Assembly (NCBI GenBank): GCA_026874595.1
Contig: CM049307.1
Coordinates: 73,384,643 to 73,448,642, forward strand
Direction: 5' to 3'
Length of the DNA: 64,000 nucleotides
Source: Sipunculus nudus
Lineage: Eukaryota; Annelida; Sipuncula; Golfingiida; Sipunculidae
Shown here one piece after another: positions 1 to 64,000 of the stretch (the first letter of the stretch is position 1; each line of letters starts with the position of its first letter). Under the pieces are notes generated by a model that saw nothing but the letters and a program-made list of their open reading frames with translations, was not told where the DNA came from and did not search any database. Position numbers and translations under genes: made by a program.

Positions 1-203
1 TTTAAGATGTAAAAAACATGTTTTCTTAATGTCCCAAAATAGACTGGTCTTTTACATATCTTACATCTATCTGTTTTCTTAGTATTCCACTCTGTACTCT
101 GTAGCACTCTGTGGCTGTCTCCTGTTTTCATGTTTCATCATACAGATGCTTTGCTGTCATCCACAGACTTATCATCATTATCACTACCAGCTTTATCGCA
201 TCA
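1..203 (-). other. MRPL58 3' flank / probable 3' UTR
   Basis: Sequence downstream of the MRPL58 stop codon. No other gene or polyadenylation signal is recognised here. Confidence 0.5.
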
Positions 204-297
204 TCAGTAAGCGTCTGATCCTACTTTCCCTCGACTCTGCTTCTTCAGAGAATGTGACCTCTTCTGTCTCAGCATTTCACGACGCATCTTGTCTTTC
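204..297 (-). CDS. MRPL58: MRPL58 exon 6 with stop codon
   Basis: A 94-nt coding part with acceptor TATTCCAG. It encodes the basic tail (KDKMRREMLRQKRSHSLKKQ, then ten residues) and ends in TGA at 206-204. I see no AATAAA on this strand down to base 1, so the 3' UTR probably continues beyond the window. Confidence 0.9.
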
Positions 298-3200
298 CTG
301 GAATACATGATAAACAGAAACTAGTAGTCCGAGGACAACAGAGCTTGCCAGTACAGGGCATTAAAAAAAAGTAATGATAGATTGCATCTTGAAATTTGAT
401 ATACATTTACTTAATTTTTTTGTGAGAAATCACAAGCGTAAAAATCAAGGCAAGACAAAATTTAAAGTACAGGGACTGACTGGTACATCCAGTTCACCAA
501 AATATTTTCAATGGCATAGGTCCTATAATCCAAATGAGCTTTGTTCTTTAAATGCTTATTAAAATTGTAAAAAAAAATATAAAATATCTTGTAACATTTG
601 TCTTGAATGAATAGCAAAGCTGTGAGCTTAATGAGTTGCTACCATTCTGTGCCATTTTCAAGCCTAGGAATTCTATTATGTTTAAATCCTCATTTCATAA
701 GTCTGAGTATTAATTATCACAATCAATCACTAGCAGACCAAGTTTCATTGATACATCTTCACCAGCATTGGAGCAGTGAGCCTGTGAACTTGACATTTTA
801 CCTTTAAACCACTATACTCTATCCATGCAGAGGCTGATTACATACTAGTATCCTGGACTATATGGAGCGTACCTTTTCTCATGCACGAGTATCTCCTCCT
901 CTGAAGGCTCAGCCTCTTTCTGGGCAGCATCAAATATGATGGTCCTGATTTTATACATACAGTCAGCCTGGTTCAGCATCTGTTTTCTAGTTTTGTCTGA
1001 GGATACAATCAGGAAACCTTCCTTTGTTATCCTGTTTCTTTCCTGAATTACAAAAAGTAAGTTGCATTATCCCCAATCTGTGTTATGCTTATCATTAACT
1101 TCAATTATCGCTCATTCTTTTATTACTCAGAACAGGAGGACTTTTTCTACTTCACTCTACCAGAATTATACTCCCTCTGAATAAATATCACAGTCTGGCC
1201 TACATTTTTATTAATGTCCATGGATAAATGTGGTACATGTAATATTTTCTAATGGTACAATATCTAAGAATTGACATCACCATAATATAAGTTTCAAATT
1301 ACAAATTATTATTTCATGTTTTTCAGTCACCTAAAATTAAACAAATGACCTGAAACTACACATGAAAGTTTAATGATTCCATTTTTGATCTGAAGGTACA
1401 CTCTGACTAAAGAGATAGATATTTATGACATAAAGCAAAACACTTATTTTTACAACAGGTGTATTTTACAATAGGTGTATTAAAATTTAGGTCTGTTGGT
1501 ACCTTGATCTGACAAAATTCGCCTGATCAAGTTATTTTACAGTTGCTTACTGTGTTATCACAGTCTGGCGACGTCGACTTTGCAATTTGAATTGTTTATA
1601 TTTTTATATTTTATATATGTCGGGCATTATACAAGACGAAGCACACCAATTCAGCTTAAAAGATGGATCTTTCAAAGTATGTACTTTTAGTCTGTATGAT
1701 TATCGCCTTTCTTGTGTTAACTGGAACTGGAATGCCGCTTTTGGGCAAAGAGGAGTACATATTCGTTATTCAGCTAGTGACCTTCATCAACTTCACAACA
1801 AACTCTCACATTCTAACAATAAGTTTGATATAAGTATACTTCCGGAAGAATGCAAAAAGATTAGAAGAAGACCACGTGGCAGGAGAGGTGGAGTAAGAGT
1901 CAGGTTAAGGAGAAGATGCAGTACTAAACCGTTTGTGCCCACAATAACATTTGGTAACGTCCGTTCACTCAGCTCAAAGATTGACGAACTCCGTGCAAAC
2001 TGCCGATTTCTTTATCAATATCGAGAGGCTTGTTGCATTGCATTGACGGAATCATGGCTGAACCAAAATATATCTGACACATTCTCGAACATTCCTTATT
2101 TTACCTTATTAAGACAAGACAGAACCCAGGACTCTAATAAATCAAGAGGCGGTGGTGTAGCTCTTTATATTAATAACAGATGGTGTCAGAATATAACCGT
2201 CAGGTCTAGTATATGTTCACCAGACCTTGAAGCCCTATCAGTGAGCCTACGTCCTTCATACCTACCTAGAGAGTTTACCAATATATCTCTCACAGTTGTT
2301 TACATTCCCCCCAGTGCTGATAAAGACATTGCATCAAAGAAGATACAGGATATTGTTGCCCAATTAGAAGAAAAGAAACCACAAGCTCTGCATATTGTAC
2401 TCGGAGATATGAACCACTGTGATCTTGATCAAGCACTACCAAACTACACACAGTACGTGAACTGTAACACAAGAGGTCACCAGAAACTGGACTTATTTTA
2501 TTGTAATATTAAATCTGCTTATAAATGTGTTCAAGGTCCTCCACTAAAAAATAGTGACCATAATATGATCTATATGCAACCTACTTACAGACGTAAACTT
2601 CAAATGCTGAAACCACGTGAAATTAATATTAAAGTGAACTCAAAGGAAGCCTATGAGACCCTACAAACATGTTTTGATCTAACAGACTGGCAAATGTTCA
2701 TTGACACTTCATATGATTTAGATGAACTTACTGAAACTGTGTCTAGTTATATATCATTTTGTGAAGACATGCTGGTACCAACTAAAACCATTAAGATTTA
2801 CCCTAATAACAAACCTTTGATTAATAGTGATCTAAGGAAACTTATTGTATGTAAGCACCAAGCCTTCACAAGCAATTCAGATAACAGATATGACTTACAA
2901 AAAGAAACTGATTCTGCCATTGAGAAAGCCAAACAACAATATAAAAAGAAAGTAGAAAAACTTTTCCATAGCAAGCAATCAAAAGATGCTTGGAAGGGTC
3001 TTCAGGAATTAACTGGTATAACTAAAAGCAAGAAAGAATGCTCACTGCTTGCTGAAAATGGCTATGCTGACAAATTAAATACATTCTATGCACGTTTTGA
3101 TGAAAGTGACTTCTCAAAAGAAAAAGATGACATTCGGAGCAGTCTGAGAGCAAATTTAGAATCATGTGATGATGGCATCCTTACTGATGTAACTGATGTA

Positions 3201-6200
3201 AACAAAGTGTTAAGTAAGATTAATGTAAAGAAAGCCTGTGGACCCAACAAAATCAGTGGCAGATTAATTAAAACCTGTAGAAATAGTTTGTCCTTCATCA
3301 TACATCACATTTTTCAATTGTCTCTCTCCTTATGTAAACTACCAAAATTATGGAAGACCGCAGAAATAATTCCAGTCGCCAAAAATAACTCTCCTAAAGT
3401 GATGAATGATCTCAGGCCTGTTGCACTAACATCTATTCTCGCAAAATCTTTGGAGCGAATAGTTCTTAATAAATTACTTATAACTGTTAAACCAATGCTA
3501 GATCAACATCAGTTTGCATATTCATCCAACAGATGCACAAGCGACGCAATTGCCACATTAACTCATTATATTTATCAACACTTAGACAGGGACCCCAGAA
3601 ATTATGCCAGATCACTTTTCATTGATTATTCTTCAGCCTTCAATACAATACAGCCACACATTATGATCAATCAGCTCTGTAGATATAACATTCCTCTTTC
3701 CTACTGTCTATGGATTCTAGATTTTTCTCTCGGATAGAAGACATGTTAGAACAAGCAAAGAAACTTCTTCAGATATAATCATAAATACTGGTGCTCCACA
3801 AGGCTGTGTTCTGTCAGCAGTCCTTTTTATTCTATATACAAATAATTTGTCTGTGAGCCTTTCAGATTGTAAAATTATCAAATATGCAAACGACACTGTC
3901 ATTCTAGGCCTGATACACAAGAATGATGAATCGCTCTACAGGAAAACCATTCAATATGTGACTGGTTGGTGTGAGGAACACTACCTTCAGTTAAATGTAA
4001 AGAAGACTAAAGAAGTAGTCTTTGATTTTAGGAGATCAAAATCTGTAATTACCCCAGTTGCTATCAAAAATGAAGATGTTGATATTGTAGAAAATTATAA
4101 ATACTTAGGATGTATTATTGACAGAAATCTGAATTGGAAAGAACATGTGTTGAATCAATCCAAGAAAGCAAACAAAAGATTATATTACCTTTATTATCTA
4201 AGAAAGCTTAATATTGACAAAACCATAATTACCATGTTTTATAATTCAGTAATTTCCAGTGTCCTTACTTATTCACTGGAGTGCTGATTTACAAATATAT
4301 CTGATAAGTTAAAGAAACAGTTGAATAATACCAGGAGACCAAGAGAAGTAGTAGAATAACTGGTACTTCTCTTGCCACACACCAGGAAATCTGTGAAACC
4401 AAAACAATGGCCTTCATATCTAAGGTCATGAATGACAAAACACATCCCCTATATTCAGAGTTCCATTTTTTACTTCAGGTAAACGCCTAGATTCAATATT
4501 CTGCAGAACAACTCGTTTTAAAAAAATCTCTCGTACCACACAGTATTAAACTATTTAACTCACAACCCTCTTAGAAATTTAATGTTTTGAATTATGTGTT
4601 TTACCCGCAGAATTATCTGTTTTATCATTTTTACATGCTTAATTTTACATGCATAGTCAATATGTTATGTGTAATTTTTATGTATTTTTATGTATTATTT
4701 TTATGTATTTATCTATTTACTTATTTATTTTTTTATGTAATGAATTGCAAGTCAACAACAAATTCCTGGAACTGAAGGCTAATAAATCTTATCTTATCTT
4801 ATCTTATCTTATCTTTATGTTTGATGGTGGAAATGGATATTTTGAAGGCTATTCTTGGCAAACTAGGTTACAGTGGCCTATTTTTTTTTTCCACTGAAGG
4901 TAATTTTATATCAGATGATTTAAGTGCTGATTCAGTGACAGCTGTTACATTACAGACCACAGACATAATAACAAGTATGTAAACTTACCTTTGTTAATAT
5001 GTTGCTTCTGATCCACGCAGGGATCCAGTCTGCACTAGACACATGGAAACGGATCTCTACTTTACTGTTCACTGAAAATAACATTTACAATAATGTGTGA
5101 ATTTAAATCTGTTAAATTATATGACTGGAATAAAAATATTTGACAAAACCAAATATTCTTTACACATTTGGACCATTCAGAAACAGACTATTCTCTGCCC
5201 GCCATGTTTCATATTAAACCGTTATTTTTCACATTTACTCTAAATTGCACTGATCCTTCAATTGTTTTGCTTCCAAAATTCTGCCAATCACCAAGACTGC
5301 CTATTAGTTCTAATTAAAGCAGAACTCTTCCTTCTGCAAGAAAGCTGCTCTGTATCTGACTAAGGCCATGACAATATTATACCTCACAATCTGATACATA
5401 TCAGAAGGTTCACTCACTATATCATATATGTAAAATAAATAATGGAACATGTCCTTCAATTGGTTTGACTGTGCAGTGATTAGCCAATTAGATGCCAGTT
5501 AACATATTTCTGGCCAATGATGTTTCTCCTAATACAAACACAGGGCTGCTGCCAGCAGCCTGCTGGCTAAAACTGAATGGAGGGTGCTAGTTAAATGTTT
5601 TATTTTCTTTTAGATGGTCATATTTTGTCAATATATCAATACAAGTACATACTGAAACATGGACTGACTGTATGCCCCAGTGAATTGCTACAGCCCTAGT
5701 TACAACATACCTTTATTAACATGTTGACCTCCAGGTCCACTGCTTCTAGTATATTGTATTTGTAATTTCTCTGAAAAAAGTAATGGCATAATAATAATAT
5801 TATGTTTTACAAAAAGGAGACAGGAAAAAACCTGTAAAATAGATTACCTATGACTTGTTCTTGACCACAGATAAAGTCAACAACAAAATATGCTTTAGGA
5901 ATTCATGATGACAATAAAGACTATGATGTTGATAATATAAATGCATTAACTGGAAAAATATGAAAGGATTTTAAAATGATCACTTCAGGCATAAAAAGTC
6001 TAGGAAAGGAGAATGTAATTATTAGGACAGACTTGAATATTTTTTTATTATCTTATTATAATGACCCATATGTGAAATGCTGAATCCTCATTCTTACATG
6101 TGAGAATTCCCCATTCCATCCTGATGAAGCTCAAAAGAATAACCATACCTTGTGGTTAAAAAAGAGTTCTGAGGCTCCTGAACCAGCGTAGACTAATGTG

Positions 6201-9200
6201 TGTTGTTGAAACAGTTATGTAAACGAGTATAGGAGTATATTTTCAAAGATGGATAGACATGCCAAATTTAAGACCAATCCCTTGAACCACTCCAGAGATA
6301 TGAGCAATTTTCACCCAAAGCACATGTACAGATGGACGCCATGGCAAAATGATTGCAGATGGCTCCATCAGTCTTGAGTACAAGATGGAGGGGCCCAAGA
6401 TTTATGGAGATGCACAACTTCAGCCCAATTTGTCTATTAGTCTTAGACTTATAATGCTCCAAATACTGTCAAGTGGCAATGATGGGATATTAAAAGGCAT
6501 GAAAACAAGAAAAGGACAGAAAGTGGCGCCACCTGTCTTTCACAGACAACAAAGCTATCCAAGATCTTCAGTCAATTTGATTTTTGGACCAATCCATGCA
6601 TCTCTTATTGAAATATTTAAGATTTTGTGTGATTTTCACCATATATGGCAATATTCAAGGTCAAGGCCACTCTCAAAGGAAAGGTCATGACCCCAGTTTG
6701 AATATACATCATCCTATTACCCATGTCTATGTATATGCATGATATGAAAGAAATCTGTCCATTAGTTTTTGACTTACAATGCTTACAGTACAGTTAAGTG
6801 ATAATGATTGGGGTATTAAATGGCACAAAACAAGAATAGGACAATAGGTGGTGCCACCAATTTCTGGTATATGACAACACTATTCAAGATCTTTAGTCAA
6901 TTTGATTTTTGGATCATTCCATGCAAGATTTCTTGTGATATTTAAGAATTTGTGTGATTTTTACCAAAATAGACCTATTCAAGGACAAGGTCACTCTCCT
7001 AGTAAAGGTCATGACCCCATTTTAAACAGGCTTTGTCCTCTCACCGATATCTATGCACATGTCAAGTTTGGCAAAGATCTGTAAAATATTTTTTGAGTTA
7101 TTGCGTCTAAAGGAAATCTCTGTGGCCGCTGTGGCTCAACCGTGCTTAAACCATAGTATCCCGACTGTCTTGGAATACAATAACTTCAGGGAATCATTAT
7201 AAAAAATCAGAAATAATGAACTTTTCCTCAAAATACCAAATTTATCAGAATAAAGAATTTATATGAATGTGTAAGAACATGTATAGATATGGAAACAAAG
7301 TCCTACTTACCAACAGGTATATAACCACTAAACTCTTCATCTGTGGATTGTGGTGCCTGAAAGATGCAAAATTATCTCATCTGATTGTGTGAATGAAAGG
7401 ACTTCTGGTTGCAGCTGGAAGTTACAATTAGCAGTCATGTGGTCTATTACAGTTGTTCTATTACTATTACTTTCAATTTCTGATATTACTTTTACCAGAT
7501 TTTACCATATATTACTATTATTATCACTTTTACTGAGGTATCTATTACTATTACTTTTACTATAACTTATACTGATTGGAGGATTCAAGACCTTGCCCAT
7601 GTATTAATAATATTACAAGCACCTATATCACCGAGTTACATACACAATTTTCTTATACTGCCTCTGTCATTTACAGAAGGCCTAATGATACTGGAGATCT
7701 TAATTATTCCAGCTTCTTTAATTCTATCCTTTTATATTTTGAAACCTGAATGATTGTTAAGTAGAAATTTTAAGATAATTGAACAACTCTTGAATTATAC
7801 ATGTAATTTGAAACAACCCATTGTAAAGGCCCTGTATAATATTAATTTATATGCATATTTGTACATTTTTCTTCTTATATATTTCCCATAAATTTATTTT
7901 ATATAGCACATACTTCAGTTTAAATTTCATCTTCTTTCTCATATTTAAAACATAAAGATTTTTAGTGTAACTTAAAAATGTCTCCAGAGGAATTATTCAT
8001 CATTACTGCTTATTATTATTCAGTATCAAAGCTGACAATTCAGTTTTTATTTATGTATCAGAGGAGGAATTTATTTCCCCAATCCTTATTGATATATTCA
8101 ATAAAAATATTGTTTACATCACAATTCTTGACAGAACCAAACTGGAGACAAAAGTACCCTAGCATTCTTGACAGAACCAAACTGGAGACAAAAGTACCCT
8201 AGCTTCTGGGTGTATATGTTCATCTGGATGAGATGCCATGTTTTATTCCATTGAATCCATTATTGGACATCTTGAGTGTGGACAGAGAGGTAGTAAACTT
8301 TACAATATTGGTACATGACCTATATTCTTCCCTGCAGTAATTTCTCTTATCATTTCCCATTCTTCAGATGTAAGAGATGTTCTTAGTTTGTCAATATACA
8401 AAATCCTATATGTAAAAGCCAGCATAGGTTAATTTAGGAATGTGGAGATATATTAAAAGTTACATCAATTTGACAAAAAAATAAAATATCATTTAAGTCA
8501 CTTTCATAACAAATTTTGTATTAATCAATCTTGTACTTTACTCTTGTACTTTGTAAATAACAGGATCTTATTAACTGATGTCAAAACATCAGTTATAAAA
8601 CTAGTATAAGGGTAGTCGACAAGCGACTTCATGTATCCGCCAAATTCAGAGTAGGATGGGTGAAGTGATGCATGGATTGAGTGGCAAGGGGAAATATAGA
8701 GTTAGATGTGTTACATATTAGCATGGATGTCTGCCATGTAAACATGATTGTAGGTGGTGCCATCTGTTATTTGAACGAGAAACTATCCAAGATGTATACA
8801 CATGCAAAATTTCAGGTGGAAAATCAAACCACTGCCAAGATATGAGTGATTTTATCCCGCAGCAGACAAACAGATGGACGCCGTGCAAAAATGGTTGCAG
8901 GTGGCGCCTACAGTTTTGTGTATGATAAAGTGCTATGTGAAATTAAAACACATGCAAAATTTCAGGAAGATATGTCAAACCAGTCAGCAGATATTAGCAT
9001 GGATATCTGCAGCATGAACATGAATGTAGATTGTGCCACCTGTCATAAAATAAAGAAAGCTATCCAGGATGTATACGCATGCCAAATTTCAAGTGGATAA
9101 GTCAAACCCCGCTGAGATATGAGTGATTTTAGCCCAAGTCAAAAGAATAGATGGACACTTGCAAAAATGGTTGCAGGTGGCGCCACTAGTTTCTTTTACG

Positions 9201-12200
9201 ATAAAGAGCTATGTGAGATCTAAACACATGCAAATTTTAAGGAAGATACATCAAACCAGTCCAGAAATATAAGCATGGATGTCTGCAGCGTAAACATAAA
9301 TGTAGGTGGCGCCACCTGTCAAAAAATCAAGAAAGCTATCCAGGATGTATACACATGCAAAATTTCAGGTGGATAAGTCCAACCAATGCAGAGATATGAG
9401 TGATTTTATCCCAAGGCAGATGAACAGATGGATGCTGTGCAAAAATGGTTGCAGGTGACCTCACTATTTTTTGTGTATGTTATAAAGCTCTCCAAGGGCT
9501 ACATTTGTACAAAATTTTTTTCCCTGATTGGTCAAACGAGTCCGAAGATATGTGGGTAAATATGCCAAACAGACGCACAGATGGACGCACTGGAGAGAGG
9601 AAAGGTCAGAGGTCAACGTCGAATGGTTAGGCACCAGTTCATATGTGACCTGATAATTGGTGTAAGTTTCAGAAAAATTGGTCCAGTAGACTCAGAGGAG
9701 TTCTCCGGAAACAAATACGGCGGCGGCGGAACCCGGTCAAAAACATTGTATCCGCAAAACTTTGTTTTGGCAGATACAATAATAAAATATTAACCGTCAC
9801 TTACATTCTCATACTAACAAGTGTCCCAGGGATCATAATGCACAGCTGTCTAGGAAGACATTAACAAAAGGAATTTTATCATCTGAATGCCAAATTTTGT
9901 AGGTGGTTTCCCAATTCAACTGAAGCATAGCTCAAAGGACATGGGTAACAGAGACCTTAGTTCAGGTTTCCAAGGAGATTTTTCATGGACCCATCTGGAT
10001 GTCAAGTTAGAAGATTCTAGGTGCAATGGTTACGATATGTGCCCTGTTAACGGACCACTGCATCTTTGAAGGTCTCAAAAATAAAATAATTAACGAGGGA
10101 GACACTGAGGATATTGTATTTAAACAAGAAAATAGGCAGTCGACAAGCCACTTCAGGCAGCTGCAAAATCATAGGTAAATGAAGCACTGAATGTTTCTCA
10201 CCAAAAGCAAAGGAAGGATGGATGCCACATGAAACTAACTGCAGATGGTGCCACCAGTCTTGAGTACAAGATGGAGGCATCTTAGAAATATGGATATGCA
10301 TAGTTCCAAGCCAATACTGCCAAACCCAGAGAAAAGAGCATCAATGTATTCTATAAAAATTAACAGGAAAGTATGTGGTGCCACTGCCAGGTCTATGAGA
10401 ATACTCTCCAAGATGGATGGACATGCCAAATTTCAGACCAATACATTGAACCACTCCTGAGATATGAGCAATTTTCACTGAAAGTAAAACACATAGATTG
10501 ATTTCACGCAAAAAAAAGACTGCAGATGGCGCCACCTGTGTTTACTGCAAGATGGAGGTATCCAAGATCTATGATAATCCACAATTTCAGCCCAATACAT
10601 TGAACCAATAACTCAGATGAACAGATGGCAACTACATGGATGGTCGCCATGCAAAACTGATTGTAGGTGGCACCAGTACAAGATGGAGAGATCCTTGTCA
10701 TGAGACCCGACTTAAAATTACATTAACATCATGGAAACTTGATGCACGGAATAGACAGCAAGCTCCCTCAAATGATAATAACAGAAAAACACGCCAGATA
10801 ACTGCCAATTCACATTAATTATGCTCACAAATGGTTAAGGATGTTTATTTCAGGTTTAGACAAAAAAATGATATTAACTCTACTTGATTCTTCCTAAACT
10901 CATTGTATGACTATCCATTTGCCGACTGATGGCTGAAAATCATTGTGCAGCCATCTGACCATGCATGCATATAAATTATAATTAAGCGGTACAGCCTTTT
11001 ACACTAGGCAGCATGTGTGTAGCCCATAGACCGCTTTGGACTGAAAGTGCGTTTTTATCTTAAATATATTAAATTTTTCATCATACCAATTTTCCAGTGA
11101 ACTATAACAAGCTTTTATCTGTTAGATATCTTTATTCACAATTTACTGCAAAGATCGGACCTTTGTTTATTTTCTGGTAAACTCCCACATTGTTCGAAAC
11201 ACATGCATTTGTTGTCAGCATATTCATTCAAATGAGGCAGTGTGTTGTGAGACCCTGGCTAATAGTAAAGCAGCTTGCCAAGATAATGGCAAGCAGAAGG
11301 ACTGATATCTGAGAAGCCCATTCTGGGTTGTAAAATAAGACCCTAAACAGTTTCAGATATTGTGGCATGTATCTTTTTCTATCAAAACTTGTTAAAAATT
11401 ATCCTTGGATGGAAAATGATGTATCGTTTACAATACACCCTTTTGTCACTTTTTTGTCTGAAAATTTAGGTCGCGCAAATTTATTTTGCGGGATGCATAT
11501 TTTGCATTTTTCTTCCTTAAAAAATGAATGCTTTTTCAAAGACTGAAGTAGCCTAGTCTTGATTGAGACTAGAGAGACCCAAGAACTATTGCCTTGCATA
11601 ACTTCAGCTCAACAGCCAGAACTCCCATGCTTCATTAACATTTTAAAATGAGATTTGGTTTTCAAAATTACACACACGCCACCTAATGATAAGGTGAGTA
11701 CTATTACTGTTGGGACATATTAGTACATGGCTTTATTTGGACAGGCAACCAGTGTGAAAGCTTTATTCATTGAAATTTATCATATCATATACCAATCCTG
11801 AATAAATAGCAAGTATTAATAGACAAACCAAATGGAAACTTTGTCAGTGCATTGAAGCGTAGCAAGCGAGCGTGTCACAGGCTCACTTCAAACTCGATAT
11901 TTGACACTGTACCCTTTCGTTGCTAAAACTATACGCGCATTTTTAATTATAAACTTTGATGCAAAGGGTACCCATGATCCATAATCCGAGCTTACATCTC
12001 TGTCCTAATCATATAAATTATTCTTTAGGCGTTAATTTAACTCAGTGTTTTTGCCCTTGAGCCACAGCTTCGGTGTCCATATTCACATGGTAAACTTGCA
12101 CCCCGTGACTCAGGTCGTAAGCATGTAGATGTCACACTTCGCTGACCCTAAAACTTCAGAGCGGCCAAGCTGTATGCATGTGCAGTATAGGCTATATAGC

Positions 12201-14565
12201 ATTGCCTTTACATAGAAAGCTCACCTGAAGCCTGCTCTGCATGTGATTTTTAGCTGTTATGCAGTTTTCGTTAAGTTTTAAATAATTAAGGAAATAACAG
12301 ACCTGTTTCCACCGTTTTGTTGATAAAAGATATTGAAATACTGTCACGGTAAAAAGGCTTTCTGACAATATTTACAGGGTGAACATATAAGGCTTATTAG
12401 CGCTCAAGGGCTATCAATGTTGGTCAAAATAATGTTCTGGCCATATGATAGACTGTTCCAACCCAGATAATCTATTTTTAAATTATTCTGTTTTTCATAT
12501 TGTAACATTCCATCATGTTCATTTGTTTTGGCTGTTTCTACATCTGTTTGTGTTGTATTCTTGTTTACTATCATCGGGGTTGACCTCGAGACTGATGATG
12601 CTTCAAGCTCAGGAACCAGCTGACGCTCACAAAAATGTGTACCCTGTCTTTGCTAAACCACTTTGAAATCTGATATTTTCCATAACCATATATTTGATTA
12701 TGCTCTTTCCTTTAAAGTATGGTCAGTTTACTGCTGTCTGTAAATTTACCCACTGTTTCATGGATTTTCTGAGTGGTCCCCCTCATCGTGAAAGTAGGTC
12801 AGAGACATGTTGAAAGAGGCCATTTCACAAGTAACAAGACAATGGTCACGATTTAGTAATATCCATTGCCACCAACAGATTGCAGGACACAACTATGAGT
12901 GGACAGACAATGTTGTTATACCAACATTAAAAAAATACTGGCATCTGAAAAATGACCGGAGTACATCTGTGGTCATTCATGTTTGTTTTTACCGTTATGG
13001 GTTGGGGCAGTCGCCCCTCAAGTAAACAAAGAACACGTGCCGATGCATGGGAGATAAGGCTGTCAATACATTGATCCACTCCTGAGATATAGGCTGTTAT
13101 CACTAAGAAACCTAGCACCATTCTGGCCCTCTGACATTACAGTGTCTATGCCCAGCTTGCTGGCTGTCAGAGTGCTGTTACAACCCATCAGCGAGGAATG
13201 CACTTTTAAGTCTTTATGAGGTTGCAAATATTTTCTTCGTTTCTGACAACGCCTTATGACCTACAGGTACATCGCAATTGATATAAACCAGACTAATTGT
13301 TAGCTTTTTAGTACACTTTTAATACAACACCAATCATGAGCAAGAAAAGTTCCGCTTTAACTTAGCAATTATTGGTAAACCCCTTGGCATGTCTGTAGAA
13401 TTTCAAGCATGCCTCGCACAGGTTACCGGATGTAGCCAACTTTTATGTGAAACAGGCAATGGCTCTTTACATAGAGATGGAGGTTCAGTTTGGGTTGCGA
13501 GTTCACATGTATTCTCTTAGTCTTATGTTAATTCATTATTCGTAGCCTAATGTTCAGTTTATTGGCTGTTTACCATACTATTAATGCAACATGAACACCA
13601 ATCATGAGCAAGAAAAGTTCCGCTTTAACTTAGCAATTATTGGTAAACCCCTTGGCATGTCTGTAGAATTTCAAGCATGCCTCGCACAGGTTACCGGATG
13701 TAGCCAACTTTTATGTGAAACAGGCAATGACTCTTTACATAGAGATGGAGGTTCAGTTTGGGTTGCAAGTTCACATGTATTCTCTTAGTCTTATGTTAAG
13801 TCATTATTCGTAGCCTAATGTTCAGTTTATTGGCTGTTTACCATACTATTAATGCAACATGATGGAGGACTACTGCGATGCATTCTCCCATATTGGTGGA
13901 TCACGACTCAAGTAATAGGCTTACCTGCCAATTATCATTGCCTACTGAATTGGGTTGTCTCGGCTATAAGACACCCAGATTCATATTGCATTAAAAGGAC
14001 TGCAGGTGGCACCACCAGTCTTTGTTACCCACAAGTTCACATGTGAGCTATTTAATTTTACTACAGGGTTTCAGATAGATCAGTCCAAGGGTTTCAAAGG
14101 AAACCTTTATAAAAAAATAATTAAATTTACATGACTATCAAATATACAATTTTATGCCTCTCACTTTATTTGAAATAATTTTTAATATTATTTAATAGCA
14201 ACTTTCACACTTGCAATTATTATTTTAACTTTTATTCATATTTAATTATTTGATGAGTTTGGCACCTGCCGAGATTGAGTGACGAATCAAATGAAATGAC
14301 AAAAAAAAACATTTCCTTGAACATCAACAATACAGCCTCAGAGGGAGAGACGGTGTGACCTTCACGTCATATCCACAAATTCCTTTATTATCGTTCAACT
14401 CACCGTGCTCAATGGGTTGCTGGCGAAGTCATGATTACTGTTTGGATAAATCTTATCATAAGAATATTGACTTTTATAATCTACCGCTAGACATCTATGT
14501 GGAACCGGCTGTTGAAGACGCCCGGACAGGTGCCGAGATGCCGACCATAAACACCTCCTTAGCAT
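204..14565 (-). CDS. MRPL58: MRPL58/ICT1 mitochondrial peptidyl-tRNA hydrolase (six exons)
   Basis: Class-I release-factor-like peptidyl-tRNA hydrolase. In known relatives it is part of the mitoribosome large subunit and rescues stalled mitoribosomes by hydrolysing peptidyl-tRNA without a codon. The assembled CDS is 14565-14404, 7356-7311, 5770-5711, 5071-4989, 1042-873 and 297-204 (162+46+60+83+170+94 = 615 nt, 204 aa; human is 206). All junctions are GT/AG and every phase fits. Residues 1-25 are Arg-rich with no acidic residue, as in a mitochondrial presequence. They are followed by a YKS..YS.DKIYP motif typical of the family, the catalytic GGQ at residues 83-85 inside RSSGPGGQHVNKVNSK, the RFH..SADW segment, and a basic C-terminal tail (about 174-197) that in the family enters the mRNA channel. 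No key residue is missing. Introns hold repeats, including an antisense LINE. Exons and motifs are seen directly; function is by family. Confidence 0.93.
298..872. other. MRPL58 intron 5
   Basis: Flanked by a GT donor and AG acceptor on the minus strand. AT-rich; I see nothing else in it. Short plus-strand open frames at 374 and 607 look like chance. Confidence 0.7.
873..1042 (-). CDS. MRPL58: MRPL58 exon 5
   Basis: A 170-nt exon with acceptor AATTCAG and donor GTACGC (a weaker donor). It encodes the NRITKEGFLIVSSDKTR segment and the QADCMYKIRTII helix, matching 'NRLGELILTS...NLADCLQKIRDMI' in vertebrate ICT1, and ends in an acidic linker. Confidence 0.92.
1587..3737 (+). pseudogene. LINE ORF2 part 1: endonuclease and N-terminal reverse transcriptase
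   Basis: A 716-codon open frame. Residues about 85-110 are a basic Arg-rich stretch. The APE-type endonuclease follows with NVRSL, ALTESWL, RGGGVALYI, GDMNH, LDLFYCN and SDHNMI motifs (the catalytic acid and His signatures of the family). The reverse transcriptase then begins with KKACGPNKISG, LRPVALTS and FIDYSSAFNT. The frame breaks after 'LWILDF' and stops at 3735-3737; the RT continues in another frame from 3724. The start is uncertain because an in-frame Met also lies at 1617. Confidence 0.85.
3724..4287 (+). pseudogene. LINE ORF2 part 2: C-terminal reverse transcriptase
   Basis: Continuation of the reverse transcriptase after a frameshift: GAPQGCVLSAVLF (finger/palm motif), then KYANDTVI, where the second catalytic Asp of YADD is Asn, then NVKKTKEVVFDFRR and NYKYLGCIID. 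It ends in a premature TGA at 4285-4287; coding similarity (FTNISDKLKKQL) continues directly after it. No functional start codon: this is a fragment. Confidence 0.85.
4989..5071 (-). CDS. MRPL58: MRPL58 exon 4
   Basis: An 83-nt exon with acceptor ATTTTCAG and donor GTAAGT. It encodes NSKVEIRFHVSSADWIPAW and nine more residues, matching the family segment that follows GGQ..VNKVNSK. Confidence 0.92.
5072..5710. other. MRPL58 intron 3
   Basis: Bounded by matching splice sites. AT-rich, and I see no other feature in it. Confidence 0.7.
5711..5770 (-). CDS. MRPL58: MRPL58 exon 3, carries the catalytic GGQ
   Basis: A 60-nt exon with acceptor TTTTTTCAG and donor GTATGT. It encodes KLQIQYTRSSGPGGQHVNK, the release-factor GGQ loop that acts in the peptidyl transferase centre. 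The split codons on both sides (AG at the start, G at the end) fit the neighbouring exons. Confidence 0.93.
6240..7085 (+). repeat. Degenerate repeat copies in MRPL58 intron 2
   Basis: Two diverged copies of a unit of roughly 330 bp: 'TCAATTTGATTTTTGGA' occurs at about 6574 and 6898, each followed by 'AAGGTCATGACCCC' about 110 bp on. The first part (6240-6470) resembles 10205-10600 (shared 'AGTCTTGAGTACAAGATGGA'). Short open frames across it are not conserved genes. Confidence 0.6.
7311..7356 (-). CDS. MRPL58: MRPL58 exon 2
   Basis: A 46-nt exon encoding 15 residues (APQSTDEEFSGYIPV) plus one base. The acceptor is a CAG after a pyrimidine-rich stretch; the donor is GTAAGT. It joins the presequence exon to the catalytic domain with matching phase. 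Confidence 0.88.
8106..8203 (+). repeat. Short tandem duplication (about 40 bp, twice)
   Basis: The stretch starting 'ATTCTTGACAGAACCAAACT' and ending 'AAAGTACCCTAGC' occurs twice back to back, essentially identical. Recent local duplication inside MRPL58 intron 1. Confidence 0.85.
8600..9795 (+). mobile_element. Element with GGTGGCGCCACC monomers, copy 1
   Basis: Begins with 'GGGTAGTCGACAAGCGACT' and a 'TGTATCCGCCAAA' motif, then 'GGTGAAGTG.TGCATGGATTG', several 125-150 bp monomers, and ends with 'CGGTCAAAAACATTGTATCC' and 'GTTTTGGCAGATACAATA'. The two ends carry the same motif inverted (TGTATCCGCCAAA / TTTTGGCAGATACA). No transposase is visible, so it is presumably non-autonomous. Same family as 27290, 31510, 48470, 54215 and 57490. 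Confidence 0.75.
9830..10700 (+). repeat. Degenerate dispersed repeat patchwork
   Basis: 9830-10080 resembles 29040-29200 (shared 'ATGGGTAACAGAGACCT', 'GAAGATTCTAGGT') and weakly 34070-34170. 10200-10700 carries diverged copies of 'TGCAGATGG.GCCACC' and 'GTACAAGATGGAG' units related to 6240-6470. No conserved protein. Confidence 0.6.
10820..13100. other. MRPL58 intron 1, unassigned part
   Basis: AT-rich intron sequence with no gene, repeat array or regulatory site that I can support. Confidence 0.6.
13120..13930 (+). repeat. Dispersed repeat with an internal 268-bp tandem duplication
   Basis: The segment from about 13320 ('CACCAATCATGAGCAAGAAA') to about 13587 is repeated almost identically from about 13590 to 13857. 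The whole region, including the part at 13120-13320, is also found as a diverged single copy at 16985-17590. Confidence 0.8.
14404..14565 (-). CDS. MRPL58: MRPL58 exon 1 (coding part)
   Basis: Codons 1-54: ATG at 14565-14563, Arg-rich presequence, then the family motif YKSQYSYDKIYP. It ends in ...AGCACG followed by the donor GTGAGT (14403 downward), phase 0. The ATG chosen is the first in frame and sits directly before the presequence. A GC-box lies about 110 bp upstream. Confidence 0.9.
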
Positions 14566-14676
14566 TTTTCCTTGGTGTCTCAGAAAAAGTTGTAAGTGTA
14601 ACGTATGAGGAAGTGTTTTGAAAATCTAACTGGAATATTACCAGTGCCCTATAAACGAAGCAGGAGTTTTCTTTAA

Positions 14677-14693
14677 CCCCCGCCCGCCCCCGC
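14677..14693 (-). promoter_or_regulatory. GC-box upstream of MRPL58
   Basis: On the minus strand this reads GGGGGCGGGCGGGGG, a strong Sp1/KLF-type box, 112-128 bp upstream of the MRPL58 ATG in a very AT-rich setting. The position suits a TATA-less housekeeping promoter. The role is inferred. Confidence 0.55.
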
Positions 14694-14699
14694 ATTTGT

Positions 14700-16960
14700 C
14701 TTGATTGAATACAAACGTAACTACAATAGAAGTTTATTAAAAATTACTATTTATTTATGGAATGAAATTTTTAATTAACATTTTAAAGTAATTATCTATT
14801 AAAAAAAAGCTATATAGTTAAGAAATTCCCAAGTGATATTGTGATTACAATTTTCCTCAGGCTCAAGTGTTTTGCATTTTTAATTTTCGATTTTCATGGT
14901 GTCTTATAATTTAAATTTCACAATATAAATCATATTTTGCAGTATTTCCTTTAAAAGGGGGTTGGGCCAACTAAATGGTGGTTGCTCTGAGACTGATTCA
15001 TGATAAGGCAAACAAAATAATTTAACAAAGAAAATTTTACTTTTAATTTACTTGTAATTTGATAGTGTCATTAAAATGAGTACATTTTTTTCATGTTTGG
15101 AGCTTAAGCTTAAGTGTAAACCCTAAATGGTTTAAAATAGTTTTTACTCTTAAATATGACCCAACACACAAAGACAGGCATATCTAATGCATTGCCAATA
15201 AAGCAATTAGTTTTCTGAGTCACACATGTACCTCTGTACATTAATGATCTGTGTTTAAAAAACAAAAGTTGTCAGAGATAGGATATGAGCAAAGGAAGAG
15301 ATGATTTTCTTTAGTTGACCTGAGTCATAAGATCTACTGATCATGAAGGTCAAGCTTTTTCTGTGCTCTCTATAGAGTTCAGCCTTTGGTACACCTCTCT
15401 GATAGTATGAATCCTTGTTATGTGCATGTAAATTAAGGTATGTCCTTTCAATTTCTTTTGTGTGTTGCTGCAGGTTTCATATATATTAAAAGAAACCAGA
15501 AGGGCGGTCCCAGAGAATCAGGACCTCCCTCCCCCCCCCCCCCCAACTTTTTCAGCCACCAATGTTCATATTGGCAAAAATTTGTATTCAACTGTATTTA
15601 TAAGGTTATTTTTATTAAGTGGAAATTTACCAAAGGGCCAGATAGGTCATGGGAGCACATATCCAGTGTTTTAACTGCTTGTCCATATGGCAAGTTTTAA
15701 TAGTGAGACAGGTACTAAGGTAGGTCCGCAATCATACATTGTAAACAACATGAGAATTATACATACAGTCACACACAAATTCATACTAGAACAACTACAT
15801 AAATGGAAATTGTTTATTTGAAAGAAACAATGCATATCACTCATGACACATAGACCTCAACAAGATCAGGGACAATCTCATGATTGGTTTAACCTCAGTT
15901 CATATATAATAGAACCTGCAAGTTCTTTGAGGGAGGACTGTTCTGCATTAATTGCAATACAACATATATCAGATCAATAATAAATCTTTTCTGTTACATT
16001 TTACATATAAACAGAAATCAACAAAAGAATGTCAATCATTCTTTTCATTTCTTTTAGGATTTTATTGTCTGAACAGGATAGAATTAATTGTTTGTGCCAA
16101 GTACTGTATCCTTAATTGCATGCTCCTATTTCCATACCTGTTATACCTGTTTATAGTTTTTAACCTTTCTTCAAGGAAATATCTTCCCACTGTAATGCAG
16201 GTCCCACAAACAGACATCAGATCAGAAGTAGAGACACCAATTAGATGTGTCAGGACAGAATTAAACACTTCAGATCTTTACTCTTGCAGTGCAGTTGTGT
16301 GAAATATTTATATTAATTGTACAAGTTGCTGTTATTTCTTTTAAAGAATATTCATTTAATGTTAACAGATAGCAATGAGATAACAGTTTATTTGTGAGAA
16401 TTTAAATGACAAATAAAAGATCAATGAAAAATGTATATTTTTCAAGTCCTAACATCAATGTCAATTCTGGTGGAGACCCATCATGTAATCTGTGTGGTTC
16501 ATGCAGGCACAACTGATGAATTATAAACTAAAAAAAAAGATATCAATGAACATTTAGATAGTTGTGGCCATCATTTTCCATAACAGTGAAGAAATCTTCG
16601 AGAAATAACAAGAAAATAAAGCAAAAAAATAAAACAAAATGGCATATTTAAAAGGTCAGCATTTATCTGCATATGAATTTCCATGAGAAAGAGTATATTA
16701 AGTTCCTCAAACAGATAAACATGCCCATGGCAAAGACCTTATTTAATCATTACTCAAAATGGATAAAACAGCATAAATACGGAATTACTAATTAAGCAAT
16801 ACAAAATTATATTTTTAGAATATTTCATAAGGCAATATTTGAGAATATCTCCCTGGCCTGTATTCCTGAGAAATTCAGGTGACAAAGCATACACGGCAAA
16901 CCAGAAATCTATGAGCCCAAGTTGCAGAGTTTTACAAGCAGTTAACTACAGTGTAATTCC
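14700..16960. other. Intergenic, unassigned
   Basis: AT-rich DNA between MRPL58 and the CapA-like gene. A C-rich run at about 15528-15543 is a homopolymer tract. I see no gene. Confidence 0.5.
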
Positions 16961-16984
16961 CACAGTAGCAGGTTTGAAGGTAGT

Positions 16985-17590
16985 GCCATTTCAGCCCTCT
17001 GATATTAGAGAGTCTTCAACCAGCTTACTGGCCGTCAAAGTGCTTTTACATCCTTCAGCAAGGAATACACTTTAAGGCTCAAGGAACGCACTTTAAGGCT
17101 CAATAAGGATGCAAATATTTTTGTTATTTATGACTCCTCATGACCTACAGGTACACTGTCAATTGACATAAACCAGACCAATCATCAGCTTTTTTAGTGT
17201 ACTTTCTAACAACACTAAATATGAGTGAAAAAAAAAAGTTCGGTTTTAACTCAGCATACTGTTAAATCGCTCTGCATATTTGTTTAATTTCCAACCGCAT
17301 GAACACAAGCATGGCTTGCATGTTCTTCTGGATGCAGCCAATTTGACCGTGATACAAGAAATGAATTGTTACCATAGAGACAGAGTCTCAGTTTAGGTTG
17401 TGAGTACACATGTATTCTCTTGTGTAAATTCATCATTTGTAGCCTTATGTTGAGATATTGGGCTGTTTAACACAATATGAAAGTAACATGAAGACCACTT
17501 GATGCATTCCTCTATATTGGTTGTATCATGACTCAAGTAGGATTACCAGTCCAATTATCAGTGTTTACGGAGTCGGCTTGTCACAGCTAG
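16985..17590 (+). repeat. Diverged second copy of the 13.1 kb repeat
   Basis: Aligns in order with 13125-13930: 'CAGCCCTCTGA', 'TGACCTACAGGTACA', 'ATAAACCAGAC', 'TTCACATGTATTCTCTT'-like and 'CATGACTCAAGTA' blocks. It holds only one copy of the part that is duplicated at 13.3-13.9 kb. Confidence 0.7.
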
Positions 17591-17599
17591 TTTGAAGGT

Positions 17600-20400
17600 T
17601 CATTCTGACTTAAGTTAAAACAGCACACAGATGTAGGAATAAATTTATCAAAATTATATAAATTAAAAAACAGTGTTTGTTCATTATAAAGTTATCATAG
17701 GCTTTAACACATTTATAATGCTGCAGTCTTTCATGGACCATACTGAGCATGTGGAGGTTGTTGTCAGTCACAGTATATGTATGCGGAGTAAAATGACTAA
17801 CCCAGAATAGCTAAAGACTGTTCATGTATGTTCACACAGTGATAAATAACCAAGATAAATCTCAGAGATTGTTCTGGAACAAACTATGTTTAACCTGAGA
17901 TAAATTAATTGAGGTGTATGTGGCCACAGGCACAAATCAAAAGGTCATGCATCAAGAATACAAACTAAACATTCCACAGCCAATTCACATTGTGCTCCCC
18001 ACTCAGTGGTTACACACTGCAGTAATCCCACATCTCCTTGGCTTTAATAACTGCTTTGTATAACAAGACTCTCTGGGTCCCACCACCAGGGTGGGCACAG
18101 AGCAAATATTTATAATCAGACCAATAAGAGCATGGTATTGCATTGTACATCCAGCTCCAAATTTTAAACATGTGCAGGCCCGTAGGCTGGGGGGTTCGGT
18201 GGGTTCGGATGAACCCCCCCCCCCCCCCCCCGAGCATCTTGAGTTCCACCTGACAAATACAGATATGCTATAATCTGGAAAAATTATACAGAACTTTATG
18301 TTTAACCCCTTCTGTCCGGTTCCATGCATGTCCCCACAAGGAAAGACTACATTTCTGTATAAATATTGTTTATAGCGGCCTCTTTTCTTTGGCTCTGTCA
18401 GGGATGTAGATTGCAAGTACAGTTCAAAATGTACTTGTTTTCACCTCCAAAACAAGCTTTAAATAACCTGTTCCCTGCTTGATTCTGATTATAGTCCAGA
18501 ACTGGATGTTTGTTGCCGTGTGAGAGGGGATAAAGAGAAAATTGTTGATTGCCCCCTCTCATGCAAAGTAGCACCCTCTTGTTTCCAGGCCAATGGGTGT
18601 AACTAAGGCCACTTTGTCAATAGAGCACGGGGGTATACGTGCCATGGGATCAAACCAAGCTTGATTCCATAAGAATAATAAATAAAGGAAGAAACCAAAC
18701 AAAAAGATAAAATATATAGAGATTTATAAATGAGCTTATGGAACTTTTCCATTTGTTGGTGTTGTAAAATAAAAGGAGGGCCATGCATATTGCTTCATTA
18801 GTTCAGAAGACTATATGGCGATGATCCACTGTCTGTAGTCGTTCTATCAGCAGTTTGTCTGCCCGTTAGATTAGCATGTTTTTACATTGTTACCTACGGA
18901 TTTGAAATTTTACATACAGTACGATGTACAGAAGTTCTACCAAACCGGAAACGTCAGTGTGCTTTGTTCCTTTGAAAAATTAAACTAAACCAGTTTGCAT
19001 TCAAAACCTATTATAACAATTCAAACTGCCTTTAATAAAAAAAATGATTAGCTTGTATTGTTCTGATTAAGGCAGTTAAAGGCACAGAGCTTTTCATTAT
19101 ATGTTCGATGTATATGAGGAAAATTAAGTCAGTATTGAGTAATTAGAAAAATTTATAGACTGGATCATGTGTTCAGTCGAGAATCTTTTTACTAAAAGAA
19201 TATGTTAAGTGCTTTAGCTGGAGCTCAGTTCATCCAGAAAATAACTACAGTTAATTTAGATTTAAGTATACACCAGAGATCAGGTCAGAAATTTAATGTA
19301 TTTTTAAAGTAATCAACAAAAGTAAAATCACTACCATGAATTTCATCCTATACTTTGACTATTGCATATTGTTTTCTTAATTGTAAGCACAGTTGATTTA
19401 ATTTTAAAATACCATGAAAACATGGATTTAAGCTATTGGTTCTAAAATTCTAAGGCAGTTACCCAAAAAAACTGGTCAGGTAAGGGAGTTTTCAAGGGGG
19501 TAATACTATATAATTTATGCGAAATCCAGATCAGGGAACAGGCCACCTCCACAGTGTACTGGTGGGCAAGCTGGCGATTTGCTATAGATATATGTCGAAG
19601 TGGAGCACACCTGCTGTGTGCCCCTTGCCTGTAGGGAATGAGGAATGACATAATTATCATTTAATATGTTTAATATTAATATGGATTTCATTCACCGAGG
19701 CTCTTTAAGTTTCTTTGATAGTTTTTTTTTTTTTTGGTCAGCTTTTAGGCTATACACCCCCTAAATAGTTCAGTCTACACATTTCATTTATCATACAGTA
19801 TAATGTATATACCTAAATAGTTTGTTTTTATTCGGAAATCGCAGAAGTGCCCTGGATCTTCATTGATCCCTTAAAGTTCCAGCCTCGGCCCAGTTCTATT
19901 CATTTGTCAAAGAATGTTAATATAATTCTGACTCTTTCAGCTTCTAACTGCCTCGCCTGCTGGTCATTTTTTTTTAATTTATGCAAATTTTGAGTATAGC
20001 TAGAAACAACAAACAGTGTCCTCTTTGACACCAAACAATACCCGGTTCATTTCTATCCAAGAATGTTAATTTTCAAGTTATCTGCTTTGAATGTATATCA
20101 AGTTCAAGCAACCTCATTTAACTGTCAGTTAACATGATAATCACTCGAATGAACAGCTACCGGAGAATATCGGATGACTGAGGTGTGAGTTTGACAATGA
20201 ATATGTTTCCTATTCAAATCTGAAATGAAATGGATGTCAATGCACTTTTTTGGAACTGAAATGCCCCTGTTCAGTGTACACGTATATATAGCCGAATCCA
20301 CCTTATGAACATACTTTTGCTGTAGCAGACGCTTGCAAAACGCTTTGGATGGGACGCTCTGAGTACACACAACGAGAAATTAAAAGAAAACCTGTTAAAC
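17600..20400. other. Intergenic, unassigned
   Basis: AT-rich DNA with a poly-C run at about 18207-18231 that generates spurious Gly/Pro-rich open frames on both strands. No supported gene. Confidence 0.5.
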
Positions 20401-20414
20401 CCGAAAACATTGGA

Positions 20415-20455
20415 TATATATATATATATATAGGTGTGTGTGTGTATATATATAC
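20415..20455. repeat. TA/TG microsatellite
   Basis: Simple (TA)n, (TG)n, (TA)n run directly abutting the inverted-repeat element at 20456. Confidence 0.9.
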
Positions 20456-20640
20456 ACAGTGAAACCTTGTTGTGTCGAACTTGCTTAAGTCGAATACCCC
20501 GCTTATGTCGAAGTTACAGACTCGATATTCCGGACAACGCTAGTTAAATTATAACCAAATAAAACCCGCTTGTGTCGAACCTCGGATGTGTCGAAGTTTT
20601 TCGAGGGCCCCTTGACTTCGACACAATGAGGTTTCACTGT
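20456..20640. mobile_element. MITE with ACAGTGAAACC terminal inverted repeats (pogo/Tigger-like)
   Basis: A 185-bp element with near-perfect inverted ends: 'ACAGTGAAACCTTGTTGTGT' at the left and 'ACACAATGAGGTTTCACTGT' at the right. It has internal GTCGAA repeats and no coding capacity. The TIR resembles those of pogo/Tigger MITEs, but the family assignment is from memory. It sits next to TA repeats, so the TA target duplication cannot be read with certainty. Confidence 0.75.
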
Positions 20641-20899
20641 ATACATGTATATAAAGGTTCCACCATCAGTGAAATCAAACCCTCCCACTCAGCAGTCAGC
20701 CTACGGGCCTGATGTGACATCCGCTCTCATTTGTCTGATTACATCAAAATTCTTGGTCCTGTGCCAGAATCGATGTAATTACCAGGCATATTTGGATCTT
20801 AACTATGTACATTGTACATAAACAACCTGGGTGCCAATTTCTCCAAAGGTACTGGTAATATTGATTTATCATTAGTGATTTTTTTTAAATACTGTATTT

Positions 20900-21180
20900 A
20901 TTTTAATTTGGCAACCACTTAAAAATAATTAATTTTCTTCAAGGTAGAGATAATGGAGAAAATATACAAAATATGTTCCAGTTGATCTTTCCATGGTTGA
21001 GAATTGTATCCATGGTATCTTTTAGTATCAGATTAATATGTACACAGCAAGTGGCTGCTACAGCTTGGCAGCTGTGCAAGAACTCAAATGGTTTTGGCAA
21101 CCACTTAAAAATAATTAATTTTCTTCAAGGTCGAGATAATGGGGGAAATATAGAAACTATGTTCCAGTTAATCAAATGAT
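20900..21180 (+). repeat. Duplicated segment of about 80 bp
   Basis: 'TTGGCAACCACTTAAAAATA' and the following bases (through 'ATGTTCCAGTT') occur at 20908 and again at 21093, 185 bp apart, about 93% alike by eye. Confidence 0.8.
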
Positions 21181-21199
21181 TACCCCTGTTTTAACCATG

Positions 21200-23490
21200 C
21201 AGAGCTAAAATGTACATAGTAAAAGAGTATCATAAAAATATAATTTTAAATTGAAAACAATCAAACACTTCTTAATGCCATGGTAGTGCTGACAGACCAT
21301 GACAAGGCTTTATAAATGAAACACAACATATATCATCTAAAAAAATATGAAACATTCATCAAGTATAACATGGTATAACTGAACAAGATATCTGAATCAG
21401 ATAACTATACTGTTATGTTTACAAAAAAGGTCAGGTATAGGCATGCACCACATTCCCACCACAAATCAAAATTATGGAATTGCATAAACAGATGTTGCAT
21501 ACACATATCTCATTCCTGTAAATACTGGCAGTAGTCTATTTCAAGCAGTTTGACTGGTGAAGGGTTCTGTGTGCAACTTCTCAGATGGCAAGTAAAAGGA
21601 TAAAAAAAATAAACATAAACAGGTATCAAAGTAACCTTACACATGTCAGATCATAAAACTGTGTTCGATTTACACAAATTACCACCTCATACCTCCAAAA
21701 ATCACCAGGAACAACAAAGTTAGTCAGTAAATGGATGATAAGTACATAATACTGTTACCAGTAAGCTAATTGTGAAAGGTTTGTATTGTGTATGTATGTA
21801 ATACAGGAAAATTATTGTCTATAATCATGAAAACCAGGCCTGCTGGGTTCACCTAGAAAAACAAACAGAAAGAGAACAGTTGAATTATGTTAACAGAAGT
21901 ATGGACATTTTTTTTTTAAACCGGTTTGCTTTTGGGTAAACAATAACAGAGCTGAGCTGACCATCTGCATAAATAAATAATCCTTTAAAAATTTATTTTT
22001 GCTGGTACTTACTATTTTCTTATCCCCTTAGAATAGAAACAACTATGATTAAGCCATTTTTTTTATTTAAATCCCTTTAATTGAAAGTTAAACCATAATT
22101 TTGTTTTTATATTAACAATTTTCATTACCATGGCAACAAAAGCTCAAAGTCCTTCTGAATCACCAAGTCATCAATTTGACATGCAGTAATTACCAATATA
22201 ACTATGATATATTATTCCTTGTGGAACCCATTTTTAAAATCAACAAACAGAACTCTCATATTATATTATGGTCCACATGACTGAATAATACTGAATCAAG
22301 TCTGGGAAGTCCCTGTTTCAACTTTGACACTATTAAATTAAACAACAATATAAGTTACCAGTCAGGAATTTTCATAGATATCTCCCCTGTTCTGGCAACT
22401 GAGTCCCAGTGGGTTAAAGTGACGAATTCAGTCAATTTTCATGTCCAATTTTCTGCTTATTCTTTTTCCCCTTTCTGACACATTGGTTAATATTTTACCT
22501 TTAATTCTTCCTACATTTACTTGGTATATGCATGGACCTGGGGAGGCCTGGGGGCCTGGGGAGACTTTGAAATATCACATTTAGATAAGCCTAATAGATA
22601 TTACTAATAGCCAGTTGACTATTAGTGGTGTGTCAATAATTTTATTATATCAATGATTGGTCGTTTTCTCTCATAATTCTTTAATTGGTTGGATTTTTAA
22701 CAACTGATAAAAAAACAATTGCGCAAGCACACCAAAGAAGTCATATTTTCCAGATAAAATATTCTAATTCTGTCAGAGATATAAGAAAGATGGGACACAA
22801 AAAAGCAAACAGCATGAAAACTATAACTTGTGCTACAAATAAGTGTCAACAAATTGGCCATAACCTTGATTTTACAGCACAACGTAGAAGTCAGACTGAA
22901 TAAGTACAATTCTATATATCAGATTTCATGGTAATACAGAAAATGCATAGAATAATTGATTAATGATCAATCATCATTTGTTTTCTACCGTTCAATCATT
23001 GGATATGGTTTTACAGCAGATTCCTACCACTACCAATAATTCAACTAAAGAATGAAATATTACAATTCTGAGAATTTTCACATGAGATAAGAACATCATT
23101 AGGTACATCTGAATACATGAACATATCAAGCATCTATACAGGCTGTATTACTCACAGTGCAATATGTGAAGCATGAAACAATCTAAAGTCAAATATTTGT
23201 TGAAGCCCAATACCAGGGGACTATATGTACAATATAAAAATTCACCAATATGACTGACAGATTGGGTTAACAATACAAATAATGTACATCCCTGGATGAA
23301 GTTGTATAGTAATTCATGTCATACGATCAGTCAGAGAATATCTCTTCACATTACAAGATATTGTAATGCATAATGATTTATACCCAAAATCACGGTGAAG
23401 GAAAACAAGGTTCCTGTATCACATAATAGCATAAGGTAAAGTTAGAAACAACGGTACCAGAATGGCAGTATCAATGAAAACAATCAATCT
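21200..23490. other. Downstream flank of the CapA-like gene
   Basis: AT-rich; no coding or RNA gene recognised. The 3' UTR of the CapA-like gene lies in its upper part. Confidence 0.5.
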
Positions 23491-23501
23491 GTTTATGAAG
23501 G

Positions 23502-24529
23502 TCAGCTTGTACCCTCCACGATGAGGTGCAGCTCGTTATTAATCCTCTCCACTCCGGTACCCAAACGACGACACTCCCTGTCCATAGTCTTGGTTAACCA
23601 CTCCACATCTGCAGGCTGAGCTCGGTTAACCCGGAGATGTTTGGTCTGTGTGGGCACCATCACAAGTTTTCTGAGATTCCCGGTATCCGGGTCAATGTGA
23701 GGAAAGTACATCAAGGCTAGATCCCCTCGGTAATGTTCATGGCCTGTGATTCCTTCGTAATCGTTTAGGAAGTCCCCACAGCCATAGATAATAAGCTTGC
23801 CTTTGTATACCTCTACACCTTTCACGTGATGCGAGGAATGTCCGTGAATGATGTTGACGTATCCTGTGTCTATCATCGCATGTGCCCATTTCATCTGCTG
23901 CTCATCAATGTCAAACCCCCAGTTTCCACCCCAGTGAATAGAAAACACGACAATGTCACCCTCCTTCTTGTAAGTCTTTATAAGCTCCTTCATTTCCTTG
24001 ACAGATTTTGAATTGTGGATCTCGACCAGATGGACACCAGCCTGCTTTGTACGAGCCCGCCATTCTGTAAACACACCACTAGACTGGTGCCCACCTGCAA
24101 AGACGAGCACACGTCGACCAAGACGAGGTACATCAATGGACACCGGTTGTTGTGCCTCCGTCAGGTTGACACCTGCACCGGCATATGGTATCCCAGCATC
24201 CTTGAGTGAAGTCAGTGTTTCTTGAAGTCCTGGCTCACACCAGTCTAAAATATGATTATTGCTCAGAACACAACAGTCAATTTTAGCACTTTTGATAACA
24301 TTGACATTTTTGGGATGCATACGGTAATGTATCCCCTTGCTTGGCCACGGTTTTGGGTGACTGGTGACTGCGTTCTCGAGGTTGATGATTCTAGCATCTG
24401 GTCTCTTCTCCTCTAGGATTTCCAAGGCATCTCCCCAGATGTATCCCAAAGGACGCTCTGATTTTGGAGTTAACCGTCCATTCTGCATCTCAGCTAAAGT
24501 AACGTATCCAATGGCATCCATCCCATTAC
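23502..24529 (-). CDS. CapA-like protein, main exon
   Basis: Codons 34-374 and the stop codon, after acceptor TTATTGCAG. This exon carries most of the metallophosphatase-like domain. It is noticeably richer in G and C than its surroundings, as expected for constrained coding DNA. Confidence 0.93.
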
Positions 24530-27500
24530 CTGCAATAATAAAAGTCGTAAAGTAATGAGTTATAAAGATTAGCAATAATATGTGCATTATGACATGCTGC
24601 TCATTTTGGCTGAATAGAAAAGTTTCTTTGCAAAAATCATCTGGGCACATGGGCTTACTAGCTTCAATTCACTGGTTATAAATCGTGGTTTGATTCTGTG
24701 TGTGAGTAAACAGGGTCCACCTGTGTCTGTGTAACATAACAAGACGGCATGGCCATAGATCTGATCTTGTGCATGCACAACAACACCCACAAAAGGATAA
24801 TTAACATGACAGAAGAAACACAGAAGAAACACCAGTTGGCAGTCTAAATTTGTGAAGTACCTGAGTACAGTACCAGGTGGCGTGCACACTATGTTTATAT
24901 TTTGCAGTACTGATTGTGTATTGTGCAAGCTTTTTCAAACAGGTATACTATGTATAGAAGTTAGTAAACCAAAAATTATGGTGCAAGCAGGTGATTTTCA
25001 AATAAAAACTTTGCTCCCGACTCTGCTCCTTGTTACTCTCATTATAGGCATCTTTGTTTGATTTGAGACAAACAATGAAACAGTGAATGCCTGAACCAGT
25101 GAATGCTTGAATCGGTGAATGACTGAATCAGAAAAAGCCTAAATCAGTGAATGACTGAACCAGTGAATGCCTGATTCTGTGAATGCCTTAATCAGTGAAT
25201 ACCTTAATCAATTAATGAATGCCTAAATCAGTGAATGCCTGAGTCAGTGAATGCCTGAATCAGTGAATGCCTCAATCATTGAATGCCTGAGTCAATGAAT
25301 GCCTGAATCAGTGAATGCCTGAATCAGTGAATGCCTGAATCAGTGAATGCCTCAATTTGTGAGGCTTGAGTCACTGAATGCCAAAATCAGTGAATGACAG
25401 AATCAATGACTGTCTGAACCAGTGAATGCCTGAATTGATCACTGAATGACTGAATTGATCACTAAATGCCTGAATCAATGAATGCCTAAATCAATGAATG
25501 CCTGTTACTCTCATTATAGGCATCATTGTTGGATTTCAGACAAACACTGAAACAGTGAATGCCTGAACCATGTCTGTCCTGACTGACGTAGAAAATGCCG
25601 GTGACCTTGAAGGCAACAGACACGACCAGATGCAAGATAAATGTGATAATCAGGTTGACCAAGGTGATCCGAACCCCTTTGCACACATAGTGGATGTTCC
25701 CGATATTGTGTCTGCAACAGAAACTTGCGTATATACTAATTTAGACAAGAAACAGAATTGTTCTGTTTCAATATTAGACCAAGTGACAATGTTGAAAGCC
25801 ATTCTTGCTCTGCAACAACAGATGAGGACCATTACTTCTAACCAGTTGAAAAGCAAATCACATGATGGTCATGGTTTGCATCAAATCAGAGGGGATATAC
25901 GCGAGTTAAAAGATCATGTATCGAACTTTGAGAGTAGGCTTAGCATACTAGAAACTAAAGTGTCCAGTCTACATGGTCATCTGACTGAGCCCACGGGGTG
26001 TGCAGAGACTCAGTCTGACATAAATGCGTTTAAGACGCTGTTAGAGGACATCAAGGTGCATGTAAACAAAACAGAGCAACTGTCTCTACACTAAAAGGTA
26101 ACGTATGTTCTATGAGACAAAAAATAAAAAAGTCAGAATCAGAAATCCATGCCCAGCAATACAAATTTGCTTCTGTTTTGACATCTGTGACGCATTTACG
26201 AGAGAGGGTACACAAACTGCATAGACATTCCCCAACACAGGTGCCAGGTAGAAGTTACGCCTCGGCGCTTTCTAATACAGACAAATCAGGACATGAAGCT
26301 GCAAGGTGCAATGGACAGACGAGATTACCAGTTGATCGGTCCAGCAAAAGCGCTGGTCCAGCTCACATTTTGGTCACATCAATAACAGATGAAGGTGTGA
26401 GTGGAAACGACTTCCCTCAGGGTAACCGGGAAAATCCATCAACGTCCATTCGCGTTGTTACTGGACATGGTGCACATGGTACAAAAACGAAACGCAGTAC
26501 TGGCTCCACAGTGAATAAAGCATATTATGTAGGGAATATAGATCCCAGTGTTGACAAATCTGACATTGAATCCTACTTGAGGTATGAGGGAATCCAGCCT
26601 GTAAGCATTAGGTTGTTCCCATGCCGTAACGGACCTCTTTTAGGGGCTCAACTGGTAATCCCGTATTCAAAAGGTAACATCATGGAGGACCCTTACTTTT
26701 GGCCCGACAATGTATACATCCGAAACTGGAGACAAGCATCATACGTCAGAGGTCCAACTGGTGGTAGAACTTATTACCGTTCATCGCAGTCTTATTAAAT
26801 AGTTTATCCTGAGGACCTGTGCTCTAATACTATGCAGAATTTACCATTTACTGACACTGTTTTCAAAATAATGTCATTCAATGTCAGGGGTGGTTTTTGG
26901 TCTTCAATGTATCTATGTAACCTACTTGACCGATTTAGTGTAGATTTATGTTTCATTGCCGAGCACTGGCTGTTTTCAGCTGATCTTAGTTTCTTAAATA
27001 CACTTCATGACAAATACACTGTTCATGCTGTATCAGATGCATCTCTCAATCCGCTCGATCCATACAGTAGAGGAAAGGGTGGTATTGCAATACTGTGGAA
27101 ACAAGTGACCCATGGGTCATGACGCTCAGCTGACTGGGAAGAGATTCACAAAAGGAAATTTTATCATCAGAATGGTAGATACCCATTCAACTGAAGCATC
27201 AAACAGATTAACCAACAGGCCAAGATTTAGTCTGTATTTATATATCTGAAAAATAGAGAAAAAATGTGTAAACTTAAAAAACTAGAATACCGGTAGCTGA
27301 CAAGTGACTATGTGTATCCGCCAAAATCAGAGTGGAACAGGTGAAGTGAGGCATGGATTGAGTGGCAGGGGGAAACAGAGTGAGGTATGTTGCAAATTAG
27401 CATGGATGTCTGCAGCCTAAATGTGTATGTAGGTTGTGCCACCTACCACAAATCCAGAAAGCTGTTCAAGTTGTATACATATGCAAAATTTTAGGCAGAA

Positions 27501-30500
27501 AAGTCAAACCATTACATGGATATGAGTGATTTTAGCCCACGGCAGACAAACAGACAGACGCTGTGCAAAAATGGTTGCTGGTGGCCCCTCCAGTTTTGTG
27601 TATGATAAAGACCTATGTGAGATCTAAACACAAGCACAATTTTGGCCCAATCGGTCAAATGGTTCCTGAGATATTAGCTTGAATGTGTGCAGCGTTAACT
27701 AGAATGTAGGTGGTGCCACCTGTCATAAAACCAAGAAAGCTGTCCAGGATGTATAAACCTGCAAAATTTTAGGCAGTTATGTCAAACCACTATAGAGAAA
27801 TGAGTGATTTTAGGCCACGGCAGACAAACAGACAGACGCTGTGCAAAAATGGTTGAAGGGGGTGCCATCAGTTTTGCGTATGATAAAGAGCTATGTTAGA
27901 TCTATACACATGCAAAATTTAGGCCCAATCGGTCAAACGGTTCCCGAGATATGAGCTTGGATGTCATCAGCGAGAACAGAAAGTAGGTGGCACCACCTGT
28001 CATAAAATCTAGAAAGCTATCCAGGATGTATACGCATGCCGAATTTCAGGTGAATTAGTCAATTTACTGCAGAGATATGATTGATTTTAACCAAAGGCAG
28101 ATGGACACTGTGCAAACATGGTTACAGGTGGCGCCACCATTTTTTGTGTATGTTATAGAGCTATCCAAGGACTACATTTGTATAAATTTTATTTCCTGAT
28201 CAGTCAAACAGTTCCCGAGATATGAGTTTGGATGTCATCAGCATGAACGTGAATGTAGGTCGTGCCACCTGTCATAAAATCAAGAAAGCTATCCAGGATG
28301 TATAAAACTGCAAAATTTTAGGCAGATATGTCAAACCACTGCCGAGATATGAGTGACATTATCGCACGGCAGACAAACAGACAGACGCTGTGCAAAAATG
28401 ATTGCAGGTGGCGCCACTAGTTTTGCATATGATAAAGAGCTATGTTAGATCTATACACATGCAAAATTTTGGCCCAATCGGTCAAACGGTTCCCGAGATA
28501 TGAGCTTGGATGTCATCAGCATGAATGAGAATGTAGGTGGCGCCACCTGTCATGAAATCAAGAAAGCTATCCAGGATGTAAAGGCATGCCGAATTTCAGG
28601 GAATTAGTCAATTCACTGCAGAGATATGAGTGATTTTAACCAAAGGCAGATGAACAGATGGACACTGTGCAAACATGGTTACAGGTGGCGCCACCATTTT
28701 TGTGTATGTTATAGAGCTATCCAAGGGCTACATTTGTATAAATTTTATTTCCTGATCAGTCAAATGGTTCCCGAGATATGAGCTTGGAAAGCTGATAAAA
28801 TCAAGTCCCAGAGGAGCTCTCTGGAAACGAACGCGGCAACGGTGGAGGAACCCGGTCAAAAACATAGTATCTGCAAAACTTCATTTAGGCAGGTACAAAA
28901 ATACAGGTGGCTCCACCAGTCTGCAGAAACTAATAAAAACACTTAATGATCAAAATCCATGCAAAGAATCATGGTGATCTCCGCATTAGTTGTTCAGATA
29001 CTTCAGCTTTTGTATCAAATTGTCCATTATTCTGAGGGATACTTCGGAGTCCTATAGCTTGAAGGATATGGGTAACAGAGACCTAATTTTAAGTTTCCAC
29101 AGGCGCTTTTCATGGGCATCCTTGCATGACAAGAATGAAGATTCTAGGTCCAGTTGTTTGATTTGTACCCTGTTGACAGATAACCACATCTTTAAAGGTA
29201 TCAAAAAAAAAGAGAAAAAAATCGTAAAAATTTGAAAAAAGTAGAGGTGGCACACCCAGTCTGCAGAAACTGATGGAACATCTCATGATCAATATGTATG
29301 CCAAAAATCATGACCATCAGTGATGTAGTTATTGAGATATTGAAGTTTTTGTATGAAATGACTGTAAAAAGAGAAAGTGACAAAACTGTAAACAGAGAAA
29401 GTGGTTTCTTGGACAGCAGGAGATTAGACAATGTAGAAGTCATAAACACCTGGGTATAATTACAAATCCTTTACTCACATGGACAGAATGTATATTGGAA
29501 GCGTCTCGTAAGGGTAAAGGTATTTTCATGTCTTTATTTGGTGCTGGAGTGGGTCCAAATGGTCTTAATTCATTAACTTCAGTTAAGGCTCTAAAAGTTA
29601 TAATTTTGCCCAAAGCATTATATGGTGCCAAACTCTGGAGCAGATTGACCAACTATAACATGTTATCACTTGAAAGAATGTATCGCTTTTGTATAAAACA
29701 TATACAAGGATTTCATGTCAGTACCCGCTCTGATATAGCTCTGAGCATGTTAGGACTTCCGCGCGTTCAGGCGTGGGTAGACAGACAAAAACTTTTCTTC
29801 TTTGGTCGACTATGCAGACATGATACAGACGGTATTATATACAACATTTTTCACACCAGGTTTAAGAATCACCTTGAGCGCGCAACAGTTAAAAGTTTCG
29901 GTACTGTTGCGGATATGTGCGACCTACTTCGAAAGTATGATCTTTCTGATTACATAAATAAGGTCATGAATGACTCGTGTTTTCCCTAAAAAAATCAGTG
30001 GTCACAAATTGTCACACAGGCTGTAATACCATATGAAGAATCAGAATATATCTCAAGGACGGGTGATAGTGTCTCGTTCAGGATGATCAACCTGGTCAAA
30101 GAATGTATTTTCTACCCATCTGTATCATGGAGTTATGCAACTTTAATTCCCAGTTCCTTTAAAATATTCAGAACCTCTGCGTAACTGCTAGCGTATTATG
30201 ACCACTTAGAATGCCTATCTGTAGAAACTCTGTCATTTTTGCGGTACATTGTATGTGAATCCCATTGCACATGTTTTGCTTTCCTGTGACTTTACACATA
30301 ATCAAAGAGAGGAATTTTGGTCGTTCATAATCAATGTATTACCTACTGAAGCAGGTGTCTCCCTACACAATGTTGAAGACGAAATATTTGTAGCTCACTG
30401 TTTTGGCAAAGAGGTTCCTTTATTGTCACCGACTGATAATGTTTTGTTTTTCTATAATGCAGCTCTATATTTACATGATCTGCGAAGAGAGATATTAGAA

Positions 30501-33500
30501 CTTTGGCCTCAACAATGCAACTATATGATAAGACATATATAACAGGGACAGAGCGTACAAATTTGTAGTATTATATCTGTATTCTAATTCTGTTTGTTTG
30601 CATTTAAATTCTGTATTATGGTATAATGTGATTATGTACTCTTCATTATTTGCGGAAATAAAGAATCAATCAATCAATCAGTCAAACCTGAATTGGTCAA
30701 TCCCTGAATCAGTGAATGCCTGAACTACTGAATGTCTGAATAACTGAATCAGTGAAGCCTAAATCTGTGCATGGCTGAAACAGTGAATGCCTGATTCAGT
30801 GAATGCCTAAACTAATGAATGCCTGAAACAGGGAATGCCTGAACTAGTCAATGCCTGAATAAGTGAATCAGTGAAGCCTGAATCTGTGAATGGCTGAACC
30901 AGTGAATGCCTGATTCAGTGAATGCCTAAACCAATGAATGCCCAAATCAGTGAATTCCTAAATCGGTGAATACCTGGGTCAGTGAATGCCTGAATCAGTG
31001 AATTTTTTAACCAGTGAATGACTGAATCAGTGAATAGCTGAACCAGTAAATGGCTGAAATATTCAATGCTTGAAACAGTGAATGCCTGAATCAATTAATG
31101 CCTGAAGCAGTTACCACCTAAACCAGTGAATGCCTAAATCAGTGAATGACTTAATCAGTGAAAACCTTAATCAGAGAATACCCAATCAATAGCTGAACAA
31201 AACAAGTGACCCATGGGTCATGACGCTCAGCTGCCAAGCATGACCTGTGACAGCATGGACTGAGATTCACAATTTTGAAGAACCAATTTGCCAATTTGTT
31301 GAAAATTTTCTATGACAACAGAATTATATATCACCTATGTCTGGTTAAAACACAGTGAATTTATGGTCTGAGGAAAATGCATGATTGTTAAGCTATCAGG
31401 AACTATTCCAACAGCTTGCTTGAAACCTGTCAGTCTTAAAAGGAACTCCACAAAGGGCAAATATAAGATCAAAATATATAGCAAAAATCAAGGAAATACA
31501 TGCAAGAACTAGAATACAGGTATTCGACAAGCGACTACGTGTATCCGCCTAAATCAGAATGGCTGCAGGTGGCACCACCAGTTTTGCGTATGATACAGAG
31601 CTATGTGAGATCTATACACATGCAAAATTTTGGCTCAATCGGTCAAACGGTTACCGAGATATGAGCTTGGATGTCTGCAGCGTAAACTTTAATGTAGGTG
31701 GCGCCACCTGTCATAAAATCAGAAAAGCTGTCAAGGATGTATACGCATGCTGAATTTCAGGTGAATTAGTCAAACCACTGCAGAGATGTGAGTGATTTTA
31801 ACCCAAGGCAGACGAACAGATGGACACTGTGCAAACATGGTTGCAGGTGGCGCCACCATTTTTTGTGTATGTTATAAAGCTCTCCAAGGGCTACATTTGT
31901 GCAGAAAAATTTTCCTGATCGGTCAAACGGTTCCCGAGATATGTGGGTTTATGTGTGGAAACAGACGCACAAACTGACGTGGAGCTTAGAGGAAAGGTCA
32001 GAGGTCAAAACAAAATCGGGGCGCAGCAGTTCACATGTGACCTGAACATAATCCCCGGTTTTGTAAAATTCCGCCCAGCGGTTATGGAGGAGTTCTCCGG
32101 ACACCTACATGGCGGCCGCGGCGGCGGCGTGCAGCTGAAAACATAGTATCCGCAAAACTCTGCTTCTGTATGAATTTTTATTCAATACAAGCCAACCGTA
32201 CTGCACTTTTATAAATGATGGTAATATTTATTCAGAAATATTTGACCCAATCCTTTACAAGATTACATAAATATACATCCAACTGCATTCACTTTAACTG
32301 TTCTTGAGATAATATGATCAAAAGGAATTAAAAGATGGTTGCCTGGTGGCCATATTGGACTTCTGACAAGTCTGAAATCAGACAACAAACATTCTCTAAA
32401 TCGGACCAAACATTAAAGAAAAATTACTGAAACTGCACTGAAGAAAGAATTTCTAAGGTGGCTAACTGGCAGACATAATGGATTTCTGACAAGTATGACA
32501 TTTGATATTCCACATTCTCCAATAAGAAACCAAACTTGGGGCAAATTATCCAGTAATGAATGCCCAAAATAATTCAAAAGGCATGTCCAGGCGCTCATAT
32601 CAGATTTATAGATATGCAATTGTAAAAAGTGTAAGTCCAATATTTTTTATTATCACTCTGCTTTTCAATGGGGTCAGCAGGGTAGGTAAACTGCCAAACC
32701 TGAAAGAAAAGAAATGCAGAAAGCATGACTAAGAGTCTTGAAATAAAACAAAAAGCCATCCTAAATCAAGGTACACATCCACATATTATGAGAACAAACA
32801 CTTGCTTTTATATGTGGTGATACATATTAAAATATTCAGATATCTAGGAAACTAAGTTTATTGCTAGGATTCCATAAAATAAACTGCAAAATGTTCCCAT
32901 CATCTTATAAATCAGTAGCTAAACCTTAATACTATACTCTCATAGTCTTAATGCCTGGCTGAAGCATTCAGACAACAGTGTTTTTGTTATGAAGTAAGGA
33001 GGTACTTATCACTGAGCCTTATCACTTAATAGGCTGATACAAAAGGGAGTCATATGTCACCAGTGTCACTCACAATTACAGCCACACAGGGAGATGTACC
33101 AGCTGGAGTGGGATGGTTATATATACAAGAAAAATAGAGATGGTCTATAAAATAAGTAATTGTGAACATCTCTGACCTATGACCTTGGCCTTTCGCCCAC
33201 ATATCAACTGGATTTTTTTCTAAATGATGGGTAACTACTAACCACTTAAATCTGGTGTAATTACTTGGCAACCAATGGGTGAATAACTTTGACCTGCAAC
33301 CTTTAACCTGCTGACCAGCTGACCCCAAAATCAATAAGTTATTTATTCAAGCAAAAAGACCCATAAATATGAAGTTTGAGTCAAACTGAGTGATGCATAG
33401 ATGTGGCATATGTGAAAGACTGAAGGTTTGGGTTGAACAGTTACACTTGAAATATGCTCACAAGCATTTAGAACAATTAAATATTGTGACCTTGACCTTT

Positions 33501-35503
33501 GACTTTTTGACCTCAACATCAATAGGCTTCTTCCCTTATTGGTAGGTAAGCCATATATGATGGAAAACAGATGGAAGGTAAAGATTGAGAAGTTTGCCTG
33601 AAAATGACTCCACGCAAGAAGTGGGTGCTGTGAACTTGACCTTTGACCTCAAAATCAACAGGTCTTTTCCCCTGTTGGCAGAGAAGCGATATCAGTGCTG
33701 AAAGGTTTGGAATGAAAAGTCTAGCTTGAAATGTATCCACAACCTTTTCAAAGAAGTGGATCCTGTGACCCTGACCTTTGACCTTGTGACCTCAAAATCT
33801 ATAGGATTCTTCTCCTACTTAGTAGGTGAGCTATATGTGAAAGATCAAAGAATTGGGATGAAAGGGTTGGCTTAAAATGCATCCACAGGCTTTTCAAAGA
33901 AGAGGCTCCTGTGACCTTGACCTTTGACCTTTTGACCTAAAAAAAATTATGGTTCTTCCCCTGTTGGTAGGTGAGCTGTATGTGAAAGATGTAAGGTTTG
34001 GGATGAAAATTTTGTCTCAAAGAGTTATTTCTGGGGGGTGCAAACACACCCCATAACTTCGAGAATATAGGTCGCAGTGACCTATTTCAGGTTTGCAAGG
34101 AGATCTTTTTATAACCTCTAAGACTGCATAGGGTTCATGGCCCTAGCCCCTACAGTTAGGATTTGTGCCCTGCTAACGGACGGATGGCCGGCCAAACGGC
34201 CGGACGGACAGACGGAAGGACGACGGACAAAGACCCATCGCTATAGCCCAGCATGACTGAAAGTCAGCTGAGCTAAAAATGTGTGAACCAGTGAATGCCT
34301 GAAACAGTGAATGACTGAATCAGTGATTGTGTGAACCAGTGAATGCCCGAGTCATATAATGCCTGAATCAGTGTATGCTTGAAGCTGTGAACTGAATTTC
34401 AATTCACACAAATTCTCTTTAATTCCATTTCAATTCAGGACTGACCCCAGGTCGAATCAGGACTCATTCGGACTACACTGTTTGGACATTATCTGATATT
34501 TCATACCACTGGTGCTACAAGACAGAGGCTTACAACAAGTCCCCCATCTACGGACAGTTTGATTACTGCCAAGCCAACAAAACTTAATTTTTGTCCCCTT
34601 CCATGCCTCCAGGTGGCGGAGATAGGATTTTATGTATTAAAAACCAGCTACTTTCTCCAAGGTTTTAGCCAGTTCTTACCTCAGAGTCCTAGTACAAGTC
34701 TTAGTCCAGGACCCTCGAGTCAGAGTCTTAAGTCCCTGAATAAGTGGACTCAACTCCAAGTCTGGACTCCAGTCCTATGTCACTGATTTATATACCATAA
34801 AGCATAACTATAATGCAACAGTATTGTTTAAGAAAACACTGTTTGACAAGACACTGAGCCATAAAGCATTACAATAATGCAACAGTATTGTTTATGAAAA
34901 CACTGTTTGACAAAACAATGAGCCATAAAGCATAATTATTAAGCTTCAGTATTGTTTATGAAAACACTGCTTGACAAGACACTGAGCCATAAAGCATAAT
35001 TATTAAGCTTCAGTATATTTTATGAAAACACTGCTTGACAAGACATTGAGCCATAAAGCATAACTATAATGCAACAGTATTGTTTAAGAAAACACTGTTT
35101 GACAAGACACTGAGCCATAAAGCATAACTCTAATGCAATAGTATTGTTTATGAAAACACTGTTTGACAAGACACTGCGCCATAAAGCTTAAATTTAATAC
35201 AACAGTATTTTTAATGAAAACACTGTTTGACAAGACACTGAGCCATAAAGCATAACTATAATGCAACTGTATTGTTTATAAAAACACTGTTGACAAGACA
35301 CTGAGCCATAAAGCATAACTATAATGCAACAGTATTGTTTATGAAAACACTGTTTAACTTTAAAGCTGTGTTTCAATGTCTGTGTGTCTTGTCTTGGTTA
35401 ACCTACCTTCATAAAGTATGGGGTCCACAGAGTGCTCCAAGATCTGATCAATTCCCCGCGCCAACATCACATCACCACATAAAAACATGCTGATGGAGGA
35501 CAT
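23502..35503 (-). CDS. CapA / PGA_cap-family protein, two coding exons split by a 10.9 kb intron
   Basis: Assembled CDS 35503-35407 plus 24529-23502 (97+1028 = 1125 nt, 374 aa). The split Gly codon (G|GT) and GT/AG junction fit, and bacterial relatives run through the junction without a gap (...DP.LYE...A..YV.LAE). Motifs of this calcineurin-like metallophosphatase fold are all present: FLCGDVMLARGIDQ (7-20), NLE (82-84), SNNHILDW (122-129), IHWGGNWG (230-237), HGHSSHH (261-267) and GCGDFLNDYEG (282-292). Bacterial members belong to poly-gamma-glutamate capsule loci; the role in animals is unknown to me. There is no signal peptide or membrane helix, so a soluble protein is likely. The start at 35503 matches the usual short N-terminus, but an upstream 5' exon is possible since an acceptor lies at 35518. 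An in-frame stretch above 24529 is intron. Confidence 0.9.
25075..25562 (+). repeat. 16-bp minisatellite, left array
   Basis: About 30 imperfect copies of TGAATGCCTGAATCAG, running up to the start of a LINE fragment. The same unit resumes at 30690-31200 and 34275-34400. Short blocks ('TGTTACTCTCATTATAGGCA') at 25031 and 25503 bracket the array. Confidence 0.92.
25570..26094 (+). pseudogene. LINE ORF1, N-terminal part
   Basis: A 174-codon frame. Residues about 100-140 form a heptad-rich segment (IRGDIRELKDHVSNFESRLS) typical of a trimerising coiled coil in LINE ORF1 proteins. It stops at 26094, and similarity appears to continue in another frame from 26112, so a small frameshift probably split one ORF1. 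Confidence 0.65.
26112..26798 (+). pseudogene. LINE ORF1, C-terminal part
   Basis: A 228-codon frame with a basic coiled-coil start, an RSYASAL motif common just before the RNA-binding part of ORF1 proteins, and a C-terminal RRM-like segment (YYVGNIDPSVDKSDIESYL ... VSIRLFP). It lies 34 nt before the ORF2 start. Probably one ORF with the preceding frame. Confidence 0.65.
26832..27122 (+). pseudogene. LINE ORF2, endonuclease start, truncated
   Basis: Carries the first endonuclease motifs (MSFNVRG, then C.IAEHWL, then RGKGGIAILW). The similarity ends at about 27106, where the 'GTGACCCATGGGTCATGACG' end of another element begins. Confidence 0.75.
27107..29430. repeat. Foreign repeat block inside the second LINE
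   Basis: Begins with the 'CCATGGGTCATGACGCTCAG' end of the AGCTCAGCTGA element family (minus orientation). It then contains a GGTGGCGCCACC-type element (about 27290-28880) and a repeat related to 9850-10080 and to the reverse complement of 51990-52140. It replaces the missing LINE middle. Confidence 0.7.
27290..28880 (+). mobile_element. Element with GGTGGCGCCACC monomers, copy 2
   Basis: Starts with 'GACAAGTGACTATGTGTATC' and ends with 'AACATAGTATCTGCAAAAC'. Contains about ten monomers centred on GGTGGCGCCACC or near variants, each with 'CGGTCAAACGGTTCCCGAGA' or 'CAGAGATATGAGTGATTTTA'. No coding sequence. Confidence 0.75.
29495..29989 (+). pseudogene. LINE ORF2, region after the RT palm
   Basis: A 164-codon frame typical of the post-RT thumb/connection part of LINE ORF2: KALYGAKLWSRLTN, LSLERMYRFCIKHIQG and SDIALSMLGLP. 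It reads on upstream without a Met from about 29430. The stop at 29989 is followed by more decayed coding sequence. Confidence 0.75.
30249..30542 (+). pseudogene. LINE ORF2, C-terminal end
   Basis: A 97-codon frame. 'HVLLSCDFTHNQREEFW' resembles the C-terminal Cys/His region of LINE ORF2 proteins. It is followed 110 bp later by the AATAAAG / AATCAATCAATC tail. Confidence 0.65.
30685..31200 (+). repeat. 16-bp minisatellite, right array
   Basis: Resumes the TGAATGCCTGAATCAG-type unit after the LINE tail, with more substitutions than the left array. Confidence 0.88.
31510..32165 (+). mobile_element. Element with GGTGGCGCCACC monomers, copy 3 (short)
   Basis: Starts 'GGTATTCGACAAGCGACTAC', has about four monomers and ends with 'AACATAGTATCCGCAAAACT'. 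Nested inside the larger AGCTCAGCTGA-family element. Confidence 0.75.
33150..34000 (-). repeat. AGGTCA-rich tandem monomers, minus orientation
   Basis: Roughly 140-bp monomers, each with 'TGACCTTTGACCT'-like sequence (for example 33488, 33640, 33772, 33918). Reverse-complement relatives of the array at 52400-53600. Confidence 0.75.
34275..34400 (+). repeat. 16-bp minisatellite remnant
   Basis: A few units of the TGAATGCCTGAA type immediately beyond the 3.1 kb element. This suggests the element inserted into a longer array that began near 30690. Confidence 0.75.
34790..35360 (+). repeat. About 63-bp tandem repeat, nine copies
   Basis: Unit marked by 'GAGCCATAAAGCATAACTAT' and 'GAAAACACTGTTTGACAAGA'. 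It ends about 45 bp from the splice donor of the CapA-like first coding exon, within its intron. Open frames across it are repeat artefacts. Confidence 0.9.
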
Positions 35504-35517
35504 ATTGTTGTTTTTAC
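35407..35517 (-). CDS. CapA-like protein, first coding exon
   Basis: Acceptor TTTATTTCAG, donor GTAGGT. It encodes MSSISMFLCGDVMLARGIDQ and the next twelve residues, with D11 in the GDVM metal-site motif. Bases 35517-35504 are in frame but upstream of the ATG; they are probably 5' UTR. Confidence 0.85.
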
Positions 35518-36640
35518 CTGAAATAAAATGTTAATATTAAAAATCAAATTTATTTACACACATATTTTATTTCTAATTAATACACTCCTGTTTTTCTAAA
35601 CTCAGTGACAGCAAAGACTGAATTTAAACATACATATACTTCAGTCTCCCAAAACATGTTAAGACTTAAAGGTGCCCATTCACCTACCTTTTGAAAAAGA
35701 ATTTATGTGATTTCTTGCTTCCTCTATGGATACATAAATGATCTAAGGGTAATTTTTGTTTTGAAAAGTTCTCATAAGGCTTTCCTGAAGGATGTATGAA
35801 TTTGTTTGTCAACAACATGTTTGTAAACACAGCAATGTTGAAAAAAAAGGAAAAAACATGTAACCTATGGTGCATATTTGTGGTGGTAGAATGATCACTT
35901 GTCGCAAAACACCATTTGCAAAGCCCTGGCTTATCAGACTTGCTGCCAGATGCCCTTGTTGAATTTCTTTTTTTTGCAGGCCCCCAACACATTATAAACA
36001 TGTTGATATAAACACAATTATTAAGCCTGTGTGTGGTGATATCCACATTTATGGCCTATTTTTATAAAAGCTTCAAGGGATTACCTTTAGTTTGTAAAGG
36101 TCAGATATGTGATTGGGCCCCCTTTAAGAGGGACCTATTCCAGTAACATACATCAAATAATAAAGATATCCCCTTGTGTGCTGATTTAATGACTGGGATT
36201 ATTTCAGCATTTCAGAGACTCATCATACTGCTTGTGGCACCCATTAGAAGCAACTGTGCTTGATTTTAGCCTAACACTGCATGACTGATTTGCACAATGA
36301 ACTACAAGACATATGCATTGTCTAATTAGTGAGCAACACTGAGGAAACTGAAAAAGGGGAACAGTACTTTGTTTATCTATTCAACTCAATTTGTTCAATT
36401 AATTTCATTTTCATAAATTCAGTTACAATCCATTCAATTTTGCTTTCATATAAAGTAATTAAAATTGACTCCCAGGTATACCATCTATCATATTTGAAAT
36501 AAAATTTGACTGATTTAAGATTAAAATAATGAACTGCTAATAACTGCTTGTTACAGAAATATAAATCTGATGTCATATATGCCTGTACTGTTTTAATTTT
36601 ATTTTAAAAAGTATAATTTTAAATTTTATTTCAATTTTAA
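35518..36640. other. Upstream of the CapA-like coding start, unassigned
   Basis: AT-rich. If a 5' non-coding exon exists near 36.9 kb this is intron. Nothing else seen. Confidence 0.45.
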
Positions 36641-36898
36641 GTGGAGCTTATTAAACAAATTCACAGGCCATATGATATAGGAAATACTTTCTTTTTTCCC
36701 AAGATGCTTGTAAATCAACACAAATGATGATACTGCTATTTTCATAAGTGAGACTTCTCTGATGAAAGGCCTCCGCAAAAGCTTTGTCCACTCCATTTGA
36801 CAGATGATCATTGTTTACAAATACTGGGACTGCAGCATGGCGAACATTCAGGGCTATCCTTGGTGTAATTTGCCCGTGTTTGTTACCTGTAACATTAC

Positions 36899-37330
36899 CT
36901 GCCTGGCTGTGCCTCTGTCTGGTTTGTCTGCAGACTCCTCTGTCAGTGTGCTTATAAAATAATGGCCAGCGATCTGTTGTTTCGCAGTTCTCCGTCTTTT
37001 TGTCAGCTGGGCTGCCGGGGTTTGACCTTTGACCTCCGTGCTCGCTCAACGATCCGAGACACCGCAACTGAGCGTTCAGAAAGAAAAGAGCGCTTGCCCA
37101 TTGCAATTGTTTAAACTGAGTTTTCAGCATCGTACATGCACAAACTCGCCTTAAATAACTGCATGTTTTAACTATTGGGTAAGCTACGTGCAAGACACAG
37201 CCTTGAACGGGAAAGTATGGCAAAAACGGGCAAAGTTACGCCAAATTTGTTGCACCGTATATTTGGTTAGTTTAACTTCTTACCGACAGGATTCGCTACT
37301 GCTCGCTTCCGAAGGACCCCTGCAACGAGT
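36899..37330 (-). promoter_or_regulatory. Candidate promoter / 5' non-coding exon of the CapA-like gene
   Basis: An island of distinctly higher GC with several CpGs. On the minus strand a good donor (CAG|GTAATG, exon end at 36899) could join the acceptor at 35518. A perfect direct repeat of AGGTCA spaced by one base lies at 37035-37023. A 190-codon minus frame (37223-36651) crosses the region but matches no family I know and is probably fortuitous. All of this is inference from composition and splice motifs. Confidence 0.35.
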
Positions 37331-40300
37331 ACCGGGATAATTTCGCATGCATTCCACTAATATACACAATTCTAATAAATACGTCAACTCTGGTGCAAAG
37401 ATGAATGCTCATATGCTGCCGACAAATCCTATCATTTCACTTAGACTATTGTGATAAAACTGTTTATTCTTGGATGATATTAACTACGTAGTATATATCC
37501 TTTACACCTAAGTTGGTTAGCCCGATTAAATCGGACTCCATATATATATATATGACTCAAGATGTTGATTCTGCGTATCTTCTAGGAGATTAAACCTTCA
37601 AAAATCTGTTAAAAATAAGAAATATCACAATTTAGGGGAGGGGAACTGAATATAATTTAATTAAATACTGGCAAATTTATTTATATATTTACACATACAT
37701 ATTGATAATTACACATAATTTCTTATATACTCTTGTGTCATTGCTATGTTTTCAGAAGAAAAGTAAATACAAAAATGCAGGATTCACTGAATAAGGTTCA
37801 TGTTGTTATCTGTGGAGGACCTAGTTTTAAGACTCAGATCCTTTCTTGTCAATTTAATTCCTAACAATAACAAGACAAATGATCGATTTATTTTTAACAT
37901 ACATTGTATATTTAATTCCAAATATTTACATTTTAAGTTTTTCAAATTTAATTCAATTTAAGTAAAGTTGTTTGAGAAGTTAAATGAGTTTATTGAGTAA
38001 CTGCTGAGTTCAGTCCGGTGTACTTTGAGTCAGATCCATGCGATATTAATTAAAACGGTATATAATAAATTATATAAAAAATATAATATATTTGGTTAAA
38101 GCCAGACACTAATGCTTCTTATGGGTGAAACAAGGAGCATGATAACAGCTTAAATGCTTCATAATTACTGTTCCTGAATGGTTTGTATCAACAGTTTCAG
38201 CACAAAAGAGGTGGGATAATATAAATATAATGATATGATATATAGTGATAGAAATTTCCAGCTTTTCAAAGTAATATAGTAGATATAATATTGAGCTGTA
38301 ATAGTAATGATAATAGAATAAGAGTAATATGTATTACTTTATATTATACTTCCAATTTCCTGCTGTGCCATAAGCATGTGATCAGATAATACTGCACAGA
38401 CTTGTACTGGTCCAGTGACTTGTGCATTTGTTATAGCATCCAGTATGCCTGGAGCTACTCTGCTGGCCTGGTGTGCTTGGACAAGTTGTTATTTGTGTAT
38501 AGTGACCAGTGGTTCTGATTACCTATGGGACACTTTACTGACCGGAACAAGCAACAGCCATGAGATTGCTGGTATTTGACGACTAAAATAAGTAAAATTA
38601 TATGGCACACGAGTGTTCATTCAAGTACCAGTTTGTTGACCATGCTATATTGTCTGAGGGTATAACAATGATAGGCCCCTTTCCCCCATGATTATGAGAA
38701 CTTTAATGTTTTTCATCACCCAAAAAGGAATATTTGCATGTACATGTATAGTAATTGCACTATAGATAATAATGACCACTCATTTTGAAATCCAAATTAA
38801 GCCTGTATCAGAATTTAGGCAGTTTACTTGGAACAATTGCCCAGAAAAACGAGTAAAACCTGTCTGGCTGCTCTGCTTTACCACATGAAATGGTAAACTC
38901 ATAATTTATTAAATTTCATTTAGATTTGGAACAAATTCAACCTATTCTGAACAAAACTGTAAGTTGTGTACTTGTGCAAAAGTATTAACAACTTTGAAAA
39001 CACTCATGATACACCAATGAAAGATATTCAAAGGATTCCAATTGTGTGAATTACGAAATGATTTTGAATGAACAAAAATTATATGAATTGAGTTAGAATT
39101 GATATTTTTCTCCAGCACATTGAATTGAATTGGATTTGAAGTTTCATAAAACTTCTTGAATGGGAATTGAAAATTTGAATTGACCCCAGGTCTGTCCATA
39201 GCATGGTCTTGGCCGGGGGGGGGGGGGGGTGGGGAGGTTGAACGTGTATAATATGAGCTGGTACCAAAGATGGTAAACAAGTCAGGGTTAATAGATATTT
39301 TTACAGGACGAAAAGGTGATTGGATATCTGCATTCTTCTCTTCTCTGGAGCAGCTTCATGTCCCCTCCAAAACAATAACTTTTTTTACGGCTTAGGAATT
39401 GGAAATTTTGGATTGTAAACTGTTCATGGCTTGTTATTGACTCATTGACACTCGATGTTATAATAGGAGCTCGTTTCTTTGGAAACTCGTTATATAGACC
39501 ATAGATAGCCTATACACTCACGTTTATGATAATATCTCATCTGCATGAAAAGGCTATCGATCCCAAACCCACATATATGCATACCCCCCCCCCCCCCTCC
39601 CCGAAAGCGTACGTACGACCGGAATTGTCTACAGGCCGAATAATTATGTTCGAATTCTGGCCGTATACAAACGCAGTGAAATCGATTTTTTCCATCACCA
39701 ATGCGGTAAATTACACTCTCACTATTGAAGGCAAATACTGAGTGAAACTGCTACAAGTACAGTTTAAGAATCTGGTTTTCTGCCTTGCAGGGGGGTTTTG
39801 GATGATGAGGTACATAACTGGTAGGCTATTGCTGACCTTACCTGCAAAATGTACGTGATCATGGAAACAGTTTTTTTGTACTTAATATTATATATAGCTA
39901 GTGATTATTTCAGAAAGCTGATTCTAAGCACAAGTATATCGGAAGAAGAGGAAGAGTTTAGGGATAAAACTCTTTAATTATGTGTGAGCATTTAAGATAA
40001 AAAAGGCTAGTTTCATATATAAATCAATCTTTATAAAATACCTTGAAAAACATAGCTTACTTAAATCATATATATATATATACCATGATTTTTGTTCGCA
40101 CGAATAAATAAAAGACATTTTAATTTGTATTCGCATGGGGACTAGAAAATACTTATTATAGAACCAAGTCTTATGAACAAGGAACTTAATTGCAAGCGGT
40201 TAGTTGTGTTACTATGTGTCAGTATGAGCGTGTTCAAATAGTGGTAATAAAAAAAAATGCGATATTGGGGTCGTAGGCTCCTTCGGTGGCAGTGGTGCTT

Positions 40301-40389
40301 AAATGACTTGCCGGTACTAGTAAGAAAAAAAAATATGGCCTTCGTTTCTTGACAATCTTTTCAAGCTTCCCTGATTTTATTTTAAAAAT

Positions 40390-40448
<59 letters not shown>

Positions 40449-40560
40449 TATTCAAATTTTACATGAAACAGGCTGGGTCAATTTGAAAAATCATAAATAC
40501 AATAATTTCTAGTACATCAACGGTGTATCGGAAATCAGTGTATTCAGAACATTGTTAAAA
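37330..40560. other. Intergenic between the two divergent genes, unassigned
   Basis: AT-rich DNA with poly-G (about 39216-39230), poly-C (about 39585-39600) and TA runs. No gene supported; the short open frames are not convincing. Confidence 0.5.
40390..40445. repeat. TA microsatellite
   Basis: About 28 TA units, 120 bp upstream of the start codon of the plus-strand gene at 40563. Confidence 0.95.
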
Positions 40561-40562
40561 GC

Positions 40563-40690
40563 ATGGCAGGAGAAGGGGGCCTGGAAGTTGATTCCAGCTA
40601 CTCGGATATCGTCAACAGCTGGTTCTCTGATGTCCATGATGATGGCGATGATAAACCGGAAACCAATGATCAAGAAGAACATATTCCAAG
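40563..40690 (+). CDS. Lysine-rich protein gene, exon 1
   Basis: ATG at 40563 and 42 codons rich in Asp/Glu/Ser. The end is inferred from a weak donor (CCAAG|GTTGAA), the only one I see with the phase required by exon 2. The open frame itself runs on to 40904, so an unspliced end is the alternative. Confidence 0.5.
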
Positions 40691-43600
40691 GTTGAACATT
40701 CATGAATATTCATGCATGAAGAAAAAAAGTGTACTGATGCCAGAAGAAGTTACGCATCATGATAACCGTGACTCTTTTCAGTTTTTTTTTAGTCTTGACT
40801 TGGTTAAAGATATAATTATGTGCACGCCTTTTCCCTATGATCATGATCCAGAGAAATTTGCTTCAATTTTTGCTATGCATTTTCATTCAAATAATGATAC
40901 ATAAGGTCCAAATTTTTTACTGTTAAGGATTTTTTAATTAAAATATTAAAAATTTATAAAATATCACAAGCATAGTATATTGGTTATACCGGTGTTGATT
41001 ATTCACATAAATGCAACATTTTTAAACAAATGTTAATTGTTAACAAGAGCATCACTTTAGCGTATTTATATTTCACAATATAAATTAATAATTTGTAAAA
41101 TTATGTGGATAATTTGTAAAATTATGTGGTAAAAGCGAGGAATAGTACCAGGAACTTTGTTTACAAATGAATAATGCATAAAATGTTTGTTGTATATTGT
41201 TCTTTTTTTCTGTTTGCATCCCAAAACAGAGTCCCATCATCCCAGGGTCAAGAAAATATAAAATCAGGAGTTGGCAAAAAGAATAAAATTCCAAGAGCTG
41301 GAGAGAAGAGCATCGTTTGTACAGATCTTATAGGAGAGAGACTGAATAAAAATTTAAAGAAAGCAAAGAGGAAACAACAGGATGCTCAGAAAGGTATATG
41401 AATGTGTTATATATTTAGTAGTTCTTAAGAGATCTGTATCTGTTAATAATATAATTGTTTTCTTTAAAAAAAGGGGTTAAAATAAGACTACATAATTGAC
41501 ATAACAGTATGACAACTAATGGCTAATATCAGAAATTTAAAAGTTTTGATATCACACTAAATATAAAACTTTATATTTTTTTTATAATTTTGTCTGTAAT
41601 AGAAATAAAGTCAGAAGAAAAGTTACCAAGACGAGATGCTGCGGCTGATGAAGATGAAGACAGCAAGGCAGCTTCTGTATCAAAAGGTAGAGGAGTGCTG
41701 CAGCTCAGCAGCAAAAAAAAAGTCACAGCACTGCTTGCCAAGATCAGAGAAAAGGGCATAACCAAGTCTAAAAGGAAAAAACTGAAAAAACAGCTGCGCA
41801 GCATACTTGATAAGAGGTGAGTATTGTAGTATAAGAACTCTTGTAATTATAAAGCACTCCTAGAGTAGCATAAGACCTCTTGTAATTATAAAGCACTCCT
41901 AGAGTAGTATAAGAACTCTTGTAATTATAAAGCACTCCTAGAGTAGTATAAGAACTCTTGTAATTATAAAGCACTCCTAGAGTAGTATAAGAACTCTTGT
42001 AATTATAAAGCACTCCTAGAGTAGTATAAGAACTCTTGTAATTATAAAGCACTCCTAGAGTGCAAAAATTACACCAACATGTGGATTAACATTCAAAGCT
42101 AATTGCATATTATTAACATGATAACATAAATAAAACAGCTTGTATGTGGTTGGATTGGTGTTTTCTGGCCTATATTTATAAAAGGATCAAGGTTTATCTT
42201 GCAATAGATCCCTTTAAGCTCAGCTGACTGTAAGTCAACAGAGCTATAGCAGTGGCCCTTTGTTCAACAGTTGTCTGTCTGTCCGTCTGTCAGTTAAACT
42301 GGTAGTTTTGAAACTGTTGGACCTACTAATCTGAAATTTGGCATACTGTTAGGTGTCCCCAAATCTCCTGCCATACCAAACATTGGGTAACTAAGACTGT
42401 TCTTTCAAGATATTAAGGAAAAACCTCAATTTTTTAACCATTCTTCTATATATTTCCTATGTACATACCAGAAATAAGGTTAGTATTGTGTTATTTCTTA
42501 AAGTTGAGTGCCCCAACATAATGCATTATGTGAAAACTCGGGAAATATATATACTCACTTGATAATTTTTTTTAAGCTAGAGAGCAAACTTCAAGCCTAT
42601 AAGTATATTGAACTTAGATTAACTTGTACACCAGAAATTAGATGAAAATTTTGTAAGTTTTTAAGTTATTAGCATAAATGAAAAATAAGTACTTTAAATT
42701 TTGACCAAATTTGACCATGGCACATTTTCTTCCTTTAAGCGCTGTTGTAAAAGGAATAAGTTTATTTTGCATTTGCTAAAATTTTCCAAAATACAGCAGA
42801 GCGACGTGACCCATGGATCCCTTGTTTAATGCCGTGGCCATAAACACTTAAATTTGAAAGTTTGGACTTTTTTAATGAATTCACCTTGCTGCCATAAATA
42901 GATGGTTTACCTAAAATTAACTTTGAGAAGTAATTAGACATCAGGTATCAGAATAGGCCCCTTTTATAGCTCCAGGTGTAGAGAATTCCCCTGGCACCAG
43001 CACCAAACAAGCTGGTTGTGAACCTAGCTTTAAGGTTTCTTGTCAGATGTCACAAGCAGCATCAGACAGGCTTGAACCTGGGAGCCTACCGTCCTTCTAT
43101 ATTGAACCTCCATGTTTTAGCAGAGTACTTATAGATAAATTGTCACACAGGTACATGTATTGTCTGTAATGCATCCTTCCCCTTTGAACCAAAATTGCTC
43201 CTTTAAATCATCTGTCTCTCCCCAAGCTTATTATGCACTGATTTACTAAAAAAATAAATTTGTTTTCCAAAAGATCGTACATTGTTATCATGGTTATCTT
43301 TGAAGAGTTTTGTAAATCTTGTATCGCAAGTATCTATCTATATCCTTTAAACATCCACATATTTGGGAGAAGATTGATTCAAGGCCAGTTGTAAGCAAAT
43401 TTTAAATCATGATATGGTATTTATCTGATCATTGTTAAATAATTTGTTCATTTTTTTAAACACTGATGTTGGGATTACATGGTCAAGTGAATTCATAAAG
43501 CTTGATCTGGATTATGTGATGGCTCTGATAAGAGCCGTTTTGCTCAGAGAGCCGTTGTGATCAGGTAGGGACTTCTGACTGAGTCTACCTGAGGTAGGCC

Positions 43601-46600
43601 ATGTCTGTATCATCATCAGCCTCCAGCTCACGTATGTGAAGCTCAAGCTGGTCAAGCTCATCAGCAAAACGACAGGTGTAGTCATACAGCACAGTGCGGA
43701 ACCCCTCCACACTGGCAATCTGGAGTCTCAGGCGGTGCCGATGTGTCCTTGACCTGTCCTTGAGGGCTCGGTTGTACCGCATCATGATGGCACTGAGGGT
43801 GTTGTTGACATGCACTAGTTGCTTACAGGAAAACTCGAACACTTTGTTCATGGCATCAAAGCGCTCTCTGAGCTCCTCTACGTCAAAAGATAATTCAGCA
43901 GACATGTAGATAATGAGACAATGCAGAAGAGTAACTCTAACACAGGGAGAGAAGTAATCACCTCAAGACTCAGTTGAGAACTGCTCAGCTTAACTCAGTG
44001 AGTAGTATTTATAATAAAATGGTGAGTAGAACCACTGAGTACTACTGTCAGTGGTTCTAAAAAAGTTCAGTGTCAGATGCCACATATCTTTATAATCATG
44101 GTTTCTTTGTGGTTGAAGGTGCATTTCATTAGAAGACACATACAGCTCACATGAGTAGCCTGTCACCTCCAGTGAGCACTCATTAATTGTTCATTGAGTA
44201 GTTTGAGTTACACATGAGTGACCACCCTGGTGGATTTGAGCACTCAGTTGAGTAGGGAGGTTATGCATGACTGAACATGGTCTTATTTGCTGTCATTCAG
44301 GGTTAATGACCAAGTGAATGCTATTACTAGGGTTATTAACATCATATATCACATGTCAAAATGAAGATTAAACATTTTTTAGACAGTTTGAATGACATTA
44401 CTGTGAGAAGTGTTTATTTTGTTTTGAATTAGTTTATGTGAAAATACTTAAGCTAAATGATATAGAATGAAATGTACAGCAAGCTACACATAGCTGTTGA
44501 AATAATACACCAGTTAATTAAAATAACTTCATGTTGAAAGTTCTTTAATGTCAAAAGAATTGTAGGTAATTGATGAAGGTGACATGAGTTTCTTTAATTC
44601 AAAACAATGCCATCAGTGACCCGTTCAGTGGGGTCTGGTATGATAAGGCCCTGAGAAGTTTTTATTTGTGAAAACAATATCTTTGTGTCCATTTTAATGC
44701 ATAGATTATCAGAAACAGAACCCCAGGAATAATCTTTCTATACATAGTTGGCAGGGCATGACCCTAGGACATTGCAGCATCACGTTTGTATAATGTTTCA
44801 AGTGTAATTTTTAAGTTTCAAAACTTCTGTGCTAGATACTAAAAGCTAAGACAGGACAAGAACCTGACATCACACTAATAAACATTGTTGACAAATCAGA
44901 TTATGAAAGAAATTGAGCATTTGCTTTTTAAGTGACATGACTTGGGTTTCTTTTACAATGTTTTGGGTTTATGAAGGTGCTAGGTGAATCTACCTTAAAT
45001 AACAAACCATAACAGACTTTTTTAAATACGATCCCATTAAAGAATTCAAGTAAAACAACACTATTCATAATATATATGAGATTCATGGGCCACATCTCTA
45101 TTAGTTTTAGCTCAGCTGACTATAAGTCATCTGAGCTATAGTCATGGTCCATTGTCCGTCATCCGTCCGTCTGTCTGTCCGTCCGTCCGTCCGTCTGGAT
45201 GTCTGTCCGTCTGGATGTCCGTCCGTAAGACTGGCACGTTTCGACACCGTTGGACCTACGAATCTGAATTTCAGCATACAGTTAGATGTCCCTATAATCT
45301 CCTACCATGCCAAAAATTGGGTCAATAGGACTTCGTTCCGTTGAGATATTAAGGAAAAACCTCAATTTTTTATTAGAAATCTATTTTCACACTTCAGGAC
45401 TGCCTAATATCAAAACCACTCATCTGGTTTTCTTCATATTTACCATAAATATTCCTCTATATAGTTCCTATGTACATGCCAGATATTAAGTCAGTATTAT
45501 ATCATTTAAAAAAGTTATTGGCCCAAACATAATGCACTCTGTAAAAAAATCAGGAAGATATTTTGTCACTTAAGACCCAAAGTGTTAAAGGTAGGGACTT
45601 TTTTCCAGTAATACAACTTTAATTAATCAAAATTTAATTGTATACCAAAAATTAGATCAAAATCTGATAAATTTTTTTAAATATTGGCAAAAATATAAAA
45701 TTGGTACCTTAAATTTTGCCCAACTTTGGCCATGGCACGTTTTTTTCCTGTAAGTACTGTGGATTTAATTTTCACACCATGTATACATAAGGATTTAATC
45801 TGTTAAAATCTGAAATTTGAAAATAAAAGCTGCAAAATTAGGCTAGTTATTGAATTTTTTTGGAGGCTCTTGTTGTATTCCCTTACATTGTCAAGCAGTC
45901 CACTTTGATGACTGTAGGTCATTCAGTGCACATCTCTAAGCTCCCCAGGCTGTTGACATAATTTTAGATGTCCCCAAAATCTCCTACCATACCGAAAGTT
46001 GGGTCATTAGGACTTTGTTCCTTCGAGATATTAAGGAAAAAAACTCTGTTTTCCATAAAAAAAAAGCCATTGTTACACTTCAAGGCTGCCTAATATCAAA
46101 ACCACTGATCTGTTTTTGATCGTATTTAGTATTCACATTCTTTTATACATTTTCTATGAACATACCAAAAATTAGGTCAGTATTGAGTATTATTTTGAAG
46201 TTATGGGCCAAAACATAATGCAATTTTTTAAAAAATCAGGAAATATATTTACTCACATGAGAAATGCTGAACCTAGAGACCTTTTTTCAGGAATATAACT
46301 TTATTTAATCAAAATTCAATTGTTTACCCAAAATTAGATCTGAATTTTGCAAATTTTTCAAGTTATTAGCATAAATAAAAAACAATACCTTAAATTTTGT
46401 CCAACTTTGGCACTGTTGATTTAATTTTCCCAGCATATATGCATAAGGATTTAATCTTTTAAAATCTGAACTTTCAAAAGAAATTGATTGGAATGAATAG
46501 CTTTTATTCATGTTTTCACACACCATGTCAAGTGTTGTTTACATCTAGCCCACCTAGTAGTACAGCCTTCACTTGCATTATGTAACCCACCCCAGGCAGC

Positions 46601-49600
46601 TTACCTTGGCCCAGCTTGGCCACTACCAGCAGGCTTCCCCTCGCCCTGCACTCATCCCCCCCCAGCTGGTGCATAAACTAGATGAATGTTATAATTTTTC
46701 TGTATTTTATTTTATTCTTGGACATGCTACATTTTAGATTTTGTATTGAACCACCAGGGTTACAATGATTAAAGTGTACATTTAATTGTGTCCACAAAGT
46801 GGTGTATTGCTGTGAAAGTCTGGATGTTCATGAGATAAGTAATTCCTTACTTCAGAAGAGTAAAAACTTCACTAGGTGTGAAATTGACTATTAATTCCAG
46901 TAATTAATTAAAACTGGGATAGTAATTAGCACAATGATATTGTTTGTCCCTTATTCAACCAACAGTGTGCATACTTTATTTGAAAAGATGTTTTATTTTG
47001 TCAAATTTACTTTTATTTTATTTTGGTGAATAAAATTAAGCATGTCCTGAAAACTCCAATATGCAAAACTTTTTAATAGTGATTCAAGGAATATTCTTGT
47101 AGATGCCATGTTGTGGCATTATTTTCTTTTAAAATCAGTTAAAACATTTATGATTTAAAAATAATAAAATATATGTGTATGCATAATATGACCCAATGTT
47201 TTTTACTCTGTATATATAATGATTGCAACTTTTGCAACAATTCTAATATTTTAACTTATATTTTCAGGTTTTTTAATTAAAAATTTATAAACCTGTAAAT
47301 AAAAAAATGATACAGATAAAAACTTCTTAATGGAAAAAGTGGATCTGCTTAAAAAAATAGGATTATATATAAACTTGAATGCATTATTCTCTTGAAAGTG
47401 AAATAAAGGTATTAGTCCATTCTGTCCACTTGCCTGTCCATCTGTAAATTTTCGTATGCAACACAGTATCTCAAAACTTTTACTGTTTTTCTTCATGACA
47501 GTCTTGTCAGAGTATTAGTTTGCAATCATATATTTAGAACTTTACTATAACCAAGTAGGAGGGCCCCTTTCCTCTTAGCTTTTCATATTCTTATATAAAT
47601 GAAAAACATTACAATAGAATATTTCTACATCCACCTTCGTGCTGCCCTCACTTTTCCCTTCTCCGAACCCCATCCCAAAGTCAGCCTCAGTAAGCAAGAA
47701 CAAGATGAATCAGATATATTCATACTTTAATATTTTGTATAACTATTCGTCCATAGGTACCTATGTACATGCCAGAAATTATGTCAATATTGTGTAATAT
47801 GTAGACATAGTGGGCATCACAATAATGTACCTTGTCAAGACTAAAGAGATATTGTGTCATACAGTCACATATTCATAAATCACTTCATCAGCATAGTTAA
47901 TCATAACATCATATCTGTCAAATTGAACGCTTGCAGACTACCATACACTTTAGATCCTTCAACAAATAGCCTTATCATCTACTACTGCTTATTACTGCTG
48001 TCATTGCATTCATATTTGCTCAAATATATCACAATTTTCAACCCCTCCTAAATAAATAAAAAATAAACCACTTTATTTGACTCTATTAATCCATCAGTCA
48101 GGTAATTTCATTTATCATTTACTCACATATTACATTACATTCCTTTATAATAGCCCAACATGTACATGATATTCATAAGCTTTATCGACTTGATATAGTA
48201 TAACAGTGGAGAAACATTTATAGTCCAATCACGATCAGCTGAGCGCCGTGACCCATGGGTCCCTTGTTTAAGCAATTTGTTACAAAAGGCTGCAGTCTGT
48301 TTCATAACACTTTGGCACACATAAGTATCTTTTATATAGCAGTATATTGGTGTTATTTTTTTCAAGAAATTCTCATATGGTAATTCCGATTACATACTGA
48401 AGGATTTATTTTTGTTCTTTGTTAATTTAGCATTTACCAACTAAATGGTCTAATCTGATTATTGTATCCGCCAAAACAAAGTTTTGCAGATACTATGTTT
48501 TTGACTGGCCTCTGCTGCCACAGCGTTCATTTCTTGAGAACTCCTCTATGACCACTGGACCAAATTTTCTGAAACTTGACCCCATTTTCTGGTCACATGT
48601 GTATTGGTGCCTTACCTTTTTTGTGTTGACCTCTGACCTTTTCTCTCTGTAGAGCATGCATCCATCTGTGTGTCTTGTTTCACACATTAACCCACATATT
48701 GTCAGACTTGTTTGACCAGTCTGGCTGAAATTTTGCACAAGTGTAGCTCCTTGATAGCTTTACATCATACAAAAAACTGGTGGTGCCACCTGCAACCATT
48801 TTTGCAGTGTCCATCTGTTTGTCTGCTGTGGGATTAAATCACTCATATCCTAGCAGGGGTTGGACTTATCTGCTTAAAATTTTGCATGTATATATACATT
48901 TTGGATAGCTCATTCAATTTTATGGCTGGTGGTGCCACCTTCATTTACTTTTATGCTGCAGACATCCATGCTAATATCTCAGGAATGGTTTGACAGATCG
49001 GCATGAAATTTTGCATGTGTATAGATCTTACATAGCTCTACAGTTTATACAAATTTGGTGGCCCAACTTACAACCATTCTTGCCTTGTGTCCATGGGTTC
49101 ATCTGCTTAGGGTAAAAATCACTCATATCTCAGCAGTGGTTTGACTTATCCACTTGAAATTTTGCATATGTATATATCTTGGATAGCTTTCTCCTTCAAA
49201 TAACAGGTGGCACCACCTAAGATCATGTTTAAGTGGCAGACATCCATGCTAATATGCAACACATCTCACTCTGTTTCCCCTTGCCACTCAATCCATGCCT
49301 CACTTCACCCGTCCCATTGTGATTTTTGCAGATATATGTAGTCCCTTGTAGACTACCTGTATTCTAGTTTATTTATCCTATGAATCCACATTCAGTTTAC
49401 CCAGGCCTTCAAGCCTATAAGTATATTGAACTTAGTTTAACTTGTTCACCAGAAATTAGATAAAAAATGTCTAAGTTTTTATTAGACATTTTATATTTTT
49501 TAATATATTTATATATATATATTTAGACATATTTTTTTTTTTTTATTAGAATAAATGAAAATTAAGTACTTTAAATTTTGGCCAAATTTGACCATGGCAC

Positions 49601-52600
49601 ATTTTCTTCCTTTAAGCATTGTTGTTAAAGAAGTAAGTTTATTTTGTATTTGTTAAAATTTTCCAAAATACAGCGGAGCGACGTGACTCATGGATCCCTT
49701 GTTTAATACCGTGGCCATAAAAACTTAAATTTGAAAGTTTGGACTTTTTTAATGAATTCACCTTGCTGCCATAAATAGATGGTTTACCTAAAATTAACTT
49801 TGAGAAGTAATTAGACATCAGGTATCAGAATAGGCCCTTTTTATAGCTCCAGGTGTAGAGAATTCCCCTGGCACCAGCACCAAACAAGCTGGTTGTGAAC
49901 CTAGCTTTAAGGTTTCTTGTCAGATGTCACAAGCAGCATTAGACAGGCTTGAACCTGGGAGCCTACCGTCCTTCTATATTGAACCTCCATGTTTTAGCAG
50001 AGTACTTATAGATAAATTGTCACACAGGTACATGTATTGTCTGAAATGCATCCTTCCCCTTTGAACCAAAACTGCTACTTTTTGATCATCTGTCTCTCCC
50101 CCAAGCTTATTATGCACTGATTTACTAAACAATAAATTTGTTTTCCAAAAGATTGTACATTTTTATCATGGTTATCTTTGAAGAGTTTTGTAAATCTATC
50201 ATGGTTATCTTTGAAGAGTTTTGTAAATCTAGTGTCACAAGTATCTATCTATATCCTTTTAACATCCACATATTTGGGAAAAGATTGATTCAAGACCAGT
50301 TGTAAGCAAATTTTAAATCATGATATGGTATTTATCTGATCATTGTTAAATAATTTGTTCATTTTTAAACACTGATGTTGGGATTACATGGTCAAGTGAA
50401 TTCATAAAGCTTGATCTGAATTATGTGATGGCTCTGATAAGAGCCGTTTTGCTCAGAGAGCCATTGTGATCAGGTAGGGACTTATGTCTGAGTCTACCTG
50501 AGGTAGGCCATGTCTGTATCATCATCAGCCTCCAGCTCACGTATGTGAAGCTCAAGCTGGTCAAGCTTATCAGCAAAACGACAGGTGTAATCATACAGCA
50601 CAGTGCGGAACCCCTCCACACTGGCAATCTGGAGTCTCAGGCGGTACCGATGTGTCCTTGACCTGTCCTTGAGGGCTCGGTTGTACCGCATCATGATGGC
50701 ACTGAGGGTGTTGTTGACATGCACTAGTTGCTTACAGGAAAACTTGAACACTTTGTTCATGGCATCAAACCGCTCTCTGAGCTCCTCTATGTCAAAAGAT
50801 AATTCAGCAGACATGTTGATAATGAGACAATGCAGAAGAGTAACTCTAACACAGGGAGAGAAGTAATCACCTCAAGACTCAGTTGAGAACTGCTCAGCTT
50901 AACTCAGTGAGTAATATTTATAATAAAATGGTTAGTAGAACCACTGAGTACTACTGTGAGTGGTTCTAAAAAAGTTCAGTGTCAGATGCCACATATCTTT
51001 ATAATCATGGTTTCTTTGTGGTTAAAGGTGCATTTCATTAGAAGACACATACAGCTCACATGAGTAGCCTGTCACCTCCAGTGAGCACTCATTACCTGCT
51101 TATTGATTAGTGGGAGTTACACGAGTGACCACCCTGGTGGATTTGAGGGAGGTTATGCATGACTGAACATGGTCTTGTTTGCTGTCATTCAGGGTTAATG
51201 ACCAAGTGAATGCTATTACTAGGGTTATTAACATCATATATCACATGTCAAAATGAAGATTAAACATTTTTCAGACAGTTTGAATGACATTACTGTGAGA
51301 AGTGTTTATTTTGTTTTGAATTAGTTTGTGTGAAAATACTTAAGCTAAATGAAATAGAATGAAATGTACAGCAAGCTACACATAGCTGTTGAAATAATAC
51401 ACCAGTTAATTAAAATAACCTCATGTTGAAAGTTCTTTAACATCAAAAGAAGAGTAGCTAATTGATGATGGTGACTTGAGTTTCTTTAATTCCAAACAAT
51501 GCCATCAGTGACCCGATCAGTGGGGTCTGGTATGATAAGGCCCTGAGAAGTTTGTATCAATGATGACAATATTTTTGTGTCCATTTTAACGTGTAGATTA
51601 TCGGAAACAGAACCCCAGGAATATTCTCTCTGTACATAGGTGTCAGGGCATGACCCAAGGACATAGCAGCATCACGTTTGTATAATGTTTTAAGTGTAAT
51701 TTTATGTTTCAACACTTCTGTGCTGGATACCAAAAGCTGAGACAGGACATGAACCTTACATCATATTAATAAACACTGTGGACAAATCAGATTATGAAAG
51801 AAATTTAGGATTTGCTTTTTAGGTGACATGACTCAGGTTTCCTTAACAATGTTTTCATAAATGTCAGTGCCTGGAATCATACAGTCCTGCCAGTATCTCT
51901 ATTAAGTGATGGTTGGTTTCCTGTAAAAATATTAACAAAGGTTTCCTATCATATGATATTTATGTGACCTATATCCTCCGAGCTATGGGGCTTGAAATTA
52001 CCCCCCAGAATAATCAAAAATATAAAACAAAACCTCCAATATCTTAATAATTAATGATGGATTGTCATGAATCTTGCCTTGAATATTGACCATTACTAGT
52101 TTTGTCAGTTCCAGAAATGTGGTGGCACCACCTGTATTTTTGTTATTGTAACAAATATTTTTCTATTTTTTTTACCATTAAATGACAACAATCATGTCAG
52201 TTTCTCAGCTGTAATTACATCTAGTGTTCCAAAACCTGGTGTGTTTATTGATCACAAGTGGATGCCATCTAGTTATAACCCTGTCTGTCTGTTTGTCTAG
52301 CTGTCCATCCACACAAATTTGTTTTCAGATGATAACTCCAGGTTGTATTGACACATGGATTTCAAACTTGATTTATGTATGGCCCACCACTAAAGCAAGA
52401 ACCTATATGATTTTGGGGTCACAAGGTCAAAGGTCAAGGTCACAGGACTCCCTTATTTAAAAAGATTATGGCTGCATTTTAAGCCAAGCTTTTCTTCCCA
52501 AACTTTCCATTTTGCCCTTTTAGCTGACTTGCCAGTATGGGGAGAGCTTAAATGAATTTGGGGTCACATGGTCAAAGATCAAGGTCACAGGGGCCATCTG

Positions 52601-55600
52601 TTCACAAATTAGTTTCCAGATGATAACTCCAGTTTAGTTTGACATATTAGTTTCAAACTTAAATTATATATGACTCACCACTTAAGTAAGAACCGTGTCG
52701 ATTTTTGGGTCCAACGGTCAAAGATCAAGGTCATAGTACTCATTTCTTTAAAAAAAATACATATGCATTTGAAGCCAAACTTTTCATCCCAAACCTTCCA
52801 TCTTCAAGATATTGCTAACCTGCCAATAGGGGAAGATTCTGTTCAATTTTTGGGGTCAAAGGTCAAGGTCACAGTACCTACTGTGGAAAGATTATGGAGG
52901 CATTTTAAGCCAAACTTTTCATCCCAAACCTTCCATCTTGCACATAAAGCTGAGTTGCCAGTTGGCTGAGAACCTGATTGATTTGGGGGTCACAAGGTCA
53001 AAGGTCATGATCACATGGGCCAATCTATCCACATATTTGTTTCTGGATGATAACTTTAGTTTAGATTGACATATTGGTTTCAATTTTGACTTATATATGA
53101 CCCACCAATAATGTAAGAACCCTTTTGATTTTTGGGTCATAAGGCTAAAGGTCAAGGTCACAGGACCCACTTCTTTAAAACGATTGTTTATATATTTTTA
53201 GCTAAACTTTCAGTCCCAAACATTCTGTCTTCTAGATGTTGCTCATCTGCCAATAGTGGAAGTAACTTATGGATTTTGGGGTCACAAGGTCAAAGGTCAA
53301 GGTCATGGGGGCCATCTATCCACATATTATTTTTCAGATGATAACACCAGTTTGGTTTGAAATATTGGTTTCAAACTTGACTTATATATTGCCCACCACT
53401 AAAGTAAGATTCTGGGGTCATGAGATCAAAGGTCAAGGTCACAGGACCCACTGCTTTAGGAAGATTGTAGATGCATTGTAAGCCAAACTTTTCATCTCAA
53501 TCCTTCCATCATCGACATGTGGTGCACCTGCTAATAGGGGAAGTTTCTTTTTGATTTTGGGGATCACTAGGTCAAAGGTTAAGGTCACAGGACCCATCCA
53601 TTCACAAATTAGTTTATGGATGATAACTCCAGTTTGGGTAGACAGGTTTGCTTCAGACTGATCACAGGACCAATATTTTGGAAAACCTCATAAACATATA
53701 TCCTTATAGACAACTGCAGCTGAGCGTTGAGACCCATGTGTCCCTAGTTAATTTGTATTATTACCGGTACTCTAACACATAGTTATTCATATACAGTAGT
53801 GGCACTCTTCTTTGAGTCATCCACTTGCCAGTATACTGAAGTATTTAGTTTTAAGGTGTCATATCTGGCAGACTATAATGTATTGAGTTTATGAAGGCGC
53901 TAGGTGAATCTACCTTTAAAAACAAACCATAGCAGACATTTTTAATACCATCCTGTTAAAGAATTCAAGTAAAACAGAACTATTCATAATTTATTTAAGA
54001 TTCATGGGCCACATCTCCATTTTTAAAGCATTTTGTTACAAAAGGCTGAAGTCAGTTTAATAACATTTTGGCACACATAAGTATCTTTTATATAGCTGTT
54101 TATTGTGTTATGTTTTTCAAGAAATTCTCATACGGTAATTCCCATCACATACTTCTCAAGGATTTAAATGTGTTCTTTGTTAATTTAGCATTTACCAACT
54201 AAATGGTCTAATCTGAGTATTGTATCTGCCAAAACAAAATTTTGTGGATACTTTGTTTTTGACCAGACTATGCTGCCACCGCGTTCTCGTGTCACTTGTG
54301 AACTGGTGCCTAACCATTTTGCTTTGACCTCTGACCTTTCCTCTCTGTAGAGCATCCATCTGTGTCTGTATCCACACATCAACCCACATATCATAGGACT
54401 TGTTTGACCAATCTGGCTGGAATTTTTCACAAGTGTAGCTCTTGGATTGCTTCATATCATACAAAGAACTAGTGGGGCCACCTGCAATCATTTTTGCACA
54501 GCATCCATCTATTTGTCTGCCATGGGATAAAATCACTCATATCTCGACAGTGGTTGAACTTATCTGCCTAAAATTTTGCATGTGTATACATCTAGGATAG
54601 CTTACTTGATTTTATGACAGGTGGTGCCACCTACATTTACTTTTATGCTACAGACATCCATGCTAATATCTGAGGACTTGTTTGAGAGATCAGCCTGAAA
54701 TTTGGCACGTGTATAGATCGTACATAGCTCTATAGCTTATACCAATTTGGTGGCCAAACTTGCAATGCTTTTTGCATGGTGTCCATCTGTTCATCTGCTT
54801 AGAGTAAAAATCATATCTCAGCAGTGGTTTCACTTATCCACTTGAAATTTTGCATATATATACATCTTGGATAGCTTTCTCTTTCAAATAACATGTTTAT
54901 ATGGCAGACAATGTCAGACATCCATGTTTATATGCAACTATATCCCCTTGCCAACCAATCCTTGCCTCACTTCACCCATCCCACTCTTATTTTTGAGGAT
55001 ATATGTAGTCGCTTGTCAACTACCCGTATTCTAGTTTATTAATACACTGAATCCACATTCAGTTTACCCAGTGTGATGAATTCCTGAAAACTTAAGTCTT
55101 AGATTACTTCATGTCAATAAGATGCATGGTTTTACAGCTCATTTGCTGTATGTAAAAGACTGAGTAGAATTCTTTGTGATCTTTCATATTGAACCGTTAT
55201 TCATGAAATGTTGTATTTGTGTTTTATTAATTTATGATAAATCATAATTTTATCAGGTTTATAAACTTGTGATAATATTTAATCTTAAACATCATATATT
55301 TATGAATATATGAAAAAGTGTATATGTAAATATGTTAATACTTCATTTGTCCTGAAGTGCACATATTGATGTTAGGAAATCAATATATTTATACATTACA
55401 ATAAAGACTTGTGACAAGAATATTGTTGACATTTTTTGAGAATTGTGAATTTAAACATTTTGATCTGGATTATGTGATGGCTCTGATAAGAGCCGTTGTG
55501 CTCAGATAGCCGTTGTGATCAGGTAGGGACTTCTGTCAGAGTCTACCTGAGGTAGGCCATCTGTGTATCATCATCAGCCTCCAGCTCACGTATGTGAAGC

Positions 55601-57119
55601 TCAAGCTGGTCAAGCTCATCAGCATAACGACAGGTGTAGTCATACAGCACAGTGCGGAACCCCTCCACACTGGCAATCTGGAGTCTCAGGCGGTACCGAT
55701 GTGTCCTTGACCTGTCCTTGAGGGCTCTGTTGTACCGCATCATGATGGCACTGAGGGTGTTGTTGACATGCACTAGTTGCTTACAGGAAAACTTGAACAC
55801 TTTGTTCATGGCATCAAACCGCTCTCTGAGCTCCTCTACATCAAAAGATAATTCAGCAGACATGTTGATAATGTGATGATGTTGAATAGAGTAACTCTAA
55901 CACAGGGAGAGAAGTGATCACCTCAAGACTCAGGTGAGAACTACTCAGCTTGACTCAGTGAGTAGTATTTATAATAAAGTGGTGAGTAATGCTACTCAGT
56001 AGCTTAACTAGAGTTCAGTGTCAGATGTCTGTTACACTGAGTACTAGAGATGACACTCCTGGCTCAAATGAGTACCTTGTCATCTACAGTGAGTACTGAG
56101 TACCTGCTAAAACTAGCATTGGGTCACACATGAATGAGCACCACCACTGATGCTGACACCCAAGTGAGTCGGGGAAGTCATGCATGGATGATCAGCCTTG
56201 GTATTCATTAGAATTAGTGGATGAGTGATTAACTCACAGTTCATTTGATAATTGAACAAACATAATTATTGGGAGCAATATGTCACTATTGATCAATGTG
56301 AACCTTACTGTGAAATTTTATGTCTGAATGATGGGTCCTGTCTCCATCAAGGAACCAGTATTTTTATGCATGAAATGTTCCCTGACTTATCACATTAAGG
56401 GGTTATAGAGGTACAGTTTATACTCCAGAGATATAAACTCTGTCATAGAGAGGCAGTTATACTCCAGGCCCTTTTCTTAAAACCATGCACCAAATGGTTT
56501 ACTAGTATATTGCCTACTATTGGATTTGATGGGTATATGATTGATGAACTAATTTGTGAAAAATGCTCTAGTTAAATTGTAATGAATTCCTCTGATTTTA
56601 ACTTACAGTCTAGTATATACTGTATATTTGGTATATTTGTGTATTTGGTTTCTGCTTGACTTGATTGTTAAATCTTCCTTGTATGTTTAAAAGATTCTCA
56701 ATCATCAATAAGCAACTTTAGCTGCATTACTTGTTAGTGTTACAATAACATGTTCCAGAAACATGTTCAGCCCACTGACAAGAATTCTTTTGTTGATCCC
56801 ACAGGTTGTTTATATATCCTATTACTTGTTTTACAGTTCAGGAGAGCTGACAAAAGAACAAAGAAAGGAGGCTGAAATTGTTTTGAAAGGAAAAACAAAG
56901 GACAACAAATCAAGTGCCCATGTCAAGACACAAGCTTTTTCATTACCAAGGGGATGCTCAGAAGAATCTGCAGTAGTAAGAAAAGAAATCAGAATATCTA
57001 CAGATGAGGAGGCAGAGGATGAAGCTGAGGATGCGGGACACACACCCAGGATGAGCTCATCACCACAGAAAGGACATATAAAGGTTGTACTTGATTATCA
57101 CTTCTTCACTTTGCTTTAA
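40563..57119 (+). CDS. Acidic/lysine-rich protein of unknown function, modelled with four exons
   Basis: Model: 40563-40690, 41230-41393, 41603-41816 and 56837-57119 (128+164+214+283 = 789 nt, 262 aa). Phases fit at all three junctions (2, 1, 2). I do not recognise the family. Residues 1-41 are acidic (SYSDIVNSWFSDVHDD). The middle is very Lys-rich with a helical run (ERLNKNLKKAKRKQQ; TKSKRKKLKKQLRSILDKR), nuclear-localisation-like, with an acidic patch (DEDED). The C-terminal part has a DEEAEDEAED acidic stretch. Such alternation suggests a nuclear or nucleolar protein; that is inference. The first donor (AAG|GTTGAA) is weak, and the 15 kb last intron might hide further exons. A donor-like AAG|GTTGTA near the end could lead to 59488. 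AATAAA signals lie at 57190-57200. Confidence 0.55.
41230..41393 (+). CDS. Lysine-rich protein gene, exon 2
   Basis: Acceptor AAAACAG, donor AAAG|GTATAT. 54 whole codons, Lys-rich, with no stop codon in the frame. Confidence 0.6.
41603..41816 (+). CDS. Lysine-rich protein gene, exon 3
   Basis: Acceptor TCTGTAATAG and the best donor of the gene (AAGAG|GTGAGT). Encodes an acidic patch and the KKKVTALLAKIREKGITKSK helical segment. Confidence 0.65.
41825..42061 (+). repeat. 39-bp tandem repeat, six copies, next to a splice donor
   Basis: Unit GAGTAGTATAAGAACTCTTG plus 19 further bases (TAATTATAAAGCACTCCTA), nearly perfect. The first unit starts within ten bases of the exon 3 donor, so the intron begins in the array. 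The minus-strand open frame at 42052 is only this repeat. Confidence 0.93.
42212..42832 (+). mobile_element. AGCTCAGCTGA-family element, short copy
   Basis: Begins 'AGCTCAGCTGACTGTAAGTC', has the CTGTCTGTCCGTC leader, a 'GGACCTACTAATCTGAAATT' block and 'CAAGATATTAAGGAAAAACC', and ends with 'GAGCGACGTGACCCATGGAT' and 'CCCTTGTTTAA'. No coding capacity. Confidence 0.75.
43521..43536 (-). terminator. Histone-type 3' stem-loop, copy 1
   Basis: On the minus strand GGCTCTTATCAGAGCC: a 6-bp perfect stem with a four-base TATC loop, preceded by CAAAAC and followed by ATCACA, 48 nt after the stop codon of the 106-codon frame. Stem sequence, flanks and distance match the processing hairpin of replication-dependent histone mRNAs (consensus loop UUUC or similar). 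No AATAAA is seen between the stop codon and the hairpin. Confidence 0.8.
43585..43905 (-). CDS. Small all-helical acidic protein with histone-type 3' end, copy 1
   Basis: An intronless 106-aa gene; I do not recognise the family. The protein has no Pro, no Trp and a single Gly, with about 20 acidic and 16 Lys/Arg residues. It starts MSAELSFDVEELRERFDAMN, has a His/Arg-rich middle (SRTHRHRLRLQ) and an acidic end (LEADDDTDMAYLR). The pattern suggests long helices, perhaps a coiled coil or small bundle; it is not a recognisable histone. Three copies (also 50494 and 55543) differ at only a few residues although more distant flanks have diverged, which argues that the gene is real. TATA box 102 bp upstream; histone-like stem-loop 48 nt downstream. 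That 3' end would predict S-phase, non-polyadenylated mRNA; this is inferred. Confidence 0.85.
   Translation of the reverse strand: MSAELSFDVEELRERFDAMNKVFEFSCKQLVHVNNTLSAIMMRYNRALKDRSRTHRHRLRLQIASVEGFRTVLYDYTCRFADELDQLELHIRELEADDDTDMAYLR
44007..44014 (-). promoter_or_regulatory. TATA box, gene copy 1
   Basis: TTATAAAT on the minus strand inside a block (about 43930-44025) that is conserved in all three copies. It predicts a short 5' UTR of about 70-80 nt. Confidence 0.7.
44030..44260 (-). promoter_or_regulatory. Cluster of TGAGTA/CACTCA motifs upstream of gene copy 1
   Basis: About ten TGAGT or ACTCA half-sites in both orientations (for example 44032, 44153, 44175, 44194, 44214, 44240). 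Similar clusters lie upstream of copies 2 and 3. The half-site resembles those of bZIP proteins; the factor is not known. Confidence 0.45.
44965..45104. repeat. Left half of a duplicated block split by an element
   Basis: 'GTTTATGAAGGTGCTAGGTG' through 'CATGGGCCACATCTCTATT' matches 53887-54025. The match resumes on the far side of the element at 48276. Confidence 0.85.
45105..48275 (+). mobile_element. AGCTCAGCTGA-family element, about 3.2 kb, limits fixed by an empty site
   Basis: Begins 'TTTTAGCTCAGCTGACTATA', followed by a (CCGT)n leader and two or three diverged copies of a 'CCTACCATGCCAAAAATTGG' / 'GAGATATTAAGGAAAAACCT' block. It ends 'CAGCTGAGCGCCGTGACCCA' and 'TGGGTCCCTTGTTTAA'. The duplicated unit at 53.9-55.1 kb lacks it. 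GCTCAGCTG near the start and CAGCTGAGC near the end form an inverted pair. No coding sequence seen. A C-rich stretch at 46560-46670 is unexplained. Confidence 0.75.
45155..45232 (+). repeat. CCGT/CTGT microsatellite
   Basis: Repeated TCCG/TCTG tetramers forming the leader of the element; the open frame across it (SVRPSVRLDV...) is an artefact. Confidence 0.9.
48276..49407. repeat. Duplicated module, copy A
   Basis: Matches 54026-55072 throughout ('TTGTTACAAAAGGCTG', 'TTACCAACTAAATGGTCTAA', the GGTGGCGCCACC-type element, 'GAATCCACATTCAGTTTACC'). Confidence 0.9.
48470..49375 (-). mobile_element. Element with GGTGGCGCCACC monomers, copy 4
   Basis: Minus orientation: the right end (49270-49375) carries the 'GTCTACAAGGGACTACATAT' start and the left end the 'TGTATCCGCCAAAACAAAG' motif. 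About five decayed monomers (GGTGGTGCCACC). Confidence 0.75.
50430..50445 (-). terminator. Histone-type 3' stem-loop, copy 2
   Basis: The same 16-nt hairpin as copy 1, again 48 nt after the stop codon. Confidence 0.8.
50494..50814 (-). CDS. Small all-helical acidic protein with histone-type 3' end, copy 2
   Basis: 106 aa. By eye it differs from copy 1 at four residues (V9I, E24K, H57Y, E79K), three of them charge changes or His to Tyr. Intact frame, TATA box 102 bp upstream and stem-loop 48 nt downstream. It lies in the younger duplicated segment (49408-51855), so its similarity to copy 1 alone would not prove constraint; copy 3 does that. Confidence 0.85.
   Translation of the reverse strand: MSAELSFDIEELRERFDAMNKVFKFSCKQLVHVNNTLSAIMMRYNRALKDRSRTHRYRLRLQIASVEGFRTVLYDYTCRFADKLDQLELHIRELEADDDTDMAYLR
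50916..50923 (-). promoter_or_regulatory. TATA box, gene copy 2
   Basis: TTATAAAT on the minus strand, same position relative to the ATG as in copy 1. Confidence 0.7.
51856..53886. other. Extra DNA in the second unit, mostly repeat
   Basis: Absent from the matching position of the first unit (44965). 51990-52140 is the reverse complement of the family at 28900-29350. 52230-53750 is an AGGTCA-rich array with an AGCTCAGCTGA-family 3' end. No gene. Confidence 0.75.
52300..53755 (+). repeat. AGGTCA-rich tandem array with AGCTCAGCTGA-family 3' end
   Basis: About nine monomers with spacing 138-152 bp, each with 'AAGGTCAAAGGTCAAGGTCA' or a variant (52418, 52570, 52712, 52855, 52993, 53145, 53283, 53423, 53571). 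A higher-order period near 290 bp is marked by 'GATGATAACTCCAG'. Ends 'GCAGCTGAGCGTTGAGACCC'. Open frames over it are artefacts. Confidence 0.85.
53887..55072. repeat. Duplicated module, copy B (empty site for the 3.2 kb element)
   Basis: Continuous version of 44965-45104 plus 48276-49407; the junction reads 'CACATCTCCATTTTTAAAGC'. Confidence 0.9.
54215..55030 (-). mobile_element. Element with GGTGGCGCCACC monomers, copy 5
   Basis: The paralogue of copy 4, so inserted before the duplication. Left end 'GTATCTGCCAAAACAAAATT', right end 'GTAGTCGCTTGTCAACTACC'. Confidence 0.75.
55479..55494 (-). terminator. Histone-type 3' stem-loop, copy 3
   Basis: The same hairpin, perfectly kept, 48 nt after the stop codon. 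Sequence beyond about 20 nt downstream no longer matches copies 1 and 2. Confidence 0.82.
55543..55863 (-). CDS. Small all-helical acidic protein with histone-type 3' end, copy 3
   Basis: 106 aa, about 97.5% identical in DNA to copy 1 (8 differences in 321 nt by eye). Residue changes include E24K, H57Y, F76Y and D101Q. Its flanks beyond the core promoter (upstream of about 56000) and beyond the stem-loop are clearly more diverged than the coding part, which points to selection or gene conversion. TATA box 104 bp upstream. Confidence 0.85.
   Translation of the reverse strand: MSAELSFDVEELRERFDAMNKVFKFSCKQLVHVNNTLSAIMMRYNRALKDRSRTHRYRLRLQIASVEGFRTVLYDYTCRYADELDQLELHIRELEADDDTQMAYLR
55967..55974 (-). 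promoter_or_regulatory. TATA box, gene copy 3
   Basis: TTATAAAT on the minus strand in the conserved core block 'AGTGAGTAGTATTTATAATA' (plus-strand reading). Confidence 0.7.
56000..56240 (-). promoter_or_regulatory. TGAGTA cluster upstream of gene copy 3
   Basis: Repeated TGAGTA/TGAGTG half-sites (for example 56037, 56071, 56091, 56097, 56165) in sequence otherwise diverged from copies 1 and 2. Confidence 0.4.
56250..56836. other. Intron before lysine-rich gene exon 4
   Basis: AT-rich; nothing else recognised. Confidence 0.5.
56837..57119 (+). CDS. Lysine-rich protein gene, exon 4 (probably with stop codon)
   Basis: Acceptor TTGTTTTACAG with the phase needed after exon 3. Encodes ELTKEQRKEAEIVLKGK and an acidic DEEAEDEAEDA stretch. 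The open frame reads 12 codons past a possible donor at 57081 to TAA at 57119. That it belongs with exons 1-3 rests on phase and composition only. Confidence 0.5.
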
Positions 57120-57189
57120 GCTAAACCATGTTAGTCTGACATGTATGTAAATATATATTTGTATTTGGTTTTCATTAGGTTATTTTAAG

Positions 57190-57200
57190 AATAAAATAAA
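57190..57200 (+). terminator. Polyadenylation signals (AATAAA, twice overlapping)
   Basis: AATAAAATAAA about 70 bp after the stop at 57119; consistent with the end of the plus-strand gene. Confidence 0.5.
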
Positions 57201-57284
57201 TATTATTATACACTAGCTTATAAACCCGGTATACCAGGCTTATTACCAGGGTTGGGGAGATATATTAACTGAGATGTGGAATGT

Positions 57285-59396
57285 TGGCTCATTTTTAGCA
57301 AACCTGTGAGCTTATGCGATGGCCCAGCGTCGTCCGTCCGCCGTCAGCCGTCCGCCGTCATGTGAACTGCTGCACCCTCATTTTTGGTTGACCTCTGACC
57401 TTTCCTTGCTGCCCAGTGTCCATTTGTGCGTCTGTTTCCACACATAAACCCACATATCTCCGGAACTGTTTGACTGATCAGGCTAAAATATTGCATAAAT
57501 GTAGCCCTTTGATAGCTTTATAACATACACAAAAAAATGGTGGCGCCACCTGCAACCATTTATGCACAGCATCAATCTGTTGATCTGCCTTGGGATAAAA
57601 TCACTCATATCTCTGCAGTGGTTTGACTTATCCACCTGAAATTTTGCAGGTTTATACATCCTGGACAGCTTTCTCGATTTTATGACAGGTGGCGCCACCT
57701 ACATTCACGTTTACTCTGTGGACATCCAAGCTCATAGTTGGGAACCGTTTGACCGATTGGGCCAAAATTTTGCTTGTGTATAGATCTCACATAGCTCTTC
57801 TTCATAGACAAAACTGGTGGCGCCACCTGCAAACGCTTATGCACAGCATCAATCTGTTGATCTGCCTTGGGATAAAATCACTCATATCTCAGCAGTGGTT
57901 TGATTTATCCACCTGAAATTTTGCAGGTTTATACATCCTGGACAGCTTTCTCAATTTTATGACAGGTGGCGCCACCTACATTCATGTTTACTCTGCAGAC
58001 ATCCAAGCTCATATCTTGGGAACTGTTTGACTGATTGGGCCAAAATTTTGCATGTGTATAGATTTTACATAGCTCTTCATCATAGGCAAAACTGGTGGCG
58101 CCATCTGCAACCACTTATGCACAGCGTCCATCTGTTGATCTGCCTTTGGATAAAATCACTCATATTTCAGCAGTGGTTTGACTTATCCACCTGAAATTTT
58201 GCAGGTTTATACATCATGGACAACTTTCTCCATTTATATCAGGTGGCGCCACCTACATTAGCATTTACTCTGCAGACATCCAAGCTCATATCTAGGGAAC
58301 CATTTGACTGATTGGGCCAAAATTTTGCATGTGTATAGATCTTACATAGCTCTTCATCATAGGCAAAACTGGTGGCGCCAACTGCAACCGCTTATGCACA
58401 GCATCAATCTGTTGATCTGCCTTGGGCCTTGGTTTGATTTATCCACCTGAAATTTTGCAGGTTTATACATCCTGGACAGCTTTCTCCATTTTATGACAGG
58501 TGGCGCCACCTACATTCACGTTTACTCTGCAGACATCCAAGTTCATATCTCGGGAACCGTTTGAACGATTGGGCCAAAATTTTGCTTGTCTATAGATCTC
58601 ACATAGCTCTTTATCATAGACAAAACTGGTGGCGCCACCTGCAACCGCTTATGCACAGCATCAATCTGTTGATCTGCCTTGGGATAAAATCACTCATATC
58701 TCAGCAGTGGTTTGACTTATCCACCTGAAATTTTGCAGGTTTATACATCCTGGACAGCTTTCTCAATTTTATGACAGGTGGCGCCACCTACATTCACGTT
58801 TACTCTGCAGACATCCAAGCTCATATCTCGATACCGGTTGACCGATTGGGCAAAAATTTTGCATGTGTATAGATCTCACATAGCTCTTCATCATAGACAA
58901 AACTGGTGGCGCCACCTGCAATCGCTTTTGCACAGCATCAATCTGTTAATCTGCCTTTGGATAAAATCACTCATATCTCAGCAGTGGTTTGACTTATCCA
59001 CCTGAAATTTTGCAGGTTTATACATCCAGTACAATTTCTTGATTTTATGACAGGTGGCACCACCTACATTCACGTTTAAGCTGCAGACATCCATGCTAAT
59101 ATGCAACACACCACGCTCTGTTCCCCTTGCCACTTAATCCATGCCTCACTTCACCCGTCCCACTCTGATTTCTGCGGATACACATAGTGGCTTGTTGACT
59201 ACCCATATTCTGGTTTTAAAATGTCATAGTCCGAAACTTGCAGTTCAGAAACATCCATTTTGCTGAAATAATAATGACTAAGGTAGATATGCAGGACTTA
59301 GGAGGATCAATATTAAATTTTAAAAATAAACCTCCATTCATACTCCTAAACTTTGCACAGGTTCGCATTAGGCCTGTAGGCCTTGTTTATTCTAAA
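57285..59396 (+). mobile_element. Element with AACCTGTG/CACAGGTT ends, copy 1
   Basis: Starts 'AACCTGTGAGCTTATGCGAT' with a CGTCCGTCCGCCGTC leader and ends 'GCACAGGTTCGCATTAGGCC' then 'TGTAGGCCTTGTTT'. It encloses a long GGTGGCGCCACC array. The inverted AACCTGTG / CACAGGTT pair marks the ends. No transposase. Confidence 0.7.
57490..59215 (-). repeat. GGTGGCGCCACC dimer array, copy 6 (longest)
   Basis: Twelve monomers, alternating types. Palindromes (exact or with a single change) lie at about 57540, 57689, 57815, 57964, 58094, 58243, 58372, 58499, 58626, 58778, 58906 and 59049, alternating by about 127 and 149 bp, a dimer of about 276 bp. One type continues CTGCAAC, the other CTACATT. The right end (59160-59215) has the 'TGCGGATACACATAGTGGCT' start motif in minus orientation. 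Confidence 0.9.
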
Positions 59397-59487
59397 AGTT
59401 GACAGAAAATATAAGTTTTCAGTGGGAAACTGTCTCAATAAGATATTAAAAAAAAATATAAATATTTTTTACATTTATTTTGTGGAG

Positions 59488-59602
59488 CTGTCCTGGTGGC
59501 AAGAAATTCATACCCCGTAATGTTTACCTTGAAGACCTGGTCAGTGATGATGTTTACATTGTGAACCGGAATGAGAGGCAAGGGCATTTAGGTTTTCCAT
59601 GA
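59488..59602 (+). CDS. Candidate orphan coding exon
   Basis: Unique DNA between two repeat elements. The frame starting one base after a TGGAG acceptor reads CPGGKKFIPRNVYLEDLVSD, then DVYIVNRNERQGHLGFP and a TGA at 59600. The residues look like a globular, conserved C-terminus rather than noise, but I do not recognise it. If an exon, it may be the last exon of the plus-strand gene (using an alternative end to exon 4, though the phase does not fit the obvious donor) or part of another gene. Confidence 0.3.
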
Positions 59603-59804
59603 TAATTGTCTGGATTCTATCGTTGGACGTATAAAGAATAGGTTGATGTGAGGAACACATGAAAGATTTATTAAATGTACGTTGCAAGGAAACTGTTCCT
59701 GAAGAAAGAAACAGAAATATGCATACCTCGTAAGTAGCAGAAGCTGACCCAGCAGGACTCCATGCAGAGGGTCCATATCCTATTTTCAGTCACCGCAACC
59801 TTTT

Positions 59805-62706
59805 TTTAGCTAACCTGTGAGCTTATACGATGGTGTGGCGTCGTCCAGCATCCGACGTCCGGCGTCTGTACATTAACCCATACTATCTTGGAAACGGCAA
59901 GAATTAGCATCACAAAATTTTATGCATAAAATTAGTCATCTAAAAAACTCTATCGGATTTTGCTTATTTTTTGGCTAACTGCATTTTCTTAGATTTTATA
60001 GGAAAAAAAGCTAAAAAAGCTTAAAAAATCTTCATCTCCGAATCTGTTCAGCCAAATTGTCCAGTATTTTACAGAAATGATTCCTGGAACAATCTCTCTC
60101 AATTTTTTTCGAATGGTTTAAGTTCAGTGATTTTTGGCCAAGTTACAGGTTCCAAGTTGAACTTAGTCATCTGTCCAAAAAAGCATACTTAAATTTCAGT
60201 CTCAGAAATGGCTTGAGCTATCATCACCAAATTTTATGCCAATGTTGGTCACATGAGTCATATCTGAAATTGAGGTATTGGTGGCGCCACCTGCATCGGC
60301 CTTTTTTGTACGGGGGTCATCAGTGCCCGTATCATACTGACAGCTACAAATAACTTCTTCTCTGAAATGAAATGGCCAAATTGTTTAATATCACACAGAA
60401 ATGATCCTAGGGTACTGCTTTCTGAAGTTTGTACAAATGGTCTCAGTTCAGTGACTTATGGCTAAGTTATGGGAAGCTGAATTTAGTCATATGCCATAAC
60501 AGCCCATTTCAGCTAAGTGGCTACAAAAATCTTCTTCTCAAAAATCACTGGGCCAAATTCTTAAATCTCACACATTAATTATCCTTATATGTTGATAATT
60601 CAAGTTTGTTCAAATGGTCTCAGTTCAGTGACTTTTGGCTGAGTTATGGGAAGCTGAATTTAGTCATATGCCATAACAGCCCATGTTAGCTAAGTGGCTA
60701 CAAAGAACTGCTTCTCTGCTCCCTGAATCATTCTTATAATAATTGTCTTTTATGGTTCCAAAAAATGAATTATGGCTGAATTATAAAGATTGAATTGAGT
60801 CATTTTACCATATATGTTAGCTGTGTGAAGCAGATACATCTAGCCTAGCACCAGTTTATCAGCATCCATTACATCATGCCTCTAGACATTTAGATTTCAG
60901 GTTATCTATGGAAAATATTGACAAGAATGTTTTTTAAAAGCTTTTAAAAAATGTAGATTTATGATATTACATATCATCTGAACACTTACTCATAATTTCT
61001 CAGGAATAGCAGGAGCTACCATCCCCAAATTTTATGCAATTATCTGTCACATATCAAATGTTGATGGATTAAGCTTATTTTTGCTATCTGCATTTACTTT
61101 GATTTTACAAGGAAAAAGCTGAAAAAAACTTTAAAAGTCTTCTTCCTGTTAACAGTCTAGCCAAATTGTTCAATATTTTACAGAAATGATCCCAGAGGCA
61201 AGCCCTCTCAAGTTTGTTCAATGGTTTGCATTTGATGAATTTTAGTGGTGTTACACGAATTAGAACAGTCATTTGGCTTATTAAGCATACTGACATAATA
61301 ATCTCAGAAATGACAGAACCCAGCATTACCAAGTATTGTGCATATTTTGGTCACATGACTCATATTTGAAGTTGCAGATTTTGTGGTGCCACCTACATTG
61401 ACCTTTTTTTTTATGGGCAAAAACCTCATAATTTTAGCCTCTTTCAGCTTAAAATGTTTATGATGAAACTGTCAAGTTGAATTGTTCAATTTTTCAAAAG
61501 AAATATCCTAGGACATGGTTCTTTCAGTCATATCAGAAAAGCTTAAGTTGGTCTTATGGCCATTATTATGTCTATTTCAAACTGAGGACTGCAAAACTGT
61601 TCTTCTACAAATTATTGTTTCAATTATAACTTCTGTAACATTGCACAAAAATTATACTTAGGTGGCCTTTGTTCAAGTTTACTTGAATGATTTTTGGCAG
61701 AATTATTGGACCTTTAACAGTGAAAGAACTGCATCTTTTGTTATTTTAGATATTTTGATAAAAAGTTTATGAATATGTCAGCTTAAAAAAAAGGCATTTT
61801 AGCCAAAGTCTTTCAGTATGTGTAAACAGATTTACCAACAGGCCAAGATTGTGTTTGTATCTTTAAATAGGTTGAGAAACTGCCAACTGTTTCAGATTTG
61901 GCAACAGATCAAGAATTCATTCAGTGCAGCCAGATATAGGTCAAGAGTTCAGTCAGTGCAGCCAGACTTAGGTCAAGAGTTCAGTCAGTGCAGCCAAGCA
62001 CAAGGCATGTGATCACCTCATGGGTGACATGTGAACACCTCATGGCCACCATGTGATCACCTCATGAATGTCATGCCCTTCAGGGCTGCATGTGGACTAC
62101 CAACTGTGTCAGATTATGCAACAGGTCAAGAGTTCACTGAATGCAGACAGGTCCAGGTCGAAAGTTCACTCAGTCTAGCCAGGTGCAGGTCATGAGTTCA
62201 CTTAGTGCAGTAGCCTGAGCCAGCTAGCAAATTTGTCACAGTTCACTCAGGGCAACTGCCTTTCTCACCTAAGCCTGGTCAGCCCCATGCATCAGACTCA
62301 AGGTAAGTTTGATGTATTGGCCTGATATTTTGACCTGTCTATGTTTCTTTGTTGGCTTTCTCGTTCACAAGACAGGTGTCGCCACCTACAATGGCTTTTG
62401 CACAGTTTATGTGCCTTCTTATTTCTACAGAGGAATTTGATATATCAGCCTAAAATTGGGCATATGTATATATCTCTGATAGCTTAGTTGTATACAAGAC
62501 TGGTGGTGCCAGCTACAATCATTTTTGTGTTGTGTGCACCCATGCCAGAATTTCAGCAGTGATGTTTGTGTAATTGTTTCTTATTCAAAATGTTAAGTAC
62601 TTGCATTGTTCATATACATGAGAAGTAATGGTCCAGCATTGAAGCATTATACCTGGTGTATTTCCCAATGCACAGGTTCCCACTAGGCCTGTAAGCCTTG
62701 TTTAAG
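59805..62706 (+). mobile_element. Element with AACCTGTG/CACAGGTT ends, copy 2
   Basis: Starts 'AGCTAACCTGTGAGCTTATA' with 'GCGTCGTCC', contains two to three diverged copies of a 'TCCAAGTTGAACTTAGTCAT' / 'GCCAAATTGTT' block, and ends 'CACAGGTTCCCACTAGGCCT' then 'GTAAGCCTTGTTT'. Non-coding. Confidence 0.7.
61905..62200 (+). repeat. About 29-bp tandem repeats and flanking CATG-rich repeats
   Basis: 'AGGTCAAGAGTTCAGTCAGT' followed by 'GCAGCCAGA' occurs three to four times; then 'ATGTGATCACCTCATG' blocks repeat three times, and a degenerate set follows to 62200. Confidence 0.8.
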
Positions 62707-62738
62707 TATTAGATGTATATCCCAATTAGAGATTTTAT

Positions 62739-62769
62739 TATGCCCCCGCCACAAAGTGGCCGGGGCATA
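62739..62769. repeat. 31-bp palindrome at the start of an array
   Basis: TATGCCCC.GCCAC, a three-base AAA loop, then GTGGC.GGGGCATA: 14-bp arms with one mismatch. It could fold into a strong hairpin. It is followed by the tandem array. Confidence 0.85.
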
Positions 62770-62800
62770 TAGTTTTACCCATGTCCGTCATTCAATCCTT

Positions 62801-64000
62801 CCGAAATCAAACAGTTGTACAGACTTTTTTTCGCAATGCCTGCAGATATTGGCCTGATTTGTGGTGTGTGGGCAGATATAGACCAGTTACAGATTGAGTT
62901 CGCGTTTCCTCCCGGTTGACCTACTTATGACCGTTTTACGGCTCCTTAGCTTAGAAAATTTCATGAAAAATAGAAATATTCATGACAGATACACATGTAC
63001 GGACTTTTTTCGCAATGCCTGCTGATATTGGCCTGATTTTTGGTGTGTGGGCAGATATAGACCAGTTACAGATCGAGTTCGCGTTTCGTCCCAGTTGACC
63101 TATTTAGACCATTTTACAGCTCCTGAACATTGAAAATTTCATGAAAAATATGAAATTTCTTGACAAATACAAATGTACAGACTTTTTTTTGCAATGCCTG
63201 CAGATATTGGCCTGATTTTTGGTGTGTCAGCAGATATTGACCAGTTACAGATCGCGTTCACGTTTCGTTCCAGTTGACCTTCTTTTGACTGTTTTACGGC
63301 TCCTAAACTTAGAAAATTTCATGAAAAATAGAAATTTTCATGACAAATACACTTGTACAGACTTTTCTTTGCAATACCTGCAGATATTGGCCTGATTTTT
63401 GGTGTGTGGGCAGATAATGACCAGTTACAGATCGAGTTCAAGTTTTGTCCCAGTTGACCTACTTTTGACTGTTTGACGGTGCTCTAACATAGAAAATTTC
63501 ATAAAAAAGTGCACATGTATGGACTTTTTTCGCAGTTCCTGCAGATACGGGCCTGATTTTTGTTGTGTAGGCAGATAATGACCAGTTACAGATCGAGTTC
63601 TTGTTTTGTCCCAGTTGACCTACTTTTGACCATTTGACTGCTCCTGAACATAGAAAGTTTTATGAAAAATAGAAATTTTCATAACAAATGCACATGTACT
63701 GACTTTTTTTCCTCAATGCCTGCAGATACCACCCTGATTTTTTATGTGTGGGCAGATAATGACAGTTACAGATCGAGTTCGCGTTTCGTCCCGGTTGACC
63801 TACTTTTGATTGTTTTACGGCTCCTACACATAGAAAATTACATGAAAGACAGAAATTTTTATGGAAAATACCCATGTATGGACTTTTTTTCACAATGCCT
63901 GCTTATACTGGCATGATTTTTGGTGTGTTGTAGATAATGACCCGTTACAGATCGAGTTTGCATTTTGCCCTTGTTGACATTCTTTTGACCATACGACACC
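62801..64000 (+). repeat. About 180-bp tandem array, seven units, runs off the window
   Basis: Units marked by 'CGCAATGCCTGCAGATATTG', 'GGCCTGATTTTTGGTGTGTG' and 'ACCAGTTACAGATCGAGTTC' at about 62833, 63012, 63191, 63371, 63530, 63713 and 63893. Open frames on both strands near 63660-63916 are array artefacts. The array is cut by the window end. Confidence 0.9.

Follow-up and report, generated by a model that had tools for sequence, protein, structure and literature searches.

We found a large family of non-histone genes in the genome of Sipunculus nudus. From the sequence of these genes and their flanks, it is quite likely that the family mRNAs are made like those of the replication-dependent histone genes. 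Three members lie in the window, the 64,000-nt stretch of DNA that was analysed (C2:73.38-73.45 Mb of the 1.43-Gb genome). The genes and their parts are as follows.

43585..43905, minus strand: family gene A, 106 codons, intronless open reading frame; purifying selection in paralog comparison
43521..43536, minus strand: gene A histone-type hairpin, 48 nt after the stop; RF00032 score 33.8 bits, just below the gathering score of 34
43502..43509, minus strand: gene A histone downstream element CAGATCAA, 11 nt after the hairpin; letters identical to those of B and C, read rather than scored
44007..44013, minus strand: gene A TATA box, 108 nt 5' of the ATG
50494..50814, minus strand: family gene B, 106 codons; purifying selection in paralog comparison
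50430..50445, minus strand: gene B histone-type hairpin, 48 nt after the stop; RF00032 score 34.4 bits
50411..50418, minus strand: gene B histone downstream element CAGATCAA, 11 nt after the hairpin; read, aligned and matrix-scored
50916..50922, minus strand: gene B TATA box, 108 nt 5' of the ATG
55543..55863, minus strand: family gene C, 106 codons; purifying selection; the AF2 model is of its protein
55479..55494, minus strand: gene C histone-type hairpin, 48 nt after the stop; RF00032 score 34.1 bits
55460..55467, minus strand: gene C histone downstream element CAGATCAA, 11 nt after the hairpin; read, aligned and matrix-scored
55967..55973, minus strand: gene C TATA box, 110 nt 5' of the ATG

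An earlier note on this DNA had described three 106-codon minus-strand genes, and all three are found at those places in the list of open reading frames. It had put a hairpin exactly 48 nt 3' of each stop codon, which is the distance we measured in all three. The hairpin, GGCTCTTATCAGAGCC, is 16 nt long, with a 6-bp stem and a 4-nt loop; it has three minus-strand sites in the window and is identical among genes A, B and C. Allowing up to 3 mismatches, a search for GGCTCTTATCAGAGCC gave 6 matches against 0.23 expected from shuffled sequence, near-palindromic sites being counted on both strands. Two of the three hairpins score above the gathering score of the Rfam Histone3 model (RF00032) and the third just below it. 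The CAAAAC that the note saw 5' of the hairpin is present in two of the genes; the third has CACAAC. The TATA box was also borne out, as TATAAAT 108-110 nt 5' of the ATG. Among 27 members of the wider family, only 19 have a TATA match within 200 nt 5' of the ATG. A tandem repeat of a 39-nt unit (window 41787-42098) adjoins gene A.

The family is much larger than the window. A search of the whole genome with the window proteins gave 108 family matches. Four of them are genes A, B and C and a near-copy at a distance of 0.9 Mb. A tandem array on C2 accounts for 60 copies, spaced about 1,660 bp apart (the near-copy by the window excluded), and an array on C3 for 26, spaced about 2,034 bp apart (one truncated); the 18 remaining matches include one truncated copy. 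Hairpin and protein searches added three loci on C14, one at C3:31.7 Mb, one at C4:65.3 Mb, five at C4:93.7 Mb and one at C5:45.6 Mb. The family thus has at least 119 loci in the 1.43-Gb genome, some 30 of them outside the two arrays (about 60 and 26 copies), and the tandem multicopy layout that the note had claimed is more extensive than it stated. For comparison, we counted 30 full-length H3 matches against the ~60 + 26 array copies of the family, both numbers being lower bounds.

We found that the family proteins are under purifying selection. The ratio dN/dS was 0.11-0.54 in all 14 paralog pairs tested (14/14). An alignment of 26 members has five invariant residues, a C plus R-Y-x-R-A. Members outside the window group are only 17-49% identical to the window proteins, and paralogs at this distance retain the hairpin. 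The most distant members, L035 and L061, were placed in the family by eye from protein and hairpin together, which makes them less certain; in the family tree, L035 has a very long branch.

Of the 108 loci from the protein search, 104 have the hairpin 3' of them, 96 by an exact pattern within 300 nt downstream and 8 by reading. These 8 are among the 12 loci outside the pattern count; the other 4 have no hairpin. Two of the 8 are array copies whose stem has a single change, to a G-U pair, one has a changed flank, and the remaining five are dispersed genes, one of which fits the pattern and lies outside the 100 of 102 places listed. Among members read singly, 27/29 have the hairpin (26/28, plus L029). 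The loci without it are the full-length L013, L016 (degenerate, with the remnant CTCTTGTCAGA) and the truncated copies L031 and L032. The absences in L013 and L016 look like losses, because the family tree puts L016 as sister to a hairpin gene and L013 beside the window group (moderate support).

The genome contains 102 copies of the pattern, KGCTCTTNTCAGRGCMANCA, and none of its reversed control (0). Of these 102 places, 100 were listed, and 96 of the 100 stand downstream of a family match. The other 4 are the second hairpin of L020, the divergent L061, a broken array copy (L062) and an unread place that precedes the C3 array by about one repeat unit. Since we picked the pattern with the family already in view, its specificity is partly by construction. 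L020 (C4:46075551-46077123) has two perfect histone hairpins whose starts are separated by 30 nt; the downstream element follows the second one alone.

The stem of the hairpin was paired in 138/138 cells of an alignment of 23 members. Two-sided changes occur at 3/6 pairs and fill 10 cells, compared to a shuffled mean of 2.0, and none of 500 shuffles reached 10. The number of pairs with two-sided changes is unremarkable by itself, as 50/500 shuffles reached 3. Judged from this alignment, the stem changes between paralogs are compensatory. The 23 members have seven different loops, of which the TATC of the window is one, and all have T at loop positions 1 and 3. L029, which stands outside this alignment, has the loop CTTC, as does the H3 gene that we read.

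The family also has the second histone processing signal. A sequence matching CAGATCTA lies about 11 nt 3' of the hairpin, with at most one change in 20 of the 23 members compared (exact in 12/23, one change in 8/23, at +10 to +12); L014, L017 and L018 fit it more poorly. This comparison left out window gene A, L002, L006 and L029, the last of which has an exact element too. Our histone reference was 13 genes of the same genome (nine H1 and one each of H2A, H2B, H3 and H4), and these have a sequence like TTCAGATCTAAG 11-12 nt 3' of the hairpin. A matrix made from the 13 histone genes only, and weakened by two of the 13 training sites being picked at the wrong place, gave the 23 family members a mean of 11.9 bits, with matches that start 8-10 nt after the hairpin. 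The same matrix gave shuffled sequences a mean of -1.1 bits, and the largest of 500 shuffled means was 1.1. The motif AGATC was found just 3' of the hairpin in 20/23 members and farther downstream in 0/23. Because hairpin and matching element stand at the histone offset, both histone processing signals are, by sequence, present in the family in histone spacing. The match points to a single U7 snRNP that the family would share with the histone genes. The downstream element is a stronger clue than the hairpin, and goes beyond what the earlier note had claimed.

Two divergent subgroups, at C4:93.69-93.75 Mb and C5:45.6 Mb (L097-L099 and L100), have non-standard hairpins with the loops CGTG and GCTAA. 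The four members read there (3/5 at C4:93.7 Mb) have changed hairpins yet an exact downstream element.

The layout of these genes resembles that of the replication-dependent histone genes (H1, H2A, H2B, H3 and H4). Both are short, single-exon and in tandem multicopy arrays, both have a hairpin soon after the stop with a downstream element match at 11-12 nt, and both have no poly(A) signal before the hairpin. The stems differ: those of the family are mostly GGCTCT/AGAGCC, whereas the 13 histone genes have GGCC-type stems except for one H1 (GGCTCT) and the H2B (AGCCCT). Among the histone genes themselves, a 5.35-kb array holds H2B, H4 and H3, and the H1 genes L064-L068, L071, L073 and L074 lie scattered outside that array, some of them in small clusters.

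In contrast to the genes, the protein does not resemble a histone. None of the three window proteins had a Pfam match over the cut-off, and no histone model appeared up to E 10. With 26 members at E 1, no histone model was among 25 of the 27 families listed, and the best E value among the matches listed was 0.0019, with none of them convincing. Real histones of the same genome do match histone models in Pfam. Five of six histone proteins checked were over the cut-off with such models, and H4 (named from sequence) was just below the core-histone cut-off and above that of other histone-fold models. The best PDB profile match was a weak one, to the coiled coil of BAP31 (E 0.0095).

The predicted structure agrees with this. 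The best AF2 model, made from the three window proteins, has a mean pLDDT of 88.4 and two helices, at 2-47 and 53-105. Two of the five models were good (88.4 and 86.5) and the others scored 67.0, 57.5 and 52.0. Foldseek and VIA-align gave only generic coiled-coil hairpin matches, with a best Foldseek E value of 0.03. The protein is thus predicted to be a coiled-coil hairpin of ~100 residues with two helices and not a histone fold, in line with the earlier note, which had called it a non-histone protein and had proposed this comparison. Coiled-coil hairpins in the PDB (Vipp1/PspA, PI3K iSH2, axonemal proteins) likewise have two antiparallel long helices; no sequence kinship to them was found, and an arrangement this common cannot indicate function. 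The window proteins are proline-free with one glycine, as the note had said, and they are acidic only mildly (pI 5.5, 6.3 and 6.8). Across the family the pI ranges from 4.6 to 10.3, and acidity is therefore no defining family trait; unlike histones, the family has mixed charge.

We looked for the processing machinery in the genome. SLBP is encoded there: its RNA-binding domain (PF15247) matches two neighbouring stretches of C1, and the scores of 60.7 and 30.5 bits both exceed the cut-off. An Rfam search for U7 snRNA gave six matches, all under the cut-off (65 of 345,857 candidates scored). Two pattern searches for U7 gave 9 matches against 5 in reversed controls and 25 against 15, none convincing among those whose flanks were read (8/9 and 23/25). 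The site L052 (C8) had the best stem, -14.5 kcal/mol over 45 nt. We did not accept it as U7: the stem is interrupted, and its Sm-like site is without the AA that is usual before TTTG.

Poly(A) signals are found on the far side of the hairpin in about half of the members scanned. Neither AATAAA nor ATTAAA occurs between stop and hairpin in any of 25 members (0/25), in contrast to the two full-length members without a hairpin, which have such a signal soon after the stop, and the window genes bear out the note's statement that no AATAAA precedes the hairpin. Within the stretch scanned 3' of the hairpin, 12/25 hairpin members have one or the other signal; a polyadenylated form of the message is therefore possible. 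The H3 gene that we read has an AATAAA downstream as well. Genes of the H2AX type have both hairpin and poly(A) ends, histone-type in dividing cells and polyadenylated elsewhere. The family is like them in having a hairpin and, in those 12/25 members, a downstream poly(A) signal, and unlike them in not being a histone variant. The signals in these members and in H3 fit the notion that the family genes work in the same two modes, a reading that overlaps with the one we prefer and that we regard as possible but rather doubtful. The window genes speak against it: within 300 nt 3' of the stop they have no AATAAA, and one has an ATTAAA, at 259.

The signals might also be fossils. The family would then have captured a histone 3' flank and would carry hairpin and element unused, with polyadenylated transcripts. 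AATAAA or ATTAAA lies shortly after the hairpin in some members, and in the two full-length members that lost the hairpin a poly(A) signal stands no more than 140 nt from the stop. However, the paralog pairs L024/L025, L014/L017 and window/L006, whose dS is close to 1 or higher, retain both hairpin and downstream element, the stem changes look compensatory, and the spacing between hairpin and element is nearly fixed. We consider it unlikely that the signals are fossils. Taken together, the sequence data give strong reason to think that histone-type 3' processing signals on these non-histone genes are kept by selection.

Histone-type hairpins also occur elsewhere in the genome. A pair of hairpins about 540 bp apart marks nine places of a dispersed virus-like element (L063, C2:12631000-12640900, with further copies on C3, C4, C5, C9, C16 and C17), perhaps a Polinton-like virus or transposon. 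The copy that we read has six histone-type hairpins, three per strand, pointing away from each other. Each lies within ~90 nt 3' of a non-histone open frame, 78-204 codons long; among the frames nearby are one for a chromodomain protein and one with a PC4-like match that falls just short of the cut-off. The element may use histone 3' ends. At L047 (C6:42942500-42943650), an open frame of 321 residues has a perfect histone hairpin 34 nt after its stop, followed by CAGATCTAAG. We scanned 254 of its residues against Pfam without a match, and dropped the label "transposase-like" on that ground. L044 (C10) has a 3' end similar to that of L047. L045 (C1:68.24 Mb) and L046 (C13:53.48 Mb) have perfect histone hairpins, and in the 150 nt upstream of these no long open frame comes to an end.

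The virus-like element raises the notion that the family itself came from a mobile element or DNA virus with histone-type 3' ends, and that the arrays are its amplified remains. That an element of the same genome has six histone hairpins, each close to the end of a non-histone frame, is consistent with such an origin, as are the single-exon structure and arrays of the family. In contrast, no family-like frame was seen by eye in a stretch of one element copy, the viral contigs scanned hold no relative of the window protein, and purifying selection and ordered arrays look like host genes. There is little chance, in our judgment, that this is how the family arose. That the hairpin is a chance or repeat-borne palindrome unrelated to SLBP is extremely improbable, even in a repeat-rich region like that of the window, given the Rfam histone matches, the 104/108 loci, 102 pattern occurrences against 0 reversed and the downstream element common to family and histones, and we consider it ruled out by paralog conservation and compensatory change.

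Based on these results we favor the reading that these genes use the histone route. The note had suggested a non-histone family with histone 3' processing signals, and hairpin conservation, compensatory changes and the downstream element all argue for it. SLBP would bind the family hairpin, and the U7 snRNP would pair with the CAGATCTA element. Cleavage would occur just 3' of the hairpin, leaving a message that ends without poly(A). The level and translation of family mRNA would then follow histone control, in S phase or as stored message in eggs or cleavage embryos. Our guess is that the protein is needed in bulk with new chromatin, in a chromatin-associated or early-embryo structural role.

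According to one article (PMC2781718), SLBP had never been implicated in the direct regulation of other genes. Among the open-licence papers searched, the titles and abstract openings listed name no non-histone gene with a histone-type 3' end, which is no proof of absence. Complete histone-type 3' signals on more than 100 non-histone genes would break the rule that reserves these signals for histone messages, and that textbook rule may therefore not hold. We lean toward the broader view that replication-type 3' processing is not for histones only: in this lineage it would drive the production, in bulk, of a helical-hairpin family that is not histone and whose gene copies outnumber the counted H3 genes, and a virus-like mobile element would have adopted the same signals for its own genes. 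If this is true, new genes can recruit the SLBP/U7 route, and the family points to a protein that such animals require as DNA replicates or during early embryonic development.
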